From positions 62,001-126,000 of the forward strand of contig NZ_JAIMBY010000009.1 in NCBI RefSeq assembly GCF_026191915.1: a DNA stretch of 64,000 bases. Reading direction: 5' to 3'. The position numbers were made by a program, and so were the translations under genes. Shown piece after piece: positions 1 through 64,000 of the stretch. The stretch's first letter is position 1. The number at the start of each line of letters is the position of its first letter. A model generated the notes under the pieces. It made no database searches. It worked only from the letters and a program-made list of their open reading frames with translations, and was not told where the DNA came from. This DNA comes from Acidiphilium sp. PA. Its GTDB lineage: Bacteria > Pseudomonadota > Alphaproteobacteria > Acetobacterales > Acetobacteraceae.

Positions 1-213
1 ACCGCCTTCATCACAATGCACCTCGCCACCACCCGATACCCCGCCATGCGTGCCGGCTTCATCCACCTCCCCTATCTGCCGAGCATGCCCGCCGCCCAGG
101 CCGGCGCCCCCGCGCTCGACCTCGCCACCCTCCACCACGCCGCCAGCCTGATCGTAAAAACGTGTCTTGAATGCAACACCGACCAGCGAATTACCGGCGG
201 CGCCGTCTCCTGA
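1..213 (+). CDS. pcp: Pyroglutamyl-peptidase I, C-terminal fragment (5' end outside window)
   Basis: Cysteine peptidase (family C15) that removes N-terminal pyroglutamate from peptides in the cytosol. Only the last 70 residues are present, read in frame from base 1. They contain the family's conserved block AGFIHLPYLP, whose His (bases 64-66) matches the catalytic His of the Glu-Cys-His triad. The end ALDLATLHHAASLI matches the usual C-terminal helix. The catalytic Cys and Glu would lie before base 1. The last ~20 residues after the helix are not typical of the family. The identification rests on the His block and is fairly secure for so short a piece. Confidence 0.72.
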   Translation, partial: TAFITMHLATTRYPAMRAGFIHLPYLPSMPAAQAGAPALDLATLHHAASLIVKTCLECNTDQRITGGAVS

Positions 214-265
214 GATTGCCCGGCACCACACCATTGGCTACATGCCTCTACGTCACCCTGGGGAC

Positions 266-298
266 AAAAAAATGCCCCGTCGGTAAACCGGCGGGGCA
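266..298 (-). terminator. Rho-independent terminator of the candidate small RNA
   Basis: An 11-bp GC-rich stem (273-283 with 288-298, loop of four) is followed on the minus strand by seven T residues (266-272 on the plus strand are A). The opposite strand has no T-run. This is the strongest single terminator in the window. Confidence 0.8.
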
Positions 299-405
299 AG
301 TTAACAGGGAGGCTTCACGTCTGGGAGACGTTGGGACCCGAAGGTCCCCATCCGGCCGGTAAGGGCCGGATATCGAACGACACAAGCACAACAACCTGTG
401 TCGAA
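266..405 (-). ncRNA. Candidate structured small RNA with five consecutive hairpins
   Basis: Read on the minus strand, the segment folds into five back-to-back perfect hairpins. In order they pair 397-403 with 378-384 (7 bp), 364-371 with 350-357 (8 bp), 343-348 with 333-338 (6 bp), 326-331 with 317-322 (6 bp), and 288-298 with 273-283 (11 bp including one G-U). The third has a C(UUCG)G loop only on the minus strand. The fifth is followed by seven U residues only on that strand. The strand call therefore has two independent supports. No open reading frame in it looks like a protein. The 5' end is not defined and may reach ~440-480. I do not recognise the family; it is not tmRNA, RNase P RNA or SRP RNA by their signature sequences. 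Confidence 0.6.
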
Positions 406-563
406 TTCCACGGCTGCGGTAACAACCTACGCAAGAGATATGCCCTCTGTAGCGTAATGGAAGTCCCGTTTGTGTGAACCCGCCATGAAATTGTCGCATA
501 TCCACAATTGCCACCCTACCTGTGATCGCATGTCTGACGGATGGGATGGGGCGTGTCGGAAGG

Positions 564-762
564 AAGAAGGCGAGGGGCTCTGCCCCTCGACCCCGTTAAA
601 GGCAGAGCCTTTAAAATCCATTAGTTTTAGGCAAGGGGAGGGCGACCCAGGTCAGATCGACGGAAAGTCCGAGGCAGCGCCCTCCCTTTGCCTAAAACTA
701 GCGGGTTCTAAGGGCTCCGCCCTTAGCGGGGGTCCAGGGGGCAGAGCCCCTTGGCCTTTCTT
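564..762. repeat. Dispersed ~200-bp palindromic repeat, copy A
   Basis: Two ~80-base arms are near-perfect inverted copies of each other. The left arm carries GGGGCTCTGCCCC, GTTAAAGGC.GAGCCTTTAA and TTAGTTTTAGGCAAGGGG. The right arm carries the reverse complements. They flank a ~35-base core starting GCGACCCAGGTCAGATCGAC. The same element recurs at 6021, 13124, 22234, 44898 and 55459, with a remnant at 31500. This copy fills most of the gap before the GMC oxidoreductase gene. The rest of 214-818 holds the candidate small RNA and nothing else I can recognise. Confidence 0.85.
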
Positions 763-818
763 CTCCCAACACGCCCCATCCCCTCGGTCAGACAACCTGT
801 CCACAGGCATGGAGGTTC

Positions 819-2390
819 GTGGTGAGTGAGCGGTATGACGTTATTGTTATCGGGTCCGGGCCGGGTGGCGCGTCGCTGGCGCAGCGTCTTGCGCCGACCG
901 GCAAGCGGATTCTGATCATCGAGCGTGGCGACTATCTGCCGCGCAGCCAGAAGAACTGGGATTCCCAGACGGTATTCGTCGATGGGGCGTATCAGACCAA
1001 GGAGACCTGGTACAACCGCAAGGGCGACCGTTTCCAACCCGGGCTGCATTATTTCGTGGGCGGCAACTCGAAGGTCTACGGGGCCGCCCTGTTCCGACTG
1101 CGCGAGCGCGATTTCGAAACCCTCGTCCATAAGGACGGTATATCGCCGGAATGGCCGGTCAAATACGATGTGTTCGAGCCTTATTATGCCGAGGCGGAGC
1201 GTCTCTTCCACGTCCACGGCAAGCGTGGCGAGGACCCGAACGAGCCCTGGTCGAGCGGCGATTTCCCCCATCCGCCGGTCAGCCACGAAGCGCGGATCGC
1301 GGAACTGTCCGCCAGTTTCACGCGCGATGGCCTGCACCCGTTCCATCTGCCGCTGGGCATCCTGCTCGACGAACGCGACGGCAAGCCCACCCCCACCAGC
1401 ACCTGCATCCGCTGCGATGCGTTCGATGGTTATCCCTGCCTGCTGAACGGCAAGGCGGATGCGCAGGTCATGTGCATCGACCCCACGCTGGCGCTGCACC
1501 CGAACGTGACGCTGCTGACCAACGCCTATGCCGAAACCCTGGAAACCGATGCCAGGGGCCGCAGCATCACCGGCGTCAACGTCATTCGTGATGGCGTACG
1601 CGAGCGGTATGAGGCGGATATCGTCGTCTCCGCCTGCGGCGCGCTGAGTTCGGCCCTGCTGCTGCTCCGCTCGGCGAACGATGCCCACCCGACCGGCCTT
1701 GCCAACGGCTCGGACCAGGTCGGCCGCAACTACATGCGCCACAACCAATCGGTCCTGATGGCGCTGCTGCGCGAACCCAACGACACCGTCTTTCAGAAAA
1801 CCCTCGCGGTGAGCGATTTTTATTTCGGCGCGGATGACTGGGATTATCCGCTCGGCCTGATCCAGATGTGCGCAACCTCGCACGCCGACCAGATCCGCGG
1901 CGAATCCCTGCCCTCATGGTTGAGCTTCCTGCCCGAAATGCCGTTCGAAACCATGGCCCGTCACTCGATGGATTTCTGGCTCTCCTCGGAAGACCTGCCC
2001 CGCAGCGAAAACCGCATCACCCTTGCCAACGACGGCCGCGTCTTCCTCGATCTTGAGCCGAACAACATGCAAGCCCACCACCGCCTCAAGAAAAAACTTG
2101 AAGCCGCAATGAGCAAGGCCGGCCCCAACCTCGCCATGCTCGACCGCTCACTCTACCTCGGCAAAAACATCCCCCTCGGCGGCACCGCCCACCAGGCCGG
2201 CACACTGCGCTTCGGCACCGACCCCACCCAATCCGTGCTCGACCTGAACTGCAAAACCCACGAAATCGACAACCTATACGTCACCGACGCCAGTTTCTTC
2301 CCCTCGATCGGCGCGGTAAACCCCACGCTGACGATCATCGCCAACGCTCTACGGGTGGCGGATCACATCAAGCAGAGGATCGATCCATAG
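819..2390 (+). CDS. GMC family FAD-dependent oxidoreductase
   Basis: Flavoprotein alcohol/sugar dehydrogenase of the glucose-methanol-choline family, 523 residues. The N-terminal dinucleotide fold GSGPGG (12-17) binds FAD. The C-terminal GMC signature has the catalytic His458 (GGTAHQAG) and the Asn501 motif NPTLTI. The central substrate domain carries four cysteines, C196, C199, C207 and C219, which are unusual for BetA-type choline dehydrogenases. The substrate cannot be read from sequence, and it is not a convincing BetA. The start is GTG at 819 or GTG at 822; GGAGG at 811-815 is better spaced (6 nt) for 822. It stands alone after repeat copy A and is followed by a T-hairpin element. Confidence 0.85.
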   Translation: MVSERYDVIVIGSGPGGASLAQRLAPTGKRILIIERGDYLPRSQKNWDSQTVFVDGAYQTKETWYNRKGDRFQPGLHYFVGGNSKVYGAALFRLRERDFETLVHKDGISPEWPVKYDVFEPYYAEAERLFHVHGKRGEDPNEPWSSGDFPHPPVSHEARIAELSASFTRDGLHPFHLPLGILLDERDGKPTPTSTCIRCDAFDGYPCLLNGKADAQVMCIDPTLALHPNVTLLTNAYAETLETDARGRSITGVNVIRDGVRERYEADIVVSACGALSSALLLLRSANDAHPTGLANGSDQVGRNYMRHNQSVLMALLREPNDTVFQKTLAVSDFYFGADDWDYPLGLIQMCATSHADQIRGESLPSWLSFLPEMPFETMARHSMDFWLSSEDLPRSENRITLANDGRVFLDLEPNNMQAHHRLKKKLEAAMSKAGPNLAMLDRSLYLGKNIPLGGTAHQAGTLRFGTDPTQSVLDLNCKTHEIDNLYVTDASFFPSIGAVNPTLTIIANALRVADHIKQRIDP

Positions 2391-2767
2391 GAGCGTCTAG
2401 GCAGGAAGTAGTTCTTTTTTGTAAAAAAAAACCAAAAAACTTTTATAGGCACGCGACCTGATAAGCTTGACAGTATAGGCAAGCCGGTACGATCGCAAAA
2501 CTTGGGTCAGGAAAAATAACATATGTCCAAGCCGGCCATTTAGGCAAACCCGATACCGAGCTTGTCTGCGTAAATCGGTGCATACGGACCGATCCGCGAC
2601 GCGTCTGGAATATACCCGCCCCGATGTGTCAGGATTCTTTACACATGCACTCGTGTCGTTCCGTTATGATATTGAATTCCCATCGAAAAATTTCTGGCAC
2701 GCCTTTTGCTGGGTTCTTTTATTGCTATGATCCGATTGAAAAACTTCAACGAAGGGAACCATCGACC
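2391..2767. other. Gene-free stretch with T-hairpin element and leader of the PEP-CTERM gene
   Basis: The first 60 bases hold a T-hairpin element (2411-2445). The remainder is less GC-rich than its surroundings and contains two TATGAT-like -10 candidates (near 2664 and 2724) without convincing -35 partners. GAAGGG at 2751-2756 is the likely ribosome-binding site of the next gene. A longer in-frame start at 2624 exists, but its extension does not resemble a signal peptide. No small gene is supported here. Confidence 0.4.
2411..2445. terminator. T-hairpin element, copy 1 (degenerate)
   Basis: GTTCTTTTTT (2411-2420) faces AAAAAAAAAC (2423-2432) across a 2-base loop with one mismatch, and is followed by AAAAAACTTTTA. 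The same arrangement occurs at 23834, 26563 (reverse) and 41665 (reverse), always just after or between genes. It probably ends the GMC oxidoreductase transcript. Confidence 0.55.
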
Positions 2768-3733
2768 ATGCCGATCAACCGCCGGCTAACCCGGCCACTG
2801 ATCCTCTCCGCGGCAAGAACCGGCTTCGTCTGCGGCGTGCTGGCAATGCTCGCGCCGCTGGCGCAAGCGGGCACCATCGGCACCGGACCCACCACCATCA
2901 AATACACGGGCGCCATCGTCGATTACACAGTCCAGACGGCCGGAACTTATCAAATCCAAGCCATCGGCGGCGGTGGCGATGGAGGTAACGGCGGCCTTGG
3001 TGGCGGCGGTGCAACCATAACCGGCGATTTCAGCCTGACCGCCGGCGAAATCCTGGCGATCCTGGTCGGGGGTGGCGGCCAATCATTGGGCGGCGGTGGC
3101 GGCGGCAGCTTCGTCGTCGCACCGGCCAATACGCCGCTGGTCATCGCCGGCGGCGGCGGCGGCAAATACCGATCGAATGGCCACAGCGGTACCGGCGGTA
3201 ACAACGGTACAAGCGGTCTCAGCACGAATACTGGCTACATCAAAGGTGGCACCGGCGGATCCGGCGGCGGCGCCTTCTTAAACGCCTTCAATGGCACCGG
3301 TAGCGGGGGCGGCGGATTTAACGGTAACGGCAAGTTCGGCGGCAGCAATACCGGTGGTGGCAGCAGCTTTTTGAATGGCGGTGCCAATGGGCAAGGCGGC
3401 GGCTTCGGCGGCGGTGGCGGCGGCACCGGTTACAGTGGCGGCGGCGGCGGCGGCGGTTACAGCGGTGGTGCTGGCGGTGCCCCAATCGGATCCTCCGGCT
3501 ACGGCGGCGGCGGCGGTGGATCGTTCCTGGCCAGCGATGCTACCAACCCCGTACTGGTCGCCGGCGCATCCGGAGCCGAGAGCGGCGCCGGCGCAGACGG
3601 CCAGGTAACGTTCAAACTCCTGTCGCCCATACCCACCGCCGTGCCGGAACCGGGGTCGCTGGTGTTACTCGGTACCGGCTTGGTCGGCATCGGCCTGATC
3701 AGCCGTCGCCGCACCCGCAAAGCGACCCGCTAG
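2768..3733 (+). CDS. Glycine-rich secreted protein with PEP-CTERM sorting signal
   Basis: 321-residue exported protein. It opens with a basic N-terminus and a hydrophobic signal peptide ending ...PLAQAG. A glycine-rich body follows, dominated by runs of four to seven Gly around GGGGG-S/Y-F/S units. The C-terminus is a typical PEP-CTERM tail: VPEP, a ~17-residue hydrophobic helix (LVLLGTGLVGIGLI) and an RRRTRK basic end. Such tails are recognised by an exosortase (EpsH/XrtA family), which cuts at the PEP motif and releases the protein outside. No exosortase gene lies in the window. The ATG at 2768 is preferred because the signal peptide starts there and GAAGGG lies 11 bases before it. The function is probably matrix or surface; the glycine-rich sequence itself is low-complexity and says little. 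Confidence 0.75.
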   Translation: MPINRRLTRPLILSAARTGFVCGVLAMLAPLAQAGTIGTGPTTIKYTGAIVDYTVQTAGTYQIQAIGGGGDGGNGGLGGGGATITGDFSLTAGEILAILVGGGGQSLGGGGGGSFVVAPANTPLVIAGGGGGKYRSNGHSGTGGNNGTSGLSTNTGYIKGGTGGSGGGAFLNAFNGTGSGGGGFNGNGKFGGSNTGGGSSFLNGGANGQGGGFGGGGGGTGYSGGGGGGGYSGGAGGAPIGSSGYGGGGGGSFLASDATNPVLVAGASGAESGAGADGQVTFKLLSPIPTAVPEPGSLVLLGTGLVGIGLISRRRTRKATR

Positions 3734-3803
3734 CCAACGCCCGGCACAGGCGCCCGCGAATCGGGCCGTGGTGCCGGATGATTGCCGGCAATCAAACAGG
3801 CGA

Positions 3804-3829
3804 GGGCCGACATCACATACTGTCGGCCC
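3804..3829. terminator. Hairpin between convergent genes
   Basis: GGGCCGACA (3804-3812) pairs with TGTCGGCCC (3821-3829), a perfect 9-bp stem with an 8-base loop. It lies between the PEP-CTERM gene (plus) and the VOC gene (minus). No T-run follows on either strand, so it is a possible bidirectional terminator only. Confidence 0.4.
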
Positions 3830-3890
3830 CAACCACCGCGATATAACCTTGCGCCGGGGGGGGCCATGCACGGCCTCGCGGAGACTAGCC

Positions 3891-4640
3891 TTACCGGACC
3901 GCCCGGTCATCGAGATAATGCCCATCCGGATCACGCACGACCCCATCAACGCCCGCCACCAAAACCCGCGTCGCCACCACGTCACCCAAAGCCCAACGCC
4001 CCGCACCAACCCCCGGCGGCGCCCGATACTCCAACAACTCCAGATGCGGCGCCGCCTGTCGCGGCACCGAAAGTGCCGTCACCACCACCTCCGGCGCCTC
4101 CAACCCATCGAGCGCCGCCTGCGCCACCCCGACATTGACCGATCCACCTGACCACTCAAACCCCAAACGCCGATAAAACGCCTCACTCCGCGCCGTATCC
4201 GCCACCACGATCGCCGTATGATCGATCCCGCGAAACAACGCCCCCTCACCAAGCCAGCACGCCGGTGCACCACCCGCCGGAAACGCCAGCAACTCCAGCG
4301 GATGCCCTTCGGGGTCGCGAAACTTCCACGCGGTCACCCCGCCCGATGAGGCCGGCAACAGCTGCGGCCCGCCGATCGAAACCGCGATCGCACCCGCCGC
4401 CAACGCCTGTCGATGCGCCGCCGCCATATCATCCACAACGATCGCCATATGCTGAAACCACGGGTCATTGCTCGCCCATGGGCGCGGATAATCCACCCCG
4501 GTCGCCGCTTCCAACACCACCCGCTGCGCCCCCAACGCAAGCGGCCCGCCATCACCAATTCGGTGAAACCCCAGCCCCGCGCAATAGAAATCCGCAAGCC
4601 CCACCACATCCCGCGCCATCAGCACCACACCCGCAATCAT
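3891..4640 (-). CDS. VOC (glyoxalase/dioxygenase-fold) family protein, two modules
   Basis: 249-residue protein with two vicinal-oxygen-chelate modules. The first is about residues 1-120 (ARDVVGLADFYCAGLGFHRI ... HMAIVVDDM ... DPEGHPLELL). The second runs from about 130 to the end (IDHTAIVVADTARSEAFYRRLGFEW ... HLELLEY ... DPDGHYL). The pattern of His at the first strand and Glu/Asp at DP.GH is that of metal-dependent lyases and dioxygenases. The start at 4640 overlaps the stop of the upstream SMP-30 gene as ATGA, so it is last in a cupin / SMP-30 / VOC operon. The substrate is unknown; the neighbours suggest turnover of a small carbonyl or lactone compound. Confidence 0.75.
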   Translation of the reverse strand: MIAGVVLMARDVVGLADFYCAGLGFHRIGDGGPLALGAQRVVLEAATGVDYPRPWASNDPWFQHMAIVVDDMAAAHRQALAAGAIAVSIGGPQLLPASSGGVTAWKFRDPEGHPLELLAFPAGGAPACWLGEGALFRGIDHTAIVVADTARSEAFYRRLGFEWSGGSVNVGVAQAALDGLEAPEVVVTALSVPRQAAPHLELLEYRAPPGVGAGRWALGDVVATRVLVAGVDGVVRDPDGHYLDDRAVR

Positions 4641-5542
4641 GGTACCTGCACCCCGCGCGTATTCAGGAATACCGCGTACAAAACCTGCGACCCGCCAATG
4701 AACAGCCGGTTCTTGTGCAGCCCTCCGAACGTCACGTTCGAAACCCGATGCGGAATCAAAACCTTCCCCAGCAGCACCCCATCCGGCCCGATGCAATGCA
4801 CCCCATCGGCGGCGCTGGTCCACACATTGCCGTCCTCATCGATACGGAACCCATCGGCATAACCAGGCGTCACCTTATGAAAAACGCCACCACCCCGCAG
4901 CGTTCGCCCATCCCCGCCAACCTCGAACACGCGGATGAACTGGCGCGGCTCCGGCTTCGTCTGATCACCCGTCTCACTGACGTACAACAACCGCTCATCA
5001 AGCGAGAACGCGAGGCCGTTGGGACCCTCGAAATCATCTGCCACCACCCCAATCTCGCCACGGTCCGGATCGAACCGGTACACCGCAGGCGGTTGCTCCG
5101 AACTCTGCCGCCCTCCCTCATAATCGGTCAGCAGCCCATACAACGGGTCGGTGAACCAGATCGTCCCGTCCGACTTCACCACCACATCATTCGGTGCATT
5201 CAATCGCCGCCCGGCATGATGTCCGACAAGCCGCACCACCCGCCCATCATGCTCGGTCCGATACAGACACCGCCCATGATGCGAACACGCAATCAACCGC
5301 CCCTGGCGGTCCCGGGTCTGCCCGTTCGCATAATCCGACGGGGCCCGATACACCGACACGCCATGATCCTCACTCCACCGCATCGTCCGGTTGCGCGGCA
5401 GGTCCTGAAACAACAGGCAGTCCGCATCACCCATCCACACCAAGCCCTCGATCCACCGAAACCCGCCCGCCAGAACCTCCAGCCCGGCATTCGACAACAC
5501 ATAACGGCCAAACCGCGGGTCGATCACCTCGAACACACTCAT
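4637..5542 (-). CDS. SMP-30/gluconolactonase-like beta-propeller hydrolase
   Basis: 301-residue six-bladed propeller of the SMP-30/gluconolactonase/LRE family, which opens lactone rings using a single divalent metal. Visible ligand motifs are the early EGLVW, the block NAPNDVVVKSDGTIWFTDP, the mid-chain GPNGLAFS and late DGFRIDEDGNVW. There is no signal peptide, so it is probably cytosolic. The start at 5542 overlaps the stop of the cupin gene as ATGA, and its own stop overlaps the VOC gene start. The three are therefore translated together. The exact lactone is not evident. Confidence 0.82.
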   Translation of the reverse strand: MSVFEVIDPRFGRYVLSNAGLEVLAGGFRWIEGLVWMGDADCLLFQDLPRNRTMRWSEDHGVSVYRAPSDYANGQTRDRQGRLIACSHHGRCLYRTEHDGRVVRLVGHHAGRRLNAPNDVVVKSDGTIWFTDPLYGLLTDYEGGRQSSEQPPAVYRFDPDRGEIGVVADDFEGPNGLAFSLDERLLYVSETGDQTKPEPRQFIRVFEVGGDGRTLRGGGVFHKVTPGYADGFRIDEDGNVWTSAADGVHCIGPDGVLLGKVLIPHRVSNVTFGGLHKNRLFIGGSQVLYAVFLNTRGVQVP

Positions 5543-5985
5543 GCAAACCGGCACACCTGCCCGATCGTCGGCGCCGCATCGAACTGCACCACCATCAACA
5601 CGGCCGGCTCATCGCCGATCGTGCCCGATTTATGTCCCTTCCGCCCCCCGATCTCCCGCGTATTCTGATCCTCGCCAAACGAAACCTCGCCCGGCCCCAT
5701 CTCCACCCGCGTCCCATCCATCGACTCGACATACCATCGCCCCGATAACGGAATAATCCACTGCGGCCGGGGATTCTCATGCCACTCCCCCACCCAGCCC
5801 ACCGGCTGCACCGTCACCATCACCGTCATGCCGCCATGCATCCGGCTGCCTTGCCACTGCGGCGCCGCTCCGGCCCCCATCGCCTTCATGACAAAATCCG
5901 TCATCACACACCGCGTCTGATGACTGACCCCCTCAGCATCCGTCCATAAATGCCAATACGGCACACGCGGCGTCTCGTCCGTCAT
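5539..5985 (-). CDS. Cupin-domain protein
   Basis: 148-residue single cupin barrel. The second half shows the typical strand order IIPLSGRWYVESMDGTRVEMGPGEVSFGEDQ, matching the cupin G(X)5HXH/PG(X)5 scaffold but with weak metal ligands. GGAG lies 8 bases before the ATG at 5985. It is first in the three-gene operon reading to 3891. No enzymatic role can be assigned; small cupins beside lactonases often handle sugar acids (inference). Confidence 0.65.
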   Translation of the reverse strand: MTDETPRVPYWHLWTDAEGVSHQTRCVMTDFVMKAMGAGAAPQWQGSRMHGGMTVMVTVQPVGWVGEWHENPRPQWIIPLSGRWYVESMDGTRVEMGPGEVSFGEDQNTREIGGRKGHKSGTIGDEPAVLMVVQFDAAPTIGQVCRFA

Positions 5986-6020
5986 CCGATCTGCTCCGAT
6001 GGTGGGTGGGGGTGCGGCTG

Positions 6021-6150
6021 AGGCAAGGGGAGGGCGACCCAGGCCAGATCAGCGGAAAGTCCGAGGCAGCGCCCTCCCCTTGCCTGAAACTAGCGGGTTC
6101 TAAGGGCTCCGCCCTTAGCGGGGTCGAGGGGCAGAGCCCCTCGCCTTCTT
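6021..6150. repeat. Dispersed palindromic repeat, copy B (left arm truncated)
   Basis: It starts inside the left arm at AGGCAAGGGGAGGGCGACCC, keeps the whole core and the full right arm (CTAGCGGGTTCTAAGGGCTCC ... GGGGCAGAGCCCCTCGCC). The outer ~60 bases of the left arm are missing. It fills the space between the cupin operon start and the DoxX gene. Confidence 0.8.
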
Positions 6151-6182
6151 CACCCCAACCCCCGCCCCCGCCCGCCATCGGC

Positions 6183-6638
6183 TCAGGGCCGGTATGGCAG
6201 ATACGGGTGGGTGGAGCTGAGCGGGTGCGTGAACAGGCTATTAGTGCCATGGATTGTGGTACCGAACGTTATCAGCAGGAAGCCGCCGGCGAGCGAAAAG
6301 TTTTTCAGGAAATCCCAGAACAGATCACGGCCATGGCTGGTGCCTGCGTGCCAGAAATCGCCGGGCTTCCAGAACTGCTTGAACAGACCGGCGGTGGCCA
6401 TGCAGTAAAGGGCCAGGATCAATGCCGAGAGCCGATCGGCGATGCCGGTCAGCACGCCGAGCGACATCACGATTTCAATGAACAGGCCTACCAGGATGGA
6501 GGCGGTAGCGAGCAGTGGTACGCTAAAAATCTGTTTTGCCTGCCCTACGGCGCCGTGAAAGTTCAGAATTTTATCGAGCGCGCTGAACGGAAAAAACAGC
6601 ATGACCAGCAGGTACCGCACCGCCAGAGTGATCAGCAT
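6183..6638 (-). CDS. DoxX-like inner-membrane protein
   Basis: 151-residue protein with four hydrophobic segments (about 3-17, 42-65, 70-90 and 110-128). The motifs LLVMLFFPFSALDKILNF and GLFIEIVMSLGVLTGIADRLSALILALYCMATA are typical of DoxX/YphA proteins. These are linked to thiol-redox and membrane homeostasis, but their reaction is unclear. AAAGGTA before the ATG at 6638 is a reasonable ribosome-binding site. It is followed by the DJ-1 gene's 3' side rather than lying in an obvious operon. Confidence 0.72.
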   Translation of the reverse strand: MLITLAVRYLLVMLFFPFSALDKILNFHGAVGQAKQIFSVPLLATASILVGLFIEIVMSLGVLTGIADRLSALILALYCMATAGLFKQFWKPGDFWHAGTSHGRDLFWDFLKNFSLAGGFLLITFGTTIHGTNSLFTHPLSSTHPYLPYRP

Positions 6639-6714
6639 TGGCTCGTACCTTTATCTTGTTCCGACACGATCGGGATATGGTCGCCCCGATCATGCCGGAC
6701 AAGCCAACACCCGA

Positions 6715-7269
6715 TCACGCGGCGCGGCGCACCGGTTGATGCTGCAACAATGTGATGAAGGCTTTGTTGAAGGCCGGCAGATCATCGGGCTTCCGCGAGG
6801 ATACCAAATTATGATCGACCACCACTTCCTGATCGACCCAGCGCGCGCCTGCGTTCAACAGATCGGTCTGCAGTGACGGCCAGGACGTCATGTGCCGGTC
6901 CTTGACCGCATCCGCTTCGATCAGTGTCCACGAACCGTGGCAGATCACGCCAATCGGTTTCTGCGTGTCGGCAAAATGCTTCACGAACGTGACCGCTCGC
7001 GGCATGGTGCGCAGTTCATCGGGGTTGGGGACACCGCCGGGCAGCAGCAGCGCGTCGAATTCATCGGGCTTGGTGTCGGCAAGGCTGCGATCGACTTTGA
7101 CGCTGTGGCCCACATCATGATGGTTCATCCCGATGATTTCGCCATGATGCGGCGCCACCACAAACACCTGCGCTCCGGCGTCCTTGAGTGCCTTCAGCGG
7201 CGATTCCAGTTCCGCAAGTTCAAACCGATCCGATGCGAGGATAGCAATTTTCATTGATTCGAGTGTCAT
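6715..7269 (-). CDS. DJ-1/PfpI family (YhbO/YraA-type) protein
   Basis: 184-residue class I glutamine-amidotransferase-fold protein. The nucleophile elbow GVICHGSW carries the reactive Cys-His pair, and the upstream LLPGGVPNPDELR segment is the oxyanion region. Family members act as deglycases, chaperones or stress proteins. The start at 7269 is chosen because AAGGAG lies 6 bases before it; a longer frame to 7332 lacks a ribosome-binding site. It reads away from the parB end with a 121-bp gap. Confidence 0.82.
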   Translation of the reverse strand: MTLESMKIAILASDRFELAELESPLKALKDAGAQVFVVAPHHGEIIGMNHHDVGHSVKVDRSLADTKPDEFDALLLPGGVPNPDELRTMPRAVTFVKHFADTQKPIGVICHGSWTLIEADAVKDRHMTSWPSLQTDLLNAGARWVDQEVVVDHNLVSSRKPDDLPAFNKAFITLLQHQPVRRAA

Positions 7270-7390
7270 GCGACTCTCCTTTTTCAGAAACAACAGGCTT
7301 CTGAAGGTCAGAACCGCAGGCCAGAGATGCAAGCACTGATCCGCGAAGTGTCCGATTGTTCACCCGGCGGATGGGTGGATCGCACCAAGC

Positions 7391-8266
7391 CTATTGTTGC
7401 CCACGCAGCAGCGCCAGAATGCTGTCCAACTGACCCAGGTTCTCATAAGCAAGGTTGACCGAGCCACTTTTACCGTTGAATTTGATCCGCACCCGCAACC
7501 CGAGGAGTTCGACCAGCTCACGCTCCAACATGCGCGTGACCGAATTCACATCTGCCCCCAGCGGTGCGGGCGGCGCCGGTTTCGGTGTCATCGCCGCCGC
7601 GACCATCGCCTCGGCCTGGCGCACCGTCATCCGGTTCGCAATGATCGCGCGCGCTCCGGCCTGCGGGTCCGGATGCTGCATCAGCGCGCGGGCATGTCCC
7701 GCACTAAGATCACCCGATCGCAACGCCGTTTGCACGTCACCCGGCAGGTTCAAAAGGCGCAGCATATTCGTGATATGCGGACGGGATTTGGCAACGGCAG
7801 CCGCCAGATCATCCTGGATCATACCAAATTCATCGAGCAACCGCTGATAGCCCTCGGCCTCCTCGATCGGGTCGAGGTCCTGACGTTGCAAATTCTCGAC
7901 CAACCCGGCCGCCATCGCGTCCGTGTCGGAAAGGTCCCGCACCAGCACCGGCACTTCGTGCAGCCCGGCGCGCTGTGCCGCCCGCCAACGCCGCTCTCCG
8001 GCGATAATCTGATACTGTCCTGGCTGCCCCGGAAACGACCGCACCAGCAAAGGCTGCAAAACACCACGCGATTTGAGAGAGGCGGCAAGTTCCTCCAGCG
8101 CATCCTCATCCATCGCCCGGCGCGGCTGAAACGGGCCGGGGTGCAGACTGGCAATCGCCAGATAACGCGCCCCGTCCGCCGATCCGATGCCGGCATCCAT
8201 CGCCGTGTCTCCCATCAACGCGGCCAGACCCTTACCCAGTCTGCGCGGCTGTTCCTTCAAACCCAT
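7391..8266 (-). CDS. parB: Chromosome partitioning protein ParB
   Basis: 291-residue ParB/Spo0J CTPase that loads at parS and spreads along DNA to drive origin segregation. The N-terminal tail LGKGLAAL is the ParA-stimulating segment. The nuclease-like domain contains FQPRR, GVLQPLLVR and GERRWRAAQ (the CTP-binding GERR box). The central helix-turn-helix is around LAAAVAKSRPHITNMLRLL, followed by LSAGHARAL. The C-terminal dimerisation part ends LDSILALLRG. It is 1 base downstream of parA and last in the operon that starts at 13063. A matching parS lies at 9623-9642. Confidence 0.96.
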   Translation of the reverse strand: MGLKEQPRRLGKGLAALMGDTAMDAGIGSADGARYLAIASLHPGPFQPRRAMDEDALEELAASLKSRGVLQPLLVRSFPGQPGQYQIIAGERRWRAAQRAGLHEVPVLVRDLSDTDAMAAGLVENLQRQDLDPIEEAEGYQRLLDEFGMIQDDLAAAVAKSRPHITNMLRLLNLPGDVQTALRSGDLSAGHARALMQHPDPQAGARAIIANRMTVRQAEAMVAAAMTPKPAPPAPLGADVNSVTRMLERELVELLGLRVRIKFNGKSGSVNLAYENLGQLDSILALLRGQQ

Positions 8267-8267
8267 A

Positions 8268-9065
8268 TCACGCCGCCCCCAAGCTGGCCGGCAATGTCTG
8301 CCGTCGCAAAAACTCCACCGCTAGGCTTACATAGGCCTGCGCCCCCGGCGATCGATAATCATACAACAGCACCGGCTTGCCGTGGCTCGGCGATTCCGTC
8401 ACGCGGATATTGCGCGGAATCGCGGTCTCGAACACATCGGCCTTGAAATATGCCCGCACATCGTCCGCCACGGCCTGCCCCAGATTGTTGCGCCGATCGA
8501 ACATCGTCAGAACCACACCTTCCAGGGCCAGGCGCGGATTGAGCGTGCGGCGTACCAGATTGATCGTTCGCATCAACTGACTGATCCCCTCCAGCGCAAA
8601 GAACTCGCATTGCAACGGAATCAACACCGAAGACGCTGCAACCAGAGCGTTCAATGTAAGCAGGCCCAAGCCGGGTGGGCAATCGATAAACACATACCCA
8701 AACTGCCCATCCAACCCCGGCTCGGCCAACGCCCGTGCGATCAGATGTTCCCGGGAGTCGACCTGCGCAAATTCCAGATCGGCGCCGATCAAATCCTCAG
8801 TCGCGGGAATCATGAGCAAACCCGGCACCTCGGTCGGCAGCACGAGCGAGGCGGCGGGCGCCTCCCCTGTCAACAAAGCGTAACTGCCCAGCCCACGCTC
8901 GTCAGCCCCTATACCAAAGCCGGTGCTGGCATTGCCCTGCGGGTCCATGTCGATCAGCAAGACCCGCTCACCACTCGCCGCCAGCGCGGTCGCCAGATTG
9001 ATCGCGGTCGTGGTCTTGCCGACCCCGCCCTTCTGATTGGCAATGGCGATAATCTTAGCCTGCAC
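8268..9065 (-). CDS. parA: Chromosome partitioning ATPase ParA
   Basis: 265-residue ParA/Soj deviant Walker ATPase that moves ParB-parS complexes along the nucleoid. The deviant P-loop KGGVGKTTT lies at about 11-19, Walker A' is LLIDMDPQGNAS, and Walker B is YVFIDCPPGL. It is chromosomal-type, without the extra N-terminal DNA-binding domain of plasmid type Ia. The start is GTG at 9065, overlapping the last 11 bases of rsmG, which implies translational coupling. Confidence 0.96.
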   Translation of the reverse strand: MQAKIIAIANQKGGVGKTTTAINLATALAASGERVLLIDMDPQGNASTGFGIGADERGLGSYALLTGEAPAASLVLPTEVPGLLMIPATEDLIGADLEFAQVDSREHLIARALAEPGLDGQFGYVFIDCPPGLGLLTLNALVAASSVLIPLQCEFFALEGISQLMRTINLVRRTLNPRLALEGVVLTMFDRRNNLGQAVADDVRAYFKADVFETAIPRNIRVTESPSHGKPVLLYDYRSPGAQAYVSLAVEFLRRQTLPASLGAA

Positions 9066-9681
9066 GGCGCACCTCGGAAATGCGAAGAATCATGGCGTCC
9101 GGGTCCGTCTGGCTGGCAAACCGCTCCACCACCATCCGCCAATCGGCCGCCGCCGCCGCGATCTCGGCCTCGGCATTGCGACCCTTCATGAACAAACAAA
9201 CCCCTCCGGGCGCCAGCAACGGCACGGCATAGACCAATAAATCGGGCAGCGGCGCCAAGGCCCGCGCCATGACCAACGCGACCGGCGCAATCCTCGCCAT
9301 CTCGATCCGCTCCGCCACCACGGTTGCGCTCAATCCCAATGTCGCCACCATCGTTTGCAAAAACGCGGCCTTGCGACGATCCGCCTCGATCATCGAGACA
9401 TGAATATCCGGCCGTTCGATCGCAACCACCATGCCAGGCAACCCGGCACCCGACCCCAGATCGATCGCCCGCGTCACCCCCGCCGGTATCAGCGGCACGA
9501 TCTGCCGCGAATCCAAAATATGCCGCTCCCAGATCGCCTCATCGTTCGCGTCCTTGCGCGCGATCAGATTGATCTTGTCGGTCCATTTTTTGATCGACGC
9601 CGAATAGGTCCGAAGTGGTTCATTTGTTTCACGTGAAACAAAGGTCTCAGAACGGACCTTTTTATCGCCCGCCGTCAGCAT
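9055..9681 (-). CDS. rsmG: 16S rRNA (guanine-527 N7) methyltransferase RsmG
   Basis: 208-residue SAM-dependent methyltransferase (GidB). The SAM motif is AIDLGSGAGLPGMVVAI, followed by MIEADRRKAAFLQ and the VMARALAPLPDLL motif. The ATG at 9681 overlaps the mnmG stop by one base. A TTG at 9684 is the only earlier option. Residues near 14-19 (FVSRET) are encoded by a parS palindrome, so this short stretch is constrained by DNA function as well as protein function. Confidence 0.95.
   Translation of the reverse strand: MLTAGDKKVRSETFVSRETNEPLRTYSASIKKWTDKINLIARKDANDEAIWERHILDSRQIVPLIPAGVTRAIDLGSGAGLPGMVVAIERPDIHVSMIEADRRKAAFLQTMVATLGLSATVVAERIEMARIAPVALVMARALAPLPDLLVYAVPLLAPGGVCLFMKGRNAEAEIAAAAADWRMVVERFASQTDPDAMILRISEVRRAG
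9623..9642. promoter_or_regulatory. parS: parS centromere site inside rsmG
   Basis: The 16-mer TGTTTCACGTGAAACA at 9625-9640 is a perfect match to the universal ParB-binding consensus. It extends to a 20-bp perfect palindrome, TTTGTTTCACGTGAAACAAA (9623-9642). It sits in the 5' part of rsmG, one gene before parA and parB. It is the only perfect parS I find in the window. Confidence 0.95.
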
Positions 9682-11411
9682 CAAGCCGCCAACGCGGGAG
9701 ATTTGCGGAGCGCCGCGAAAATCGCCCCCATCGCCGCCGGTGTCATGCCTTCCAGCCGCCCCGCCGCCCCCAGCGACGCCGGTCGCACCCGCTCCAGCCG
9801 ACCGACCAGCTCCGCCGACAAGCCGCCAACCAAACGATAATCGAACGCCGCGGGAATGCTCACGGCCTCATCCTTCGCTCTCGCCCGGATCTCGCCAGCC
9901 TGTCGGTCCAGATAGCCAGCATACAGCCGATCAGCCGCGACAATATGTGCCGCCGCAGCCCCTGCCGCCTCGCCGCGCTGCGCCAGATCGACCGCTTCCC
10001 GCAGCGCTACGAACGCCGCCTGTCGCTTGGTCCCGACGCACCCCCAGCCGATCCCCAACGCCGTCAGCCGCAAATCCGCGTTATCCGCCCGTAAACTCAA
10101 CCGATGCTCCGCGCGCGACGTGAACATCCGGTACGGTTCGGTCACGCCCCGTGTCACCAGATCGTCGATCATGACCCCGATATACCCCTCGGCGCGCCCC
10201 ACCGTTACCGCATCGAGGCCGCCGGCCCGCCGCGCGGCGTTGAGGCCGGCCAGAATGCCCTGCGCCCCCGCCTCTTCATATCCGGTGGTGCCATTGATCT
10301 GCCCGGCCAGATACAGTCCCGGCAGCGCCCGCAGCGCCAGCGCATGATCGAGCGCACGGGGGTCGACATAATCATACTCCACCGCATAACCCGCCCGCAG
10401 CAGGATGGCCCGTTCCAGGCCCGGCATGGTGTGAATAAACGCCTCCTGCACCTCAGCCGGCAGGCTGGTCGAAATGCCGTTCGGATACACCGTGCCGTCA
10501 TCAAGTCCCTCAGGCTCCAGAAACACCTGATGGCGCGATTTATCGGCAAACCGTACCACCTTGTCCTCGATGGAGGGGCAATAGCGGGGTCCAACCCCTT
10601 CGGTTCGGCCGCCATACACGGCCGAGCGATGCAGGTTGGCGGAAATGATGGCGTGCGTGGCCGGCGTGGTTTCAGTGATCCGGCAGGAAATTTGCCGATT
10701 GGTTACGGTGTGCGTCATCAAGCTGAACGGCACCGGCGCCGTCTCGCCCTGATCCTCCGGCAGGTGGTCCCAATCGATCGAACCGCGATCCAGCCGGGCC
10801 GGTGTGCCAGTTTTCAGCCGCCCGAGTGGCAGGCCGAAGGAGAGTAACCGCGCCGCGAGCGCGTTCGACGCCGCGTCGCCCACCCGGCCACCTGCTTCGG
10901 TCCGCTCACCGAAATGCAGCACACCGCGCAAAAACGTCCCCGCGGTGAGTACCGCGGCACGACAGGCGAGCCGCTGGCCGGAACCCGTGATGACCGCGCG
11001 CAACGCGCCATCGGGACCAATCTCGAGATCCGCCGCCTCACCTTCCAGCACCGTCAGACCATGCTGGGCCGCGATCATATCCTGCATCGCCGCGCGATAC
11101 AGCGCGCGATCCGCCTGCGCGCGCGGCCCCCACACAGCCGGCCCTTTGGTGCGGTTGAGCATTTTGAAATGGATGCAGGCGGCATCCGCCGCGCGGCCCA
11201 TCAGCCCGTCCAGCGCATCGATCTCACGGACCAGATGCCCCTTTCCGATGCCGCCGATCGCCGGGTTGCACGACATCTCGCCGATGCGATCGGCGCGATG
11301 CGTCAGCAGCGCCGTCCGCGCCCCGACGCGCGCCGAAGCCGCCGCTGCCTCGCAGCCCGCATGGCCGCCCCCGATTACCACAACATCGAAGTCCATATCA
11401 TTCACGTTCAT
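9681..11411 (-). CDS. mnmG: tRNA uridine-34 carboxymethylaminomethyl modification enzyme MnmG (compact form)
   Basis: FAD enzyme (GidA) that, with MnmE, adds the cmnm5 group to wobble uridine of tRNAs. Visible are the FAD fold [12 protein letters not shown], the signature [23 protein letters not shown], the Cys-containing RYCPSIEDK and [13 protein letters not shown]. The protein is 576 residues, ~50 shorter than the E. coli enzyme. The missing part is the helical stretch between LTALGIG and YAGYLDRQ, where only ~24 residues remain. The frame is intact, so this is probably a lineage deletion. It is 15 bp downstream of mnmE and overlaps rsmG by one base. Confidence 0.94.
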
Positions 11412-11426
11412 GCCGGCCCTATAGCA

Positions 11427-12716
11427 TCATTTGCCGATGCAGAAGCTGGAAAACACCTGATCCAGCACATCCTCAACCCCAATGACGCCAACCAGCCTCG
11501 CCAACGCATCGGCGGCCGCCTGAAAATCGGCCGCGCGCAACTCGGGTTCGGCAACCGCCCTCGCCCGCTCTAGCGCCGTTGCCATGTCGCGCAGGCAGGC
11601 AATCTGACGCGGTCGTGGCAATGCAGGCCCGGCGCCGCGTGCCACCAACGCGGCGACGTGGTCGGATAGCACGGCAACCAGCGCCGATACACCGGCACCG
11701 GTATGCGCGCTCACCGCCAAGGCACCCGCCGGACACGCAGCAGCCAGATCGGCCTTCGTCGCAACCAGCAACGCGGGCACACCAGCCGGCGCCGCCGGCA
11801 CCACGAAATCCGGCGCGGCTGCGCACACGATCAGAAAATCCGCGCGCCGCGCATGGGCCTCCGCCCGGCGGACGCCCTCTGCCTCGATCGCATCCACCGT
11901 CTCGCGCAAACCCGCGGTATCGACCAGCCGCACCGGCACGCCGCCAAGGTCCAGCCGCACGCCGATTGCATCGCGCGTGGTGCCCGGAGTGGCGGAAACG
12001 ATGGCGACATCCTCACCCGCCAGCGCATTGACCAACGTGGATTTTCCCGCATTCGGCGCGCCGAGCACCACGATATCGATACCCTCGCGCAACCGCTCGG
12101 CCGCGACGCCCGCGCCGATTGCCGCCCCGATGTCGTGGCGCAATACATCGATCTCCGCCAGCATCGCCGCTTCGACCTCCGGAGGCAGATCCTCATCGGC
12201 AAAATCAATCAGCGCCGCCTGCCGTGCCATCAACCCGACCAGACGGTCCCGCCAGGCCACGATCGCGGCACTCATTGCACCACCGGCCTGATCGAGCGCC
12301 AGAACCCGCTGCGCCTCGGTCTCCGCAGCGATCAGATCGGCAATACCCTCCGCCTGCAACAGATCGAGCTTGCCATTGCCGAACGCACGCCGGGAAAATT
12401 CGCCCGGTTCCGCCGGCCGCGCGCCAAGCGCGATCAACCGCGCGGTCAACGCTGCCACGACGGCCCGGCCGCCATGGGTATGCAATTCCGCATAATCCTC
12501 GCCCGTGACACTCGCTGGTCCGGGAAACCGGATGAGCAATCCCTGGTCGATCAGCCGGCCCGCACCATCGTGAAAGCGGCGCACACTGGCACGGCGCGGC
12601 GGCGAAAGCGCACCGCTCAACGACTGCACGATCGGATCAAGCCCCGCTCCACTCAGCCGCACCACCGCGATCGCACCACCAACACCACTGGCGGTCGCGA
12701 AAATCACATCGGTCAT
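11427..12716 (-). CDS. mnmE: tRNA modification GTPase MnmE
   Basis: 429-residue GTPase partner of MnmG. The order is an N-terminal folate-binding domain (TGEDYAELHTHGG), a helical domain, and an inserted G domain with P-loop GAPNAGKST, G2/G3 PGTTRD and DTAGLRE, and a TKAD base-recognition motif. It ends in the invariant CIGK, whose Cys is essential for modification. The start overlaps the stop of the ferredoxin-like gene as ATGA. Confidence 0.96.
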   Translation of the reverse strand: MTDVIFATASGVGGAIAVVRLSGAGLDPIVQSLSGALSPPRRASVRRFHDGAGRLIDQGLLIRFPGPASVTGEDYAELHTHGGRAVVAALTARLIALGARPAEPGEFSRRAFGNGKLDLLQAEGIADLIAAETEAQRVLALDQAGGAMSAAIVAWRDRLVGLMARQAALIDFADEDLPPEVEAAMLAEIDVLRHDIGAAIGAGVAAERLREGIDIVVLGAPNAGKSTLVNALAGEDVAIVSATPGTTRDAIGVRLDLGGVPVRLVDTAGLRETVDAIEAEGVRRAEAHARRADFLIVCAAAPDFVVPAAPAGVPALLVATKADLAAACPAGALAVSAHTGAGVSALVAVLSDHVAALVARGAGPALPRPRQIACLRDMATALERARAVAEPELRAADFQAAADALARLVGVIGVEDVLDQVFSSFCIGK

Positions 12717-13063
12717 TTCGCCGGCGCCACCTCGGCCGGCAACATCAATTCGGGAATCGGCCTTCCATCACGAATATCCTCGGTCAACACACGGTCCACC
12801 GCCACCGTGTCCGCCACACGATACCAGGTGCCACGCGGATAAATCACCAACACCGGACCATGCTCGCAACGGTCGAGACACCCCGCCGCGTTGATCCGAA
12901 CCCCGGCCAAACCCAACTCCTTCGCCCGCGCCTTCATGTAATCCCGCAGCTTCTCCGACCCCTTCTCGCCACACGATCCCCGCGGATGACCCGGCGGACG
13001 ATGGTTGCCACACACAAACACATGGTGACGAAAATAAGCCGGCGGGATCGCGTCATCGGTCAT
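12713..13063 (-). CDS. (2Fe-2S) ferredoxin-like thioredoxin-fold protein
   Basis: 116-residue protein of the COG3411 type. Cysteines in HVFVCGNHRPPGHPRGSCG near the start and GCLDRCEHGPV later provide the four ligands of a thioredoxin-like [2Fe-2S] cluster, as in small ferredoxins and the NuoE fold. The ATG at 13063 is preferred over 13072 by similarity of the N-terminus. It is the first gene of the mnmE-mnmG-rsmG-parA-parB run and overlaps mnmE by four bases. Its redox partner is not evident. Confidence 0.75.
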   Translation of the reverse strand: MTDDAIPPAYFRHHVFVCGNHRPPGHPRGSCGEKGSEKLRDYMKARAKELGLAGVRINAAGCLDRCEHGPVLVIYPRGTWYRVADTVAVDRVLTEDIRDGRPIPELMLPAEVAPAK

Positions 13064-13123
13064 CATGTGCACTCGCGCTTTCGGTGTTGGCTGCTATCTA
13101 TTAGGGGCGGACGTGGTGAGGAC

Positions 13124-13336
13124 GGTAAGCAAGCAAGGCCAGGGGCTCTGCCCCTGGACCCCGTTAAAGGCGGAGCCTTTAAAATCCATTAGTTTTAGGC
13201 AAGGGGAGGGCGACCCAGGCCAGATCGACGGAAAATCCGAGGCAGCGCCCTCCCCTTGCCTAAAACCACCGGGTTCTAAGGGCTAAGCCCTTAGTGGGGG
13301 TCGAGGGGGCAAAGCCCCCCGCCTTGCTTGCTTACC
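13124..13336. repeat. Dispersed palindromic repeat, copy C (best preserved ends)
   Basis: The outermost bases form a perfect 16-bp terminal inverted repeat: GGTAAGCAAGCAAGGC (13124-13139) and GCCTTGCTTGCTTACC (13321-13336). Inside are the two arms and the core GCGACCCAGGCCAGATCGAC. The element occupies nearly all of the 332-bp gap between two divergently read genes. No target-site duplication is visible. The rest of the gap shows no recognisable feature. Confidence 0.87.
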
Positions 13337-13395
13337 ATCCCCAACACAACCCTACCCTACCAGATACCATCCAACATCGGAAAGTCCGTGGACAC

Positions 13396-15441
13396 ATGAC
13401 CAGTAATACGCTTGCCGCTGCTTCGTCGCCTTACTTACTGCAACATGCCGACAATCCGGTGCATTGGCAGATGTGGTTGCCGGCGACGTTGGCGCGGGCG
13501 CGTGAGGAGGGCAAGCCGATTCTGTTGTCGATCGGGTATGCGGCCTGTCATTGGTGTCATGTGATGGCGCATGAGAGTTTCGAGGATGTCGAGACGGCGG
13601 CGTTGATGAACGAACGGTACATCAACATCAAAATCGACCGTGAGGAGCGGCCTGATATCGACAGTATCTATATGGGTGCGTTGCAGGCGATGGGCGAGCA
13701 GGGTGGCTGGCCGCTGACGATGATTCTGACGCCGGATGGGGCGCCGATTTTCGGGGGGACGTATTTTCCCCCCGAGCCGCGCTGGGGCAGGCCGTCGTTC
13801 CGCCAGGTATTGGCGGGTGTTGCGGAGGCGTGGGACAAGGATCGGGAAAAATTGCTGATCAGTGGTGCGGCGCTGATGCGGCGGGTGACGCGCCAGGCGG
13901 AGCCTGCGGCGGGCGGGCGCTTGGCACCGGCCGATCTTGAGTCGGTGGCGGAGCGGTTCATCGCCATGGTGGATTGGGAGGATGGCGGGTTGCGGGGTGC
14001 GCCGAAATTTCCGAACCCACCGATTTTCCGATTTTTATGGAGCGAATATGCCCGCTCCGGCCGGCATGAAGCGGGCGCGGCGGTGGCGTTGATGCTGGCG
14101 CGGATGGCGCAGGGCGGCATTTACGATCATGTCGGCGGCGGGTTCGCGCGCTATGCGACGGATGAGGCGTGGCTGGTGCCGCATTTTGAGAAGATGCTGT
14201 ACGACAATGCGCAGATCCTTGACCTGCTGGCATTCGCGCACGCTGCCGAGCCTGATTTGTTGCTCGCGGCGCGGGCGGACGAGATCGTGACGTGGCTGAC
14301 CCGCGACATGCTCGCCCGCCACGACGCGGCGCCGGATGGTGCGATGGCGTTTGCATCATCCGAGGACGCGGATTCCGAGGGGGTTGAGGGCAAGTTCTAC
14401 GTATGGACGCGCGATGAAATTGCCTCGGTACTGGGCGACGATTTCGCGCGTTTCACCGACCATTACCCTTGCCCTGCGGCGGGCAATTGGGAGGGGCACA
14501 TTATTCTGACCCGCGCGACGCATCCCGAGGAGGACGCCGTCGAGCAGGATCTCGCGACGTTGCGCGACCGCTTGCGCGTGGCACGTGACCAGCGGGTGCG
14601 GCCTGGGTGGGATGACAAGATTCTGGCGGATTGGAACGGGCTGACGATTGCCGCCCTGGTTCACGCCAGTGCGGTGTTCGGCCGCGGTGACTGGTTGGCG
14701 CTGGCAATGCGGGTGTTCAGGGCGGTGGAGGCGCTGCTCGGGCGGCCGGATGGGCGGTTCGATCATGCGTATCGACGCGGGGCGGTTTCGGCGGCGGGGC
14801 TGCTCGACGACCAGGCCGGGATGCTGCGCGCGATGATCGGGCTGTATGAGGCGACCGGCGACGCATCGTATATGGCGCGGGCGGAACGTCTGGTTGCGCT
14901 GACGGCAGCGCATTTCGGCGACGGTGCGGGTGGGTTTTACGCCAGTGCGGACGATGCGGTGGATCTGCCGGGCGGCATGCGGCCGCGCGCCGCGACCGAC
15001 AACGCGACGCCGGCCGGCGCGGGGCTGATGGCGGAGGCTTATGCGCGGCTGTATCATCTGACCGGCAAGTCCGCCTATCGGGACGCCGCGGCGGCGCTGG
15101 TGAGCGCGCATGCCGGCGAGCGGCGCAATCTGCCGGCGTATCCGACCATTCTGGCGGCGGCGGCGCTGTTGGAGGAAGCGATCGTGGTGGTGCTGACCGG
15201 CGCGCGGGAGGATGCGCGGTTCGAGGCGTTGCATCTTGCGGCGCGGGCGGGGTTCGATCCGGCGGTGGTGATTCTGCCGGTGGGCACGACGGCGGATTTA
15301 CCGGCGGATCATCCGGCGCAGGGCAAGACCAGTGGTGCGCCGGCGGCGTTCGTGTGCCGTGGGCAGGTTTGCAGCCTGCCGGTGCATGATGCGACCGCGC
15401 TGCGGGCGGCGATGGGTCGGGGTGATCGTGCGCCGGAGTAG
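13396..15441 (+). CDS. Thioredoxin-domain protein of the YyaL/SSP411 (DUF255) family
   Basis: 681-residue cytosolic protein. The N-terminal DUF255 thioredoxin-like domain (about 1-170) has NTLAAASSPYLLQHADNPVHW and the active-site-like motif YAACHWCHVMAHESFED. A long six-hairpin (alpha/alpha)6 domain resembling N-acylglucosamine epimerases follows, with CxxC-free repeats such as GGIYDHVGGGFARYATDEAWLVPHFEKMLYDNAQ. The full length is typical. The biochemical role is unsettled. The ATG at 13396 is chosen since the family starts there; the longer frame runs back into repeat copy C. Confidence 0.85.
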   Translation: MTSNTLAAASSPYLLQHADNPVHWQMWLPATLARAREEGKPILLSIGYAACHWCHVMAHESFEDVETAALMNERYINIKIDREERPDIDSIYMGALQAMGEQGGWPLTMILTPDGAPIFGGTYFPPEPRWGRPSFRQVLAGVAEAWDKDREKLLISGAALMRRVTRQAEPAAGGRLAPADLESVAERFIAMVDWEDGGLRGAPKFPNPPIFRFLWSEYARSGRHEAGAAVALMLARMAQGGIYDHVGGGFARYATDEAWLVPHFEKMLYDNAQILDLLAFAHAAEPDLLLAARADEIVTWLTRDMLARHDAAPDGAMAFASSEDADSEGVEGKFYVWTRDEIASVLGDDFARFTDHYPCPAAGNWEGHIILTRATHPEEDAVEQDLATLRDRLRVARDQRVRPGWDDKILADWNGLTIAALVHASAVFGRGDWLALAMRVFRAVEALLGRPDGRFDHAYRRGAVSAAGLLDDQAGMLRAMIGLYEATGDASYMARAERLVALTAAHFGDGAGGFYASADDAVDLPGGMRPRAATDNATPAGAGLMAEAYARLYHLTGKSAYRDAAAALVSAHAGERRNLPAYPTILAAAALLEEAIVVVLTGAREDARFEALHLAARAGFDPAVVILPVGTTADLPADHPAQGKTSGAPAAFVCRGQVCSLPVHDATALRAAMGRGDRAPE

Positions 15442-15502
15442 CGAAGGCTGCATTTTTGTAACAAAGGCGCAAAAAGCGCTCTGTCTCCGAGGTGCGGGTG
15501 TT

Positions 15503-15535
15503 GGAACCGGCGTGTACCCGGCTCGGCCCGGTTCC
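15503..15535 (+). other. Leader hairpin before the Mrp/ApbC gene
   Basis: GGAACCGG (15503-15510) pairs with CCGGTTCC (15528-15535) across a 17-base GC-rich loop, 51 bases before the gene start. It superficially resembles a tRNA T-arm but no cloverleaf can be built. It could be a leader structure or an internal terminator without a T-run. Confidence 0.3.
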
Positions 15536-15586
15536 GATCCTGCGCGTTTCCGCGTAGAACGGCCCGAATTGATAGGGATGTCTGAC

Positions 15587-16651
15587 ATGATTGATGAAGC
15601 CACAATTCGCGCCCGGATCGGCCAGTTTCGCGCGGCAGACGGGGCGGTGGTGCCGCCGGCGATGATCGACAGCGTTGCGGTGCGCGATGGGCTGGTGCAG
15701 GTGGCGCTGGCGGTGACGCGGGCCGAGGCGCCGCGGCTGGAGCCGCTGCGGCTGGCGCTGGAACAAAGTCTGTCGGCCCTGGAGGGCGTGCGGAATGCGA
15801 CGGTGATGCTGACCGGGCCGCGCAGCGCGGCGGCGCCGGCCGAGCAGGCAGCGCCCGGGTTGCTGAGCCAGGTGAAGTCGATCATCGCCGTGGCATCGGG
15901 CAAGGGCGGCGTGGGGAAATCGACCGTCGCGGTCAATCTGGCGGTGTCGTTGGCAGCCAGGGGGTTGAGCGTCGGGCTGCTGGATGCGGATATTTATGGA
16001 CCATCGCTGCCGCGCATGCTGGGAACCAGGGGCAAACCCGCGATGGAGGGCAGCAGGCTCGTGCCGGTCGAGGCCTGGGGGTTGAAGGCGATTTCGATCG
16101 GGCATGTGGTAGCCGAGGAAACCGCGATGGTATGGCGCGGGCCGATGGTGCTGAATGCGCTCATGCAGTTGATGACGCAGGTGGCGTGGCCGGCGCTCGA
16201 TGTCATGGTGATCGATCTGCCGCCGGGCACCGGAGATATCCAGCTTACATTGGCGCAGCGGTTGAAACTGACCGGGGCGGTGGTGGTTTCGACGCCGCAG
16301 GACATCGCGCTGCTCGATGCGCGGCGTGGGGTTTCGATGTTCCAGCAGGTGCGGGTGCCGGTGCTGGGCATTGTGGAGAACATGAGTTTTTTCTGCTGCC
16401 CGAATTGCGGTACGCGGACCGAGATTTTCGGCCACGGCGGGGCGCGGGCGGAAGCGGCGCGGATCGGCGTGCCGTTTCTGGGCGAGGTGCCGCTGCTGCC
16501 GGCGATTCGCGAAACATCGGACGCGGGCACGCCGATTGCGGTGAGCGCGCCGGGCAGCGAGGCGGCGCGGGCATTTATGGCGGTGGCCGAGGCGGTGATG
16601 GCGCAGATGGGCGGCGAGCGCACGGCCGGGCCGCGTATCGTGATCGAATGA
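15587..16651 (+). CDS. apbC: Iron-sulfur cluster carrier ATPase ApbC/Mrp
   Basis: 354-residue Mrp/NBP35-family P-loop protein that delivers [4Fe-4S] clusters. An N-terminal MIP18-like domain (1-90) precedes the ATPase with deviant Walker A SGKGGVGKSTVAVNLA, switch DADIYGPSLPRM and VIDLPPGTGDIQLT. The cluster-binding CxxC is in MSFFCCPNCGTRTEIFG. AGGGA at 15574-15578 favours ATG 15587 (8 bases); ATG 15578 is too close. holC starts 4 bases downstream of the stop. Confidence 0.92.
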   Translation: MIDEATIRARIGQFRAADGAVVPPAMIDSVAVRDGLVQVALAVTRAEAPRLEPLRLALEQSLSALEGVRNATVMLTGPRSAAAPAEQAAPGLLSQVKSIIAVASGKGGVGKSTVAVNLAVSLAARGLSVGLLDADIYGPSLPRMLGTRGKPAMEGSRLVPVEAWGLKAISIGHVVAEETAMVWRGPMVLNALMQLMTQVAWPALDVMVIDLPPGTGDIQLTLAQRLKLTGAVVVSTPQDIALLDARRGVSMFQQVRVPVLGIVENMSFFCCPNCGTRTEIFGHGGARAEAARIGVPFLGEVPLLPAIRETSDAGTPIAVSAPGSEAARAFMAVAEAVMAQMGGERTAGPRIVIE

Positions 16652-16655
16652 GGCG

Positions 16656-17099
16656 ATGGCGGCGATCGGGTTTTATCATCTGACCCGGACCGATGTGGCG
16701 GCTGCCTTACCCGCTTTGCTCGGCCGTACCCTTGCGGCGGGGCAGCGCGCGGTGGTGCGGGCGACGGATGCCGGCCTGATCGAGGCGCTCGATGCATCGC
16801 TTTGGCTTTCGGCCAATCCGGATTGGTTGCCGCATGGCACGGCGGCAAGCGGGTTTGCCGCGGATCAGCCGATCTGGCTGACCACAGGGGCGGATGTGCC
16901 GAACGGGGCGAAATTTCTATTTCTGGTCGATGGTGCCGCCGCCGATTTGGCGCGGTTCGAGCGGGTATTCGATCTGTTCGATGGCAATGACGCGGCAGCG
17001 GTGGCGGCGGCGCGGGTCCGTTGGCCGGCGGCAAAGGCGGCGGGGCACGAATTAACCTACTGGCAGCAGACGGATCGGGGTTGGTCGCGAAAAAATTAG
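16656..17099 (+). CDS. holC: DNA polymerase III chi subunit
   Basis: 147-residue HolC. The family features FYHLTRTDVAAALPALLGRTLAAGQRAVVR, LDASLW (conserved Leu-W), FLPHGTA-like WLPHGTA, QPIWLTT, and FDLFDGND near the end are present. It bridges the clamp loader psi subunit to SSB. It follows apbC by 4 bases and is likely cotranscribed. Confidence 0.92.
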   Translation: MAAIGFYHLTRTDVAAALPALLGRTLAAGQRAVVRATDAGLIEALDASLWLSANPDWLPHGTAASGFAADQPIWLTTGADVPNGAKFLFLVDGAAADLARFERVFDLFDGNDAAAVAAARVRWPAAKAAGHELTYWQQTDRGWSRKN

Positions 17100-17152
17100 G
17101 CGGATCTTAAATATTTTGGGTGATCATCGCGGCAGGTGACCAAGAGGGTCTT

Positions 17153-18742
17153 ATGTCGGTGGTGGATGCGGAAGCGTTGTTCGATATCGGGAATCGCCAC
17201 GATGCGTGTGGCGCGTTCGATGCTGCTGCTGCGGCGTTCGATGCGTGTGCGGCGCTGGTACCGGACAATACCGCGGTGTTGGTCAATCTCGCCAATGTAT
17301 TGGTGAAGGCCGAACGGTTCGGCGAGGCCGCTGCGGCGTATCGGCGATATCTTGCGGTGGTGCCGGGGGATGTCGATCGCTGGTTCGCATTGGGCAACGC
17401 GCTGCGTCAGGCGGGATCGTTGATCGAGGCGGTCGGCGCTTATGTGCAGTGCCTGCGCCTCGCGCCATCGTTCGGGCCTTGCCATGTCAATCTGGCGGGC
17501 AGTTTGCGGGCGCTCGGGGTGTTGGATCAGGCGCAGATCATGGCGGAGACGGCGGTTGAGCTGATGCCGCGCGATGTCGACGCGCTCGCCTGCCTGGCGG
17601 GGCTGCTCTACGATCAGGGTGCGTTCGAGGAAGCGGTAGAGCGGTACGGTCAGGCGCTGGCGGTGGCGCCGGGACACGCCGGGGTGTTGAGCAGCCTGGC
17701 CAACGCGTTGCAGGGAGCCGGGCGGCTGGATGCGGCGCTGGTGGTGCACGAGCGGGCGTACGCGACGGCGCCGGATCAGGCGGATTATCGGTACAACCGG
17801 GCGCTGAGCCTCCTGGCGGCCGGCGATTATGAGCGCGGCTGGGCGGAGCATGAGTGGCGGCTGCGGCGGACGCGGGCGATGAACGGCGCCATCGACCGGG
17901 GTGAGGCGTGGGATGGCGGCAGCCTGGCCGGGCGGACGATTTTGCTCCATGCGGAACAGGGGTTCGGCGATACGATTCAGTTCGTGCGCTACGCGCCGAT
18001 GGTGGCGCGGTTGGGCGCGCGGGTTGTGCTTGAAGTGCCGGCGCCGCTGGTTCGGTTGATGGGGTCGGTGGCCGGCGTTGCGCAGGTGGTGCCGCGGGGC
18101 GAGGCGGTGCCGGCGTATGACACGCATTGTGCGCTGATGAGCCTGCCGTGGCGGTTCGGGACCGTCGTGGCGACGGTTCCGGCCGCGATCCCGTATCTGG
18201 CGGCGGATGATCGGGCGGTGACGGATGCGGTGATTGCGCCGCTGGCGGGCCAGCCGGGGGATCGGCGGCCATTGGTCGGGCTGGTGTGGGCGGGTGGCAC
18301 GCATCTTGACGATATGGATTCGCATCTGATCGATCGGCGGCGCTCGATTCCGGCGGCGGCGCTGGCACCGTTGGGCGAGGTCGGACTTGTGCGGTTCATG
18401 TCTCTGCAAAAACCGGCGACGACGATGCCGGCCATCGATATGATCGACCCGATGCCGTGGGTCGAGGATTTTGCCGACACCGCGGCGGTGATTGCGCGGC
18501 TCGATCTGGTGATCGCGGTGGATACCGCCGTCGCGCACCTGGCCGGGGCGATGGGCAAGCCGGTGTGGTTGCTGTCCCGCTACGATGGTTGCTGGCGCTG
18601 GGGCGACCGGCAGAGCGAGACGCCCTGGTATCCGCGGATGCGGATTTTCCGCCAGGCGGCGCCGCTCGATTGGGACGGGGTGATCGGCGCGGTGGTCACC
18701 GCGCTCAACGCCTGGGCAGTGAGCGAGCGGAGCGCAGGCTGA
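17153..18742 (+). CDS. TPR protein with C-terminal glycosyltransferase-like (GT9/SPINDLY-type) domain
   Basis: 529-residue protein. Residues ~1-230 carry about six tetratricopeptide repeats with the W/L/A-Y-A-P spacing (for example AVLVNLANVLVKAERFGEAAAAYRRYLAVVPGD). The remaining ~300 residues form a heptosyltransferase-like GT-B half: GRTILLHAEQGFGDTIQFVRYAP, VGLVWAGG, RRRSIP, and DLVIAVDTAVAHLAGAMGKPVWLL. Similar proteins are common in Rhodospirillales and probably glycosylate surface material or flagellin; the acceptor is unknown. AGAGG before ATG 17153 supports that start over GTG 17120. Confidence 0.82.
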   Translation: MSVVDAEALFDIGNRHDACGAFDAAAAAFDACAALVPDNTAVLVNLANVLVKAERFGEAAAAYRRYLAVVPGDVDRWFALGNALRQAGSLIEAVGAYVQCLRLAPSFGPCHVNLAGSLRALGVLDQAQIMAETAVELMPRDVDALACLAGLLYDQGAFEEAVERYGQALAVAPGHAGVLSSLANALQGAGRLDAALVVHERAYATAPDQADYRYNRALSLLAAGDYERGWAEHEWRLRRTRAMNGAIDRGEAWDGGSLAGRTILLHAEQGFGDTIQFVRYAPMVARLGARVVLEVPAPLVRLMGSVAGVAQVVPRGEAVPAYDTHCALMSLPWRFGTVVATVPAAIPYLAADDRAVTDAVIAPLAGQPGDRRPLVGLVWAGGTHLDDMDSHLIDRRRSIPAAALAPLGEVGLVRFMSLQKPATTMPAIDMIDPMPWVEDFADTAAVIARLDLVIAVDTAVAHLAGAMGKPVWLLSRYDGCWRWGDRQSETPWYPRMRIFRQAAPLDWDGVIGAVVTALNAWAVSERSAG

Positions 18743-18780
18743 TGCGGCGGGCTATGCGGGGGTGCATCCGTTGGTTCTGG

Positions 18781-20442
18781 TCAAAGCTGGCTGGACCGTG
18801 CCGGCGTTGCGGCCTTGGGCGATTGCAGCCAGCCGATCAGGGCCGGGGCTGCGAGGATGAGACCCAGCCCGTTCCAGATCAGAAACTCCGTGTTGGGCAA
18901 GCCGGAAATCAGGATGCTGCCGAGGGCACCGATGGCGAGTGCCGCGCTCGGCAGCCAATCACGCCAGTCGCGCACGGCTGGCATATCCCGCGCTGCGAGC
19001 CGCCAGAGGGCGACGACGACGGGTACCGCGAAAATCGCGAACGGCGCGTCGCGGTAGCGCGGGTCGAACACCAGAAATGCCTGGACGATCGCCGCGGTGA
19101 ACACGAAGCCGAACCAGACATGATCGAACCGCCGCGCCGCCGCGGTGCGCCAGGGAAAACGTCCGGCCAGCGTGCCGCGCAGCAGCCCGATCGTTTCGGC
19201 ACCGCCGGCTGCCGGCAGCGCGGCGCCGAGCACGGCGCGCCGCACCGCGAACCAGGCGAGCGCGGCCTGCGCGGGCAGGTTGACCAGCGCGCAGACGATC
19301 AATGCATCGTCATAGAGAATATGCCAGGTGACCGCGCCGGCGTATGCCAGCGCGTTGCCGAGCCCGAACGCGAGCGCGATGGCGCCGGATTTGGACGCCC
19401 TGCCGATGATCGCGAGCCCGACCGCGAGGATGATCGCGATGCCGGCGTAAAGCGGCCAATGGGGCATTTCGACCACCGGGCCGGAGAGCGGGAATTTAGG
19501 AGCGCGCTCGGCGTTCCAGATGCCCCAGTTTGCGCCGGCGATGCCTTCGTCGTGATATTTCCAGTTCTGGTCGAAGGCTTCGATCAGATTGTAATCGACG
19601 TGATCCCGGTCCGCCAATGTCACGAATTTGCGAAGAAACACCGCCTCGTTGACGCGGGAGGGCGCCGCATCACCGCGCCAGCGACCCCGGCTGGGCCAGC
19701 CGGTTTCGCCGACCGAAATCCGCTTGCCGGGGAACAGTGCTTCGGTTTTCGCGATGGTGCGGCCGATCCGAGCAATTGCGGCATCGACGTTGACCGGCCG
19801 GTTCTGCCAATAGGGCAGCAGATGGATCATCACGATATCGACGTGCTTGGCGACTTGCGGAAACGCGAACCAGAAACTCGCGACATCGGCGTAGGCGACC
19901 GGTTGTTTCACCCGCGCCTTTACGTAATCGATATCCTTGATCAGATCAGATGGGGACAGATCCCGCCGCAGCAGCACCTCGTTGCCGACGACCACTCTGG
20001 TATCGGTGTGCGGATGGGCGTTCGCCTGGGCGATGCCCGCGGCCATTTCGCGCGCGTTATCCGCTTTGTTCGAGCCGAGCCAGATCCCGACCCAGACTTT
20101 CAATCCGGCCTGTTTCGCCAGCGCGCCGATATCGTAATCGCCCTCAAGCGAGGAATACGTCCTGATCCCGTCCGCATGGCGTGCCACCAGCTTCAGGTCC
20201 TGCGTCACTTGCGACGCGGTGGGGAAGCTTTTGGTCAAGGGCGATTGCCAGGCGCGGAACGGCGCGTAGGACACCGAATGAAATCGCGCATCCGGCATCG
20301 AAACGCCGGCCGCCTGCGGCCGGTTGGGCCAGTACCAGGCGGCCAGTGTCAGCAGGCCGAAAATGAACACCAGATAAGGTCTTGCCGATCGCATCGGGCG
20401 CAGGCTTACAGGAGCGGTGGCACGGCGAACAGAGCCTGGCAT
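18781..20442 (-). CDS. GH17-family glucanase/transglycosylase-like membrane protein
   Basis: 553 residues. A single N-terminal membrane anchor (about 20-38) is followed by a periplasmic glycoside hydrolase family 17 domain (~50-330), with acid/base Glu155 in VVVGNEVLLR and nucleophile Glu246 in SVGETGWPS. About six membrane helices follow (~345-540). Proteins of this kind (COG5309, NdvC-like) act on or transfer beta-1,3/1,6-glucans. No GT2 glucan synthase gene is adjacent. The ATG at 20442 shares one base with the stop of the broken serpin frame, so the two were probably an operon. Confidence 0.78.
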   Translation of the reverse strand: MPGSVRRATAPVSLRPMRSARPYLVFIFGLLTLAAWYWPNRPQAAGVSMPDARFHSVSYAPFRAWQSPLTKSFPTASQVTQDLKLVARHADGIRTYSSLEGDYDIGALAKQAGLKVWVGIWLGSNKADNAREMAAGIAQANAHPHTDTRVVVGNEVLLRRDLSPSDLIKDIDYVKARVKQPVAYADVASFWFAFPQVAKHVDIVMIHLLPYWQNRPVNVDAAIARIGRTIAKTEALFPGKRISVGETGWPSRGRWRGDAAPSRVNEAVFLRKFVTLADRDHVDYNLIEAFDQNWKYHDEGIAGANWGIWNAERAPKFPLSGPVVEMPHWPLYAGIAIILAVGLAIIGRASKSGAIALAFGLGNALAYAGAVTWHILYDDALIVCALVNLPAQAALAWFAVRRAVLGAALPAAGGAETIGLLRGTLAGRFPWRTAAARRFDHVWFGFVFTAAIVQAFLVFDPRYRDAPFAIFAVPVVVALWRLAARDMPAVRDWRDWLPSAALAIGALGSILISGLPNTEFLIWNGLGLILAAPALIGWLQSPKAATPARSSQL

Positions 20443-21709
20443 CAACCCGCCGCGGGATCATCTTCCCGGCCGATAAACAAGATGGCACCGGTGGTATCCG
20501 CGCGGATCACGTACAGAAACGGATGAGCCGCGTTAAATATGATCGGTGGCGGCGCATCGGGGTTTGCCGCTGAAGCGGAAACTGCCTCCGTCCCGGTCGC
20601 CGCCATTGCTTTCGTGCCTTTTTCGTCGACAGTAATCGCCGCCTGCTGGACGACATCATCGAGCACCAAGGGGGCGTTTCGGTCGTCGGCTATGCCGGTA
20701 AAATTGGCGCCGGGTGAAAAAGCGGCCGGCATGCCGAGCGATTTCAGAACATTGGCCAGTCGGATCTGGCTGTGCGCGGCGAAACGCGGCATCGTCACGA
20801 CGACTTCAGGGGGATTTTCGGAGATTTCATTCTGCATCTTTAACCAGCGATCGAGCTCGGCGGTACTGAGTCCGGCCTCGATACGGTCGAGCGCGGATGC
20901 CTGATTCGGCAGGATGATGATCATCGATGCCGGGCCATCATAGTCGAAGCCGCAGGATTTTTACGCCGTTGGCCTGGGCGATCAGCAATATGCCGGTCTG
21001 GTGCATCATCGGCACCAGAACCGACCGCGACCTCGCCACATGGAACGGTCCTGGCTTGGTCAGAGTTTTTGTCGAAAATCTCCTCGATAAACCAACGGGC
21101 CCGGAAATAGACCCCGTTGGTCAAAATCATGCGGGTCCGGGGTGACAGCGTGTCCGGATCGATCAAATGATCGATCCGCCAGGCCGTCGCCCGTTTGACC
21201 CATTGGTTGATCCGGGCGGCCGCTTCCGCCGGTTGACCGAAATCCACCCGATCGACCCTGCCGGCGAAATCCTGCTTTACTGCTGCGATGTAGCGCGCCT
21301 CGACCGGGTCATACGCGGAAGTCCAGACCGCGTTGGCGGCATGGAAATGAAAATCCATCGGCTGCTGCCCGCCAAACATATCAATCGGTGCGAAATCTTG
21401 GCCGAACCACGATTGCAGGCGGGGTCCGGCGCTGCCGCCGTCGATCCCGTTGAGATGCAGTACACTGGCGATCTGCGCCGCGGTATTTGCGCGGGCACCG
21501 AGTTACGCCATTCCGATCGCTGAATAGAGGCTGTAGGGTGAGAAAAATAAATTGCCTGGATGGTGGCGCACCTGGGCAAACACGTCGAATGCAAAGTGGG
21601 TCTCGGCGCGCACAAGCGGAGGAACCGGCTTCGGCGCGGCCTGCGCGGGGGCCGCTACGGCAATCAGGCATGCGGCCGCGACCGCTGCCATCATGGGAAT
21701 CAATGTCAA
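20442..21709 (-). pseudogene. Serpin pseudogene (one nonsense codon, two frameshifts)
   Basis: Three same-strand fragments reconstruct one serine-protease inhibitor. The N-terminal piece (from 21709) has a signal peptide (MTLIPMMAAVAAACLIAVAAP) and LFFSPYSLYSAIGMA. It ends at TAA (21503-21505) where serpins have Tyr, and the same frame continues with LGARANTAAQIASVLHLNG. The middle runs through MILTNGVYFRARW. A frame change near 21020-21045 is needed to read VPMMHQTG and ANGVKILRL, and another near 20943 to reach DYDGPASMIIILPN. The C-terminal piece has the hinge VDEKGTKAMAATGTEAV and the ending HPFLYVIRADTTGAILFIGR. The parts are complete, which argues for recent inactivation or sequencing errors. 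Confidence 0.85.
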
Positions 21710-21796
21710 GGACGCCTCCGCTGTTACGGCTCAGTGTGAAAGGATTGATCCCACATCGTGATAAGACCCTCCACGCCGAACCCGGGAGCACGCACA

Positions 21797-22225
21797 ATGT
21801 CCGCCGATGGACTGACCGATGCCGCCATCCGAACCATCCTGACCACCACACGCCGCGTCGCCCTGGTCGGCGCTTCGGCCAATCCGGCACGGCCGTCGAA
21901 CGAAGTGCTGCGTAGTCTGCTCGTCCGCGGCTACGACGTCACGCCGGTCAACCCCGGCCTCGCCGGACAGACATTGCACGGCCGCGTCGTCGTCGCCTCA
22001 CTCGACGCCGCAGCCCCGCTCGATATGGTCGATCTGTTCCGCGCATCCGATAAAGTCCTGCCCGCCGTGCGAGATGCCATCCGCCTCGGCGCCCGAACCA
22101 TCTGGATGCAACTCGGTGTGATCAACCACGAGGCCGCCACCCTCGCCCGCAACGCAGGACTGACAATCGTAATGAACCGCTGCCCGCTGATCGAAATCGC
22201 CCGGCTTAGGATCGCGGAGAGGTGA
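21797..22225 (+). CDS. CoA-binding (YccU-type) protein
   Basis: 142-residue Rossmann-fold CoA-binding domain resembling the N-terminus of succinyl-CoA synthetase alpha. Motifs are VALVGASANPARPSNEVLRSLLVRGYDVTPVNPG, DMVDLFR, and IWMQLGVINHEAA, ending MNRCPLIE. The family may sense or use acyl-CoA; no reaction is established. GGGAG lies before the ATG at 21797. The gene is divergent from the serpin pseudogene and is followed directly by repeat copy D. Confidence 0.85.
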   Translation: MSADGLTDAAIRTILTTTRRVALVGASANPARPSNEVLRSLLVRGYDVTPVNPGLAGQTLHGRVVVASLDAAAPLDMVDLFRASDKVLPAVRDAIRLGARTIWMQLGVINHEAATLARNAGLTIVMNRCPLIEIARLRIAER

Positions 22226-22233
22226 GGGAGAGT

Positions 22234-22488
22234 AAGCAAGGCGGGGGGCTTTGCCCCCTCGACCCCCACTAAGGGCTTAGCCCTTAGAACCCACCAGTTT
22301 TAGGCAAGGGGAGGGCGACCCAGGCCAGATCAGTTGAACCACCGGGGCAGCGCCCTCCCCTTGCCTAAAACTAATGGATTTTAAAGGCTCCGCCTTTAAC
22401 GGGGTCCAGGGGCGGAGGAGCCGAAGGTTCCAGCGATGCTCTTCATCGCTGGAATGGCTCCGGAGGGAGAGCCCCTGGCCTTGCTTGC
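22234..22488. repeat. Dispersed palindromic repeat, copy D (core inverted, nested insertion)
   Basis: The left arm here (GGGGGCTTTGCCCCC, CTAAGGGCTTAGCCCTTAG, CCAGTTTTAGGCAAGG) matches the reverse complement of the right arm of other copies. The right arm (CTAATGGATTTTAAAGGC) matches their left arm. The core GCGACCCAGGCCAGATC keeps the usual orientation. Thus core and arms are inverted relative to each other. The right arm also contains a ~50-base hairpin insertion at 22414-22463. Confidence 0.82.
22414..22463. repeat. Nested hairpin inserted in repeat copy D
   Basis: TTCCAGCGATG (22428-22438) pairs with CATCGCTGGAA (22444-22454), a perfect 11-bp stem with a 5-base loop. It is extended by GGAGCC (22417-22422) with GGCTCC (22456-22461). 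It interrupts the GGGGC.GAGCCCC loop of the host repeat, and GGAG is repeated at both edges, as a short target duplication would be. Confidence 0.6.
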
Positions 22489-22499
22489 CCTCCCTCACC

Positions 22500-23756
22500 T
22501 CACTCCACGGTCCCGCGCCGGATGATATCCGCGCCGAATTTGGCGCGGATAGTGTCCATGGCTTGTTGCCGTGCGGCGCGGCGTGGGCTTTCCTGGTCCA
22601 TCAGGTCGCCGTGGTCGGCGAGGTTGGCGGGCACCAGCCGGGCCGCGCCGATGCCGATCAGCCGGAATGCGGGTCCGGCGGCCTGGTGCACGATGGGTTT
22701 GGCGGCTTCGAATATGGTTTCCGGCAGCTGGGTGGGGGCGGTCAGGCGGATGGCGTGGGTGTGGGTTTCGAAGCGGGCGGTTTTGAGTTTCAGGACGAGT
22801 GCGGCGGCGGCGAATTGTTCTGCGCGCAGGCGCCGGCCGAGTTTTTCGCAGAGCGGCCAGAGGGCGCGGCCGAGCAGGATGGGGTCGGTGATGTCGTTCC
22901 CGAAGGTGGTTTCGGCGCTGATCGATTTGGTTTCGCGTACGGGGTCGACCCGGCGGTTGTCTTCGCCGCGGGCGCGGGCGACCAGGGCTGGCCCGTCATC
23001 GCCCAGGCGCTCACGCGCGGTTCGTGGATCGAGCGCGGCGAGCTGGCCGATCCGCGTCATGCCCAGGGCGGCGAGTTTGCGGACCAGGGCGGGGCCGATG
23101 CCGGGCAGCGTTCCGAGCGGTTCCGGGGCGAGGATCGCGGCGGTATCGGCGCCCAATATGGCGAAGCCGCGCGGCTTGTCGCGCTCGGCGGCGAGTTTGG
23201 CGCGCAGGCGGTTGGCGGCCAGCCCGATCGAGACGGTGACGCCGACCTGGGTCTCGACATCGCGGGCGAACCGGCTGAGCACGGCGGCGGGCGGTGCGCC
23301 GTGCAGCGCTTCGGTGCCGGCGAGGTCGAGGGCCGCCTCATCGATCGAAAGCGGCTGCACCAAGGGGGTCAGGCGTTGCATCATGGCGCGAATTTCGCGC
23401 GCGACGGCGCCGTATTTTGCCAGATCGGGGCGGATCACGGTGGCATCCGGGCAGAGTTTCAGGGCCTTGAACATCGGCATCGCGGACCGCACGCCGGACA
23501 GGCGCGCGACGTAGCAGCACGCGGCGACGACCCCGCGTGTGCCGCCGCCGACGATCACCGGCCGGTCGCGCAATTCCGGCCGGTCGCGTTTTTCAACGCT
23601 CGCGAAAAACGCATCGCAATCGATATGCGCGATCGCCAGCGTGGCTAGCTCGGCATGGCTGATCAGACGCCGCCCGCCGCACTGTGGGCAGGCGCCACTG
23701 AGTTCGGCGCCGGGTTGGATCAACACGGCATCGCAATCGCGGCAGAGCGTGGGCAT
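22500..23756 (-). CDS. dinB: DNA polymerase IV (Y family) with N-terminal zinc ribbon
   Basis: 418-residue translesion polymerase. Residues 1-30 carry a CxxC...CxxC zinc ribbon (C5, C8, C23, C26) absent from E. coli DinB. The palm follows with HIDCDAFFASVE (metal Asp46), the fingers motif YVARLSGVRSAMPMF, and catalytic PLSIDEAALDL. The helix-hairpin-helix is LPGIGPALVRKL, and the little finger starts at SISAETTF. No clear clamp-binding peptide is seen at the C-terminus. No LexA-type GTTC-N7-GTTC box is visible upstream. Confidence 0.93.
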   Translation of the reverse strand: MPTLCRDCDAVLIQPGAELSGACPQCGGRRLISHAELATLAIAHIDCDAFFASVEKRDRPELRDRPVIVGGGTRGVVAACCYVARLSGVRSAMPMFKALKLCPDATVIRPDLAKYGAVAREIRAMMQRLTPLVQPLSIDEAALDLAGTEALHGAPPAAVLSRFARDVETQVGVTVSIGLAANRLRAKLAAERDKPRGFAILGADTAAILAPEPLGTLPGIGPALVRKLAALGMTRIGQLAALDPRTARERLGDDGPALVARARGEDNRRVDPVRETKSISAETTFGNDITDPILLGRALWPLCEKLGRRLRAEQFAAAALVLKLKTARFETHTHAIRLTAPTQLPETIFEAAKPIVHQAAGPAFRLIGIGAARLVPANLADHGDLMDQESPRRAARQQAMDTIRAKFGADIIRRGTVE

Positions 23757-23833
23757 CGGTGCCGAGGGTAAGCCAAGTCGTTGGGCTCGTTAATGGGCGG
23801 AAATCGTCTTGCCGCCGGTCGGGGGAGAAAAAG

Positions 23834-23876
23834 GCTTCTTTTTTGCAAAAAAGAAGCAAAAAACTTTTTTTATCTG
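23834..23876. terminator. T-hairpin element, copy 2 (canonical)
   Basis: GCTTCTTTTTT (23834-23844) pairs perfectly with AAAAAAGAAGC (23847-23857) across 2 bases, then AAAAAACTTTTTTT. It lies in the gap between dinB and dsbA, both read on the minus strand. On the minus strand it would end dsbA transcription. Confidence 0.65.
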
Positions 23877-23899
23877 GGCTGTCGGTGCGTCCGCTTGGC

Positions 23900-24541
23900 T
23901 CAGGAGTGGTCCTTGGTGGTTGCGACCTGGCTCATTTCCGGTGTTTGGGCCTGGCGCACCAGCCAACGGAGGTCGCGATAGCCCATTGCGCCCGGTACGC
24001 TGCTCTGTCCGATGTAGACCATCGGTACTTCCTGGATTCCGAGGGTTGCACCGCGCTGCAAGGCGGCATCCACGGCGCGGACGGTTGCGGAGCGGGTAAG
24101 GTCGCGCATGAAGCGGGGCACGTCCAGGCCCAGCTGGGCTGCATCCGCCCGGAGCAGTGGCAGGGTGGGCAGGGCGGCTTGACTCATGAGGAGGGTCTGC
24201 ATCGCTTGGAACCGCCCCTGTTGCCGCGCGGCGACCAACGCCTGGGCGCCGAGCTTGCTCTGCCAGCCCAGAATCGGCACGTCGATCGGGACGTAGCGGA
24301 TCTGCTTGTCCCGTGCGATCAAACGCTCGATCCGCCGGTTCATGGCGCGGCACGGGCCGCATGACGTGTCATAGAAATCGACGATGGTGATCGACCCGTT
24401 CGGGTTCCCGAGGACGACATCCCCCGGCCGAACCAGACTTGCCGCGGAAACGATGCCGGCGATCGGGGGTGCTGCTTTCGCACCGCCCATCATACCGACC
24501 ATCACGACCATAACCGTTGCCAACCACCCGCGTGCTCGCAT
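23900..24541 (-). CDS. DsbA-family thiol:disulfide oxidoreductase
   Basis: 213-residue periplasmic protein. It has a signal peptide (ending GGAKA), then a thioredoxin fold with the active site DTSCGPCRAM (CGPC), a helical insertion, and the cis-Pro loop QEVPMVYIG. CGPC is the thioredoxin-like dithiol; family members oxidise or isomerise protein disulfides (DsbA/ScsC-like). The ATG at 24541 is chosen because GGAGG lies 6 bases upstream; the longer frame to 24562 has no such site. The 228-bp upstream gap is locally AT-rich with no identifiable regulator site. Confidence 0.85.
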   Translation of the reverse strand: MRARGWLATVMVVMVGMMGGAKAAPPIAGIVSAASLVRPGDVVLGNPNGSITIVDFYDTSCGPCRAMNRRIERLIARDKQIRYVPIDVPILGWQSKLGAQALVAARQQGRFQAMQTLLMSQAALPTLPLLRADAAQLGLDVPRFMRDLTRSATVRAVDAALQRGATLGIQEVPMVYIGQSSVPGAMGYRDLRWLVRQAQTPEMSQVATTKDHS

Positions 24542-24769
24542 GACAAGCCTCCAATAAACCATCTATCATCATCCGAAATGACAACATGTTCCAGTTTTTG
24601 GTGATTGTCTTTATAAAATAATTTAATCTCTCTGCGTGAGTAACTCCGGCTTTTTACGCGCCCCGGTGGTACCCTACCAAGGGTGAACAGCGCCTTAACG
24701 CACTCGAAAATTGTTTAACTTGACGTAAGCGGCAATCGGCTCAACGATCACGCGAGGAGGATCATCATC

Positions 24770-25561
24770 ATGAACGTCACCACCCGCATCGCGCCCGGCG
24801 CGAGCCCGCATCCTGGCATCAGTGCCGAAGAATGGCAGATCCGCTGCGATCTGGCCGCGCTTTATCGGCTCGTCGCGCATTTCAAGATGACCGATTTCAT
24901 CTACACCCATATCAGCGCCCGTCTGCCCGGACCCGATCATCATTTTCTGATCAACGACTACGGCACAATGTTCCATGAGATGCGCGCCTCCGATCTCGTG
25001 AAGATCGACCTTGAGGGCAATCGCATCGAAACCCCCGGGATCACTGCGGCGAAGGTCAATCAGGCGGGGTTCACCATCCACTCCGCCATCCATATGGCGC
25101 GGCCGGATCTGATGGCCGTGATTCACACCCATACCGCCGCCGGCATCGCGGTTGCGGCGCAGGAACAGGGGCTGCTGCCGATCAGCCAGCATGCGATGAA
25201 ATTCTATGGCTGCCTGTCCTATCATGGCTATGAGGGCATCGCGCTCGATCTGGATGAGCGGGACCGCATCGTTGCCGACCTCGGCCAGAACAAGGCGATG
25301 ATCCTGCGCAACCACGGCCTGCTGGTGGGCGGGCGGACCATTCCCGAGGCGTTCCACGAAATCTATTTCCTCGAACGCGCCTGTCAGGCGCAGGTCGCCG
25401 CGCTGTCCGGCGGGGCCAAGCTGGTGATTCCGCCGCGCGAGGTTTGCGAGCACACCGCCGCGCAATTCGCCCGCGACACCGATAACCGCATGGCGCATTA
25501 CGAAATGGCCTGGCAATCCGCCTTGCGCCTGATCGAGGCCGACGGCGACTATCGCACCTGA
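24770..25561 (+). CDS. Class II aldolase/adducin-family protein
   Basis: 263-residue zinc-dependent aldolase-fold protein. The zinc ligands are the His pair in VIHTHTAAG and the later His in LRNHGLLVGG. The N-terminus TDFIYTHISARLPGPDHHFLIN is the conserved substrate loop. Relatives include L-fuculose-phosphate aldolase and adducin-like proteins; this longer form (~260 aa) is of the COG0235 group with no assigned substrate. AGGAGG precedes the ATG. It converges on purU with a 28-bp gap. Confidence 0.82.
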   Translation: MNVTTRIAPGASPHPGISAEEWQIRCDLAALYRLVAHFKMTDFIYTHISARLPGPDHHFLINDYGTMFHEMRASDLVKIDLEGNRIETPGITAAKVNQAGFTIHSAIHMARPDLMAVIHTHTAAGIAVAAQEQGLLPISQHAMKFYGCLSYHGYEGIALDLDERDRIVADLGQNKAMILRNHGLLVGGRTIPEAFHEIYFLERACQAQVAALSGGAKLVIPPREVCEHTAAQFARDTDNRMAHYEMAWQSALRLIEADGDYRT

Positions 25562-25589
25562 GCGGGCGACCCGGCGCCGATCGCGGTGA

Positions 25590-26441
25590 TCAGCCGGGGA
25601 AGACCACGGTTTTGCTGCCGCTGATGAAGACGCGCCGTTCGAGGTGGAACAGGACGGCGCGGGCCAGCACGCGGCGCTCGATGTCGCGTCCCTTGCGGAC
25701 CAGGACTTCGGGCGTATCGCCATGGGAGATGCGTTCGACGTCCTGTTCGATGATCGGGCCTTCATCGAGCGCGGTGGTGACGTAATGCGCGGTGGCGCCG
25801 ATCAGTTTGACGCCGCGGGCATAGGCCTGGTGATACGGTTTGGCGCCTTTGAAGCCGGGCAGGAACGAATGGTGGATATTGATGCAGCGGCCGGCGAGTT
25901 TGGCGACCAGCGCGTCCGACAGCACCTGCATGTAGCGGGCGAGGATGACGAGTTCCGCGCCTGATTCGCGCACGAGGCGCCAGATTTCGCCCTCCTGTTC
26001 CATTTTGGTGTCCGGCGTGATCGGCAGATGGTGGAACGGAATGCTATCGAGGTCGAGATGTTCGTAGGTGCCGCGTTCATGGTTGGCGATGATGCCGGCG
26101 ATGTCCATGGGCAGTTCACCGGTGCGCTGGCGATAGAGCAGATCGACCAGGCAATGATCGAAGCGCGACACCAGGATCATGGCGCGTGGCCGGTGCGTGG
26201 GGTCGGTGATCGCCCAGTTCATGCCGAACTGGGAGGCGATGGGGGTGAAGTCGGCCGGCGGCAGGGTGGTGCCGGGGTCGAGCGGGGCGAAGACGACGCG
26301 CATGAAGAACTGGCCGCTGGCGCGATCGTCGAATTGCTGGGCTTCGCGGATGTCGAACCCGTGTTCGTAAAGAAAATTACCGACCGCGCCGACGATGCCG
26401 GGGCGGTTGTGGCAGGACAGGGTCAGGATGGCGGTGGTCAT
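25590..26441 (-). CDS. purU: Formyltetrahydrofolate deformylase PurU
   Basis: 283-residue enzyme releasing formate from 10-formyl-THF, balancing one-carbon units. An N-terminal ACT domain ([25 protein letters not shown]) precedes the formyltransferase-like domain with [22 protein letters not shown] and the catalytic [17 protein letters not shown]. The start at 26441 fits the family; the frame to 26594 would add an unrelated tail that includes the upstream T-hairpin element. Known PurU is important when C1 is released by betaine or glycine catabolism, which fits the cluster at 46-55 kb (inference). Confidence 0.94.
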
Positions 26442-26562
26442 GGGTCGGCATCGCTCCGTGGTTCGGTTGAGGCGATGCTGGCAGATTTGGGACGCTTGCG
26501 TGAGAGGGCAGCACCGTCTTTTTTGTGCGTGGCCGCATGCCCGCAAAAGACCCGTGACCCAG

Positions 26563-26603
26563 ATTAGAAAAAGTTTTTTGCTTCTCTTTTTCAAAAAAGA
26601 CGC
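26563..26603. terminator. T-hairpin element, copy 3 (reverse orientation, imperfect)
   Basis: AGAAAAAGTTTTTTGCTTCT followed by CTTTTTCAAAAAAGACGCC is the reverse complement arrangement of the element at 23834, with two mismatches in the stem. It lies between the divergent genes purU and aroE, so a role as terminator is less clear here than for the other copies. Confidence 0.45.
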
Positions 26604-26649
26604 CCTACCCTTCCTTGCCCCACGCGGCCCGGCGTGATCGAATCAGAGC

Positions 26650-27480
26650 ATGACGATAACAGCGCGGGCGTCTCTAGCAGGTGTAATTGGTTGGCCGGTG
26701 GCGCATTCGCGTTCGCCGTTGCTGCATGGCACCTGGCTGGAACGGCATGGGATCGATGGGGCGTATGTGCCGCTGGCGATCCGGCCGGAGGATTTCGCGA
26801 CCTGTGTGCCGGCTCTGGCGCGGATGGGGTTTGCCGGCGCCAACGTGACGATTCCGCACAAGGAGGCGGCGTTTGCCTTGTGCGATGAGCTGGCACCCAG
26901 CGCGCGGCGGGCGGGGGCGGTGAACACGCTGGTGTTTTCCGACGGGCGGATTGTGGGCTCCAACACCGACGGGGCGGGGTTCATGGCGAATCTGCGGGCG
27001 CATGGCGTCGATCCGGCGGCGGGGCCTGCACTGGTGCTCGGCGCCGGGGGTGCGGCGCGGGCGATCGGCGCGGCGCTGCTCGATGCCGGGGTGGTCGTGC
27101 ATTTCTGCAATCGGACCGGGGAGCGCGCGGCGCGGCTTGCGGCGCAGATCGGCGGCGGTGTGATCGGGTGGGACGATCGGGCGGCGGCGCTGGGGGATCA
27201 CGCGCTGGTGATCAACACGACATCGCTCGGCATGGCGGGGCATCCGCCCCTCACGCTCGATCTGGCGCGGGCGCCTGCGGGTCTGGCGGTGGCGGATATT
27301 GTGTACGTGCCGTTGGAAACGCCGTTGCTGGCGGCGGCGCGGGCGCGCGGGCTGCGGACGGTCGAGGGGTTGGGGATGCTGTTGCACCAGGCGGTGCCGG
27401 GGTTTGCCGCGTGGTTCGGGGTGACGCCGATGGTCGATGAGGCGCTGTATCGCGCGGTTGCCGGCGATTTGCTGGCGTGA
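26650..27480 (+). CDS. aroE: Shikimate dehydrogenase
   Basis: 276-residue NADPH-dependent enzyme of aromatic amino acid synthesis. Substrate residues are HSRSPLLH, catalytic Lys in NVTIPHKEAAF, and NTDG. The NADP fold is VLGAGGAARAIGAALL with NRT at the phosphate-binding loop. It belongs to the origin-proximal aroE-coaE-dnaQ block of alphaproteobacteria. Its stop overlaps coaE as GTGA. Confidence 0.94.
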   Translation: MTITARASLAGVIGWPVAHSRSPLLHGTWLERHGIDGAYVPLAIRPEDFATCVPALARMGFAGANVTIPHKEAAFALCDELAPSARRAGAVNTLVFSDGRIVGSNTDGAGFMANLRAHGVDPAAGPALVLGAGGAARAIGAALLDAGVVVHFCNRTGERAARLAAQIGGGVIGWDDRAAALGDHALVINTTSLGMAGHPPLTLDLARAPAGLAVADIVYVPLETPLLAAARARGLRTVEGLGMLLHQAVPGFAAWFGVTPMVDEALYRAVAGDLLA

Positions 27481-28076
27481 AGGTGATCGGCCTGACCGGC
27501 GGGATCGGGATGGGCAAATCGACGGTGGCCTCGATGTTTCGCCGCCGTGGCGTGCCGGTGTTCGATGCGGATGCGGTGGTGCGCCGGCTGCAGGCGCCGG
27601 GTGGCGCGGCGCTTCCGGCGATTGCAGCCGCGTTTCCCGGGGTGGTGCGCGGCGGCGTGCTGGATCGGGCCGCGCTGCGGGCCATGGTGCTGGCCGATGG
27701 CGCGGCGCGGCGGCGGCTCGAGGCGATCATGCATCGGATGGTGCGGCGCGCGGAGGGGCGGTTTCTGGCCGCGGCGCGGCGCCGGCGGGTGCGGGCTGTG
27801 GTGCTGGATATTCCGTTGCTGTTCGAGACCGGTGGTGAGCGGCGGGTTGATGTCGCGGTGACGGTTTCGGCCCCACGATCGGTCCAGGTGGCGCGGGTGC
27901 GCCGGCGCGGGCTGGCCGAGGCGGAGATTGCACGGATCATTGGACTGCAGATGCCGGATGCCGAGAAGCGCCGGCGGGCGGATATGGTGATTTTCACCGG
28001 ATTGTCGCGCGGGGCGACAGTGCGGGCGGTGCAGCGGTTTATCGCGCGGGTGTTGCCGTGCCGAAGATTGAGCTGA
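27477..28076 (+). CDS. coaE: Dephospho-CoA kinase
   Basis: 199-residue last enzyme of CoA synthesis. The P-loop is GLTGGIGMGKSTV, the CoA-binding part has FDADAVV, and the core includes VLDIPLLFETG. GTG start overlapping the aroE stop by four bases. The protein is exceptionally Arg-rich in its middle (AARRRLEAIMHRMVRRAEGRF) but the frame is complete. Confidence 0.94.
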   Translation: MKVIGLTGGIGMGKSTVASMFRRRGVPVFDADAVVRRLQAPGGAALPAIAAAFPGVVRGGVLDRAALRAMVLADGAARRRLEAIMHRMVRRAEGRFLAAARRRRVRAVVLDIPLLFETGGERRVDVAVTVSAPRSVQVARVRRRGLAEAEIARIIGLQMPDAEKRRRADMVIFTGLSRGATVRAVQRFIARVLPCRRLS

Positions 28077-28131
28077 TGCTGCCGGTCAGCCGGGCGGCGG
28101 CGGGCCGGGCGATCTCCTGCAGCGGCGTGGA

Positions 28132-28347
28132 TCAGAGCAGGCCGACAAACTCCGTTTCGAGTTTGTTCCGGTCGGAGGCGATGCCGATATGCTTGGACTC
28201 GCGCTTGGCTTGATGCGCGACTTCCATCAACGCGATGGCCTGGCGGATCACATCGGTCTTGGTGGCGCCGGCGGAGGCGGCAATGGCATCGAGCCGGTCG
28301 TTCAACTCGGGTGAGACCAGCAGGTTCAGACGTACTTTCTCGGCCAT
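28132..28347 (-). CDS. Orphan ribbon-helix-helix regulator
   Basis: 71-residue protein with an N-terminal ribbon VRLNLLVSPELNDRLDAIAASAGATKTDVIRQAIALME, the classical RHH/CopG DNA-binding fold, and a short charged C-terminal tail. AAGGAG lies 9 bases before the ATG. Many RHH proteins are antitoxins, but no toxin-size gene lies on either side (coaE ends 55 bases away; dnaQ is divergent). Two TATAAT-containing palindromes lie between it and dnaQ, so it may repress itself and dnaQ (inference). Confidence 0.75.
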   Translation of the reverse strand: MAEKVRLNLLVSPELNDRLDAIAASAGATKTDVIRQAIALMEVAHQAKRESKHIGIASDRNKLETEFVGLL

Positions 28348-28367
28348 GGTGGATCTCCTTGGTAGTT

Positions 28368-28415
28368 ATTATATGTATAATCAGGTGATTTTTATGTCAA
28401 TAATATATGTATAAT
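28368..28415. promoter_or_regulatory. Paired palindromic operators / -10 boxes between RHH gene and dnaQ
   Basis: ATTATA-TG-TATAAT at 28368-28381 is a perfect interrupted palindrome. AATATA-TG-TATAAT at 28402-28415 is the same with one mismatch. The shared 13-mer TATATGTATAATC is repeated with a 34-bp period (about three helical turns). Each half is a TATAAT Pribnow box, read leftward for the RHH gene at 28368-28373 and rightward for dnaQ at 28410-28415. Binding by the RHH protein here would occlude both promoters. Confidence 0.55.
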
Positions 28416-28468
28416 CGACGTCGATCATGCTGGTTGAACCGGAGTCCATGCCGGCGCAAGACTCGTTT

Positions 28469-29143
28469 ATGACGCGCTCAATTCTGTTCGACACCGAGAC
28501 CACCGGCCTCGATCCGCTGCACGGGGATCGGGTGATCGAGGTCGCCGCGATCGAGTTGTATAACGATCTGCCGACCAATCGTACGTTTCACCGCCTGATC
28601 GATCCCGAGCGCGATATTCCGGGCGATGCCAGCCGGATCCACGGCATCACCAACGCCGACGTTGCGGGCAAGCCGAAATTTGCCGAGATCGCTGCCGATC
28701 TGCTGGCGTTTTTCGGTGATGATCCGCTGGTCGCGCATAATGCCGCGTTCGATTTCGGGTTCCTCGATGCCGAGTTCGGCCGGATCGGGCAGCCGCCGCT
28801 GGACCGGGGCCGGATGATCGATACGCTGGTACTGGCCAAGGCGCGGTTTCCCGGCATGCCGAACAGCCTCGATGCGCTATGCCGGCGGTTCGAGATCGAT
28901 CTGTCGGCGCGGACCACCCATAATGCGCTGCTCGACTGCAAATTGCTGGCGGAGGTCTATGTCGAACTCACCGGCGGGCGGCAGCGCGGGTTCGACCTTG
29001 CAGCCGATGCGGGGCTGACGCTGGTGGAATATCAGCACAGCGGCACGCGGACGGCGCGGTTGATGCCGGTGAGCGACGATGACCGCGCCGCGCACGACGC
29101 GTTCGTGGCGACGATCAAGGATGCGGTCTGGCGGCGGGAATAA
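28469..29143 (+). CDS. dnaQ: DNA polymerase III epsilon (DnaQ-family 3'-5' exonuclease)
   Basis: 224-residue proofreading exonuclease. DEDDh motifs are visible: Exo I FDTETTG, Exo II VAHNAAFDFGF, and Exo III HNALLDCKLLAEVY with the catalytic His. It is the origin-proximal dnaQ of alphaproteobacteria. ATG 28469 gives the usual MTRSILFDTETTG start; ATG 28448 (GGAG 3 bases before) and ATG 28427 are alternatives. A hairpin terminator begins at its stop codon. Confidence 0.92.
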   Translation: MTRSILFDTETTGLDPLHGDRVIEVAAIELYNDLPTNRTFHRLIDPERDIPGDASRIHGITNADVAGKPKFAEIAADLLAFFGDDPLVAHNAAFDFGFLDAEFGRIGQPPLDRGRMIDTLVLAKARFPGMPNSLDALCRRFEIDLSARTTHNALLDCKLLAEVYVELTGGRQRGFDLAADAGLTLVEYQHSGTRTARLMPVSDDDRAAHDAFVATIKDAVWRRE

Positions 29144-29170
29144 GGGCTCTTTTCTCTCAAAAAGAGCCCT
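29143..29170. terminator. Bidirectional terminator between dnaQ and oligopeptidase B
   Basis: AGGGCTCTTTT (29143-29153) pairs with AAAAGAGCCCT (29160-29170), 11 bp, loop of six. The A/T-rich half of the stem provides the U-tract on both strands. It separates convergent genes. Confidence 0.7.
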
Positions 29171-29174
29171 GTCT

Positions 29175-31259
29175 TTACCTGTTTATGGCCCAGATCGCGA
29201 ATGCGTAATTGGTCGCCATCAGTTTGAGCGCATCGAACCGCCCCGCAGCGCCGGCATGGCCGGCAGCCATGTCGATTTTCAGCAGGATCGGCGCATCGCC
29301 GGTTGTGAAATCGCGCAGTTTGGCGACGAATTTGGCCGGTTCCCAATAGGTCACGCGCGGGTCGGACAGGCCGCCGGTCGCCAGCAGCGGCGGGTAGGCG
29401 CGCGGTCCGATATTGTCATAGGGCGAATAGGCGGCAATCGTGTCGTAGGCGACCGGATCGATCAGCGGGTTGCCCCATTCGGGCCATTCCGGCGGGGTGA
29501 GCGGCAGCGTATCGTCGGAAATTGTGTTGAGCACATCGACGAACGGGACCGCCGCGATCACGCCGGCCCACAGATCGGGGCGGAGATTATAGACGGCTCC
29601 CATCAACAACCCGCCGGCGGACCCGCCATGAGCCACGATGCGGCCGGGTTTGGTGTAGCCCTGCGCGATCAGATGCTCAGCCACCGCGATGAAATCGGTG
29701 AAACTGTTCATTTTCTTCGCGCCACGGCCGTCGAGAAACCAGTTCCAGCCTTTCTCGGTGCCACCACGGATATGCGCGATCACATGGATCCAGCCGCGAT
29801 CGACCAGGCTGAGGATGTTTGACTGGAACCATGGCTCGATCGCGATTCCATACGAGCCGTAGCCGTACAGATGCACCGGCGCCGATCCATCGAGCTTCGT
29901 GTCCCGGTGCAGCAGTATGGTGACGGGAATCGTGGCACCATCCGCCGCGGTCGCGGTCAGGCGGCGGGTTTCGTAGTGCGCCGGATCGTGACCGGAGGGG
30001 ATTTCCTGCGATTTCCGCAGGGTCCGCTCACCACGCGGGATATCGTAGTCGAACCATTGGCGCGGCGTGGTCGGCGATGAATAGATGTAGCCGACCGTCG
30101 CGGTGTCGAACTCATAGCCCGGATCGAGGCTGAGCACATACGCTGCCTCGTCGACCGCGATGGCGGTTTCGGTGCCGCCACGCGTGCGAATGATGATGCG
30201 GTTGTTCGCCTCGATCCGCTCGACCCGGATCAGATAATCCCGCAGAACCATGGCAGAAACGATGAACCGGCCCGGCCGATGCGCCACGATGTCGCGCCAT
30301 TGCGCGCGGCCCGGGGCTGCCAGCGGTGCCTCGACCAGTTTGAAATCGACCGCGCCATCGGCATTAGTGCGGATTACCAGCCGATCCGCCCAGTCTTCGA
30401 CCTCATAGCGCAGGCCCGGGGTGCGGGGCTCGATGACGACCGGCACCGCCGTCGGGTGATCGGCCGGGATGCGCCAGACCTCGCTGGTTTCCTGGTTGCC
30501 GCACGTGATGAAGATCGATCCGCCGGAGGATGACGCCTCGACACCGATGAAAAAACCCTCGTCCGGTTCCTCATAGACCAGATCATCCCTGGCCTCGCCG
30601 ATCGCGCGGCGGAAAATGCGCGTGGGGCGGCCATTGTCGTCGCGGAAGGTCCAGAACAGGTAGCGCGAACAGGGTGACCATGCGAAATTGCCGGAGCAGG
30701 ATTCAATCGGGTCGGGCAACAAGGCGCCAGTCGCCAGCGATTTGACGCGGACCTGATACACTTCCGAACCCTGTGTGTCCTCCGCATAGGCGAACCAGGC
30801 ATGATCCGGGCTGTGCCGCGCGCCGATCACGCGGTAATAGGCATGGTCCTTCGCCTCTGCGTCGGCATCGAGCAAAATCGTCTCTGCGCCGCCTGCGCGC
30901 GGTGTGCGCGCATAGACCGGATGCTCGGCGCCCGCATCATACTGCCGATAGTAGGTGAACGCGCCATCCGGCTTCGATACCGACGCATCATCCGGCTTGA
31001 TGCGTGATTTCATTTCGGCCCGCAATGTTTCCTGCAGGCTGTCGGTGCCGGCCAGCACACCGGCAGTATATGCGTTTTCCGCGAGCAGATGCGCGCGGAT
31101 ATCCGCACGCAGCGCCCCGGGGTCACGCAACACCGCCTGCCAGTTGTCGTCCTTCATCCAGGCATAATCGTCGGTCCGCGTGCGGCCGAGCTGCTCGATC
31201 CGCTTCGGCTGACGCACCGCAACCGGCGGCGTAAGGGACGGCATCACAACGTCGTTCAT
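29175..31259 (-). CDS. ptrB: Oligopeptidase B (protease II, S9A family)
   Basis: 694-residue cytosolic serine peptidase cutting small peptides after basic residues. The N-terminal seven-bladed propeller spans roughly 70-410. The catalytic domain has the nucleophile in GGSAGGLL, the Asp in SDPRVTYWEPAK, and the His in AAGHAGAAGR. The PPxR.. start TDDYAWMKDDNW is typical. GAGG lies 8 bases before ATG 31259; a longer frame to 31502 runs antisense through the tRNA-Gly gene and was rejected. In other alphaproteobacteria this gene is not part of the origin block. Confidence 0.93.
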   Translation of the reverse strand: MNDVVMPSLTPPVAVRQPKRIEQLGRTRTDDYAWMKDDNWQAVLRDPGALRADIRAHLLAENAYTAGVLAGTDSLQETLRAEMKSRIKPDDASVSKPDGAFTYYRQYDAGAEHPVYARTPRAGGAETILLDADAEAKDHAYYRVIGARHSPDHAWFAYAEDTQGSEVYQVRVKSLATGALLPDPIESCSGNFAWSPCSRYLFWTFRDDNGRPTRIFRRAIGEARDDLVYEEPDEGFFIGVEASSSGGSIFITCGNQETSEVWRIPADHPTAVPVVIEPRTPGLRYEVEDWADRLVIRTNADGAVDFKLVEAPLAAPGRAQWRDIVAHRPGRFIVSAMVLRDYLIRVERIEANNRIIIRTRGGTETAIAVDEAAYVLSLDPGYEFDTATVGYIYSSPTTPRQWFDYDIPRGERTLRKSQEIPSGHDPAHYETRRLTATAADGATIPVTILLHRDTKLDGSAPVHLYGYGSYGIAIEPWFQSNILSLVDRGWIHVIAHIRGGTEKGWNWFLDGRGAKKMNSFTDFIAVAEHLIAQGYTKPGRIVAHGGSAGGLLMGAVYNLRPDLWAGVIAAVPFVDVLNTISDDTLPLTPPEWPEWGNPLIDPVAYDTIAAYSPYDNIGPRAYPPLLATGGLSDPRVTYWEPAKFVAKLRDFTTGDAPILLKIDMAAGHAGAAGRFDALKLMATNYAFAIWAINR

Positions 31260-31382
31260 CGGAATATCCTCAAAATTCGGGTCATCATCGCCCGCATCCA
31301 GCCCGCCACGCAACAGACCCGGCCAGGATCGCCGCGCCAGCAGTTGCGCCCGGATCAACAGCACCGTAAAACACGGGACAGC

Positions 31383-31456
31383 GCGGGTATGATGTAATGG
31401 TAGCCTGTGAGCTTCCCAAGCTCGACGCGCGGGTTCGATTCCCGCTACCCGCTCCA
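31383..31456 (+). tRNA. tRNA-Gly (anticodon CCC)
   Basis: 74-base gene. Acceptor stem GCGGGTA (31383-31389) pairs with TACCCGC (31446-31452), followed by T and an encoded CCA (31454-31456). The anticodon arm TGAGC-TTCCCAA-GCTCG has anticodon CCC, and the T-arm has GGGTTCGATTCCC. The D-arm ATGATGTAATGGTAG is normal. It closely resembles E. coli tRNA-Gly(CCC). Confidence 0.97.
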
Positions 31457-31499
31457 GATCGACGGATATCTGGCTTGATTGGCTGACCAAGGAGACGGT

Positions 31500-31590
31500 C
31501 ATGGGGCTTTGCCCGCTGGCCTCCGTTAAAGGCGGCGCCTTTGCAATCCATTCGTTTCAGTCCACGGGAGGGCGAAGCGCCTTGGCCTTC
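31500..31590. repeat. Remnant of the palindromic repeat overlapping the next gene's 3' end
   Basis: It contains GGGGCTTTGCCC, CGTTAAAGGCGGCGCCTTTG and AATCCATT as in the left arm, then joins directly to GGAGGGCGAAGCGCCTTGGCC, so most of the core and right arm are deleted. Bases 31557-31590 encode the last 11 residues ([11 protein letters not shown]) of the PPDK regulator, which therefore ends inside the repeat. Confidence 0.65.
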
Positions 31591-32453
31591 TCTTTATCCC
31601 GCCGATCGTGCCAGTTTTCCATCATCCGCAGCACGGCGGCGGCGGTTTCTTCGATCGAGCGACGGGTGACGTTGACGGTGGGCCAGCCGCGACTTGAGCA
31701 CAGGCGGCGGGCCCAGAGCAGTTCGGCTTCGACGGCGTCTTCATCGATATAGTCTTCGTGATCGCGTTGAAAGGCCGCCCCTGGCGTGGTGCTGGCGCCG
31801 AGCAGGCGAAGGCGGTGGCGGCGGATTTCGATCAGGGGGGCGGCGTCGATGAACAGACCGATCACGGGGCAGCGTGGTTCATCGAGCACATCGGGGACGG
31901 CGATGCTGGGGACCAGCGGGATATTGGCGGCTTTGACGCCGCGATTGGCAAGGTAGAAGGCCGTCGGCGTTTTCGAGGAGCGGGAGACGCCGACCAGAAT
32001 GACATCGGCTTCGGCGAGGCCGCGCATCGCCTGGCCATCATCGTGCGAGAGTACGTAGTGCATGGCGTCGATCCGGCGGAAGTAATCGGCATCGAGCACG
32101 TATTGCCGCCCAGGCGTCGCGCGGACCGGGGTGCCGAGCTCATCGGCCAGAAGTTTGAACACCGGGTCGAGCATATGGAGCAATCGCAGGCCGAGCCGTT
32201 CGCACGCCTGGGCGAGCTCGCCGCGCAGGGCTTCATCGACCAGGCTGGACAGAACCGGGCCGCGTTCGGCTTCAATCCCTTCGAGCACGCGGTGCAATTG
32301 CAGGCGCGAGCGGATCAGGCTCCAGCGATGCAGGTGGATATCGGCCCCCTCGAACTGCGCGGTCACCGCACGGGCGACGGCGTTGAGCGTGTCGCCGGTG
32401 GCATCCGAAACGAGGTGGAGATTGAGCCGTTTACCGTCCATTAACTTCTTCAT
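31557..32453 (-). CDS. Pyruvate phosphate dikinase / PEP synthase regulatory protein (DUF299)
   Basis: 298-residue bifunctional kinase/pyrophosphorylase that inactivates PPDK or PEP synthase by ADP-dependent phosphorylation and reactivates it by phosphorolysis. The start [20 protein letters not shown] and the P-loop-like [19 protein letters not shown] are diagnostic; YVLSHDDGQ and [17 protein letters not shown] follow. It is the RP001 homologue that flanks the origin in Caulobacter and Rickettsia. The start is ATG 32453 or ATG 32441. The C-terminus is encoded by a repeat remnant. Confidence 0.92.
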
Positions 32454-32721
32454 AGCGTGGATAACTCGGCGCCGGATAGGGCCGCCGGTGGAGAAGTGGG
32501 ATAACTCCGGAATCCCGATTCGCTGTGGATTGTTGTGAGCGGGTGTTTATGCGAATGTGGAAAAATCCAGGGTTTGACGTAGAATCAGCCGATTAAAAGC
32601 GGACTCTGGCTGTGGATAAGTTTGTGTATTGTTGTGGGGTGAGCGGGGTTCCACATGATTCACAGGGTTAACTTCCACAACCATTTCTTAATCTAAAACA
32701 TTTAAAAGGTAGTCCGGGTCC
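32454..32721. other. oriC: Probable chromosomal replication origin (oriC)
   Basis: 268-bp gene-free gap between the DUF299 regulator and hemE, the origin position in Caulobacter and Rickettsia. A perfect DnaA box TGTGGATAA (TTATCCACA on the minus strand) lies at 32611-32619. TGTGGAAAA at 32556-32564 fits TTWTNCACA. CGTGGATAA (32456-32464) and TGATTCACA (32656-32664) each differ by one base, and TGTGGATTG (32524-32532) by two. An AT-rich block (about 32683-32708, TTTCTTAATC..AAACATTTAAAA) at the hemE side is the likely unwinding element. No CtrA TTAA-N7-TTAA site is present. Confidence 0.82.
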
Positions 32722-33807
32722 ATGACGGGGAAAATGATCGATCGGCCGGTTTTGCAGGTGCTCGCAGGCGAAGCAATCTGGCCGCCACCGGTCTGGCTGA
32801 TGCGTCAGGCGGGGCGGTACCTGCCGGAGTATCGCAAGCTGCGGGCAACCGCGGGCAATTTCATTGCCCTGAGCACGACGCCGGCCATGGCAACCGAAGT
32901 AACGTTGCAACCGGTCCGCCGCTTCGGCATGGACGCCGCGATTCTGTTCAGCGACATTCTGATCCTGCCCTGGGCGCTTGGGCAGAAGCTGCGTTATGCC
33001 GAGGGTGAAGGTCCGCTGATGGAGCGGATCGAGGACGTCGCCGGGCTGGATGCGCTCGATCTGAACCGGTTGAAGCCGGGCACGGAATCGGTGATGGAGA
33101 CTGTTTCGCGGGTGCGGGCCGATCTGCCGCCGCGCTGCACCTTGATCGGGTTTGCCGGCAGCCCGTTCACGGTTGCGTGCTACATGCTGGATGGCAAAGG
33201 CGGCAATTTCGCGCGGACGATGCAGTTGATCTACAGCGATCCGGGGCTGGTGGCCGCGGTGATCGAGCTGGTGACAACCGCGACGGTGGATTATCTGTCC
33301 TGGCAGATCGAGGCCGGGGCGGATTGCGTGATGCTGTTCGATTCCTGGGCCGGTTTGCTGCCGCCCGATCTGTTTCGTGCGCATGTGATCCATCCGACGG
33401 TCCGGATTGTCGATGCGTTGCAGGCGCGGCACCCGGATGTGCCGATCATCGGATTTCCGCGTCTCGCGGGGTTGATGGCGCTGCCCTACATCGCCGAAAC
33501 CGGCATTGCCGGGTTCGGCATGGATACCGGCACGGATGCGCCCACCCTTGCCCGATTGCTGCCGCGCAAAGTGGCGTTGCAGGGAAATCTGGACCCGTTG
33601 CTGTTGCGGGCGGGCGGGGTTTCGCTCGATCATGCGGTGGAACGAATCGCCCGCGAAATGGCCGGCATGCCCCATATTTTCAACCTTGGCCACGGTATCG
33701 TGCCGGAAACGCCGCCCGAGCATGTCGCCACGTTGATCGAACGGCTGCGGTCGCTCGAACCGGCACCGCTTGAGGAATCCCCGCGAGCCGCTACTTCAGG
33801 TTCATGA
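32722..33807 (+). CDS. hemE: Uroporphyrinogen decarboxylase
   Basis: 361-residue haem-pathway enzyme converting uroporphyrinogen III to coproporphyrinogen III. The signature PPVWLMRQAGRYLPEYR carries the substrate-binding Arg residues. FSDILILPWALG contains the catalytic Asp, and GFAGSPFTVACYM is the second signature. The C-terminal FNLGHGIVPETPPEHV is typical. It starts immediately after the AT-rich edge of the origin and overlaps hemH as ATGA. Confidence 0.97.
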   Translation: MTGKMIDRPVLQVLAGEAIWPPPVWLMRQAGRYLPEYRKLRATAGNFIALSTTPAMATEVTLQPVRRFGMDAAILFSDILILPWALGQKLRYAEGEGPLMERIEDVAGLDALDLNRLKPGTESVMETVSRVRADLPPRCTLIGFAGSPFTVACYMLDGKGGNFARTMQLIYSDPGLVAAVIELVTTATVDYLSWQIEAGADCVMLFDSWAGLLPPDLFRAHVIHPTVRIVDALQARHPDVPIIGFPRLAGLMALPYIAETGIAGFGMDTGTDAPTLARLLPRKVALQGNLDPLLLRAGGVSLDHAVERIAREMAGMPHIFNLGHGIVPETPPEHVATLIERLRSLEPAPLEESPRAATSGS

Positions 33808-34892
33808 ACGACACCGAACCCGTCCTGCCCGCGCGCACAGCGATTGTTCTGTTCAATCTGGGGGGCCCGGATGGGGCGGACAGTATCAAGCCGTTCCGGG
33901 TCAATCTGTTTTCCGACCCCGCGATTATTCGTGCGCCGATCTTCATCCGGTTCTGGCTGGCGCGGCTGATCGCGGCCTCGGCACAGAGCAAGGCGGAGGA
34001 AGGCTATGCGCTGATGGGCGGCAAATCGCCCTTGCTCGAACTCACCCAGCGCCAGGCGGATGCGCTGGAGGCGAGCCTGCCGGGGTCGAAATGTTTCATT
34101 GCGATGCGCTACTGGCACCCGTTCGCCGGCGAGGTGGCGCAGGCGGTGAAGGCCTGGGCGCCGGAGCGGATTTTGCTTTTGCCGCTCTACCCGCAGTTTT
34201 CCACCACCACCACCGGCAGTTCGCTGGCCGATTGGCACGACGCGGCGGCAAAAGCCGGTCTGGTGGTGCCGACCACGACGTTGTGCTGCTGGTACGATGA
34301 TCCGGCCTTTGCCGCGGCAATCGCCGGGCTCGTGATGGGCACGCTCGCGACCGCGCGGGCGGAACTGCCGGCGGGCACGCCGATCCGCCTGCTGTTTTCA
34401 GCGCATGGTCTGCCGGAGAGCATCATCAAGGCGGGCGATCCGTACCAGGAAGAGGTCGAGGCCTGTACCGAGGCGGTGATGGACGTGATTACCCGCGCCT
34501 TGGGCGAACGGGTCGACTACCAGGTATGTTTTCAGTCGCGCGCGACGCCGCAGCAATGGATCGAACCTTCGACCGAACAGGCGATCGAGAAGGCGGCGCA
34601 TGACGGCACGGCGGTTGTCGTGATTCCGATCGCCTTCGTTTCGGAACATATCGAGACCCTGGTCGAACTCGATGTCGAGTATCGCGAGGTTGCCGAAAAA
34701 CTTCACCTGCCTGGATATTACCGCGCGCCGGCGCCGAACGACGACCCAGCGTTCATCGCCGCCCTGGCGGGGATCGCGCGCCGGGCGATTGCGCATGGCG
34801 ATGGTTTATGTTCGCATCGCGGCGGTCGGTCCTGCACTGTGCGCAACAGCGATTGCCCTTGGGCGCGGTATCGGGCACTCGTGGCGGCATGA
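33804..34892 (+). CDS. hemH: Ferrochelatase
   Basis: 362-residue enzyme inserting Fe2+ into protoporphyrin IX. The catalytic His is in LLFSAHGLPESI, the conserved Glu is in PIAFVSEHIETLVELDVEY, and the start is VLFNLGGPDG. Three C-terminal cysteines (C336, C344, C351) resemble the ligand cluster of [2Fe-2S] ferrochelatases known from Caulobacter; whether a cluster binds is inference. Start and stop overlap hemE and the HAD gene by four bases each. Confidence 0.95.
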   Translation: MNDTEPVLPARTAIVLFNLGGPDGADSIKPFRVNLFSDPAIIRAPIFIRFWLARLIAASAQSKAEEGYALMGGKSPLLELTQRQADALEASLPGSKCFIAMRYWHPFAGEVAQAVKAWAPERILLLPLYPQFSTTTTGSSLADWHDAAAKAGLVVPTTTLCCWYDDPAFAAAIAGLVMGTLATARAELPAGTPIRLLFSAHGLPESIIKAGDPYQEEVEACTEAVMDVITRALGERVDYQVCFQSRATPQQWIEPSTEQAIEKAAHDGTAVVVIPIAFVSEHIETLVELDVEYREVAEKLHLPGYYRAPAPNDDPAFIAALAGIARRAIAHGDGLCSHRGGRSCTVRNSDCPWARYRALVAA

Positions 34893-35572
34893 GCCGAAAA
34901 TTCGACCTGGTGATTTTTGATTGTGACGGCGTGCTGATGGACAGCGAGATCGTCTCGGCGCGCGTGGTCGCGGCGGATATGACCGCGCATGGGCTGCCAA
35001 CCACGCCTGAAGCGGCGATGGCGCGGTTTGTCGGCACGTCGCTGAGGAATATGAAACCGATCATCGAGGCTGAGCGCGGCGCGCCGCTGCCCGATGATTG
35101 GAACGACCGCATGGTGGCCAAAATTGCCGAAGCGATGGCCGCGGAGGTCTCGCCGATTCCCGGGGCGCGCGCGGTGCTCGAACGGTTGAACGCGCTGGGC
35201 ATTGCGTGGCGGATCGCATCGAATTCGGCGGATGAGGAAATGGCGGCGAAATTCGGCAAGACCGGGTTTCTCGATCTGACCGCCGGGCGCACGCATAGCG
35301 CGCCGCGTCTGTTCGCGCGGGGCGGCCAGCCGAAGCCGGCTCCCGATGTGTTTCTGGATGCCGCCCGCGCCGAAGGCGTGCGGCCGGATCGCTGCGTGGT
35401 GATCGAGGACTCCCCACCGGGCGTGATCGGTGCGGTGGCAGCGGGTATGATTTGTTACGGATTTGCGCCGCATGGCGACGGGGCGCATCTGCGCACGGCG
35501 GGGGCGCATGGCATCATCGATCGGCTCGATCTTGTGCCGGGTCTGGTGATGGCCGCGAGCGTCAACGCATGA
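34889..35572 (+). CDS. HAD-superfamily phosphatase (phosphoglycolate phosphatase/beta-PGM-like)
   Basis: 227-residue HAD subfamily IA hydrolase. Motif I is FDCDGVLMDSE, motif II is ASNS, motif III Lys is in PKPAPDVFL, and motif IV is VIEDSPPGVIGA. The four-helix cap lies between I and II. The ATG at 34889 overlaps the hemH stop, and the stop overlaps hemJ, so it is cotranscribed with haem genes. Substrate unknown; a role in pyrophosphate or side-product clearance in haem synthesis would be speculation. Confidence 0.85.
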   Translation: MSRKFDLVIFDCDGVLMDSEIVSARVVAADMTAHGLPTTPEAAMARFVGTSLRNMKPIIEAERGAPLPDDWNDRMVAKIAEAMAAEVSPIPGARAVLERLNALGIAWRIASNSADEEMAAKFGKTGFLDLTAGRTHSAPRLFARGGQPKPAPDVFLDAARAEGVRPDRCVVIEDSPPGVIGAVAAGMICYGFAPHGDGAHLRTAGAHGIIDRLDLVPGLVMAASVNA

Positions 35573-36018
35573 CGATCGGGTTTCTGGCTCCTCTCTATCG
35601 CTGGGAGCTGGCGTTTCACGTGATGTCGATCATCGCGTGGATGGCTGCGCTGTTCTATCTGCCGCGTCTCTATGTATACCATTGCCAGGTCGCACCCGGA
35701 TCGCTGGAGTCGGCGCGGTTCAAGGTGATGGAGCGGCGGTTGCTCAAACAGATCGCGACACCGGCAATGATATCGTCCTGGGTGTTCGGCATTCTGCTGA
35801 TCCTGACGCCAGGCGCCATTTCATGGTCGGCGCCGTGGTGGTGGGTGAAGTTCGTCAGCGTGATTCTGATGAGCGGGTTTCACGGCGCGCTGTCGAAATG
35901 GCGGAAGAACTTCCTGAACGATCGTAACGTGAAGCCCGAGCGGTTTTATCGGATCGCCAATGAGGTGCCGACGATCCTGATGGTGATCATTGTCATCATG
36001 GTGTTTGTCCAACCGTAA
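35569..36018 (+). CDS. hemJ: Protoporphyrinogen IX oxidase HemJ
   Basis: 149-residue inner-membrane protein with four hydrophobic helices, the oxygen-independent type of protoporphyrinogen oxidase found in alphaproteobacteria. Conserved family features are the His in ELAFHVMSIIAWMAALFYLPRLYVYH, Lys in LLKQIATPAMI, and W..K in SAPWWWVKF. It ends the hemE-hemH-HAD-hemJ operon and overlaps the HAD gene by four bases. The rho gene that often follows hemJ in relatives is absent here. Confidence 0.93.
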   Translation: MTIGFLAPLYRWELAFHVMSIIAWMAALFYLPRLYVYHCQVAPGSLESARFKVMERRLLKQIATPAMISSWVFGILLILTPGAISWSAPWWWVKFVSVILMSGFHGALSKWRKNFLNDRNVKPERFYRIANEVPTILMVIIVIMVFVQP

Positions 36019-36555
36019 CGTTCGCGGGTTCGGGCTCGTTCGTCTTTTCCACGACAACATTATGCCGGATCGGCCGGCGCCGGCGTGTTGCCGATCCGGT
36101 ACGGGCGTACCTGTTGTACGATATTCAAAGCGCGTGTCGGTTCCATTCAATACATGAACGGCTCTGCAATTGAAGAGTGCTGCCGTGGCCGACCCGAAAC
36201 AAAAAAGGTCGCCGCAGTGGGCAGGGGTTGGTAACAAGGGTAACAAACGAACGCGGCTTGGCTCTCATTCACTGTTATCGTGGAGGTCTTTTGGCGTGTT
36301 TATAGTGTTGGAGCAAGGCCGTTACTGCAGTGCGCTGCTGCGCGACTTGCATGATTGCGGCTGTGGAACGCGGCTCGACCCCTGCTTACGCCCTGGGCAA
36401 ACACTCGGCCGGCGGCATCCGGCTCAACGTTTTTCTTTGCACGGTCTGGCTTGGTAGGGGGTCAGGCGGTTCGAACGTCGCACGTCAGACCGTGTCGACG
36501 GATGTTTTGACTTTCAAGGACGACAATCAATCAAGAACAGTGAGGCATCAATCTA
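36019..36555. other. 537-bp gene-free stretch between hemJ and a porin gene
   Basis: A hairpin 46 bases after hemJ pairs CCGGATCGGC (36065-36074) with GCCGATCCGG (36090-36099) but lacks a T-run. A tandem direct repeat GGTAACAA occurs at 36230-36237 and 36239-36246. A TTGACT at about 36508 could be a -35 box for the porin gene, with only a weak -10. The small open frames (up to 145 codons) show no family features and overlap the porin's start out of frame. I see no gene here. Confidence 0.4.
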
Positions 36556-37719
36556 ATGAAACGGATATCAATGCGCGCGCTTCTTTGCGCGGGATTCGGC
36601 GTCGTGGCGATGACGGCCGCGGGTGGTGTGGCACAGGCTCAGGTCAGTGTACCGAAAATGAAGATCGATGGTGGCCCGCTCGGCACGCTCGATCTGAGCG
36701 GCGGCATCGACGGGTTTTTCTACGGCTACTCGGGTGCCGGTACCAACAGCTTGTTCGGCAACGGTAAATCGGTTGGCGCCGAACCGCGGGTTGCCGACAT
36801 CAAGGTGGTGAAGCCGACCGGACTTGTGCAGTTCACCATCGAAGTCAAACCCGATGATTCGGTTTATTTCGGTATCCACCCGAGCCCGATGACCGCGACC
36901 ACCTTCACGCTCGGGCCGGTATACGCCGCGTACGTGACGCTTGCGCCGACGCCGGCGCTGAGCATTTCGGTCGGTCAGATCTATTCGCTCGAAGGCTGGG
37001 AGTCTTCGACCGACTGGAACAACGCCAATCTGATCGATTCCTCGCTGTACTATGTCGAGAACTCGTCGAGCCGCGGCGTGTCCGCAACCTACACCGTGGG
37101 CAAGCTCTCGGCCACGGTGAACTATGGCGACGGGTTCGACAGCGGTGTTTTCAACGTGGTGCAGGGGCTTGCCACCTACTCGTTCGATGCAAACAATGCG
37201 CTCTCGCTTTACGGCACGGTGAATTTCGGCCGGACCGGGCCCAATACATTCGCGTATGGCAACGGGACGACCGGCATCGGTTATCCGGGCTATAATGCAG
37301 CCTATGTGAATTCCAACATGGCCGGCGCGTACTACGACTATACCAACGGCAATTTAAACCTCATCCCCGAAGTCCAGTATGTCTACTCAAAGGTCGACCA
37401 TAAGATCGGCCTCGACAAATTCACCAGCAATTTCGGTGCCGAGCTGATTGCGAACTACACCTTCCCGAAAACGCCATGGTCGGTCGGCGGCATGGTCAAT
37501 GCGTTCTCCAATGTCGGCCCGCAGGCCTGGTATCTGAACGCACATTCGGCCGGCGTTGCGGTCGGTATCACGCCGACTTGGCAGAAGGGTCATTTCTTCG
37601 TGCGCGGTGAGGCAGGGTTGCTGCATCTGACCAGCATCGGCTCGGGCCCGGCGTTCGGCAGCAACGGCACCGGCCGCAACCAGGTGATCGGCATTCTCGG
37701 CGCGGGCTTCGTATTCTGA
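36556..37719 (+). CDS. Outer-membrane beta-barrel porin-like protein
   Basis: 387 residues. A signal peptide (ending GGVAQAQ) precedes alternating hydrophobic beta strands rich in Y, G, N, T. The chain ends with a C-terminal Phe (GILGAGFVF), the Bam recognition signature. The pattern GTLDLSGGIDGFFYGYSGAG ... LSISVGQIYSLEGWES matches the OmpL/'porin, beta-barrel' families of Acetobacteraceae. The long leader suggests strong or regulated expression. It precedes the ABC importer and could feed it (inference). Confidence 0.78.
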   Translation: MKRISMRALLCAGFGVVAMTAAGGVAQAQVSVPKMKIDGGPLGTLDLSGGIDGFFYGYSGAGTNSLFGNGKSVGAEPRVADIKVVKPTGLVQFTIEVKPDDSVYFGIHPSPMTATTFTLGPVYAAYVTLAPTPALSISVGQIYSLEGWESSTDWNNANLIDSSLYYVENSSSRGVSATYTVGKLSATVNYGDGFDSGVFNVVQGLATYSFDANNALSLYGTVNFGRTGPNTFAYGNGTTGIGYPGYNAAYVNSNMAGAYYDYTNGNLNLIPEVQYVYSKVDHKIGLDKFTSNFGAELIANYTFPKTPWSVGGMVNAFSNVGPQAWYLNAHSAGVAVGITPTWQKGHFFVRGEAGLLHLTSIGSGPAFGSNGTGRNQVIGILGAGFVF

Positions 37720-37726
37720 AACCGGT

Positions 37727-37749
37727 GGTCCCGGAACGGTCCCGGGACC
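37727..37749 (+). terminator. Hairpin after the porin gene
   Basis: GGTCCCGG (37727-37734) pairs with CCGGGACC (37742-37749), an 8-bp GC stem starting 8 bases after the porin stop. No T-run follows, so termination may be partial. Confidence 0.4.
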
Positions 37750-37836
37750 CATGATTGCGACGGACGGCAGGGCGGCGTATCGAACGAGGTGCTGCCCTGC
37801 CTGAAGTTCAACCTTTCGAACATCGAGGATAACGAC

Positions 37837-38940
37837 ATGATTGATGCTTTCACGCCCGGCCGCCGTACCGTTCTGAAGCTGGCCGGGGCGGGCGCTGCCG
37901 GCGCGCTTCTGCCGGGCGTCGCCGGGGCGGCTTACCCCGCCGCCCTGGTCAAGGCGGCCAAGGCGGAAGACGGTCTGAATACCATCGCGCTGCCGCCCGA
38001 CTGGGCGAACTATGGTGCGATTATCAGCACCTTCGAGAAAAAATTCGGTATCTCCATCAAGAATGCGGCACCCGACGATACCTCGGCGCAGGAGCTCCAA
38101 TCGATCCGCTCGCTCAAGGGTCAGTCGCGCGGGCCCGACGTCGTCGATGTCGGCCTGTCGTTTGCGCTCGATGGCGCGAAAGAGGGGTTGTTCCGCCCCT
38201 ATAAGGTTTCGACCTGGAGCAGCATTCCGGCGTCGATGAAGGACCCCGGTGGTCTGTGGTACGGCGATTACTTCGGCCTCGTATCGTTTGGCGTCAACAT
38301 GTCGGTCGCCAAAGTGGCGCCGCGGACCTGGGCTGATTTGAAGAAGCCGATCTACAAAGGCATGGTTGCCCTCAACGGCAGCCCGCTCGGCGCTGGTGCG
38401 GCGTTCGCCGCGGTGTTTGCAGCGGCGCTGGCAAACGGTGGTTCGCTCGATGACATCATGCCCGGCATCGCGTTTTTCGCTGACCTCGCCAAACGCGGAA
38501 ATTTCGATCCTTCGGCAGCGACCTCGGCGAGCCTGGTCTCCGGCCAGACGCCGGTGGTGGTCAACTGGGATTACCTCAACCTCGCCCAGGCCAAGGGTTC
38601 GAAGACGATGACCAAGATCGAGACGATTATCCCGGCCGATGCCAAGCCCTATGGCGCGTTTTATTGCCAGGCGATCAGCAAATTTGCGCCGCACCCGAAG
38701 GCCGCTGAATTGTGGCAGGAATTCATCTATTCGGATGAAGGCCAGTTGCTCTATCTCAAAGGCTTCGCGCACCCGGCACGCTTCTCGGAAATGGCGAAAT
38801 CGGGCGCCATTCCGAAGTCGATGCTGGCGGAACTGCCACCGGCGAAACCCTATGGCGAGGCGCTGTTCGCGACGATCGAACAGACCAAGAAAGCGCAAGC
38901 CGCCCTCACCGCGAACTGGACGAAAATGGTCAAGGCGTGA
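37837..38940 (+). CDS. ABC transporter substrate-binding protein (PotD/AfuA-like)
   Basis: 367-residue periplasmic binding protein. A Tat-like signal (GRRTVLKLAGAGAAGALLPGVAGAAYP) is followed by a two-lobe fold of the type for polyamines, iron or 2-aminoethylphosphonate. Segments such as GPDVVDVGLSFALDG, GLWYGDYFGLVSFGVN and WQEFIYSDEGQLLYLKGFAHPAR support it. GAGG lies 9 bases before ATG 37837. It is the first of four genes; its stop overlaps the permease GTG as GTGA. Ligand unknown. Confidence 0.85.
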   Translation: MIDAFTPGRRTVLKLAGAGAAGALLPGVAGAAYPAALVKAAKAEDGLNTIALPPDWANYGAIISTFEKKFGISIKNAAPDDTSAQELQSIRSLKGQSRGPDVVDVGLSFALDGAKEGLFRPYKVSTWSSIPASMKDPGGLWYGDYFGLVSFGVNMSVAKVAPRTWADLKKPIYKGMVALNGSPLGAGAAFAAVFAAALANGGSLDDIMPGIAFFADLAKRGNFDPSAATSASLVSGQTPVVVNWDYLNLAQAKGSKTMTKIETIIPADAKPYGAFYCQAISKFAPHPKAAELWQEFIYSDEGQLLYLKGFAHPARFSEMAKSGAIPKSMLAELPPAKPYGEALFATIEQTKKAQAALTANWTKMVKA

Positions 38941-39821
38941 GCCTGCGGCCTACCAGACCCGCCGGGCCGCTTGCCCGGTCCGGCGGGTTGTTCACCCTGG
39001 TCTTCATGGCGCCGTTTCTGCTGTATGTAACGGCGTTCCTGATCCTGCCGACCTTGATGCTGCTCGCCACCGCGTTTCTCGGCAAGCACGGCCCGACGCT
39101 GCATTACGTCGCCGCGCTGGGCGAAGGGCAGACCGTCGTTGCGTTCCGCAATTCGATTGAACTATCGGCATTGGCCGCCCTGGTCGGGCTGTTGGTCGGC
39201 GGGCTCGCCGCCTATTTCGTGCTGCGCCCGGGCATGCCGCGCGGATTGCGCTCGCTGGTCACCACCTTCGGTGCGGTCGCCGCGAATTTCGCCGGCGTGC
39301 CGCTGGCGTTTGCGTTCATCGCGACACTCGGCAGCCTCGGCATGATCACGGTCTGGTTCAAGGACATTGGCGTCAACCTGTACGGCATGGGGTTCACGCT
39401 CTATTCGATGCCGGGACTCGTGCTGGTGTACGCCTATTTCCAGGTGCCGCTCATGATCATCGTCATCACCCCGGCGCTCGAGGCGCTGCGGCGCGAATGG
39501 CGGGAGGCGGCGGAGAATCTGGGTGCCTCCACCTGGGACTACTGGCGGCACGTCGGTCTGCCGATCCTGCTGCCTTCACTGCTCTCGGCTTATATTTTAT
39601 TGTTCGGCAACGCGTTCTCGGCCTATGCGACCCCCTATGCGCTGACCTCGGGCATCGTGGCGCTGGTGCCGGTCGAGATCAGCAATGTTCTGTCAGGCAA
39701 CGTGATGGTATCGCAACAGACCGGTGCCGCGCTCGCGCTGGGGATGATCGTGGTGATGGTCGTGGTGATGGGTATTTACGCGCTGATCGCGCGCCGGGTC
39801 GGCCGCTGGGTGAAGCGATGA
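38937..39821 (+). CDS. ABC transporter permease (first)
   Basis: 294-residue inner-membrane permease with six predicted helices. The cytoplasmic EAA loop is LEALRREWREAAENLGASTWDYWRHVGLPILLPSLLSA. It belongs to the PotB/CysT type. GTG start overlapping the binding-protein stop, and its stop overlaps the second permease as ATGA. Confidence 0.9.
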   Translation: MSLRPTRPAGPLARSGGLFTLVFMAPFLLYVTAFLILPTLMLLATAFLGKHGPTLHYVAALGEGQTVVAFRNSIELSALAALVGLLVGGLAAYFVLRPGMPRGLRSLVTTFGAVAANFAGVPLAFAFIATLGSLGMITVWFKDIGVNLYGMGFTLYSMPGLVLVYAYFQVPLMIIVITPALEALRREWREAAENLGASTWDYWRHVGLPILLPSLLSAYILLFGNAFSAYATPYALTSGIVALVPVEISNVLSGNVMVSQQTGAALALGMIVVMVVVMGIYALIARRVGRWVKR

Positions 39822-40603
39822 GCCGGCGAACCCATAATCTGATCCCCGGCCTCGGGCTCGGCGTAATCGGACTGTATTTCGTAATCCCCCTGGTCGCGAC
39901 CGGCGCGTTCAGCCTGTGGGAGGGCGGCGACAAATACGGACTCGCCGCCTATGCGGCGCTGATCCATCAACCGAAACTGTGGCAGAGCCTCGGGCTTTCG
40001 GTGCGGCTTGCGATTCAAACGATTCTGGTCGGGCTGGTGGTGCTGGTGCCGGCGGTGTTCTGGCTCAATCTGCGGGTCCAGCGGCTGCGGCCGTTGTTCG
40101 ATTTCCTTTCGGTGCTGCCCTTCGTGGTGCCGCCGATCGCGCTGGTCGCCGGCATGACCACGCTATACACCGGGCCGGACTGGTTCGTCGGCACGGCGAA
40201 TTATCTGGTGGTGCCTTATGTGATCCTGGCGCTGCCCTACACCTATCGTGCGCTCGATGTCGGGATGCGCGCACTCGATCTGAAAACATTGACCGAAGCC
40301 TCGCAGAGTCTCGGCGCCGGCTGGATGACGTTGATCTTCCGCGTGGTGGTGCCCAACCTGACCACGGCGCTGATCGGTGCTGCGCTGCTGACCATCGCGA
40401 TCGTGATGGGGGAGTTCACCTTTGCCAATATCCTGCTGTTTAATACGTTTGCGGTCTATATCGACTATGTCGGCCAGACCTCGGCAACCCAGGCGGCGGC
40501 GCTGACCTTGCTGAGTTTTCTGATCACCTGGTTGGCCATGCTGGGCGTGTTGTTCACCGGGCGTGGCGGGCGCGGCCAGGTTCAGATCGGTGGGGCGCGC
40601 TGA
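39818..40603 (+). CDS. ABC transporter permease (second)
   Basis: 261-residue PotC-type permease with six helices. The EAA loop is DLKTLTEASQSLGAGWMTLIFRVVVPNLTTALIGA. It pairs with the preceding gene and shares one base with the ATPase start (TGATG). A frame opening earlier at 39497 overlaps the first permease and has no family match before the ATG at 39818. Confidence 0.9.
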   Translation: MSRRTHNLIPGLGLGVIGLYFVIPLVATGAFSLWEGGDKYGLAAYAALIHQPKLWQSLGLSVRLAIQTILVGLVVLVPAVFWLNLRVQRLRPLFDFLSVLPFVVPPIALVAGMTTLYTGPDWFVGTANYLVVPYVILALPYTYRALDVGMRALDLKTLTEASQSLGAGWMTLIFRVVVPNLTTALIGAALLTIAIVMGEFTFANILLFNTFAVYIDYVGQTSATQAAALTLLSFLITWLAMLGVLFTGRGGRGQVQIGGAR

Positions 40604-41661
40604 TGAGCTATCTGCAGCTTGATGCCGTGGCGAAGCACTACGGCAGCCGCACCGTCCTGCGCGATGTCTCGATCGATCTGAAAGCCGGCGAGTTCGTCTC
40701 GCTGCTCGGCCCGTCCGGCTGCGGCAAGACGACACTGTTGCGGATCGTGGCGGGGTTCGATCAACCCGATTCGGGCCGCGTCGTGCTGGAGGGGCGCGAT
40801 ATTTCGGGCCTGGCGCCGGCAAAGCGGCAGATGGGCATGGTGTTTCAGGCCTATTCGCTGTTTCCCAACATGACCGCGCAGGAGAACGTGCAATTCGGCC
40901 TGCGGGTGCGCCGGCAGGATGCGACGACGCAACAGAAACGCGCGCGCGAGTTGCTCGAACTGGTCGGCCTCGGCGAGCATGCCCAGAAATATCCGCATCA
41001 GCTCTCCGGCGGGCAGCAGCAGCGCGTCGCGCTGGCACGTGCCTTGGCAATCAGCCCCGCCCTGCTGCTGCTCGATGAGCCGCTGTCCGCCCTGGATGCC
41101 AAGGTGCGGGTACAGCTGCGCGATGAAATTCGCCGGATCCAGCAGGAAACCGGTGTCACCACACTGTTCGTCACCCACGATCAGGAGGAGGCGCTGTCGA
41201 TCTCGGATCGGGTGGTGGTGATGCACGATGGGGTGCTCGCACAGGTGGGCGAACCGGCGGCGATCTACGGCGAGCCTGCCAATATTTTCGTGGCCCGGTT
41301 CGTCGGTGCGGTCGCCGAACTGCAAGGCGTGGTGGCGGATGGTTCAGCCGGCATGGTCACCGTGCTGGGCCGGCAGGTTGCGGCAAACCGCGCGCGCGGC
41401 ATGGCGGCGGGAACGCGGGTCTACTTCCTGCTTCGCCCCGAAACGGTGCGGCTGGGCCCGCCGGATGCCGCCGGCATGCTGCACGGTACGGTCATCGCGC
41501 GCACCTTCTACGGCGCGCTGACCAGCCTGAAAGTCGAAATCGTCGGCGGCTCCGATTGCGTCACCGCGGCGATGGCCAGCGGCGACGCCGTGAACATCGC
41601 AATCGGCAGCACAGTCTCGATCAATTGGGACCCAGACTCCCCCCGGCTCCTCGTCGCCTGA
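40603..41661 (+). CDS. ABC transporter ATP-binding protein (PotA/FbpC type)
   Basis: 352-residue ATPase. Walker A is GPSGCGKTT, the Q-loop is MVFQAYSLFPNMTAQENV, the signature is LSGGQQQRVALARAL, Walker B is LLLLDEPLSALDA, and the H-loop is VTHDQEEAL. A C-terminal TOBE regulatory domain (about 265-352) is present. It completes the importer 37837-41661. Neighbouring choline-ester genes suggest a choline-derived ligand, but nothing in the sequence proves this. Confidence 0.93.
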   Translation: MSYLQLDAVAKHYGSRTVLRDVSIDLKAGEFVSLLGPSGCGKTTLLRIVAGFDQPDSGRVVLEGRDISGLAPAKRQMGMVFQAYSLFPNMTAQENVQFGLRVRRQDATTQQKRARELLELVGLGEHAQKYPHQLSGGQQQRVALARALAISPALLLLDEPLSALDAKVRVQLRDEIRRIQQETGVTTLFVTHDQEEALSISDRVVVMHDGVLAQVGEPAAIYGEPANIFVARFVGAVAELQGVVADGSAGMVTVLGRQVAANRARGMAAGTRVYFLLRPETVRLGPPDAAGMLHGTVIARTFYGALTSLKVEIVGGSDCVTAAMASGDAVNIAIGSTVSINWDPDSPRLLVA

Positions 41662-41664
41662 CAA

Positions 41665-41700
41665 ATAAAAGTTTTCTGGTTCTTTTTTACAAAAAAGAAC
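41665..41700. terminator. T-hairpin element, copy 4 (reverse orientation)
   Basis: AAAAGTTTTCTG precedes GTTCTTTTTT (41679-41688), which pairs perfectly with AAAAAAGAAC (41691-41700) across 2 bases. It lies just after the ABC ATPase stop and probably ends the importer transcript. Confidence 0.65.
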
Positions 41701-41731
41701 AACTTGCTTACCCCTGCTCGAAGGACTGCCC

Positions 41732-42520
41732 ATGACCCCCCTACCCCCCGGCGCCATCGAAGCCGCCAAAGCCGCGGCGGACGCCGCGGGCGCCGTCATC
41801 CGCCCGTATTTCCGCTCCGGCATCACCGCCGATGACAAATCCGACGACAGCCCGGTCACAATGGCCGATCGCGCCGCCGAACAGGCGATCCGCGCGGTGA
41901 TGGCCGAGCGGTTTCCAACGTTCGGCGTGATCGGCGAGGAATTGGGCGACCAGCGGCTGGGTCGCTTCAACTGGGTGATCGACCCGATCGACGGCACCCG
42001 CGAATTCATCACCGGCCGGCCGACTTTCGTGACGCTGATCGCCCTGGTCGAAGACGGTGTGCCGGTGCTCGGCCTGATTGACCAACCGGTGATCGGCGAG
42101 CGCTGGCTTGCCGCGGCGGGCACGCTCGATTTCACCAGCCGGTTCGGCGGCCGCATCGGCTGTCGCAAACGGACCGCGCTGGGGGCGGCGGAACTGTCCT
42201 GCACCGGACCCGAATGGTTCGATGCCGATCAACTCAGAGCGTTTCACCGGCTGGAAGCCGCATGTCGCCGCACGTCCTGGGGCGATGACGCCTATGCCGC
42301 CGGGCTGGTGGCACTCGGCGAGATCGATGTGATCGCCGAGGCCGGGCACAAGCCGTGGGACTGGGCGGCGTCGGTGCCGATCATCGAGGCGGCCGGCGGC
42401 ATGATGTGCGACTGGTCCGGCAACAAGCTGCGTCTCGATGCCGCCCATGATGGCACGGTGCTGATCCTGGGTGATCCGTCGCTGCGCGATGCGGCCCTCG
42501 CGGCGTTGCGGGGCGGCTGA
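41732..42520 (+). CDS. hisN: Histidinol-phosphatase / inositol-monophosphatase family (HisN type)
   Basis: 262-residue Mg2+/Li+-sensitive phosphatase. Metal ligands are in VIGEELGDQRLG, WVIDPIDGTREFITG and the C-terminal KPWDWAASVPIIEAAGG. The ITGRPTFVTLIAL and GLIDQPVIGERWLAA stretches match the HisN branch. AAGGA precedes the ATG. It shares a base with the next phosphoesterase gene, so beyond histidine synthesis it might act on a phosphorylated choline-ester product (inference). Confidence 0.82.
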   Translation: MTPLPPGAIEAAKAAADAAGAVIRPYFRSGITADDKSDDSPVTMADRAAEQAIRAVMAERFPTFGVIGEELGDQRLGRFNWVIDPIDGTREFITGRPTFVTLIALVEDGVPVLGLIDQPVIGERWLAAAGTLDFTSRFGGRIGCRKRTALGAAELSCTGPEWFDADQLRAFHRLEAACRRTSWGDDAYAAGLVALGEIDVIAEAGHKPWDWAASVPIIEAAGGMMCDWSGNKLRLDAAHDGTVLILGDPSLRDAALAALRGG

Positions 42521-43347
42521 TGCTGATCGCGCATCTGACCGATCTGCACGTACGCCCGTTCGGCCGGGCGGCCAACCGCGTGGTCGAGACCAATCTGATG
42601 GTCGAGCGGGCGATGCGCCAGGTCGCCGGCTATGCACCCGCGGCGGTGATCATCACCGGTGATCTGACCGAGAACGGATTGCCCGAAGAATATACCGAAT
42701 TGCGCCGCCTGCTTGAGGGACGGCTCGCCTGCCCGGTCTATGTGGTGCCCGGCAATCACGACCGGCGGGGATCGCTGCGCGCCGCGCTCGGCGGGTGGCC
42801 GGGTGTGGGTGGCGGCTCTGAATTCGTGCACTACGCGACGGATATCGGCCCGCTCCGCCTGATCATGCTCGACAGCGTGGTACCGGGTGCCGGCCATGGC
42901 GAACTCTGCAGCGAACGCCTGGAATTTCTGAAAACCGAGCTCGATGCGGCGCAGGATCGGCCCGTGCTGATCGGCCTGCACCATCCGCCCTTCATGACCG
43001 GCATTGCCGCGATGGACGCAATTCCCCTGCGCGCGCCTGAGGCATTGCTCGCACTCATTGCCCGGCACGGCCGGGTGCTTGCGGTGCTGTGCGGCCATCA
43101 TCATCGGGTGATCATGGCGCAGCACGGCGGGGCGATGCTGCTTGCCGGTGCCGCGATCGGCGGGCATCAGAGCGAGCTGACCTTCGACGCCACGGCACGC
43201 CCTTATTTCTACCTCGAACCCGGCGGGTATTTCCTGCTGCGCTGGGATGGATCGGCGCTCACCGCCAACCTGGCAACGATCGGCGATTTTGCGGGACCGT
43301 TTCCCTTCGCGGTGGATGCGGATTACCCCGGACGGACCATGGCTTGA
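42520..43347 (+). CDS. Metallophosphoesterase (GpdQ/CpdA-like)
   Basis: 275-residue binuclear metal phosphodiesterase. The five-motif set is complete: TDLH (D8, H10), GDLTENG, GNHDRR, the His in IGLHHPP and GHHHR near the end. Family members cleave glycerophosphodiesters or cAMP. Being wedged between a phosphatase and choline sulfatase suggests a glycerophosphocholine-type substrate (inference). TGATG overlap with hisN; AGGAGG of the next gene overlaps its stop. Confidence 0.85.
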   Translation: MLIAHLTDLHVRPFGRAANRVVETNLMVERAMRQVAGYAPAAVIITGDLTENGLPEEYTELRRLLEGRLACPVYVVPGNHDRRGSLRAALGGWPGVGGGSEFVHYATDIGPLRLIMLDSVVPGAGHGELCSERLEFLKTELDAAQDRPVLIGLHHPPFMTGIAAMDAIPLRAPEALLALIARHGRVLAVLCGHHHRVIMAQHGGAMLLAGAAIGGHQSELTFDATARPYFYLEPGGYFLLRWDGSALTANLATIGDFAGPFPFAVDADYPGRTMA

Positions 43348-43358
43348 GGAGGATGACG

Positions 43359-44897
43359 ATGCGCGAACAAAACGCGGCGAAACGGCCGAATATCCTGATC
43401 ATCATGGCGGACCAGCTCGGCGCGCGCGCCCTGCCCGCCTATGGCAACAAGGTTGCGTTGACGCCGCGGATCGATGCGCTGGCGGCAGCCGGCGTGGTGT
43501 TTGAAAACGCCTATTGCAACGCGCCGCTATGCGGCCCTTCGCGTTACGTGTTCATGTCCGGCCGGTTGGCTTCGAACATCGGCGCCTACGACAATGCCGT
43601 GGAATTTCCAGCAACCTTGCCAACCTTCGCGCATCACATGCGCCAGGCCGGCTATCGGACGATCCTGTCCGGCAAGATGCATTTCTGCGGCCCGGACCAG
43701 ATGCACGGGTTTGAGGAACGCCTGACCACCGATATCTACCCCGCCGATTTCGGCTGGACACCGGATTGGACCGATTTCGAAACCAGGCTCGACTGGTATC
43801 ACGACATGAGCTCGGTGCGCGATGCCGGCCTGTGCGTGCGCACCAACCAGATGGATTTCGACGACGAGGTGGTCTTCGCCGCGCGCCGCAAACTGTTCGA
43901 TATCGCCAGGGACGAGGACGACCGCCCGTTCTGCATGGTCGTCTCCCTGACCCATCCGCACGATCCATTCGCGATGACCGCCGAATACTGGAATCGGTAC
44001 GAACCCGATGCGATCGATATGCCGCGCTACCGCCCCGATCCCAGCACACTCGATCCCCACTCGAAACGAATTCGCCACGTGTGCAATACCGATCGCGAGC
44101 CGGTGACGGAAGCCAACATCCGCGACGCCCGCCACGCCTATTACGCCGCGATCTCCTATGTCGACGATCAGATCGGCAAAGTGATGACGGCGCTTGGCGA
44201 ATGCGGCCTCGCGGACCGCACCGTCACGATGGTCACGGCCGATCACGGCGAAATGCTCGGTGAGCATAATCTCTGGTACAAAATGGGCTTCTTTGAAGAC
44301 GCCTGCCGCATTCCCCTGATCGTGCACGCACCGGCACTGTTCGCCCCCGCCCGCATCGCTGCCTGCGTATCGTCGGTCGATATCCTGCCGACCCTCACCG
44401 ACCTCGCCGAAGCCATTACCCCGGCCGCGCAAGGATTGACGATCGATGGCCGGTCTCTGCGCGGCCACCTGACCGGCGCCGGCGGGCACGACGAGGTGCT
44501 CGGCGAATACATGGGCGAAAGCGCCATCGCGCCGATCGTGATGATCCGGCGCGGCGACTTCAAATTCATCCGCTGCCCGGCCGACCCCGACCAGCTGTTC
44601 AACCTCCGCGCCGACCCCGACGAGCGCACCAACCTCGCCACCAATCCGGATTACACCCAAACCGTCGAAGCGCTTCGCAACGAAGTCACACAGCGCTGGA
44701 ACCTCGCCACCATCCACGCCGACGTGCTGGCAAGCCAGGCACGCCGGCGCTTCGTCAACGCCGCCCTGCGGCACGGCACCTATCAACCCTGGGATTACCA
44801 GCCGATCGTCGATGCCTCGGAACAATACATGCGCAACCACATCAAACTCGCCGACCTCGAACGCCGGGCACGATTCCCGCGGGTTGGGGGGCAGTGA
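43359..44897 (+). CDS. betC: Choline-sulfatase
   Basis: 512-residue type I sulfatase converting choline-O-sulfate to choline. The formylglycine motif is C58-G-P-S-R in NAPLCGPSRYVFMSGR. The metal-binding N-terminus is NILIIMADQ (Asp18), and later residues include TADHGEMLGEHNLWYK with the metal Asp-His pair. The C-terminal YQPWDYQP...EQYMRNH is typical of BetC. AGGAGG (43347-43352) is 6 bases before ATG 43359; the ATG at 43353 is too close. It ends at repeat copy E. A sulfatase-maturating enzyme is needed for formylglycine and is not in the window. Confidence 0.88.
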   Translation: MREQNAAKRPNILIIMADQLGARALPAYGNKVALTPRIDALAAAGVVFENAYCNAPLCGPSRYVFMSGRLASNIGAYDNAVEFPATLPTFAHHMRQAGYRTILSGKMHFCGPDQMHGFEERLTTDIYPADFGWTPDWTDFETRLDWYHDMSSVRDAGLCVRTNQMDFDDEVVFAARRKLFDIARDEDDRPFCMVVSLTHPHDPFAMTAEYWNRYEPDAIDMPRYRPDPSTLDPHSKRIRHVCNTDREPVTEANIRDARHAYYAAISYVDDQIGKVMTALGECGLADRTVTMVTADHGEMLGEHNLWYKMGFFEDACRIPLIVHAPALFAPARIAACVSSVDILPTLTDLAEAITPAAQGLTIDGRSLRGHLTGAGGHDEVLGEYMGESAIAPIVMIRRGDFKFIRCPADPDQLFNLRADPDERTNLATNPDYTQTVEALRNEVTQRWNLATIHADVLASQARRRFVNAALRHGTYQPWDYQPIVDASEQYMRNHIKLADLERRARFPRVGGQ

Positions 44898-45112
44898 GGC
44901 GAAGAAGCAACGCCAGGGGCTCTGCCCCTGGACCCCGTTAAAGGCGGGGCCTTTAAAATCCATTAGTTTTAGGCAAGGGGAGGGCGACCCAGGCCAGATC
45001 GACGGAAAGTCCGAGGCAGCGCCCTCCCCTCGCCTAAAACTAGCGGGTTCTAAGGGCTGAGCCCTTAGTGGGGGTCGAGGGGGCAAAGCCCCCCGCCTTG
45101 CTTCCTCGCTTC
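44898..45112. repeat. Dispersed palindromic repeat, copy E
   Basis: It begins right after the betC stop codon with GGCGAAGAAGCAACGCCAGGGG and ends ...CCCCGCCTTGCTTCCTCGCTTC. Both arms and the core GCGACCCAGGCCAGATCGAC are complete. The following 45113-45245 contains only the leader of the regulator gene, with no distinct site. Confidence 0.85.
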
Positions 45113-45245
45113 ACCGCCCCTACCCGTGCGCATGACCCAACGGCATCGTGCAATGCAGAAATGCGTTTTGGTGATTGGTGGGGTGTCTGATATAGGTTCG
45201 TCTTCGGTCATGTTCGCACAATTGTGACCGGTTCGGAGATCGGTG

Positions 45246-46325
45246 ATGGGTACGCAGCCAAAACCGGCCTTACGGCGGCATGAAACGAGGCCGCTTTCGG
45301 TCGGACTATTGCTCGCGCAGGATTTTACGTTGTCGGCGTTTTCGTTGTTTGTCGACACGTTGAGGCTGGCCGCCGACGAGTCGGATTATTCACGGCCGAT
45401 CCATTGCCGCTGGACCATCATGGCTGAGACCGATGCGCCGATCCGGTCGAGTTGCGGGGTTGAGGTATTACCTGGCAGTGGGCTGATCGATCCGGCGCAA
45501 TTCGATTATGTCGTGGTGGTTGGCGGTATTTTGCACAATCACCCGAAGGCCAACACCGCGTTGTATGCTTATCTGCGGCGGGCGGCGGCGCTCGATGTCA
45601 AGTTGATTGGCATTTGCACCGGCAGTTTCATTCTGTGCCGGGCCGGGCTGATGGAGGGTCGGCGGGTCTGTGTGAGCTGGCTGCATTATCAGGATTTCCG
45701 TGATGAATTTCCCGATCATGCCGTGATCGGTGACCGGTTTTTCGAGGTCGACGGCGATCGGATCACGTGTGCCGGCGGGGCGGGGGCGGCGGATCTGGCG
45801 GCGGCGTTGGTCGAGCGGCATCTTGGCAGCCGGCTGGCGCAGAAACCCCATCAGGTTCTGTTGTTGACACCGATGCGCGGCACCGAAGGTGTGCAGCCGC
45901 ACCCGCCGATGGCGCATGACGTTTCCGACGAGCAGGTGCGGCGCGCCTTGCTGATGATGGAGCAGAATCTCGGCAATCCGCTGCAGATTTCGATGATCGC
46001 GCAGCGGCTGGAGCTATCGACGCGCCAATTGGAGCGGCGGTTCGATGCGGCGTTGGGCAAGCGGCCATCCGATCTCTATCGTGAACTGCGGTTGCGGTAT
46101 GCTCGCTGGCTGCTCGAGACCACGACGCGCTCGGTGACCGACATTGCGCTCGATGCCGGCTTTTCCGATTGCGCGCATTTTTCCCGCCAGTTCAAGGCGT
46201 TGCACGGTCTCTCACCTTCGTTTGCGCGGCCGGCATTGCGCCGCGAAGCGACCGAGTCGACCTGGGGAGACCATGACCGGGTTGCGATCGGCGCTTCGGA
46301 ATGTGCAGGCCAACGCCCGTTTTGA
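45246..46325 (+). CDS. GlxA-family transcriptional regulator (DJ-1/PfpI + AraC), first
   Basis: 359-residue activator of the GbdR/CdhR type. The N-terminal DJ-1-like sensor (about 20-195) keeps the elbow GICTGSFIL. The C-terminal AraC domain has two helix-turn-helix units, ISMIAQRLELSTRQLERRFDAALGKRPSDLYRELRL and VTDIALDAGFSDCAHFSRQFKALHGLSP. GGAG lies 7 bases before ATG 45246; GTG 45243 is an alternative. GbdR activates glycine-betaine and dimethylglycine catabolism in Pseudomonas, so regulation of the downstream operon is likely (inference). Confidence 0.85.
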   Translation: MGTQPKPALRRHETRPLSVGLLLAQDFTLSAFSLFVDTLRLAADESDYSRPIHCRWTIMAETDAPIRSSCGVEVLPGSGLIDPAQFDYVVVVGGILHNHPKANTALYAYLRRAAALDVKLIGICTGSFILCRAGLMEGRRVCVSWLHYQDFRDEFPDHAVIGDRFFEVDGDRITCAGGAGAADLAAALVERHLGSRLAQKPHQVLLLTPMRGTEGVQPHPPMAHDVSDEQVRRALLMMEQNLGNPLQISMIAQRLELSTRQLERRFDAALGKRPSDLYRELRLRYARWLLETTTRSVTDIALDAGFSDCAHFSRQFKALHGLSPSFARPALRREATESTWGDHDRVAIGASECAGQRPF

Positions 46326-46346
46326 CGCATGATCAGAATGCATGCC

Positions 46347-46359
46347 TGGTATGATACCA
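46347..46359. promoter_or_regulatory. Candidate operator before gbcA
   Basis: TGGTAT-G-ATACCA is a perfect interrupted palindrome between the first regulator and gbcA, about 105 bases before gbcA. Its size and place suit binding of one of the two GlxA/AraC regulators, though AraC-type sites are usually direct repeats. Confidence 0.35.
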
Positions 46360-46464
46360 TTCAATGATAAACTGACGGGTGCATGTCGCAAAATCTAAAG
46401 ACGACGATGAGACGACACGTCAGTATTTGCCGGCTGATCTGCGGTTTTTTTGAAAGTCATCGCC

Positions 46465-47721
46465 ATGTCGGATGCCGCTGCCGTATCGATTGCTGATCTC
46501 ATCGCCCGGCGCCGCGCCGGCTATATGCTGGAGCGGCCATTCTACACGGACCCCGCGATCTTTCAGACCGATCTCGATCTGATTTTTGGCCGGCATTGGA
46601 TTTTCGTAGGTGTGGAGCCGGATATCGCAGAGCCTGGCGATGTCATGACCGTCAACATCGGCGACAATGCGATTCTGATCTGCCGCGATGACGATGGTGC
46701 CATCCACGCGATGCACAATGTCTGCCGCCATCGTGCCGCGCGGCTGGTTTCGACCGAGACCGCCACGGTCGGGCGTCTGGTCTGCCCTTATCATGCCTGG
46801 ACCTACGGGTTGGACGGCGCCTTGCTGCACGCCGACCACATGGGTGATGATTTCGATCCATCCTGCCACGGTCTCAAGAAGATCCACATCCGGTCGCTCG
46901 AAGGGTTGCTGTTCGTCTGTCTGGCCGAGGCGCCGCCCGCCGATTTCGACGCGATGGCAAACATCGTCGGCCCCTACATCGCGCCGCATCAGGTCGCGAA
47001 TTGCAAAGTCGCCCATCAGATCGATCTGATCGAGGAGGGCAACTGGAAACTCACGATGGAGAACAATCGCGAGTGCTATCATTGCTCACTCAACCATCCC
47101 GAACTCACGGCCTCGATCTTCGAATACGGATTTGGTTTCGATGCCGATGAAAGCGATCCCGCACGCATCGCGCAGCGCCGGAATTACGATCTGATGGTGG
47201 AACAATCCTGTGCCGCGTGGGACCGTGCCGGGTTTCCGTCCACCGAAATCGGACAATTGGACAACGTGGTGTCCGGCTACCGGATCGGCCGCATGCCGAT
47301 GGACCGCGATGGCGAGTCCCAGACGCTCGACACCAAGGTGGCGTGCCGCAAGTTGCTCGGCCAGGCCAAGGAAAAACGGCTCGGTGATCTGTCGTTCCAT
47401 ACCCAGCCGAATTCGTGGCATCATTTCATGAGCGATCATATCGTCACCTTTGCCGTCCTCCCGCTGGGACCGGATCGCACATTGCTCCGCACCAAATGGC
47501 TGGTCCATCGCGATGCGATCGAAGGCGTCGATTACGATCTCGACAATCTGGTCCAGGTCTGGCGCGAGACCAATCTGCAGGATGGCAGGCTGGTCGGCTT
47601 GGCGCAGGCCGGGGCCGCGACCGGCGGCTACACGCCGGGTCCGTATTCGCCGCAAACCGAAGGCCAGGTGGAGCAATTCGTGAACTGGTACGTGCAGCGG
47701 CTGGCTGCTCATCTCGCATGA
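46465..47721 (+). CDS. gbcA: Glycine betaine monooxygenase, Rieske oxygenase subunit
   Basis: 418-residue ring-hydroxylating-type oxygenase that demethylates glycine betaine to dimethylglycine and formaldehyde. The Rieske [2Fe-2S] ligands are C87, H89, C107 and H110 (CRHR ... CPYHAW). The mononuclear iron site has H206 and H211 in NNRECYHCSLNHPEL. The arrangement beside GbcB, DgcA and DgcB identifies the betaine-specific member. ATG 46465 is preferred to TTG 46450; only a weak GAAAG precedes it. Overlaps gbcB as ATGA. Confidence 0.9.
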   Translation: MSDAAAVSIADLIARRRAGYMLERPFYTDPAIFQTDLDLIFGRHWIFVGVEPDIAEPGDVMTVNIGDNAILICRDDDGAIHAMHNVCRHRAARLVSTETATVGRLVCPYHAWTYGLDGALLHADHMGDDFDPSCHGLKKIHIRSLEGLLFVCLAEAPPADFDAMANIVGPYIAPHQVANCKVAHQIDLIEEGNWKLTMENNRECYHCSLNHPELTASIFEYGFGFDADESDPARIAQRRNYDLMVEQSCAAWDRAGFPSTEIGQLDNVVSGYRIGRMPMDRDGESQTLDTKVACRKLLGQAKEKRLGDLSFHTQPNSWHHFMSDHIVTFAVLPLGPDRTLLRTKWLVHRDAIEGVDYDLDNLVQVWRETNLQDGRLVGLAQAGAATGGYTPGPYSPQTEGQVEQFVNWYVQRLAAHLA

Positions 47722-48806
47722 GCGTGGCGGCCCAGAGTATCGCGCTGCGGGATGGTCTGCCGGTCTGGAATGCCGAGATCGATGACGAGCTGGTCTGCGT
47801 CGCCGTGCGCGATGAAACGCCGGATGTCCGCACCTTCATCTTCGCGCCGCGCACGCCGGCGCGGTTTCACTATCTGCCCGGCCAGTTCCTCACATTCGAT
47901 GTGCCGGTCGATGGCGGCAGCGTCAATCGGTGCTATACCATCGCCGCCACGCCGACCCGCCCGGACCGGATTTCGATTACCGTGAAACGCCAGGCCGGTG
48001 GCGTGGTCTCGCCCTGGCTGCACGAGCATGTGCGCCCCGGCGTAGCGTTGCGCGCGGTCGGGCCGATGGGCGATTTCAGTTTCGTTGCAGCCCCGGCAGA
48101 GTCTTATCTCTTCCTGTCCGGTGGGTCGGGGATCACCCCCCTGATGTCGATGACGCGGGCGCATCACGATCTCGCACCCGAGGCGGATATCGTGTTCCTG
48201 CATTTTGCGCGCACCCCCGCCGATATTATTTTTCGAAACGAACTCGCATCGATGGCGCAGATGATGCCGAATTTGCGCGTCATCACCGTCTGCGAGGCCG
48301 ATGCACCCGGCGAGCGCTGGGGCGGCCTGCGCGGCCGGGTGAGTGCCGCCATGCTGGCGCTGCTGGTGCCCGATCTGCCGCTGCGCATGGTGTTCGATTG
48401 CGGGCCGGCCGTGTTCATGACCGCGGTGCGGACCGCGCTCGGCGCGCTCGATTTCGACATGAGTCGCTATCACGAAGAAAGTTTTGACTTCGGCACGATA
48501 ACGGAAACCCCCGCACCGGCCGAAGCGACCGCGCCGACCGCAACGGGGTTTGCGGTCAGTTTCAGCAAATCGGGCCGCAGCATCGCGGTCGGCGCCGACC
48601 AATTCGTGCTCACGGCGGCGCGCAGCGCGGGCATGCGGCTGCCCTCGTCCTGCACCAAGGGCATGTGCGGCACCTGCAAGAGCCGGCTGATCTCCGGGCA
48701 GGTGGATATGCAGCACCAGGGTGGCATCCGCCAGCGCGAGATCGACCAGGGCATGATCCTGATCTGCTGTTCCCGACCCCTGTCCGATCTGGTGATCGAG
48801 CGCTGA
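47718..48806 (+). CDS. gbcB: Glycine betaine monooxygenase, ferredoxin reductase subunit
   Basis: 362-residue electron-transfer partner of GbcA. FAD-binding RCYTIAATP (about 71-79), NAD-binding LFLSGGSGITPLMSM, then a plant-type [2Fe-2S] domain at the C-terminus with ligands C312, C317, C320 and C350. An extra N-terminal ~30 residues precede the FAD domain, as in known GbcB proteins. Starts inside the gbcA stop. Confidence 0.9.
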   Translation: MSVAAQSIALRDGLPVWNAEIDDELVCVAVRDETPDVRTFIFAPRTPARFHYLPGQFLTFDVPVDGGSVNRCYTIAATPTRPDRISITVKRQAGGVVSPWLHEHVRPGVALRAVGPMGDFSFVAAPAESYLFLSGGSGITPLMSMTRAHHDLAPEADIVFLHFARTPADIIFRNELASMAQMMPNLRVITVCEADAPGERWGGLRGRVSAAMLALLVPDLPLRMVFDCGPAVFMTAVRTALGALDFDMSRYHEESFDFGTITETPAPAEATAPTATGFAVSFSKSGRSIAVGADQFVLTAARSAGMRLPSSCTKGMCGTCKSRLISGQVDMQHQGGIRQREIDQGMILICCSRPLSDLVIER

Positions 48807-48808
48807 TC

Positions 48809-49810
48809 ATGAACATCGCCCGGCTCGCGCATTTCGGTTTCCTGACCCTGCCGGATTATTCGATGATCGCGGTGACCAGCGCGATCGAGGCGTTGCGCAT
48901 GGCCAACCGCTGCGCCGGCCGCACCATTTACAGCTGGACAGTCTACGGTCTGGATGACACGCCGGTTGCCGCCAGCAACGGCATGACCATGGCGCCCACC
49001 GCAGCGCTCGATCAGGCGAGCCGCGCCGCCCCGCCGGATCTGCTGTTTGTCTGCGGCGGGGTCGATGTCCGCAGCGTGGTCGGCCGGCCGCTGCTCGCCG
49101 CCCTGCGCCGCGCCGCGCGCGATGGCGTGCCGCTCGGCGCGTTGTGCACCGGCACCTTCGCGCTCGCCGAGGCCGGCCTGCTCGATAGCTACCGCTGTGC
49201 CGTGCACTGGGAAGATGCTGCATCGATGCGCGATGCGTTTCCCGCGATCGAACTGGTCAATGAATTATTCGTGCTCGACCGCAACCGCCTGACCTGCACC
49301 GGCGGCATCGGCCCGCTCGACATGATGCTCTATTTGATCGAGGCGAAGCTCGGCCGCGTGGTGGCCGAGCACGTCGCGGTCACCTTTATTCTCGATCGCA
49401 TCCGCACCAGCGGCGAGCGTCAGCCGATCGCAGCCCAGGACCGCGCCCGCTCCGACCAGCCGACCCTCGCGCGCGCCATGGCGATGATCGAGGATCAGAT
49501 CAACGAACCGCCGAAACTGACCGATATTGCAGCGCGCCTCGGAATTTCCCTGCGCCAGTTGCAGCGCCTGTTTCGCGCGCATCTGGGTGAAAGCCCGGCA
49601 AGTTTCATCAAGGCGCTGCGACTGCAGCGCGCGCAGGCCATGTTGCAGGCGCGCGAAATGCCGGTGACGGAGGTGGCCATGGCGTGCGGCTTCGGCTCGA
49701 GTGCGTATTTCGCCAGCGCCTATCGGGCGCATTTCGGCTATTCACCGCGCGCGGAACGCCAGTTGCGCGCCATCGCTGCCGTGTCGCGCAGCGCCATGCG
49801 CCTGTCATGA
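48809..49810 (+). CDS. GlxA-family transcriptional regulator (DJ-1/PfpI + AraC), second
   Basis: 333-residue GbdR-like activator. Sensor elbow GALCTGTFALAEAGLLD at ~110, AraC helix-turn-helix units LTDIAARLGISLRQLQRLFRAHLGESPASFIKALRLQ and VTEVAMACGFGSSAYFASAYRAHFGYSP. It sits inside the catabolic operon between gbcB (2-bp gap) and dgcA (ATGA overlap), so it is produced together with the enzymes, giving positive feedback if it activates the operon (inference). Confidence 0.87.
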   Translation: MNIARLAHFGFLTLPDYSMIAVTSAIEALRMANRCAGRTIYSWTVYGLDDTPVAASNGMTMAPTAALDQASRAAPPDLLFVCGGVDVRSVVGRPLLAALRRAARDGVPLGALCTGTFALAEAGLLDSYRCAVHWEDAASMRDAFPAIELVNELFVLDRNRLTCTGGIGPLDMMLYLIEAKLGRVVAEHVAVTFILDRIRTSGERQPIAAQDRARSDQPTLARAMAMIEDQINEPPKLTDIAARLGISLRQLQRLFRAHLGESPASFIKALRLQRAQAMLQAREMPVTEVAMACGFGSSAYFASAYRAHFGYSPRAERQLRAIAAVSRSAMRLS

Positions 49811-51846
49811 GCGCCAGTACCGAAGCGCTGTTCCGCCCGCTCACGCTGCGCGGCCTGACCATCCGCAACCGGCTGATGAGCACCAGCCACGCGCCGGGCT
49901 ACGGGCGCGACGGCAAGCCGCAGGAGCGCTATCAGCTCTACCACGCCGAAAAAGCCAAGGGCGGCATCGGCCTGACCATGTTCGGCGGCTCATCCTCGGT
50001 ATCGCTCGACAGTCCGGCCGCGCCTTGGAATCAGGTTTCGGTCGCCGATGACAGCGTGATCCCCTATTTCCAGCAATTCGCCGATCGGGTGCACGCGCAC
50101 GGCGCGGCGCTGATGATCCAGCTGACGCACATGGGCCGCCGCACGCGCTGGGACACCGAGCACTGGCTGCCCACCATCTCCGCCTCGCCGTTGCGCGAAC
50201 CCGCCAGCCGCTCGATCCCGCGCGAAATGAGCCAGGACGATATCGACCGCGTGGTGCACGATTTCGCTCAGGCCGCCCGGCGCGCGCGCGAAGGCGGGCT
50301 GGATGGCTGCGAAATCTCGGCGGCCCACGGCCATCTGGTCGATCAATTCTGGTCCCCCTCAGTCAACCGCCGCACCGATGGCTATGGCGGGTCCCTGCTC
50401 AACCGCATGCGCTTCGGCTTCGAAGTCCTGGCGGCGATGCGCGCGGCCGCCGGCGATGATTTCGTGATCGGCATGCGCATGTCGGGCGATGAATTGTTCG
50501 ATGAAGGGCTGAGCGGCGAGGATTGCGTCACCATCGCCGCCGAGCACGCCAGGCGCGGCCTGGTCGATTTCGTGAACGTGATGGGCGGCCAGGCGCGCGA
50601 CCATATGGCGCACGCCGTCTCGCTGCCCAACATGGCGTTTCCGGTCGCGCCGTTCCTGTATCTCGCGAGTGCGATCCGGCGCGAGGTCGAGGTGCCGGTG
50701 TTCCACGCCCAGCGCATCACCGATTTCGCAACCGCCGCGCGCGCCGTGGCCGAAGGCCATGTCGATATGGTGGCAATGACGCGGGCACACATCGCGGACC
50801 CCTATATCGGGCGCAAGCTGCTGGAAGGCCGCGCGGACGACATCCGCCAGTGCGTCGGCGCCGGCTATTGCATCGACCGGATCTATACCGGGGCCGATGC
50901 GCTGTGCATCCAGAACGCCGCGACCGGGCGGGAAGCGACCATGCCGCACGTCATCGTGAAGGCGGCCACCCTGCTGCGCGTCGTGGTGGTCGGCGGCGGG
51001 CCGGCCGGGCTTGAAGCCGCCCGCGTCTGTGCCGAGCGCGGCCATCACGTCGTGCTGTTCGAGCGGGAGGCCACGCTGGGCGGGCAGATCAACATCGCCG
51101 CCAAGGCCGGCTGGCGCGAGGCGTTGTCCGGCATTCCGCGCTGGCTGGCGGCACAGGTGCGCAAGCTGGGCGTCGATATCAGGCTGGGCGTCGCCGCGGA
51201 TGCCGCGCTGGTATTGGCCGAACGGCCGGACATCGTCGTGGTGGCAACCGGCGGGGCCGCAAACCCGGGGCTGATGCCGGGGGCCGATCTGGTCACCACC
51301 ACCCAGGCCGTACTGCGCCAGGGCATGGACCTGAGCGGTTCCGTGCTGCTGTACGATGCCATGGGCCAGCACAATGCGGTATCGTGCGCGGAATACCTCG
51401 CAACCAGGGGCGCGCTGGTCGAACTCGCCACACCGGACCGCATGGCGGCTGAGGAAGTCGGCACCACCAACCAGCCGGTGCATCTGCGCAACATGTACAA
51501 GCTCGGCGTCATCGTGACACCGAACCTCGATATCGTCGCGGTCCGGCGCGAGGCCAACCGGCTGGTGGCCGTGCTGCGCAACACGATGGACATGGTCGAG
51601 GAGGAGCGCGTGATCGATCACGTCGTGGTCGATTTCGGCACGCTGCCGGTCGATGCGGTGTTCACCGATCTGAAAGACGGCGCGGTCAATCGCGGCCAGA
51701 CCGATGCGGCGGCGCTGATCGCGGGCCAGCCCCAGCCGCATCGGGGTGAGTCAGGCTATCGGCTGTACCGGATCGGCGATGCCGCGGCAGGGCGCAACAT
51801 CCACGCCGCCATCTACGACGCGCTTCGCCTGTGTAAGGATTTCTGA
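49807..51846 (+). CDS. dgcA: Dimethylglycine demethylase subunit DgcA (TMADH/OYE-like)
   Basis: 679-residue flavoprotein. An N-terminal Old Yellow Enzyme barrel (1-345), with HGHLVDQFWSPSVNRRTDGYGGSLLNRMRF, is followed by a Cys cluster (C349, C355, C367) and two nucleotide-binding domains from ~390 (VVVVGGGPAGLEAARVC). The family is related to trimethylamine dehydrogenase, whose [4Fe-4S] uses four Cys; here the second position is Ala352. With DgcB and ETF it demethylates dimethylglycine to sarcosine. Overlaps the regulator as ATGA and dgcB as TGATG. Confidence 0.9.
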   Translation: MSASTEALFRPLTLRGLTIRNRLMSTSHAPGYGRDGKPQERYQLYHAEKAKGGIGLTMFGGSSSVSLDSPAAPWNQVSVADDSVIPYFQQFADRVHAHGAALMIQLTHMGRRTRWDTEHWLPTISASPLREPASRSIPREMSQDDIDRVVHDFAQAARRAREGGLDGCEISAAHGHLVDQFWSPSVNRRTDGYGGSLLNRMRFGFEVLAAMRAAAGDDFVIGMRMSGDELFDEGLSGEDCVTIAAEHARRGLVDFVNVMGGQARDHMAHAVSLPNMAFPVAPFLYLASAIRREVEVPVFHAQRITDFATAARAVAEGHVDMVAMTRAHIADPYIGRKLLEGRADDIRQCVGAGYCIDRIYTGADALCIQNAATGREATMPHVIVKAATLLRVVVVGGGPAGLEAARVCAERGHHVVLFEREATLGGQINIAAKAGWREALSGIPRWLAAQVRKLGVDIRLGVAADAALVLAERPDIVVVATGGAANPGLMPGADLVTTTQAVLRQGMDLSGSVLLYDAMGQHNAVSCAEYLATRGALVELATPDRMAAEEVGTTNQPVHLRNMYKLGVIVTPNLDIVAVRREANRLVAVLRNTMDMVEEERVIDHVVVDFGTLPVDAVFTDLKDGAVNRGQTDAAALIAGQPQPHRGESGYRLYRIGDAAAGRNIHAAIYDALRLCKDF

Positions 51847-53675
51847 TGGCGTTCGGCGCTCTGGTCCTGCTGGCATGGCTGCTGCTGGCCGGCGTCGCGA
51901 TCCAGGCGGCGCGGCTGGGGCTGCTGTGGCGGCACGGTGCCGGCGCATCGGTCGATTGGCTGGGCGGGTTGCGCGCCCTGCCCCGGCGCTATCTGGTCGA
52001 TGTTCATGCGGTGGTCGCGCGCAAACCGGCGAGCTCCGTCATGCATCAGGCAATCGCCGGCGGCCTGCTGGCCGCAACCGCGCTGCTGCTGCTGGCCGCA
52101 ATCCCCGCCCTGTTCGCGGCGGCGCTCTACTGGCTGCTGATCGCGCTCGCCTTCGCGGTCGCCCTGTTCGGCGCGGTGCTGGTGCGGCGGCGGCGGGTGC
52201 CGGTGCGGCCCGCGTCGCTCTCCGCCGGCGCATTTCTCACCCTGCCCACCTATCTCGGTGCCTATGCGGCGGGCGGGCTGATCGCCACATCGCTGCCGGG
52301 CGTGGCAGGGCTGCTCGGCGTGGCGGTGGCCGCGTTCGGCGGCATCGGGCTGGTCGCACAGATCACCGGCGGGCCGATGCGCCATGCCGTCGCCGGCGCG
52401 CTGCATCTTGCCGCACACCCGCGCCCCGCCCGCTTTGCCGGCAGCGCGGCGAGCGGTCTGGCGCCCCTCGACCTCGATGCCACCCGTCTCGGTGTCGGCA
52501 CGATCGATGATTTCGCCTGGAACCGGCTCCTCGGCTTCGATGCCTGTATCCAGTGCGGCCGGTGCGAAGAGGCATGCCCCGCCTTCGCCGCCGGCCAGCC
52601 GCTCAACCCCAAGGCGCTGATCCAGGATTTCTGCGCGGCGAACCGCAAGGACGGAGCCACCTACGCCGGCAGCCCCCACCCCGGCATCGCATCACCCGGC
52701 CCGGTGCTCGGCGTGCTCCACGGCGAAACGCTGTGGTCCTGCACCACCTGCCGCGCCTGCGTCGCCGCCTGCCCGATGATGATCGAACATGTCGACGCGG
52801 TGATCGATATCCGCCGCAACCTCACGCTCGAGCACGGCGCCGCACCCGGCAAGGCCGATGCCGCCCTGGCCGCCCTGCGCTACGCCGGCAACACCGGCGG
52901 GTTCGCGCCCACACAGCGGCTCGATTTCGCGGCAGGGCTGAAACTGCGCGTGCTCGCACCAGGCGAGGCAGTCGATACGCTCCTCTGGCTGGGTGATGGC
53001 GCGTTCGACCGGCGCTATGGCGCAACCCTGCGCGCCCTGATCGGCATCATGCGCGCGGCCGGGCTCGATTTCGCGGTGCTGGGTCCAGCCGAGCGCGACT
53101 GCGGCGACCTCGCGCGCCGTCTGGGCGACGAAGCCGGCTTCGCCCGTCTGGCCCGGGCCAACGTCGCGCTGCTCGGCACGATACGCTTCACCCGCATCGT
53201 CACCGCCGATCCCCACGCGCTGCACGTACTACGCCAGGAATATCAAGCGTTCGGCGGGCACTACACCGTGGTCCACCACACCGCGCTGATCGATGAACTG
53301 ATCACCGCCAACCGCATCACCCTCGGACCGGCCTCCGATACCGTCATCACCTACCACGACCCCTGCTACCTCGGCCGCTACAATCGCGAGACAGCCGCGC
53401 CACGCCGGGTGCTGGCGCACCTCACCGGCCGGGCGGTCGAAATGGCCCGCGCGCGCGAGGCCTCGTTCTGCTGCGGCGGCGGCGGCGGCGCGCCGGTCAC
53501 CGATATTCCGGGCAAACAGCGCATCCCCGATCTGCGGATGGAACAGGCGCGCGAAACCGGCGCCTCCATGGTCGCGGTCGCCTGCCCCGGCTGCACCGCC
53601 ATGCTCGAAGGCGTCGTCGGCCCGCGGCCGCTGGTGCGCGATATCGCCGAACTGGTGCACGAGGCGCTGCAATGA
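51846..53675 (+). CDS. dgcB: Dimethylglycine demethylase subunit DgcB (membrane iron-sulfur protein)
   Basis: 609-residue protein. Three to five membrane helices occupy 1-175. A bacterial ferredoxin domain follows with C234, C237, C240, C244 (CIQCGRCEEAC) and a second set in CTTCRACVAACPM. Two CCG-type domains lie beyond, one with HDPCYLGRYNRET and SFCCGGGGG. The design resembles heterodisulfide-reductase/glycerol-3-phosphate dehydrogenase C subunits and probably passes electrons from DgcA/ETF to quinone. TGATG overlap with dgcA and ATGA overlap with etfA. Confidence 0.9.
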   Translation: MAFGALVLLAWLLLAGVAIQAARLGLLWRHGAGASVDWLGGLRALPRRYLVDVHAVVARKPASSVMHQAIAGGLLAATALLLLAAIPALFAAALYWLLIALAFAVALFGAVLVRRRRVPVRPASLSAGAFLTLPTYLGAYAAGGLIATSLPGVAGLLGVAVAAFGGIGLVAQITGGPMRHAVAGALHLAAHPRPARFAGSAASGLAPLDLDATRLGVGTIDDFAWNRLLGFDACIQCGRCEEACPAFAAGQPLNPKALIQDFCAANRKDGATYAGSPHPGIASPGPVLGVLHGETLWSCTTCRACVAACPMMIEHVDAVIDIRRNLTLEHGAAPGKADAALAALRYAGNTGGFAPTQRLDFAAGLKLRVLAPGEAVDTLLWLGDGAFDRRYGATLRALIGIMRAAGLDFAVLGPAERDCGDLARRLGDEAGFARLARANVALLGTIRFTRIVTADPHALHVLRQEYQAFGGHYTVVHHTALIDELITANRITLGPASDTVITYHDPCYLGRYNRETAAPRRVLAHLTGRAVEMARAREASFCCGGGGGAPVTDIPGKQRIPDLRMEQARETGASMVAVACPGCTAMLEGVVGPRPLVRDIAELVHEALQ

Positions 53676-54739
53676 TCCGGCGCGATCCCCGCGCCGAACG
53701 CGACGCCATGGTGGTCTCGCGCACGCCCCGGCTGCGGCTCGATCGGACGCACCGGGGCGGCACGCTCCTCGCCCCGGCCGGTGCACCCGTCACCGCCCCC
53801 ACGCCCATCCACATCGCCGAACCCACATTCCTTGAGTTCGCCGTCATCGAAGCCGCAGGCGGTGCGCTCAACCGGCACGATCGCCAGGTGATCGGCGCCG
53901 CACGCACGCTCGCAGGACGCGATGCGGCGGTGGTCGTGCTCACGCCCCCTCTGGCCGCCCAGGCGCCCGATGCCATCGGCACCGCCGGCGGCGACCGCAC
54001 GATCACGCTTCCTACCCCCACCTACGACCCCGAACGCAATGCACAGCTCATCGCCCAGGCCATCATCGATCACGCCCCCCGCCACGTCGTCTTCCCGGAA
54101 TCTGCCGATGGCGGCGATCTCGCCCGCCGCGTCGCCGCCCTGACCGACGCCGTTCTGTTCGCCGGGGCCGAAAGCCTCACCCCAACCCAGGTCATCCGCC
54201 CGGCCCAGGCCGGGCGCGTCGAGCTGCGCGCCACCCCACCGCGCCTGATCAGCATCGCGCCGGATCGCATCGCCCCCTATCACGGCACGCCCCACGCCGC
54301 CGATCCGCTGCCGGCGCCCGATGTTGCCGCCACGCCAGGCGGCATCCGCGCCGCTACCACCCTCGCGGTCGATGCCGCGACCATCCCGCTCGATCAGGCG
54401 CCCCTGGTCATCGCCGCCGGCAACGGCGTGACCGATTTTGCTGGCTTTCTCGACCTCGCCCGCGCCCTCGGCGCAACCCCGGGCGCGAGCCGCGTGGTCT
54501 GCGACGCCGGTGCCCTGCCCCGCGCCCTGCAGGTCGGCGCTTCCGGCACCGTGCTCAATGCCGAATGCTACATCGCCCTCGGTATCTCCGGCGCGCCGCA
54601 ACACCTCCAAGGCATCGGCACGGTCGAACACATCGTCGCCATCAACACCGACCTCCACGCCGCTATCATCGCCCGCGCCGGCCTCGCCATCATCGCCGAT
54701 GCCCAGGACGTGATGCAGGCCCTGCGCGCCATGCTATGA
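53672..54739 (+). CDS. etfA: Electron transfer flavoprotein alpha subunit (betaine operon)
   Basis: 355-residue ETF alpha. The C-terminal FAD domain is present: ALGATPGASRVVCDAGALPRALQVGASGTVLNAECYIALGISGAPQHLQGI and VAINTD. The N-terminal ~45 residues are a non-standard extension. The beta strand domain has HVVFPESADGGDLARRVAALTDAVL. It is specific to this operon, since the general ETF pair usually lies elsewhere. Encoded directly after dgcB. Confidence 0.87.
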   Translation: MIRRDPRAERDAMVVSRTPRLRLDRTHRGGTLLAPAGAPVTAPTPIHIAEPTFLEFAVIEAAGGALNRHDRQVIGAARTLAGRDAAVVVLTPPLAAQAPDAIGTAGGDRTITLPTPTYDPERNAQLIAQAIIDHAPRHVVFPESADGGDLARRVAALTDAVLFAGAESLTPTQVIRPAQAGRVELRATPPRLISIAPDRIAPYHGTPHAADPLPAPDVAATPGGIRAATTLAVDAATIPLDQAPLVIAAGNGVTDFAGFLDLARALGATPGASRVVCDAGALPRALQVGASGTVLNAECYIALGISGAPQHLQGIGTVEHIVAINTDLHAAIIARAGLAIIADAQDVMQALRAML

Positions 54740-55449
54740 ACATCATCGTCCTGCTCTCCGCCGGGCGCGACCCCCACGCCGGCACGCCACGGCCCGTGCC
54801 GGTCGAACTGCAAGCCATCGCCCTCGCTCTCCGCCTTGCACCCGCCACCACAATCACCGGCCTGCACGCAGGTGAACCCGACCCGTCAGTGCTCGATGCC
54901 CTCGGCCACGGCCTCACCACACTCACCCTGCTGCTCACCAACCCCGCCAATGATCCCCTCGCCGCGCTCGCCGCCGAAATCGACCGGGCCCGCCCCGATC
55001 TGGTCCTGGCCGGCCGGCGCGGCCGCGGCGGCACAGACTCCGGACTGCTGCCCTACCGGCTGGCCCGGGCCCGCGCCATGCCGATCGCAGCCGACGCCAT
55101 CGCCATCGAACCCGACGGCAACGATCTCGCCATCCTCCAGTCGCTGCCCCGCGGCGCCCGCCGGCGCCTCACCCTCGCCCGGCCCGCCATCGTCACAATC
55201 CACGAAGCCGCCCCGCCCGCGCGCGCCTTCGCCTACCGCGCTAGGCGCAACGGCACCATCCACGAAAAACCCGGCATCCCCGCCCCCAGCCCCACCGACA
55301 ATCACGAAATCCGCCCCTACCGCCAACGCCCCCGCCTGATCGCCGAAACCACCCAACCCACCACCGCCGGCCACCTCATGCTCGCCCCCACCCCCGAAAC
55401 CGCCGCTGCCGCTGTGCTCGCGTATGTCGAACAATTCCGGAGGCGGTGA
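54736..55449 (+). CDS. etfB: Electron transfer flavoprotein beta subunit (betaine operon)
   Basis: 237-residue ETF beta. Visible features are the AMP-type fold start NIIVLLSAGRDP, VELQAIALALRLA, DLVLAGRRGRGGTDSGLLPYRLA and the C-terminal FRRR. It is shorter than the usual 250-260 residues and diverged in the loop after ITGLHAGE. It is the last gene of the operon and ends 10 bases before repeat copy F. Confidence 0.82.
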   Translation: MNIIVLLSAGRDPHAGTPRPVPVELQAIALALRLAPATTITGLHAGEPDPSVLDALGHGLTTLTLLLTNPANDPLAALAAEIDRARPDLVLAGRRGRGGTDSGLLPYRLARARAMPIAADAIAIEPDGNDLAILQSLPRGARRRLTLARPAIVTIHEAAPPARAFAYRARRNGTIHEKPGIPAPSPTDNHEIRPYRQRPRLIAETTQPTTAGHLMLAPTPETAAAAVLAYVEQFRRR

Positions 55450-55458
55450 GGGTGAGGT

Positions 55459-55673
55459 TGAGGTAAGCAAGGCCAAGGGGCTCTGCCCCCTGGACCCCCG
55501 TTAAAGGCGGAGCCTTTAAAATCCATTAGTTTTAGGCAAGGGGAGGGCGACACAGGCCAGATCGACGGAACCACCGAGGCAGCGCCCTCCCCTTGCCTAA
55601 AACTAGCGGGTTCTAAGGGCTCCGCCCTTAGTGGGGGGTTCGGGGGGCAAAGCCCCCTGATCTTGCTTTCTTC
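55459..55673. repeat. Dispersed palindromic repeat, copy F
   Basis: Full-length copy with arms GGCCAAGGGGCTCTGCCCCC ... GGGGGGCAAAGCCCCCTGATC and a core GCGACACAGGCCAGATCGAC (one base different from the others). It separates the 3' ends of the convergent etfB and aspS genes, a position that suits a bidirectional terminator. Confidence 0.85.
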
Positions 55674-55698
55674 CGCCTCACCCGCACCACCCCCGGCA

Positions 55699-57477
55699 TC
55701 AGTTCGGCTTACGCGGGGCCAGTGCCAGGGACAGTTCGCGCAGGCGGGTGGCGTCGACCGGGGCGGGTGCGCCCATCATGAGGTCTTGGCCTTGTTGGTT
55801 GAGGGGGAAGGTGATGACTTCGCGCAGGTTGGGTTCATCGGCGAGCAGCATGACCATGCGATCGATGCCTGGTGCGGCGCCGCCGTGGGGTGGGGCGCCG
55901 TAGCGGAAGGCGTTGAGCATGCCGCCGAACTGGGCTTCGACGATTTCGGGTCCGTAGCCGGCGATTTCGAAGGCGCGCAGCATGATTTCGGGTTTATGGT
56001 TACGGATGGCGCCGGAGCAGAGTTCGACGCCGTTGACCACGATATCGTACTGGAATGCCTTGATGGTCAGCGGGTCGCGGGTATTGAGGGCTTCGAGTCC
56101 GCCTTGGGGCATCGAGAACGGGTTATGGCTGAAGGCGATCTGTTTGGTATCTTCGTCCATTTCGAACATCGGGAAATCGACGATCCAGCAGAATTTGAAA
56201 CTATCGTTGCTGATCAGGCCGAGGTCGTTGCCGAGTTTGGTGCGCACGCTGCCGGCAAATTTCGCGGCGGTATCGCGCGGGCCGGCGGCGAAGAAGACGG
56301 CGTCGCCCGCTTGGGCGCCCACGGCGGTGCGGATGGCTTCGGCGCGCGTGGGTTCGAGGTTTTTCGCGATCGGGCCTTTGGCGCCGTCCGCCTCGAAAAT
56401 GATGTAGCCGAGCCCGCCGGCGCCTTCGATGCGGGCCCAATCGTTGAGTTTGTCGAAAAAGCTGCGCGGGTTGCCTCCGGCACCGGGTGCGGGGATCGCG
56501 CGCACGACGCCGCCGCCCGCGACAATTTTGGCGAACAGGCCGAAGCCGGACTCGCGGAAGGCGTCGGTTACGTCGGCGATTTTCAGCGGGTTGCGCAGGT
56601 CGGGCTTGTCCGAGCCGTAGGTGAGCAGTGCGTCGTCATAGGCGATGCGCGGAAACGGCCAGTCGCTGACGGTTTTGCCGCCGCTGAATTCCTTGAACAG
56701 CCCGCCGAGCACGGGTTCGATCGTGGCGAACACTTCCTCCTGATCGACGAAGCTCATTTCGAAATCGAGCTGGTAGAATTCGCCGGGGGCGCGATCGGCG
56801 CGGCTGGCCTCATCGCGAAAGCAGGGCGCGATCTGGAAATAGCGGTCGAACCCGGCGACCATCAGCAATTGCTTGAACTGCTGGGGTGCCTGGGGCAGGG
56901 CGTAGAACTGGCCGGGGTGCAGGCGCGAGGGCACCAGAAAGTCGCGCGCTCCTTCGGGTGAAGACGCGGTGAGGATGGGGGTGGTGAATTCGGTAAAGCC
57001 GCGCGCGGTCATTTCCCGGCGTAGCCAGGTCACCACATTGGCGCGCAGCATGATGTTGCGGTGCAGTTTCTCGCGCCGCAGATCGAGGAAGCGGTAGCGC
57101 AGGCGCAGGTCTTCGGGGAACTGGGCATCGCCCGCCACCTGGATCGGCAGCACATCGGCGGCGGATTGCACCACGAAATCCTCGACCCGTAGTTCGATTT
57201 CACCGGTCGGCAGCCGTGGATTGACCGTGGCCGCGTCGCGCGCGACCACCGTACCAGTCACCGTGATCACGCTTTCGACGCGGGTGGCTTCCGCGCGTTC
57301 GAACACGGCGGAGCCGTTCGGGATCACACATTGGGTAATGCCGAAATGATCGCGCAGATCGATGAACAGCAGCCCGCCGTGGTCGCGCTTGACGTTGACC
57401 CAGCCGGACAGGCGGGCGGTGCTGCCGGCATCGGCCGCGCGCAGGGCGCCGCAGGTATGGGTGCGATATTCGTGCAT
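55699..57477 (-). CDS. aspS: Aspartyl-tRNA synthetase
   Basis: 592-residue class II synthetase. OB-fold anticodon-binding domain (1-110, [28 protein letters not shown]), motif 1 around [14 protein letters not shown], motif 2 [24 protein letters not shown], bacterial GAD insertion (about 290-420), motif 3 [12 protein letters not shown]. The bacterial type in alphaproteobacteria is usually non-discriminating and pairs with GatCAB. Next gene upstream (rnd) is divergent with an 80-bp spacer. Confidence 0.96.
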
Positions 57478-57557
57478 CGGGGACCAGTCCTGAATGAAAT
57501 CAGGGGCAAATGGACGTCGTGGGTCTTTCCTGTCAAGACAGGGCGTGGCACTCCGTT

Positions 57558-58742
57558 ATGATGAAGCCGCACGTCAAATTCGCCGACCCCGTCCTGATCA
57601 CCACCAGCGAAGCCTTGGCCGCCCTGTGCGAACGCCTGGCCGCGGAGCCGTATGTGACGGTCGATACCGAATTCATGCGCGAGCGGACCTATTACCCCGA
57701 ATTATGCGTGATCCAGCTCGGCGGCATCAGTGATGTCGCGGTGATCGACGCGCAGGCCCCCAACCTCGATCTGGCGCCGCTCGGCGCGCTGTTCGCGAAC
57801 AGAAGTGTGGTCAAGGTGTTTCATGCCTGCCGGCAGGATGTCGAGATTTTCCTGCTGAAATTCGGCGCGGTGCCGACGCCGATTTTCGATACGCAGGTGG
57901 CCGCAATGGTTGCCGGGTTCGGCGATCAGGTGGGGTATGACACGCTGGTATCCTCGCTGGCGGGCGGCAGCATCGACAAGGCGCGCCGGTTTTCCGACTG
58001 GCAGGCCCGCCCGCTGTCACCCGCGCAGGTCACCTATGCCGCAGCCGATGTCACGTGGCTGCGCCTGGTGTACGAGGCGTTGCGCGACCGCCTGGTGCGC
58101 GAGGGCCGGCTCGATTGGGTCGCCGAGGAAGCCGCCATTCTGAACGAGCCCGGCACCTACCGCACCGACCCGGCCGATGCCTGGCGGCGGTTGAAGCTGC
58201 GGGGTGCCAACCGCCGGCAACTCGCGCTCGTGCAGGCGATCGCGGCGTGGCGCGAGCGTGAGGCCATGCGCATCAACATTCCGCGTCAGCGCGTCATCAA
58301 GGATGAACAGATCCCCGAACTCGCCGCCCTTGCGCCGGGCGATGCCGAGGGGCTGACCCGGGTCCGCGGCATCACCCGCGGCTTCGCCGAGGGTAAAGCG
58401 GGCACGGCCCTGCTCGGCGTGATCGCCGCGGCCAAGGCGCTGCCGGAGCGTGACCTGCCGCAGTTGCCGCGCGCGAACGACACCATCAAGCCGTCGCCCG
58501 CGCTGGTTGCCCTGTTGAAAGTGCTGCTCGCCGAGCGCGCCAACGCCAATCACGTCGCGGCGCGGCTGATCGCCTCGGGCGATGATATCGATGCGCTGGC
58601 CGGCGAGGATGCGCCCAATCTGCCCTGCCTGGCCGGCTGGCGGGCGGATGTGTTCGGCACCGATGCCTTGCGGCTGAAGGCGGGCAAGATCGCTCTGGCT
58701 GCAAAAGGACGCCGGGTTGAGGTGGTGGAGTTGGCCGGGTAG
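57558..58742 (+). CDS. rnd: Ribonuclease D
   Basis: 394-residue 3'-5' exoribonuclease for tRNA 3' processing. DEDDy catalytic motifs: VTVDTEFMRERTYYPELCVIQL, VFHACRQDVEIF, and YAAADVTWLRLVYEAL. The HRDC domain is at ~210-290 (QLALVQAIAAWREREAMRINIPRQRVIKDEQI). Start is ATG 57558 or 57561; neither has a good ribosome-binding site. The frame back to 57510 has no family match. Confidence 0.92.
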   Translation: MMKPHVKFADPVLITTSEALAALCERLAAEPYVTVDTEFMRERTYYPELCVIQLGGISDVAVIDAQAPNLDLAPLGALFANRSVVKVFHACRQDVEIFLLKFGAVPTPIFDTQVAAMVAGFGDQVGYDTLVSSLAGGSIDKARRFSDWQARPLSPAQVTYAAADVTWLRLVYEALRDRLVREGRLDWVAEEAAILNEPGTYRTDPADAWRRLKLRGANRRQLALVQAIAAWREREAMRINIPRQRVIKDEQIPELAALAPGDAEGLTRVRGITRGFAEGKAGTALLGVIAAAKALPERDLPQLPRANDTIKPSPALVALLKVLLAERANANHVAARLIASGDDIDALAGEDAPNLPCLAGWRADVFGTDALRLKAGKIALAAKGRRVEVVELAG

Positions 58743-58829
58743 GACGCCGCGCCGGACCGGCAAAGTATCAGTTTACGCCTTTATTCTATATTTCGATCTT
58801 TTCCCGAAAAGTATAAATTTTGGCTTGGA

Positions 58830-58839
58830 CACACGTGTG
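58830..58839. promoter_or_regulatory. Candidate operator CACACGTGTG
   Basis: A perfect 10-bp palindrome in a locally AT-rich 150-bp gap, 58 bases before the thioesterase gene. TTGGAC overlaps its left side and could be a -35 box. This is the only notable site in the gap. Confidence 0.3.
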
Positions 58840-58897
58840 CTAACCGCTAGTCTTGTTGCATAGCGTTACAGTCTAATTTCTGAAAGCGAATTTGAGC

Positions 58898-60013
58898 ATG
58901 GATGGGCCTCCGCTCGTGGAGCCAGGCGCGGTTATCGGACGCGCCGCCGATTGTGAGACTCGCGCCCCGGATGAGATCATGGCTGTCATCACGCCGCTGT
59001 GGCGGCGTGAATTCGGCCGGAAGGGCCAGGATGTGTCCGCCCATGTGTTGCACATTTCGGTTGGTATCGGGCGTATCACACGGTTTATCGATGCGGTGGA
59101 GGCGGAACTCGGTGTGCGAATTCCACCGACCGCGCTGATGCGGCTGGGTACCATGACCGCGTTGTCGGCAGCGATCGCGCACGGCGCGTTTCCGCCCGCC
59201 TCACCCCTGGTCCTGCTGCGCGCCGGTCGGCAGGATGCCGCGCTCTACGTCGTGGCCGCCGGCACCGGTCTCGTGCTGGAACTATGCGAACTGGCGGCAG
59301 GCATCGATTTTGCCGGCCAGATCTGGGCGCTGCAATTGCCGGGGCTCGATGGCGAAGCCGCGCCGCTGACCTCGATCCCGGCGATGGCGCGCCTTTATGC
59401 CGATGCAATCCGGACCCGGCATGCGGGTTCCGGCGCGATCAATCTGATCGGCTATTCGTTCGGCGGTCTGGTCTGTGTCGAGCTCGCGCGGCTGCTGGTC
59501 GATGCGGCTTTGCCGATCGGCCTGGTCGGGCTGATCGACAGCGCGTGTTACGAAAAATACTGGCCTCGATCCGAATGGGTGCGGGTGGCCTGCCGGCGCG
59601 CCGCGCGGCGCCTCGGCGAAATGCGGCAGATGACGCCACCGGCCGCGCTGCGGCACCTCATGAGCCGTGCGGCGGCGCTGGGCCGGCACTTCGGCCGGCG
59701 GCTGAACCCAGCCGCCGGTGCCGCGAGTTTCACGCAATCGGCCTATTACGTCAGCGGGCTGGAGCCGAATTTACAGCGCGTGCGCGATGCGTCGATCATC
59801 GCCTACGAAAGCTACGATCCGGCGCCGATCGATCAGGCAATCGTCCTGTTCAAATCGCAACACGGCGACCAGCACGGTTGTGATCCGGTGCGAATCTGGC
59901 AGAGATTGGCGCGCTCGCTTCAAATCGTGCCAGTGCCCGGCTCGCATATCACGATGCTGCGGAAACCCTGCGTACAGGTACTGGCACGCCGGATTTCAGA
60001 CCGCTTGCAATAG
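58898..60013 (+). CDS. Thioesterase-domain protein with degenerate carrier-like N-terminus
   Basis: 371 residues. From about 105 on it is a PKS/NRPS-type alpha/beta-hydrolase thioesterase: nucleophile Ser187 in GYSFGGLV, Asp214 in GLIDSAC and His350 in PGSHITML. Residues ~28-98 align by pattern with an acyl/peptidyl carrier domain (FIDAVEAELGVRIPPTAL..LGTMTALSAAIAHG) but the usual D-S phosphopantetheine site reads V-G-I-G (55-58), so it cannot be charged. There is no synthetase nearby. It could be a stand-alone hydrolase with a docking domain. ATG 58898 is chosen over TTG 58892. Confidence 0.72.
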   Translation: MDGPPLVEPGAVIGRAADCETRAPDEIMAVITPLWRREFGRKGQDVSAHVLHISVGIGRITRFIDAVEAELGVRIPPTALMRLGTMTALSAAIAHGAFPPASPLVLLRAGRQDAALYVVAAGTGLVLELCELAAGIDFAGQIWALQLPGLDGEAAPLTSIPAMARLYADAIRTRHAGSGAINLIGYSFGGLVCVELARLLVDAALPIGLVGLIDSACYEKYWPRSEWVRVACRRAARRLGEMRQMTPPAALRHLMSRAAALGRHFGRRLNPAAGAASFTQSAYYVSGLEPNLQRVRDASIIAYESYDPAPIDQAIVLFKSQHGDQHGCDPVRIWQRLARSLQIVPVPGSHITMLRKPCVQVLARRISDRLQ

Positions 60014-60021
60014 CAATCACG

Positions 60022-60061
60022 CCGGGCCGGAACAACGATACCGTCATCCCGGCCCGGTTTT
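60022..60061 (+). terminator. Terminator after the thioesterase gene
   Basis: CCGGGCCGG (60022-60030) pairs with CCGGCCCGG (60049-60057), 9 bp, loop of 18, followed by TTTT. It lies between convergent thioesterase and clpA genes. Confidence 0.6.
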
Positions 60062-60064
60062 CGA

Positions 60065-62392
<2,328 letters not shown>

Positions 62393-62611
62393 ATTAAATC
62401 CACTCCTAGCCGGGCTTCCGGCGGGCGGCCCATGCCACCCTGGTCAAGCCCGATACGGCTCAGCCGCGAAATCGGTCGTCATGCGTAGGCTCGGTAGGCG
62501 CGACGTCTGCACGACACTATCATGACATGATATCGCACAAACCTTTCGCAATGATGACCAAAGTAGATCACCCCTGCAAAATTATCGGCCGCGGGACGAT
62601 GGTCCATCGCC

Positions 62612-62941
62612 CTATTCTTTCTCGATCGTGCACTGCAGCGGATGCTGGCTCTGCCGCGCCAGATCCATCACCTGCGTCACCTTGGTCTCGGCGATTTCGT
62701 AGGTGAACACGCCGCACACGCCAACGCCGCGGCGGTGCACGTGCAGCATGATGCGGGTGGCTTCCTCACGGCTTTTCGAGAAAAACCGCTCGAGCACGTG
62801 AATCACGAACTCCATCGGCGTGTAGTCGTCGTTCAGCATCAGCACCTTGTACAGGGCCGGTTTGCGCGTCTTGGTGCGTGTCCGGGTTGCTACCCCGGTG
62901 CCCAATCCATTGCCAGTGCCACGACGATCAGAGCCAGACAT
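62612..62941 (-). CDS. clpS: ClpS adaptor
   Basis: 109-residue N-end-rule adaptor. The core is [26 protein letters not shown] (substrate and ClpA contact), then [28 protein letters not shown]. The N-terminal ~30 residues are a basic, Gly/Thr-rich tail. The ATG at 62941 fits the family; the frame to 62980 adds a non-conserved stretch. The 219-bp gap to clpA is longer than usual and contains no clear extra feature. Confidence 0.93.
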
Positions 62942-63076
62942 CAACCTAATCTCAATTCTTATCCGATGCAGCATATCCACAGGTCGCCCGGATGGGAAAG
63001 CAAAATTTGCATCACGCGCGCGATTGTCAGCACGATTGTCCGTGAGCGGTGCCGCCCCGCCATCGCAATCGGCGCG

Positions 63077-64000
63077 TCAGAACTTCGCCGATACCGCAAG
63101 CGAGCCGTATTCATGGATACCGCCGATCTGACCGACATAGCGCCGCGTCTGAAAAACCTGGGTATAGCTCAACCGCACCCCGTGCCAGATGATCGCGACC
63201 CCGGCATCGAGCTGGCCGACCGCATGCGTCGGGTTGACCGCGCGGCTCGACTGGAAATCCGCCCCCGACAGAAATTCGTCATGCCCGACCAGCTTGCCCG
63301 CCACGCCGCCGAACACATACCACACGAAGGGTCGGGTCTGGCGATACGCATCCGACCCCGAAGGCCCCGGCCGCAGCAGCGGCGCGCCGAAATCGGCGTT
63401 CAGCCCCTCGCCGATCCGAAACGATACCCCGGGCTCCAGATACGCCTCGGTCGTACCGACCATGCCGGAGAGCTGCGGCAACGCATCCACCTCCAGCCCG
63501 TTGCCGAACCGCGCGACCCCGACGCGCCAGGTGCGCGCGGCCAGCACATCGAACGCCGGTTCCGACGGCAATTGATAGGCCCAGCCATGGGTGCCGCTCT
63601 GGCCGATGATCGAATGAAACCCGTTCTGCACAATCTCGGCACCGGCATCGCGCCCGACCACGCCGGCATCGAAACCCACCACGGTGCGCGACGTCTGCGT
63701 GTCCTGGATCAGTTCGAACGTCCCGAGCAGCGACCCCGCATACGGCTCGTCGTTCACCGGCGGGTCGATCGCCTGGGTCGCGGCGGGGGTGAAAATTTTC
63801 TGGGTCAGGCTGATGCTGATCCGCTGATCACCCGCCCCCAGCAGCGCGTGACCGAAACTGGCCACCGCATCCGGCAGCGCCCCCTCATGCGAGGTCCAGC
63901 CGATATGCAACCCGTTGACATAATACCGGTCGGTGAGGCTCTGTGTGCTGAGCGAGGCGTTTTCGTCCTGGATCGTCCAGGTCCCGCCTGGAAACCCCGC
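63077..64000 (-). CDS. LpxR-type lipid A deacylase / DUF2219 outer-membrane protein (N-terminus outside window)
   Basis: Last 307 residues, read in frame to the window edge. The conserved block IQDENASLSTQSLTDRYYVNGLHIGW is followed by ISISLTQKIFTPAATQ..DPPVNDEPYAGSLLG, the DUF2219 hallmark with calcium/active-site residues. The rest is beta-barrel strands ending in Phe (LAVSAKF). LpxR removes the 3'-acyloxyacyl chain from lipid A. The signal peptide lies beyond base 64000. A longer gap (62942-63076) to clpS contains no visible feature. Confidence 0.8.
   Translation of the reverse strand, partial: AGFPGGTWTIQDENASLSTQSLTDRYYVNGLHIGWTSHEGALPDAVASFGHALLGAGDQRISISLTQKIFTPAATQAIDPPVNDEPYAGSLLGTFELIQDTQTSRTVVGFDAGVVGRDAGAEIVQNGFHSIIGQSGTHGWAYQLPSEPAFDVLAARTWRVGVARFGNGLEVDALPQLSGMVGTTEAYLEPGVSFRIGEGLNADFGAPLLRPGPSGSDAYRQTRPFVWYVFGGVAGKLVGHDEFLSGADFQSSRAVNPTHAVGQLDAGVAIIWHGVRLSYTQVFQTRRYVGQIGGIHEYGSLAVSAKF

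Follow-up and report, generated by a model that had tools for sequence, protein, structure and literature searches.

The chromosomal origin of Caulobacter crescentus, Cori, lies between hemE and CC0001, a COG1806 gene, and contains an AT-rich block, DnaA boxes and an IHF site, and the origin of Rickettsia prowazekii is bounded by the corresponding pair, hemE and RP001/COG1806 (PMC1914354). The Wolbachia and Ehrlichia origins described in the same source share the hemE side, together with DnaA and IHF sites, and have a different second boundary gene, COG1253. GC skew is reported there to be insufficient for predicting the origin in several alphaproteobacteria. Among the papers found for the origins of Acidiphilium, the Acetobacteraceae and Gluconobacter oxydans and for alphaproteobacterial hemE origins, none appears, judged by titles and the beginnings of abstracts, to describe the Acidiphilium origin.

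Here we analyzed a 64,000-nucleotide window of Acidiphilium sp. PA, spanning 62001-126000 of contig C86 (151,309 bp) in a draft genome of 4.54 Mb and 86 contigs; the hemE gene in the window shares 96% identity with its counterpart in Acidiphilium rubrum ATCC 35905. An earlier note on this DNA had read the 268-bp gap between ppsR and hemE as the probable chromosomal origin, a reading supported by the boundary pair, by the conservation of DnaA box and IHF site positions within the family, and by a skew minimum at hemE in two relatives. We put the probability that the gap is oriC of the Acidiphilium main chromosome, of the hemE/COG1806 type, at roughly 0.87.

The ppsR-hemE gap and its sequence elements

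The proposed oriC is the entire gap from 32454 to 32721 (268 bp, no strand assigned), and its boundaries proved to be those given in the earlier note. On the left, ppsR (31557-32453, minus strand; PF03618, 1e-80; COG1806, DUF299, NCBIfam PRK05339) has its 5' end at 32453, and on the right, hemE (32722-33807, plus strand; PF01208, 3.8e-109; TIGR01464) starts at 32722. The gap is thus intergenic between hemE and a COG1806 (DUF299) gene, and it is richer in AT than its surroundings, with a GC content of 0.49 versus 0.63 for the contig. Single-strand folding of the gap was unremarkable (z -1.57).

The gene order of Caulobacter and Rickettsia, which the note had also recognized, is retained for the hemE/ppsR pair but not beyond it, as aroE-coaE-dnaQ reads toward the gap and a gene for an S9 peptidase intervenes between dnaQ and ppsR. 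In Caulobacter, aroE-coaE-dnaQ points away and parAB is on the hemE side. Similarly, genes point predominantly away from the gap on its right side (21 of 26 ORFs) but only 13 of 24 do so on its left, where ORFs were taken as genes, some of them overlapping and not all assigned to a family.

A perfect DnaA box, TTATCCACA (= TGTGGATAA), is present on the minus strand at 32611-32619 and is the sole exact match in the window. Because 17 of 100 whole-window shuffles contain at least one exact box, this lone match proves little, and it is the clustering of boxes that exceeds chance. Three boxes with at most one mismatch occur in the gap, at 32456-32464 (TTATCCACG), 32556-32564 (TTTTCCACA) and 32611, compared to a shuffle mean of 0.08, and none of 2000 gap shuffles reached three. 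When two mismatches were allowed, the gap contained six boxes, also reached by none of 2000 gap shuffles, the additional ones being weak boxes at 32487, at 32524-32532 on the minus strand (CAATCCACA) and at 32656-32664 on the plus strand (TGATTCACA). The near matches that had been noted on both strands are therefore found on both only at two mismatches, with 32656 as the single plus-strand box, and all three boxes with at most one mismatch are on the minus strand. A degenerate second box may also be present on the minus strand at 32623-32631, 12 bp beyond the perfect box; in an alignment made by eye, its TGTGGAT appears clearer in some relatives.

Between these boxes, AATCAGCCGATTA at 32583-32595 on the plus strand is an exact match, by sequence, to the IHF consensus WATCARNNNNTTR, and a gene for IhfB was found in the Acidiphilium genome. 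The AT-rich block previously noted before hemE was also confirmed, with a GC content of 0.36-0.38 over 32650-32724; its core at 32680-32709, adjoining hemE, is a probable unwinding element. No exact CtrA site (TTAA-N7-TTAA) occurs in the gap. A CtrA control layer was rejected for this gap on these grounds, and control by CtrA as at Caulobacter Cori seems unlikely because a CtrA site is lacking here.

Conservation of the gap across the Acetobacteraceae

A survey of 56 hemE loci, in which the window was counted and some genomes were represented twice, showed that ppsR adjoins hemE in 50. Motifs were counted in the 44 distinct gaps among these 50, including the truncated locus L069, and the gap alignment comprised the 43 left after L069 and identical gaps were dropped; loci without ppsR (six of the 56, plus eight of 20 further loci) lie outside the 44. 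Gap ends were defined by tblastn matches extended to residue 1 of the window proteins, so that starts may be several codons off. Most Acidiphilium gaps are 268 or 270 bp long, and 41 of the 44 distinct gaps measure 246-331 bp, the others being 117 (the truncated locus), 416 and 419 bp.

The 44 distinct gaps contained 102 DnaA boxes with at most one mismatch, where shuffles averaged 2.6 and never exceeded 7; four gaps had none. The boxes recur at fixed distances from ppsR. On the minus strand, box starts coincide with that of the perfect box (gap position 158) in 20 gaps, or in 23 if positions 157-159 are considered, with that of the box at 32456 (position 3) in 11, and with that of the box at 32556 (position 103) in nine. 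On the plus strand, the weak inverted box at 32656 (position 203) has counterparts with at most one mismatch at positions 201-204 in 16 gaps, 14 of them starting at 202 or 203. An exact IHF-type site was found in 25 of the 44 gaps (shuffle mean 1.0, maximum 4), and in 18 it lies at position 130, as in the window. Exact CtrA sites, in turn, were present in only one of the 44.

Among 20 further loci from the family and the class, 12 retained a divergent ppsR. These 12 gaps contained 0 to 6 boxes each, with none in three gaps; none of the 12 had an exact IHF site and two had an exact CtrA site. By these motif matches, the DnaA-IHF-DnaA layout is confined to part of the family and is not class-wide.

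Strand composition and segregation sites

In two complete, lower-GC members of the family, the region upstream of hemE is the GC-skew minimum of the 200-400 kb analyzed, no more than ~0.5 kb from where hemE starts. For G019, a single contig of 2.70 Mb, the lowest 500-bp bin of 200 kb ended at 611,500, close to the start of the hemE match at 611,160; in G035 (1.92 Mb, one contig), the minimum of 400 kb was at 1,025,500, and the hemE match, on the minus strand, begins at 1,025,607. The same region was the densest box cluster of the sequence analyzed in both genomes, and neither ppsR beside hemE nor an IHF-type site upstream of hemE was found in either. The GC-skew minimum of G043 missed the gap by 1-2 kb. 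In G045, all 16 copies of the octamer GGGCAGGG flip orientation within 2,207,806-2,221,749, a 14-kb stretch that includes the gap, and the GC split was 44 kb off.

The octamer GGGCAGGG is among the architecture-imparting octamers given for Acetobacter pasteurianus (PMC3751514). Its splits were 23-32 kb from hemE in G019, 95-103 kb in G035 and 61-75 kb in G043, and because the GC minimum in these genomes is at hemE or 1-2 kb from the gap, the octamer is a coarse marker at this scale.

A GC-skew minimum at the gap, which the earlier note had named as confirmation, was not found on the window's own contig, where GC skew splits near 13 kb (13.0 kb) and reaches its lowest point at the right contig end. 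The note had named a minimum elsewhere as grounds for refutation, and formally the contig shows one, yet we judge this not decisive because 12.6-13.4 kb is devoid of boxes with one mismatch or none, because the GGGCAGGG split, to which 13 of 15 sites conform, is at 54.5-56.9 kb, so that the two splits flank the gap, and because GC skew is insufficient in several alphaproteobacteria (PMC1914354).

The alternative that survives best, although we consider it improbable, takes the 13.0-kb split at face value: the origin would lie there, between mnmE and a dsbH-like gene, and the gap would be a mere DnaA/IHF-regulated divergent promoter for hemE and ppsR. Genes do diverge at 13 kb, and in two other Acidiphilium genomes, G005 and G008, skew likewise switches locally at the mnmE/dsbH junction. 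However, besides the missing DnaA boxes, the intergenic part at 13 kb carries a dispersed palindromic repeat, the orientation of GGGCAGGG in G005 remains unchanged for ~20 kb past the mnmE/dsbH junction, and the GC minimum is at hemE in G019 and G035. A pure promoter role for the gap also appears unlikely because the DnaA and IHF sites have fixed spacing and because skew minima are found at hemE in these two relatives.

The repeat itself is GC-rich, palindromic and ~200 bp long. The 151 kb of the contig contain eight pairs of GGGGAGGG and its complement, with a spacing of exactly 45 bp in every pair and with copies at window positions 6027, 13203, 22308, 44977 and 55540 and others in C86 outside the window (L007, L008). 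Its inner core was found in both orientations, and one copy is at the ~13-kb skew switch. From its sequence it looks like a non-coding mobile repeat.

Returning to the ppsR-hemE gap as the origin, the offset between gap and skew varied among other genomes. In G005 (gap at 3.0707 Mb), the GC minimum at 3.046 Mb and the best split at 3.013 Mb are 25-58 kb off, GGGCAGGG flips at 3.030-3.058 Mb, 13-40 kb from the gap, and hemE shows lagging-like skew; the best fit accounted for 59 of 73 polar sites and the hemE gap as origin for 53 of 73. A distribution of GGGCAGGG on the plus strand only over 0.74 Mb of G005 was dropped, as minus-strand sites were found in the same stretches. In G031, the offset was ~31 kb by GC and 33-52 kb by GGGCAGGG, and G057 showed no skew signal. 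Skew from sampled 12-kb stretches was too noisy in G005 and G008.

Segregation sites were also associated with the hemE region. As the earlier note had observed, a perfect parS is located ~23 kb from the gap (22.8 kb), at 9625-9640 within the 5' part of rsmG, and adjoins parB and parA (7391-9065, minus strand). Of 13 genomes searched, ten have a parS, and in each of these at least one copy shares a contig with hemE and lies no more than ~100 kb from it. The window's genome (G000) has two more perfect parS sites on other contigs, at C1:482784 and C34:116788.

The window has parS and hemE 23 kb apart; in G005 this distance is 62 kb and in G008 ~92 kb. In addition, hemE points away from parAB in the window but toward it in G005 and G008. 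This variable distance and orientation, together with the direction of aroE-coaE-dnaQ, fit repeated inversions near the origin, and we infer that rearrangement there lies behind the skew conflict. The lagging-like skew of G005 hemE is not explained by inversions.

Other candidate origins and DnaA-box clusters

An origin at 0.26-0.30 Mb in G008, ~0.5 Mb from the gap, gives the best account of the polar sites, fitting 59 of 69 where the gap fits 43 of 69. This raises the alternative that the active origin has moved within Acidiphilium and that the gap is a relic. A local GC minimum near 0.272 Mb agrees with such a move. Nevertheless, no pair of boxes within 300 bp is present in G008 from 250 to 315 kb, though two copies of TGATCCACA lie 350 bp apart, the three boxes of the gap are preserved in G008, and the three boxes nearest to the 0.26-0.30 Mb site are by ordinary genes. 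We regard relocation as slightly less credible than the 13-kb origin. We presume these genes to be gcrA-like, methyltransferase-like and coxB-like. The switch in skew and polar octamers near 0.27 Mb, in contig C18 of G008, lacks a box cluster and could reflect a large inversion or a moved origin.

An origin beside dnaA, where oriC of Acetobacter pasteurianus 386B has been placed by prediction (PMC3751514), has very little in its favor in Acidiphilium. In the window's genome, dnaA is on another contig (C1:124047) and has no TKWTCCACA match within 15 kb; in G005, an origin at dnaA fits 42 of 73 polar sites versus 53 of 73 for the hemE gap; and in G019 and G035, dnaA is about half a chromosome away from the skew minimum at hemE. 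The distance between dnaA and hemE is ~557 kb in G008 and ~680 kb in G005, the latter across record ends. In G019 and G035, dnaA is at 1965419 and 493, respectively, and hemE at 611160 and 1024555. Placement of the origin based on dnaA, as predicted for A. pasteurianus 386B (PMC3751514), may therefore be wrong in the family.

The gap is the top-scoring box cluster in 151, 252 and 205 kb around hemE of three Acidiphilium genomes (G000, G005 and G008). A genome-wide scan for exact matches, made with the one pattern TKWTCCACA, found 79 sites and, counted by eye, pairs within 300 bp at five places, one of which is the ppsR-hemE gap. Two others are plasmid-type RepA/ParA loci (C18, PF04796, and C16, PF10134) and a third is inside a phage-integrase gene (C48, PF00589). 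At C16:37047-37069 (L011 7048-7070), two perfect opposed DnaA boxes with starts 14 bp apart lie in the 3' part of the plasmid replication initiator gene (PF10134).

The fifth place, in contig C78, is a 146-bp intergenic space (L013 8225-8370) between the 3' ends of genes for a CitMHS transporter and an acyltransferase. It contains three boxes with at most one mismatch on one strand, at 8252, 8329 and 8351 (span 8252-8359, ~110 bp). The cluster is thus not coding, and it recurs in relatives: after the same transporter gene, G004 and G007 each have three boxes at similar places and G008 has two. G001 and G005 lack boxes after that gene, and the gene itself was not matched in G002, G003 and G029. 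By these sequence matches, the ppsR-hemE gap is not the sole conserved DnaA-box cluster, and because the C78 cluster is intergenic and conserved we lowered our confidence in the gap as oriC from 0.88 to 0.87.

The tight spacing of its three boxes and their counterparts in three relatives would favor C78 as the origin or as a second initiation site, but this is as improbable as an origin at dnaA given the relatives that lack the boxes or the gene, the absence of an IHF-type site from the cluster, a local skew that changes from plus to minus, the wrong direction, with no minus-to-plus switch, and a G008 counterpart at 2.71 Mb in a region where sampled stretches at both 2.6 and 2.8 Mb have negative skew. 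The C78 cluster is better regarded as a candidate DnaA-titrating or regulatory site. It may be a site like datA.

Taken together with the skew data, a more speculative and rather doubtful model is that the hemE origin of Acidiphilium is no longer at the switch in strand composition, either because it has been repeatedly flipped or displaced relative to the arms or because initiation is moving off an ancestral origin that is itself intact; DnaA would meanwhile be titrated or relayed by C78.

Proposed mechanism and comparison with known origins

If the ppsR-hemE gap is the origin, its anatomy suggests how initiation might proceed. DnaA would first bind the strong box at 32611, and IHF would bend the DNA at 32583-32595, joining the upstream boxes at 32556, 32524 and 32456 into one complex. 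This complex would then spread over the weak inverted box at 32656 and melt the AT-rich block at 32680-32709, where helicase would be loaded and from which two forks would depart.

These results place a probable origin in a genus of acidophiles and reveal a DnaA-IHF-DnaA layout with fixed spacing and almost no CtrA sites that is common to much of the family. The layout should help in building replicating vectors, and origin annotations that rely on dnaA in acetic acid bacteria and related organisms could be checked against it.

In comparison to the described systems, the Acidiphilium gap is shorter than Cori (268 versus 404 bp), has none of the CtrA sites of which Cori has five, and contains a perfect DnaA box, in contrast to the moderate G-boxes and weak W-boxes of Cori (PMC4468827). 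In the same source, CtrA sites are said not to be seen in other origins, which agrees with their near-absence from the Acetobacteraceae gaps; they are reported for Wolbachia (PMC1914354). The R. prowazekii origin, with the same boundary genes, is far more AT-rich (82.55% AT over 384 bp; PMC1914354). In its boundary genes, DnaA boxes, IHF site and AT-rich block, the gap nevertheless matches the published Caulobacter Cori and its kin (PMC1914354), an origin type that is already known. The Acidiphilium origin thus very probably occupies the same location as that of its distant relative Caulobacter, as an expected case of a known origin class.
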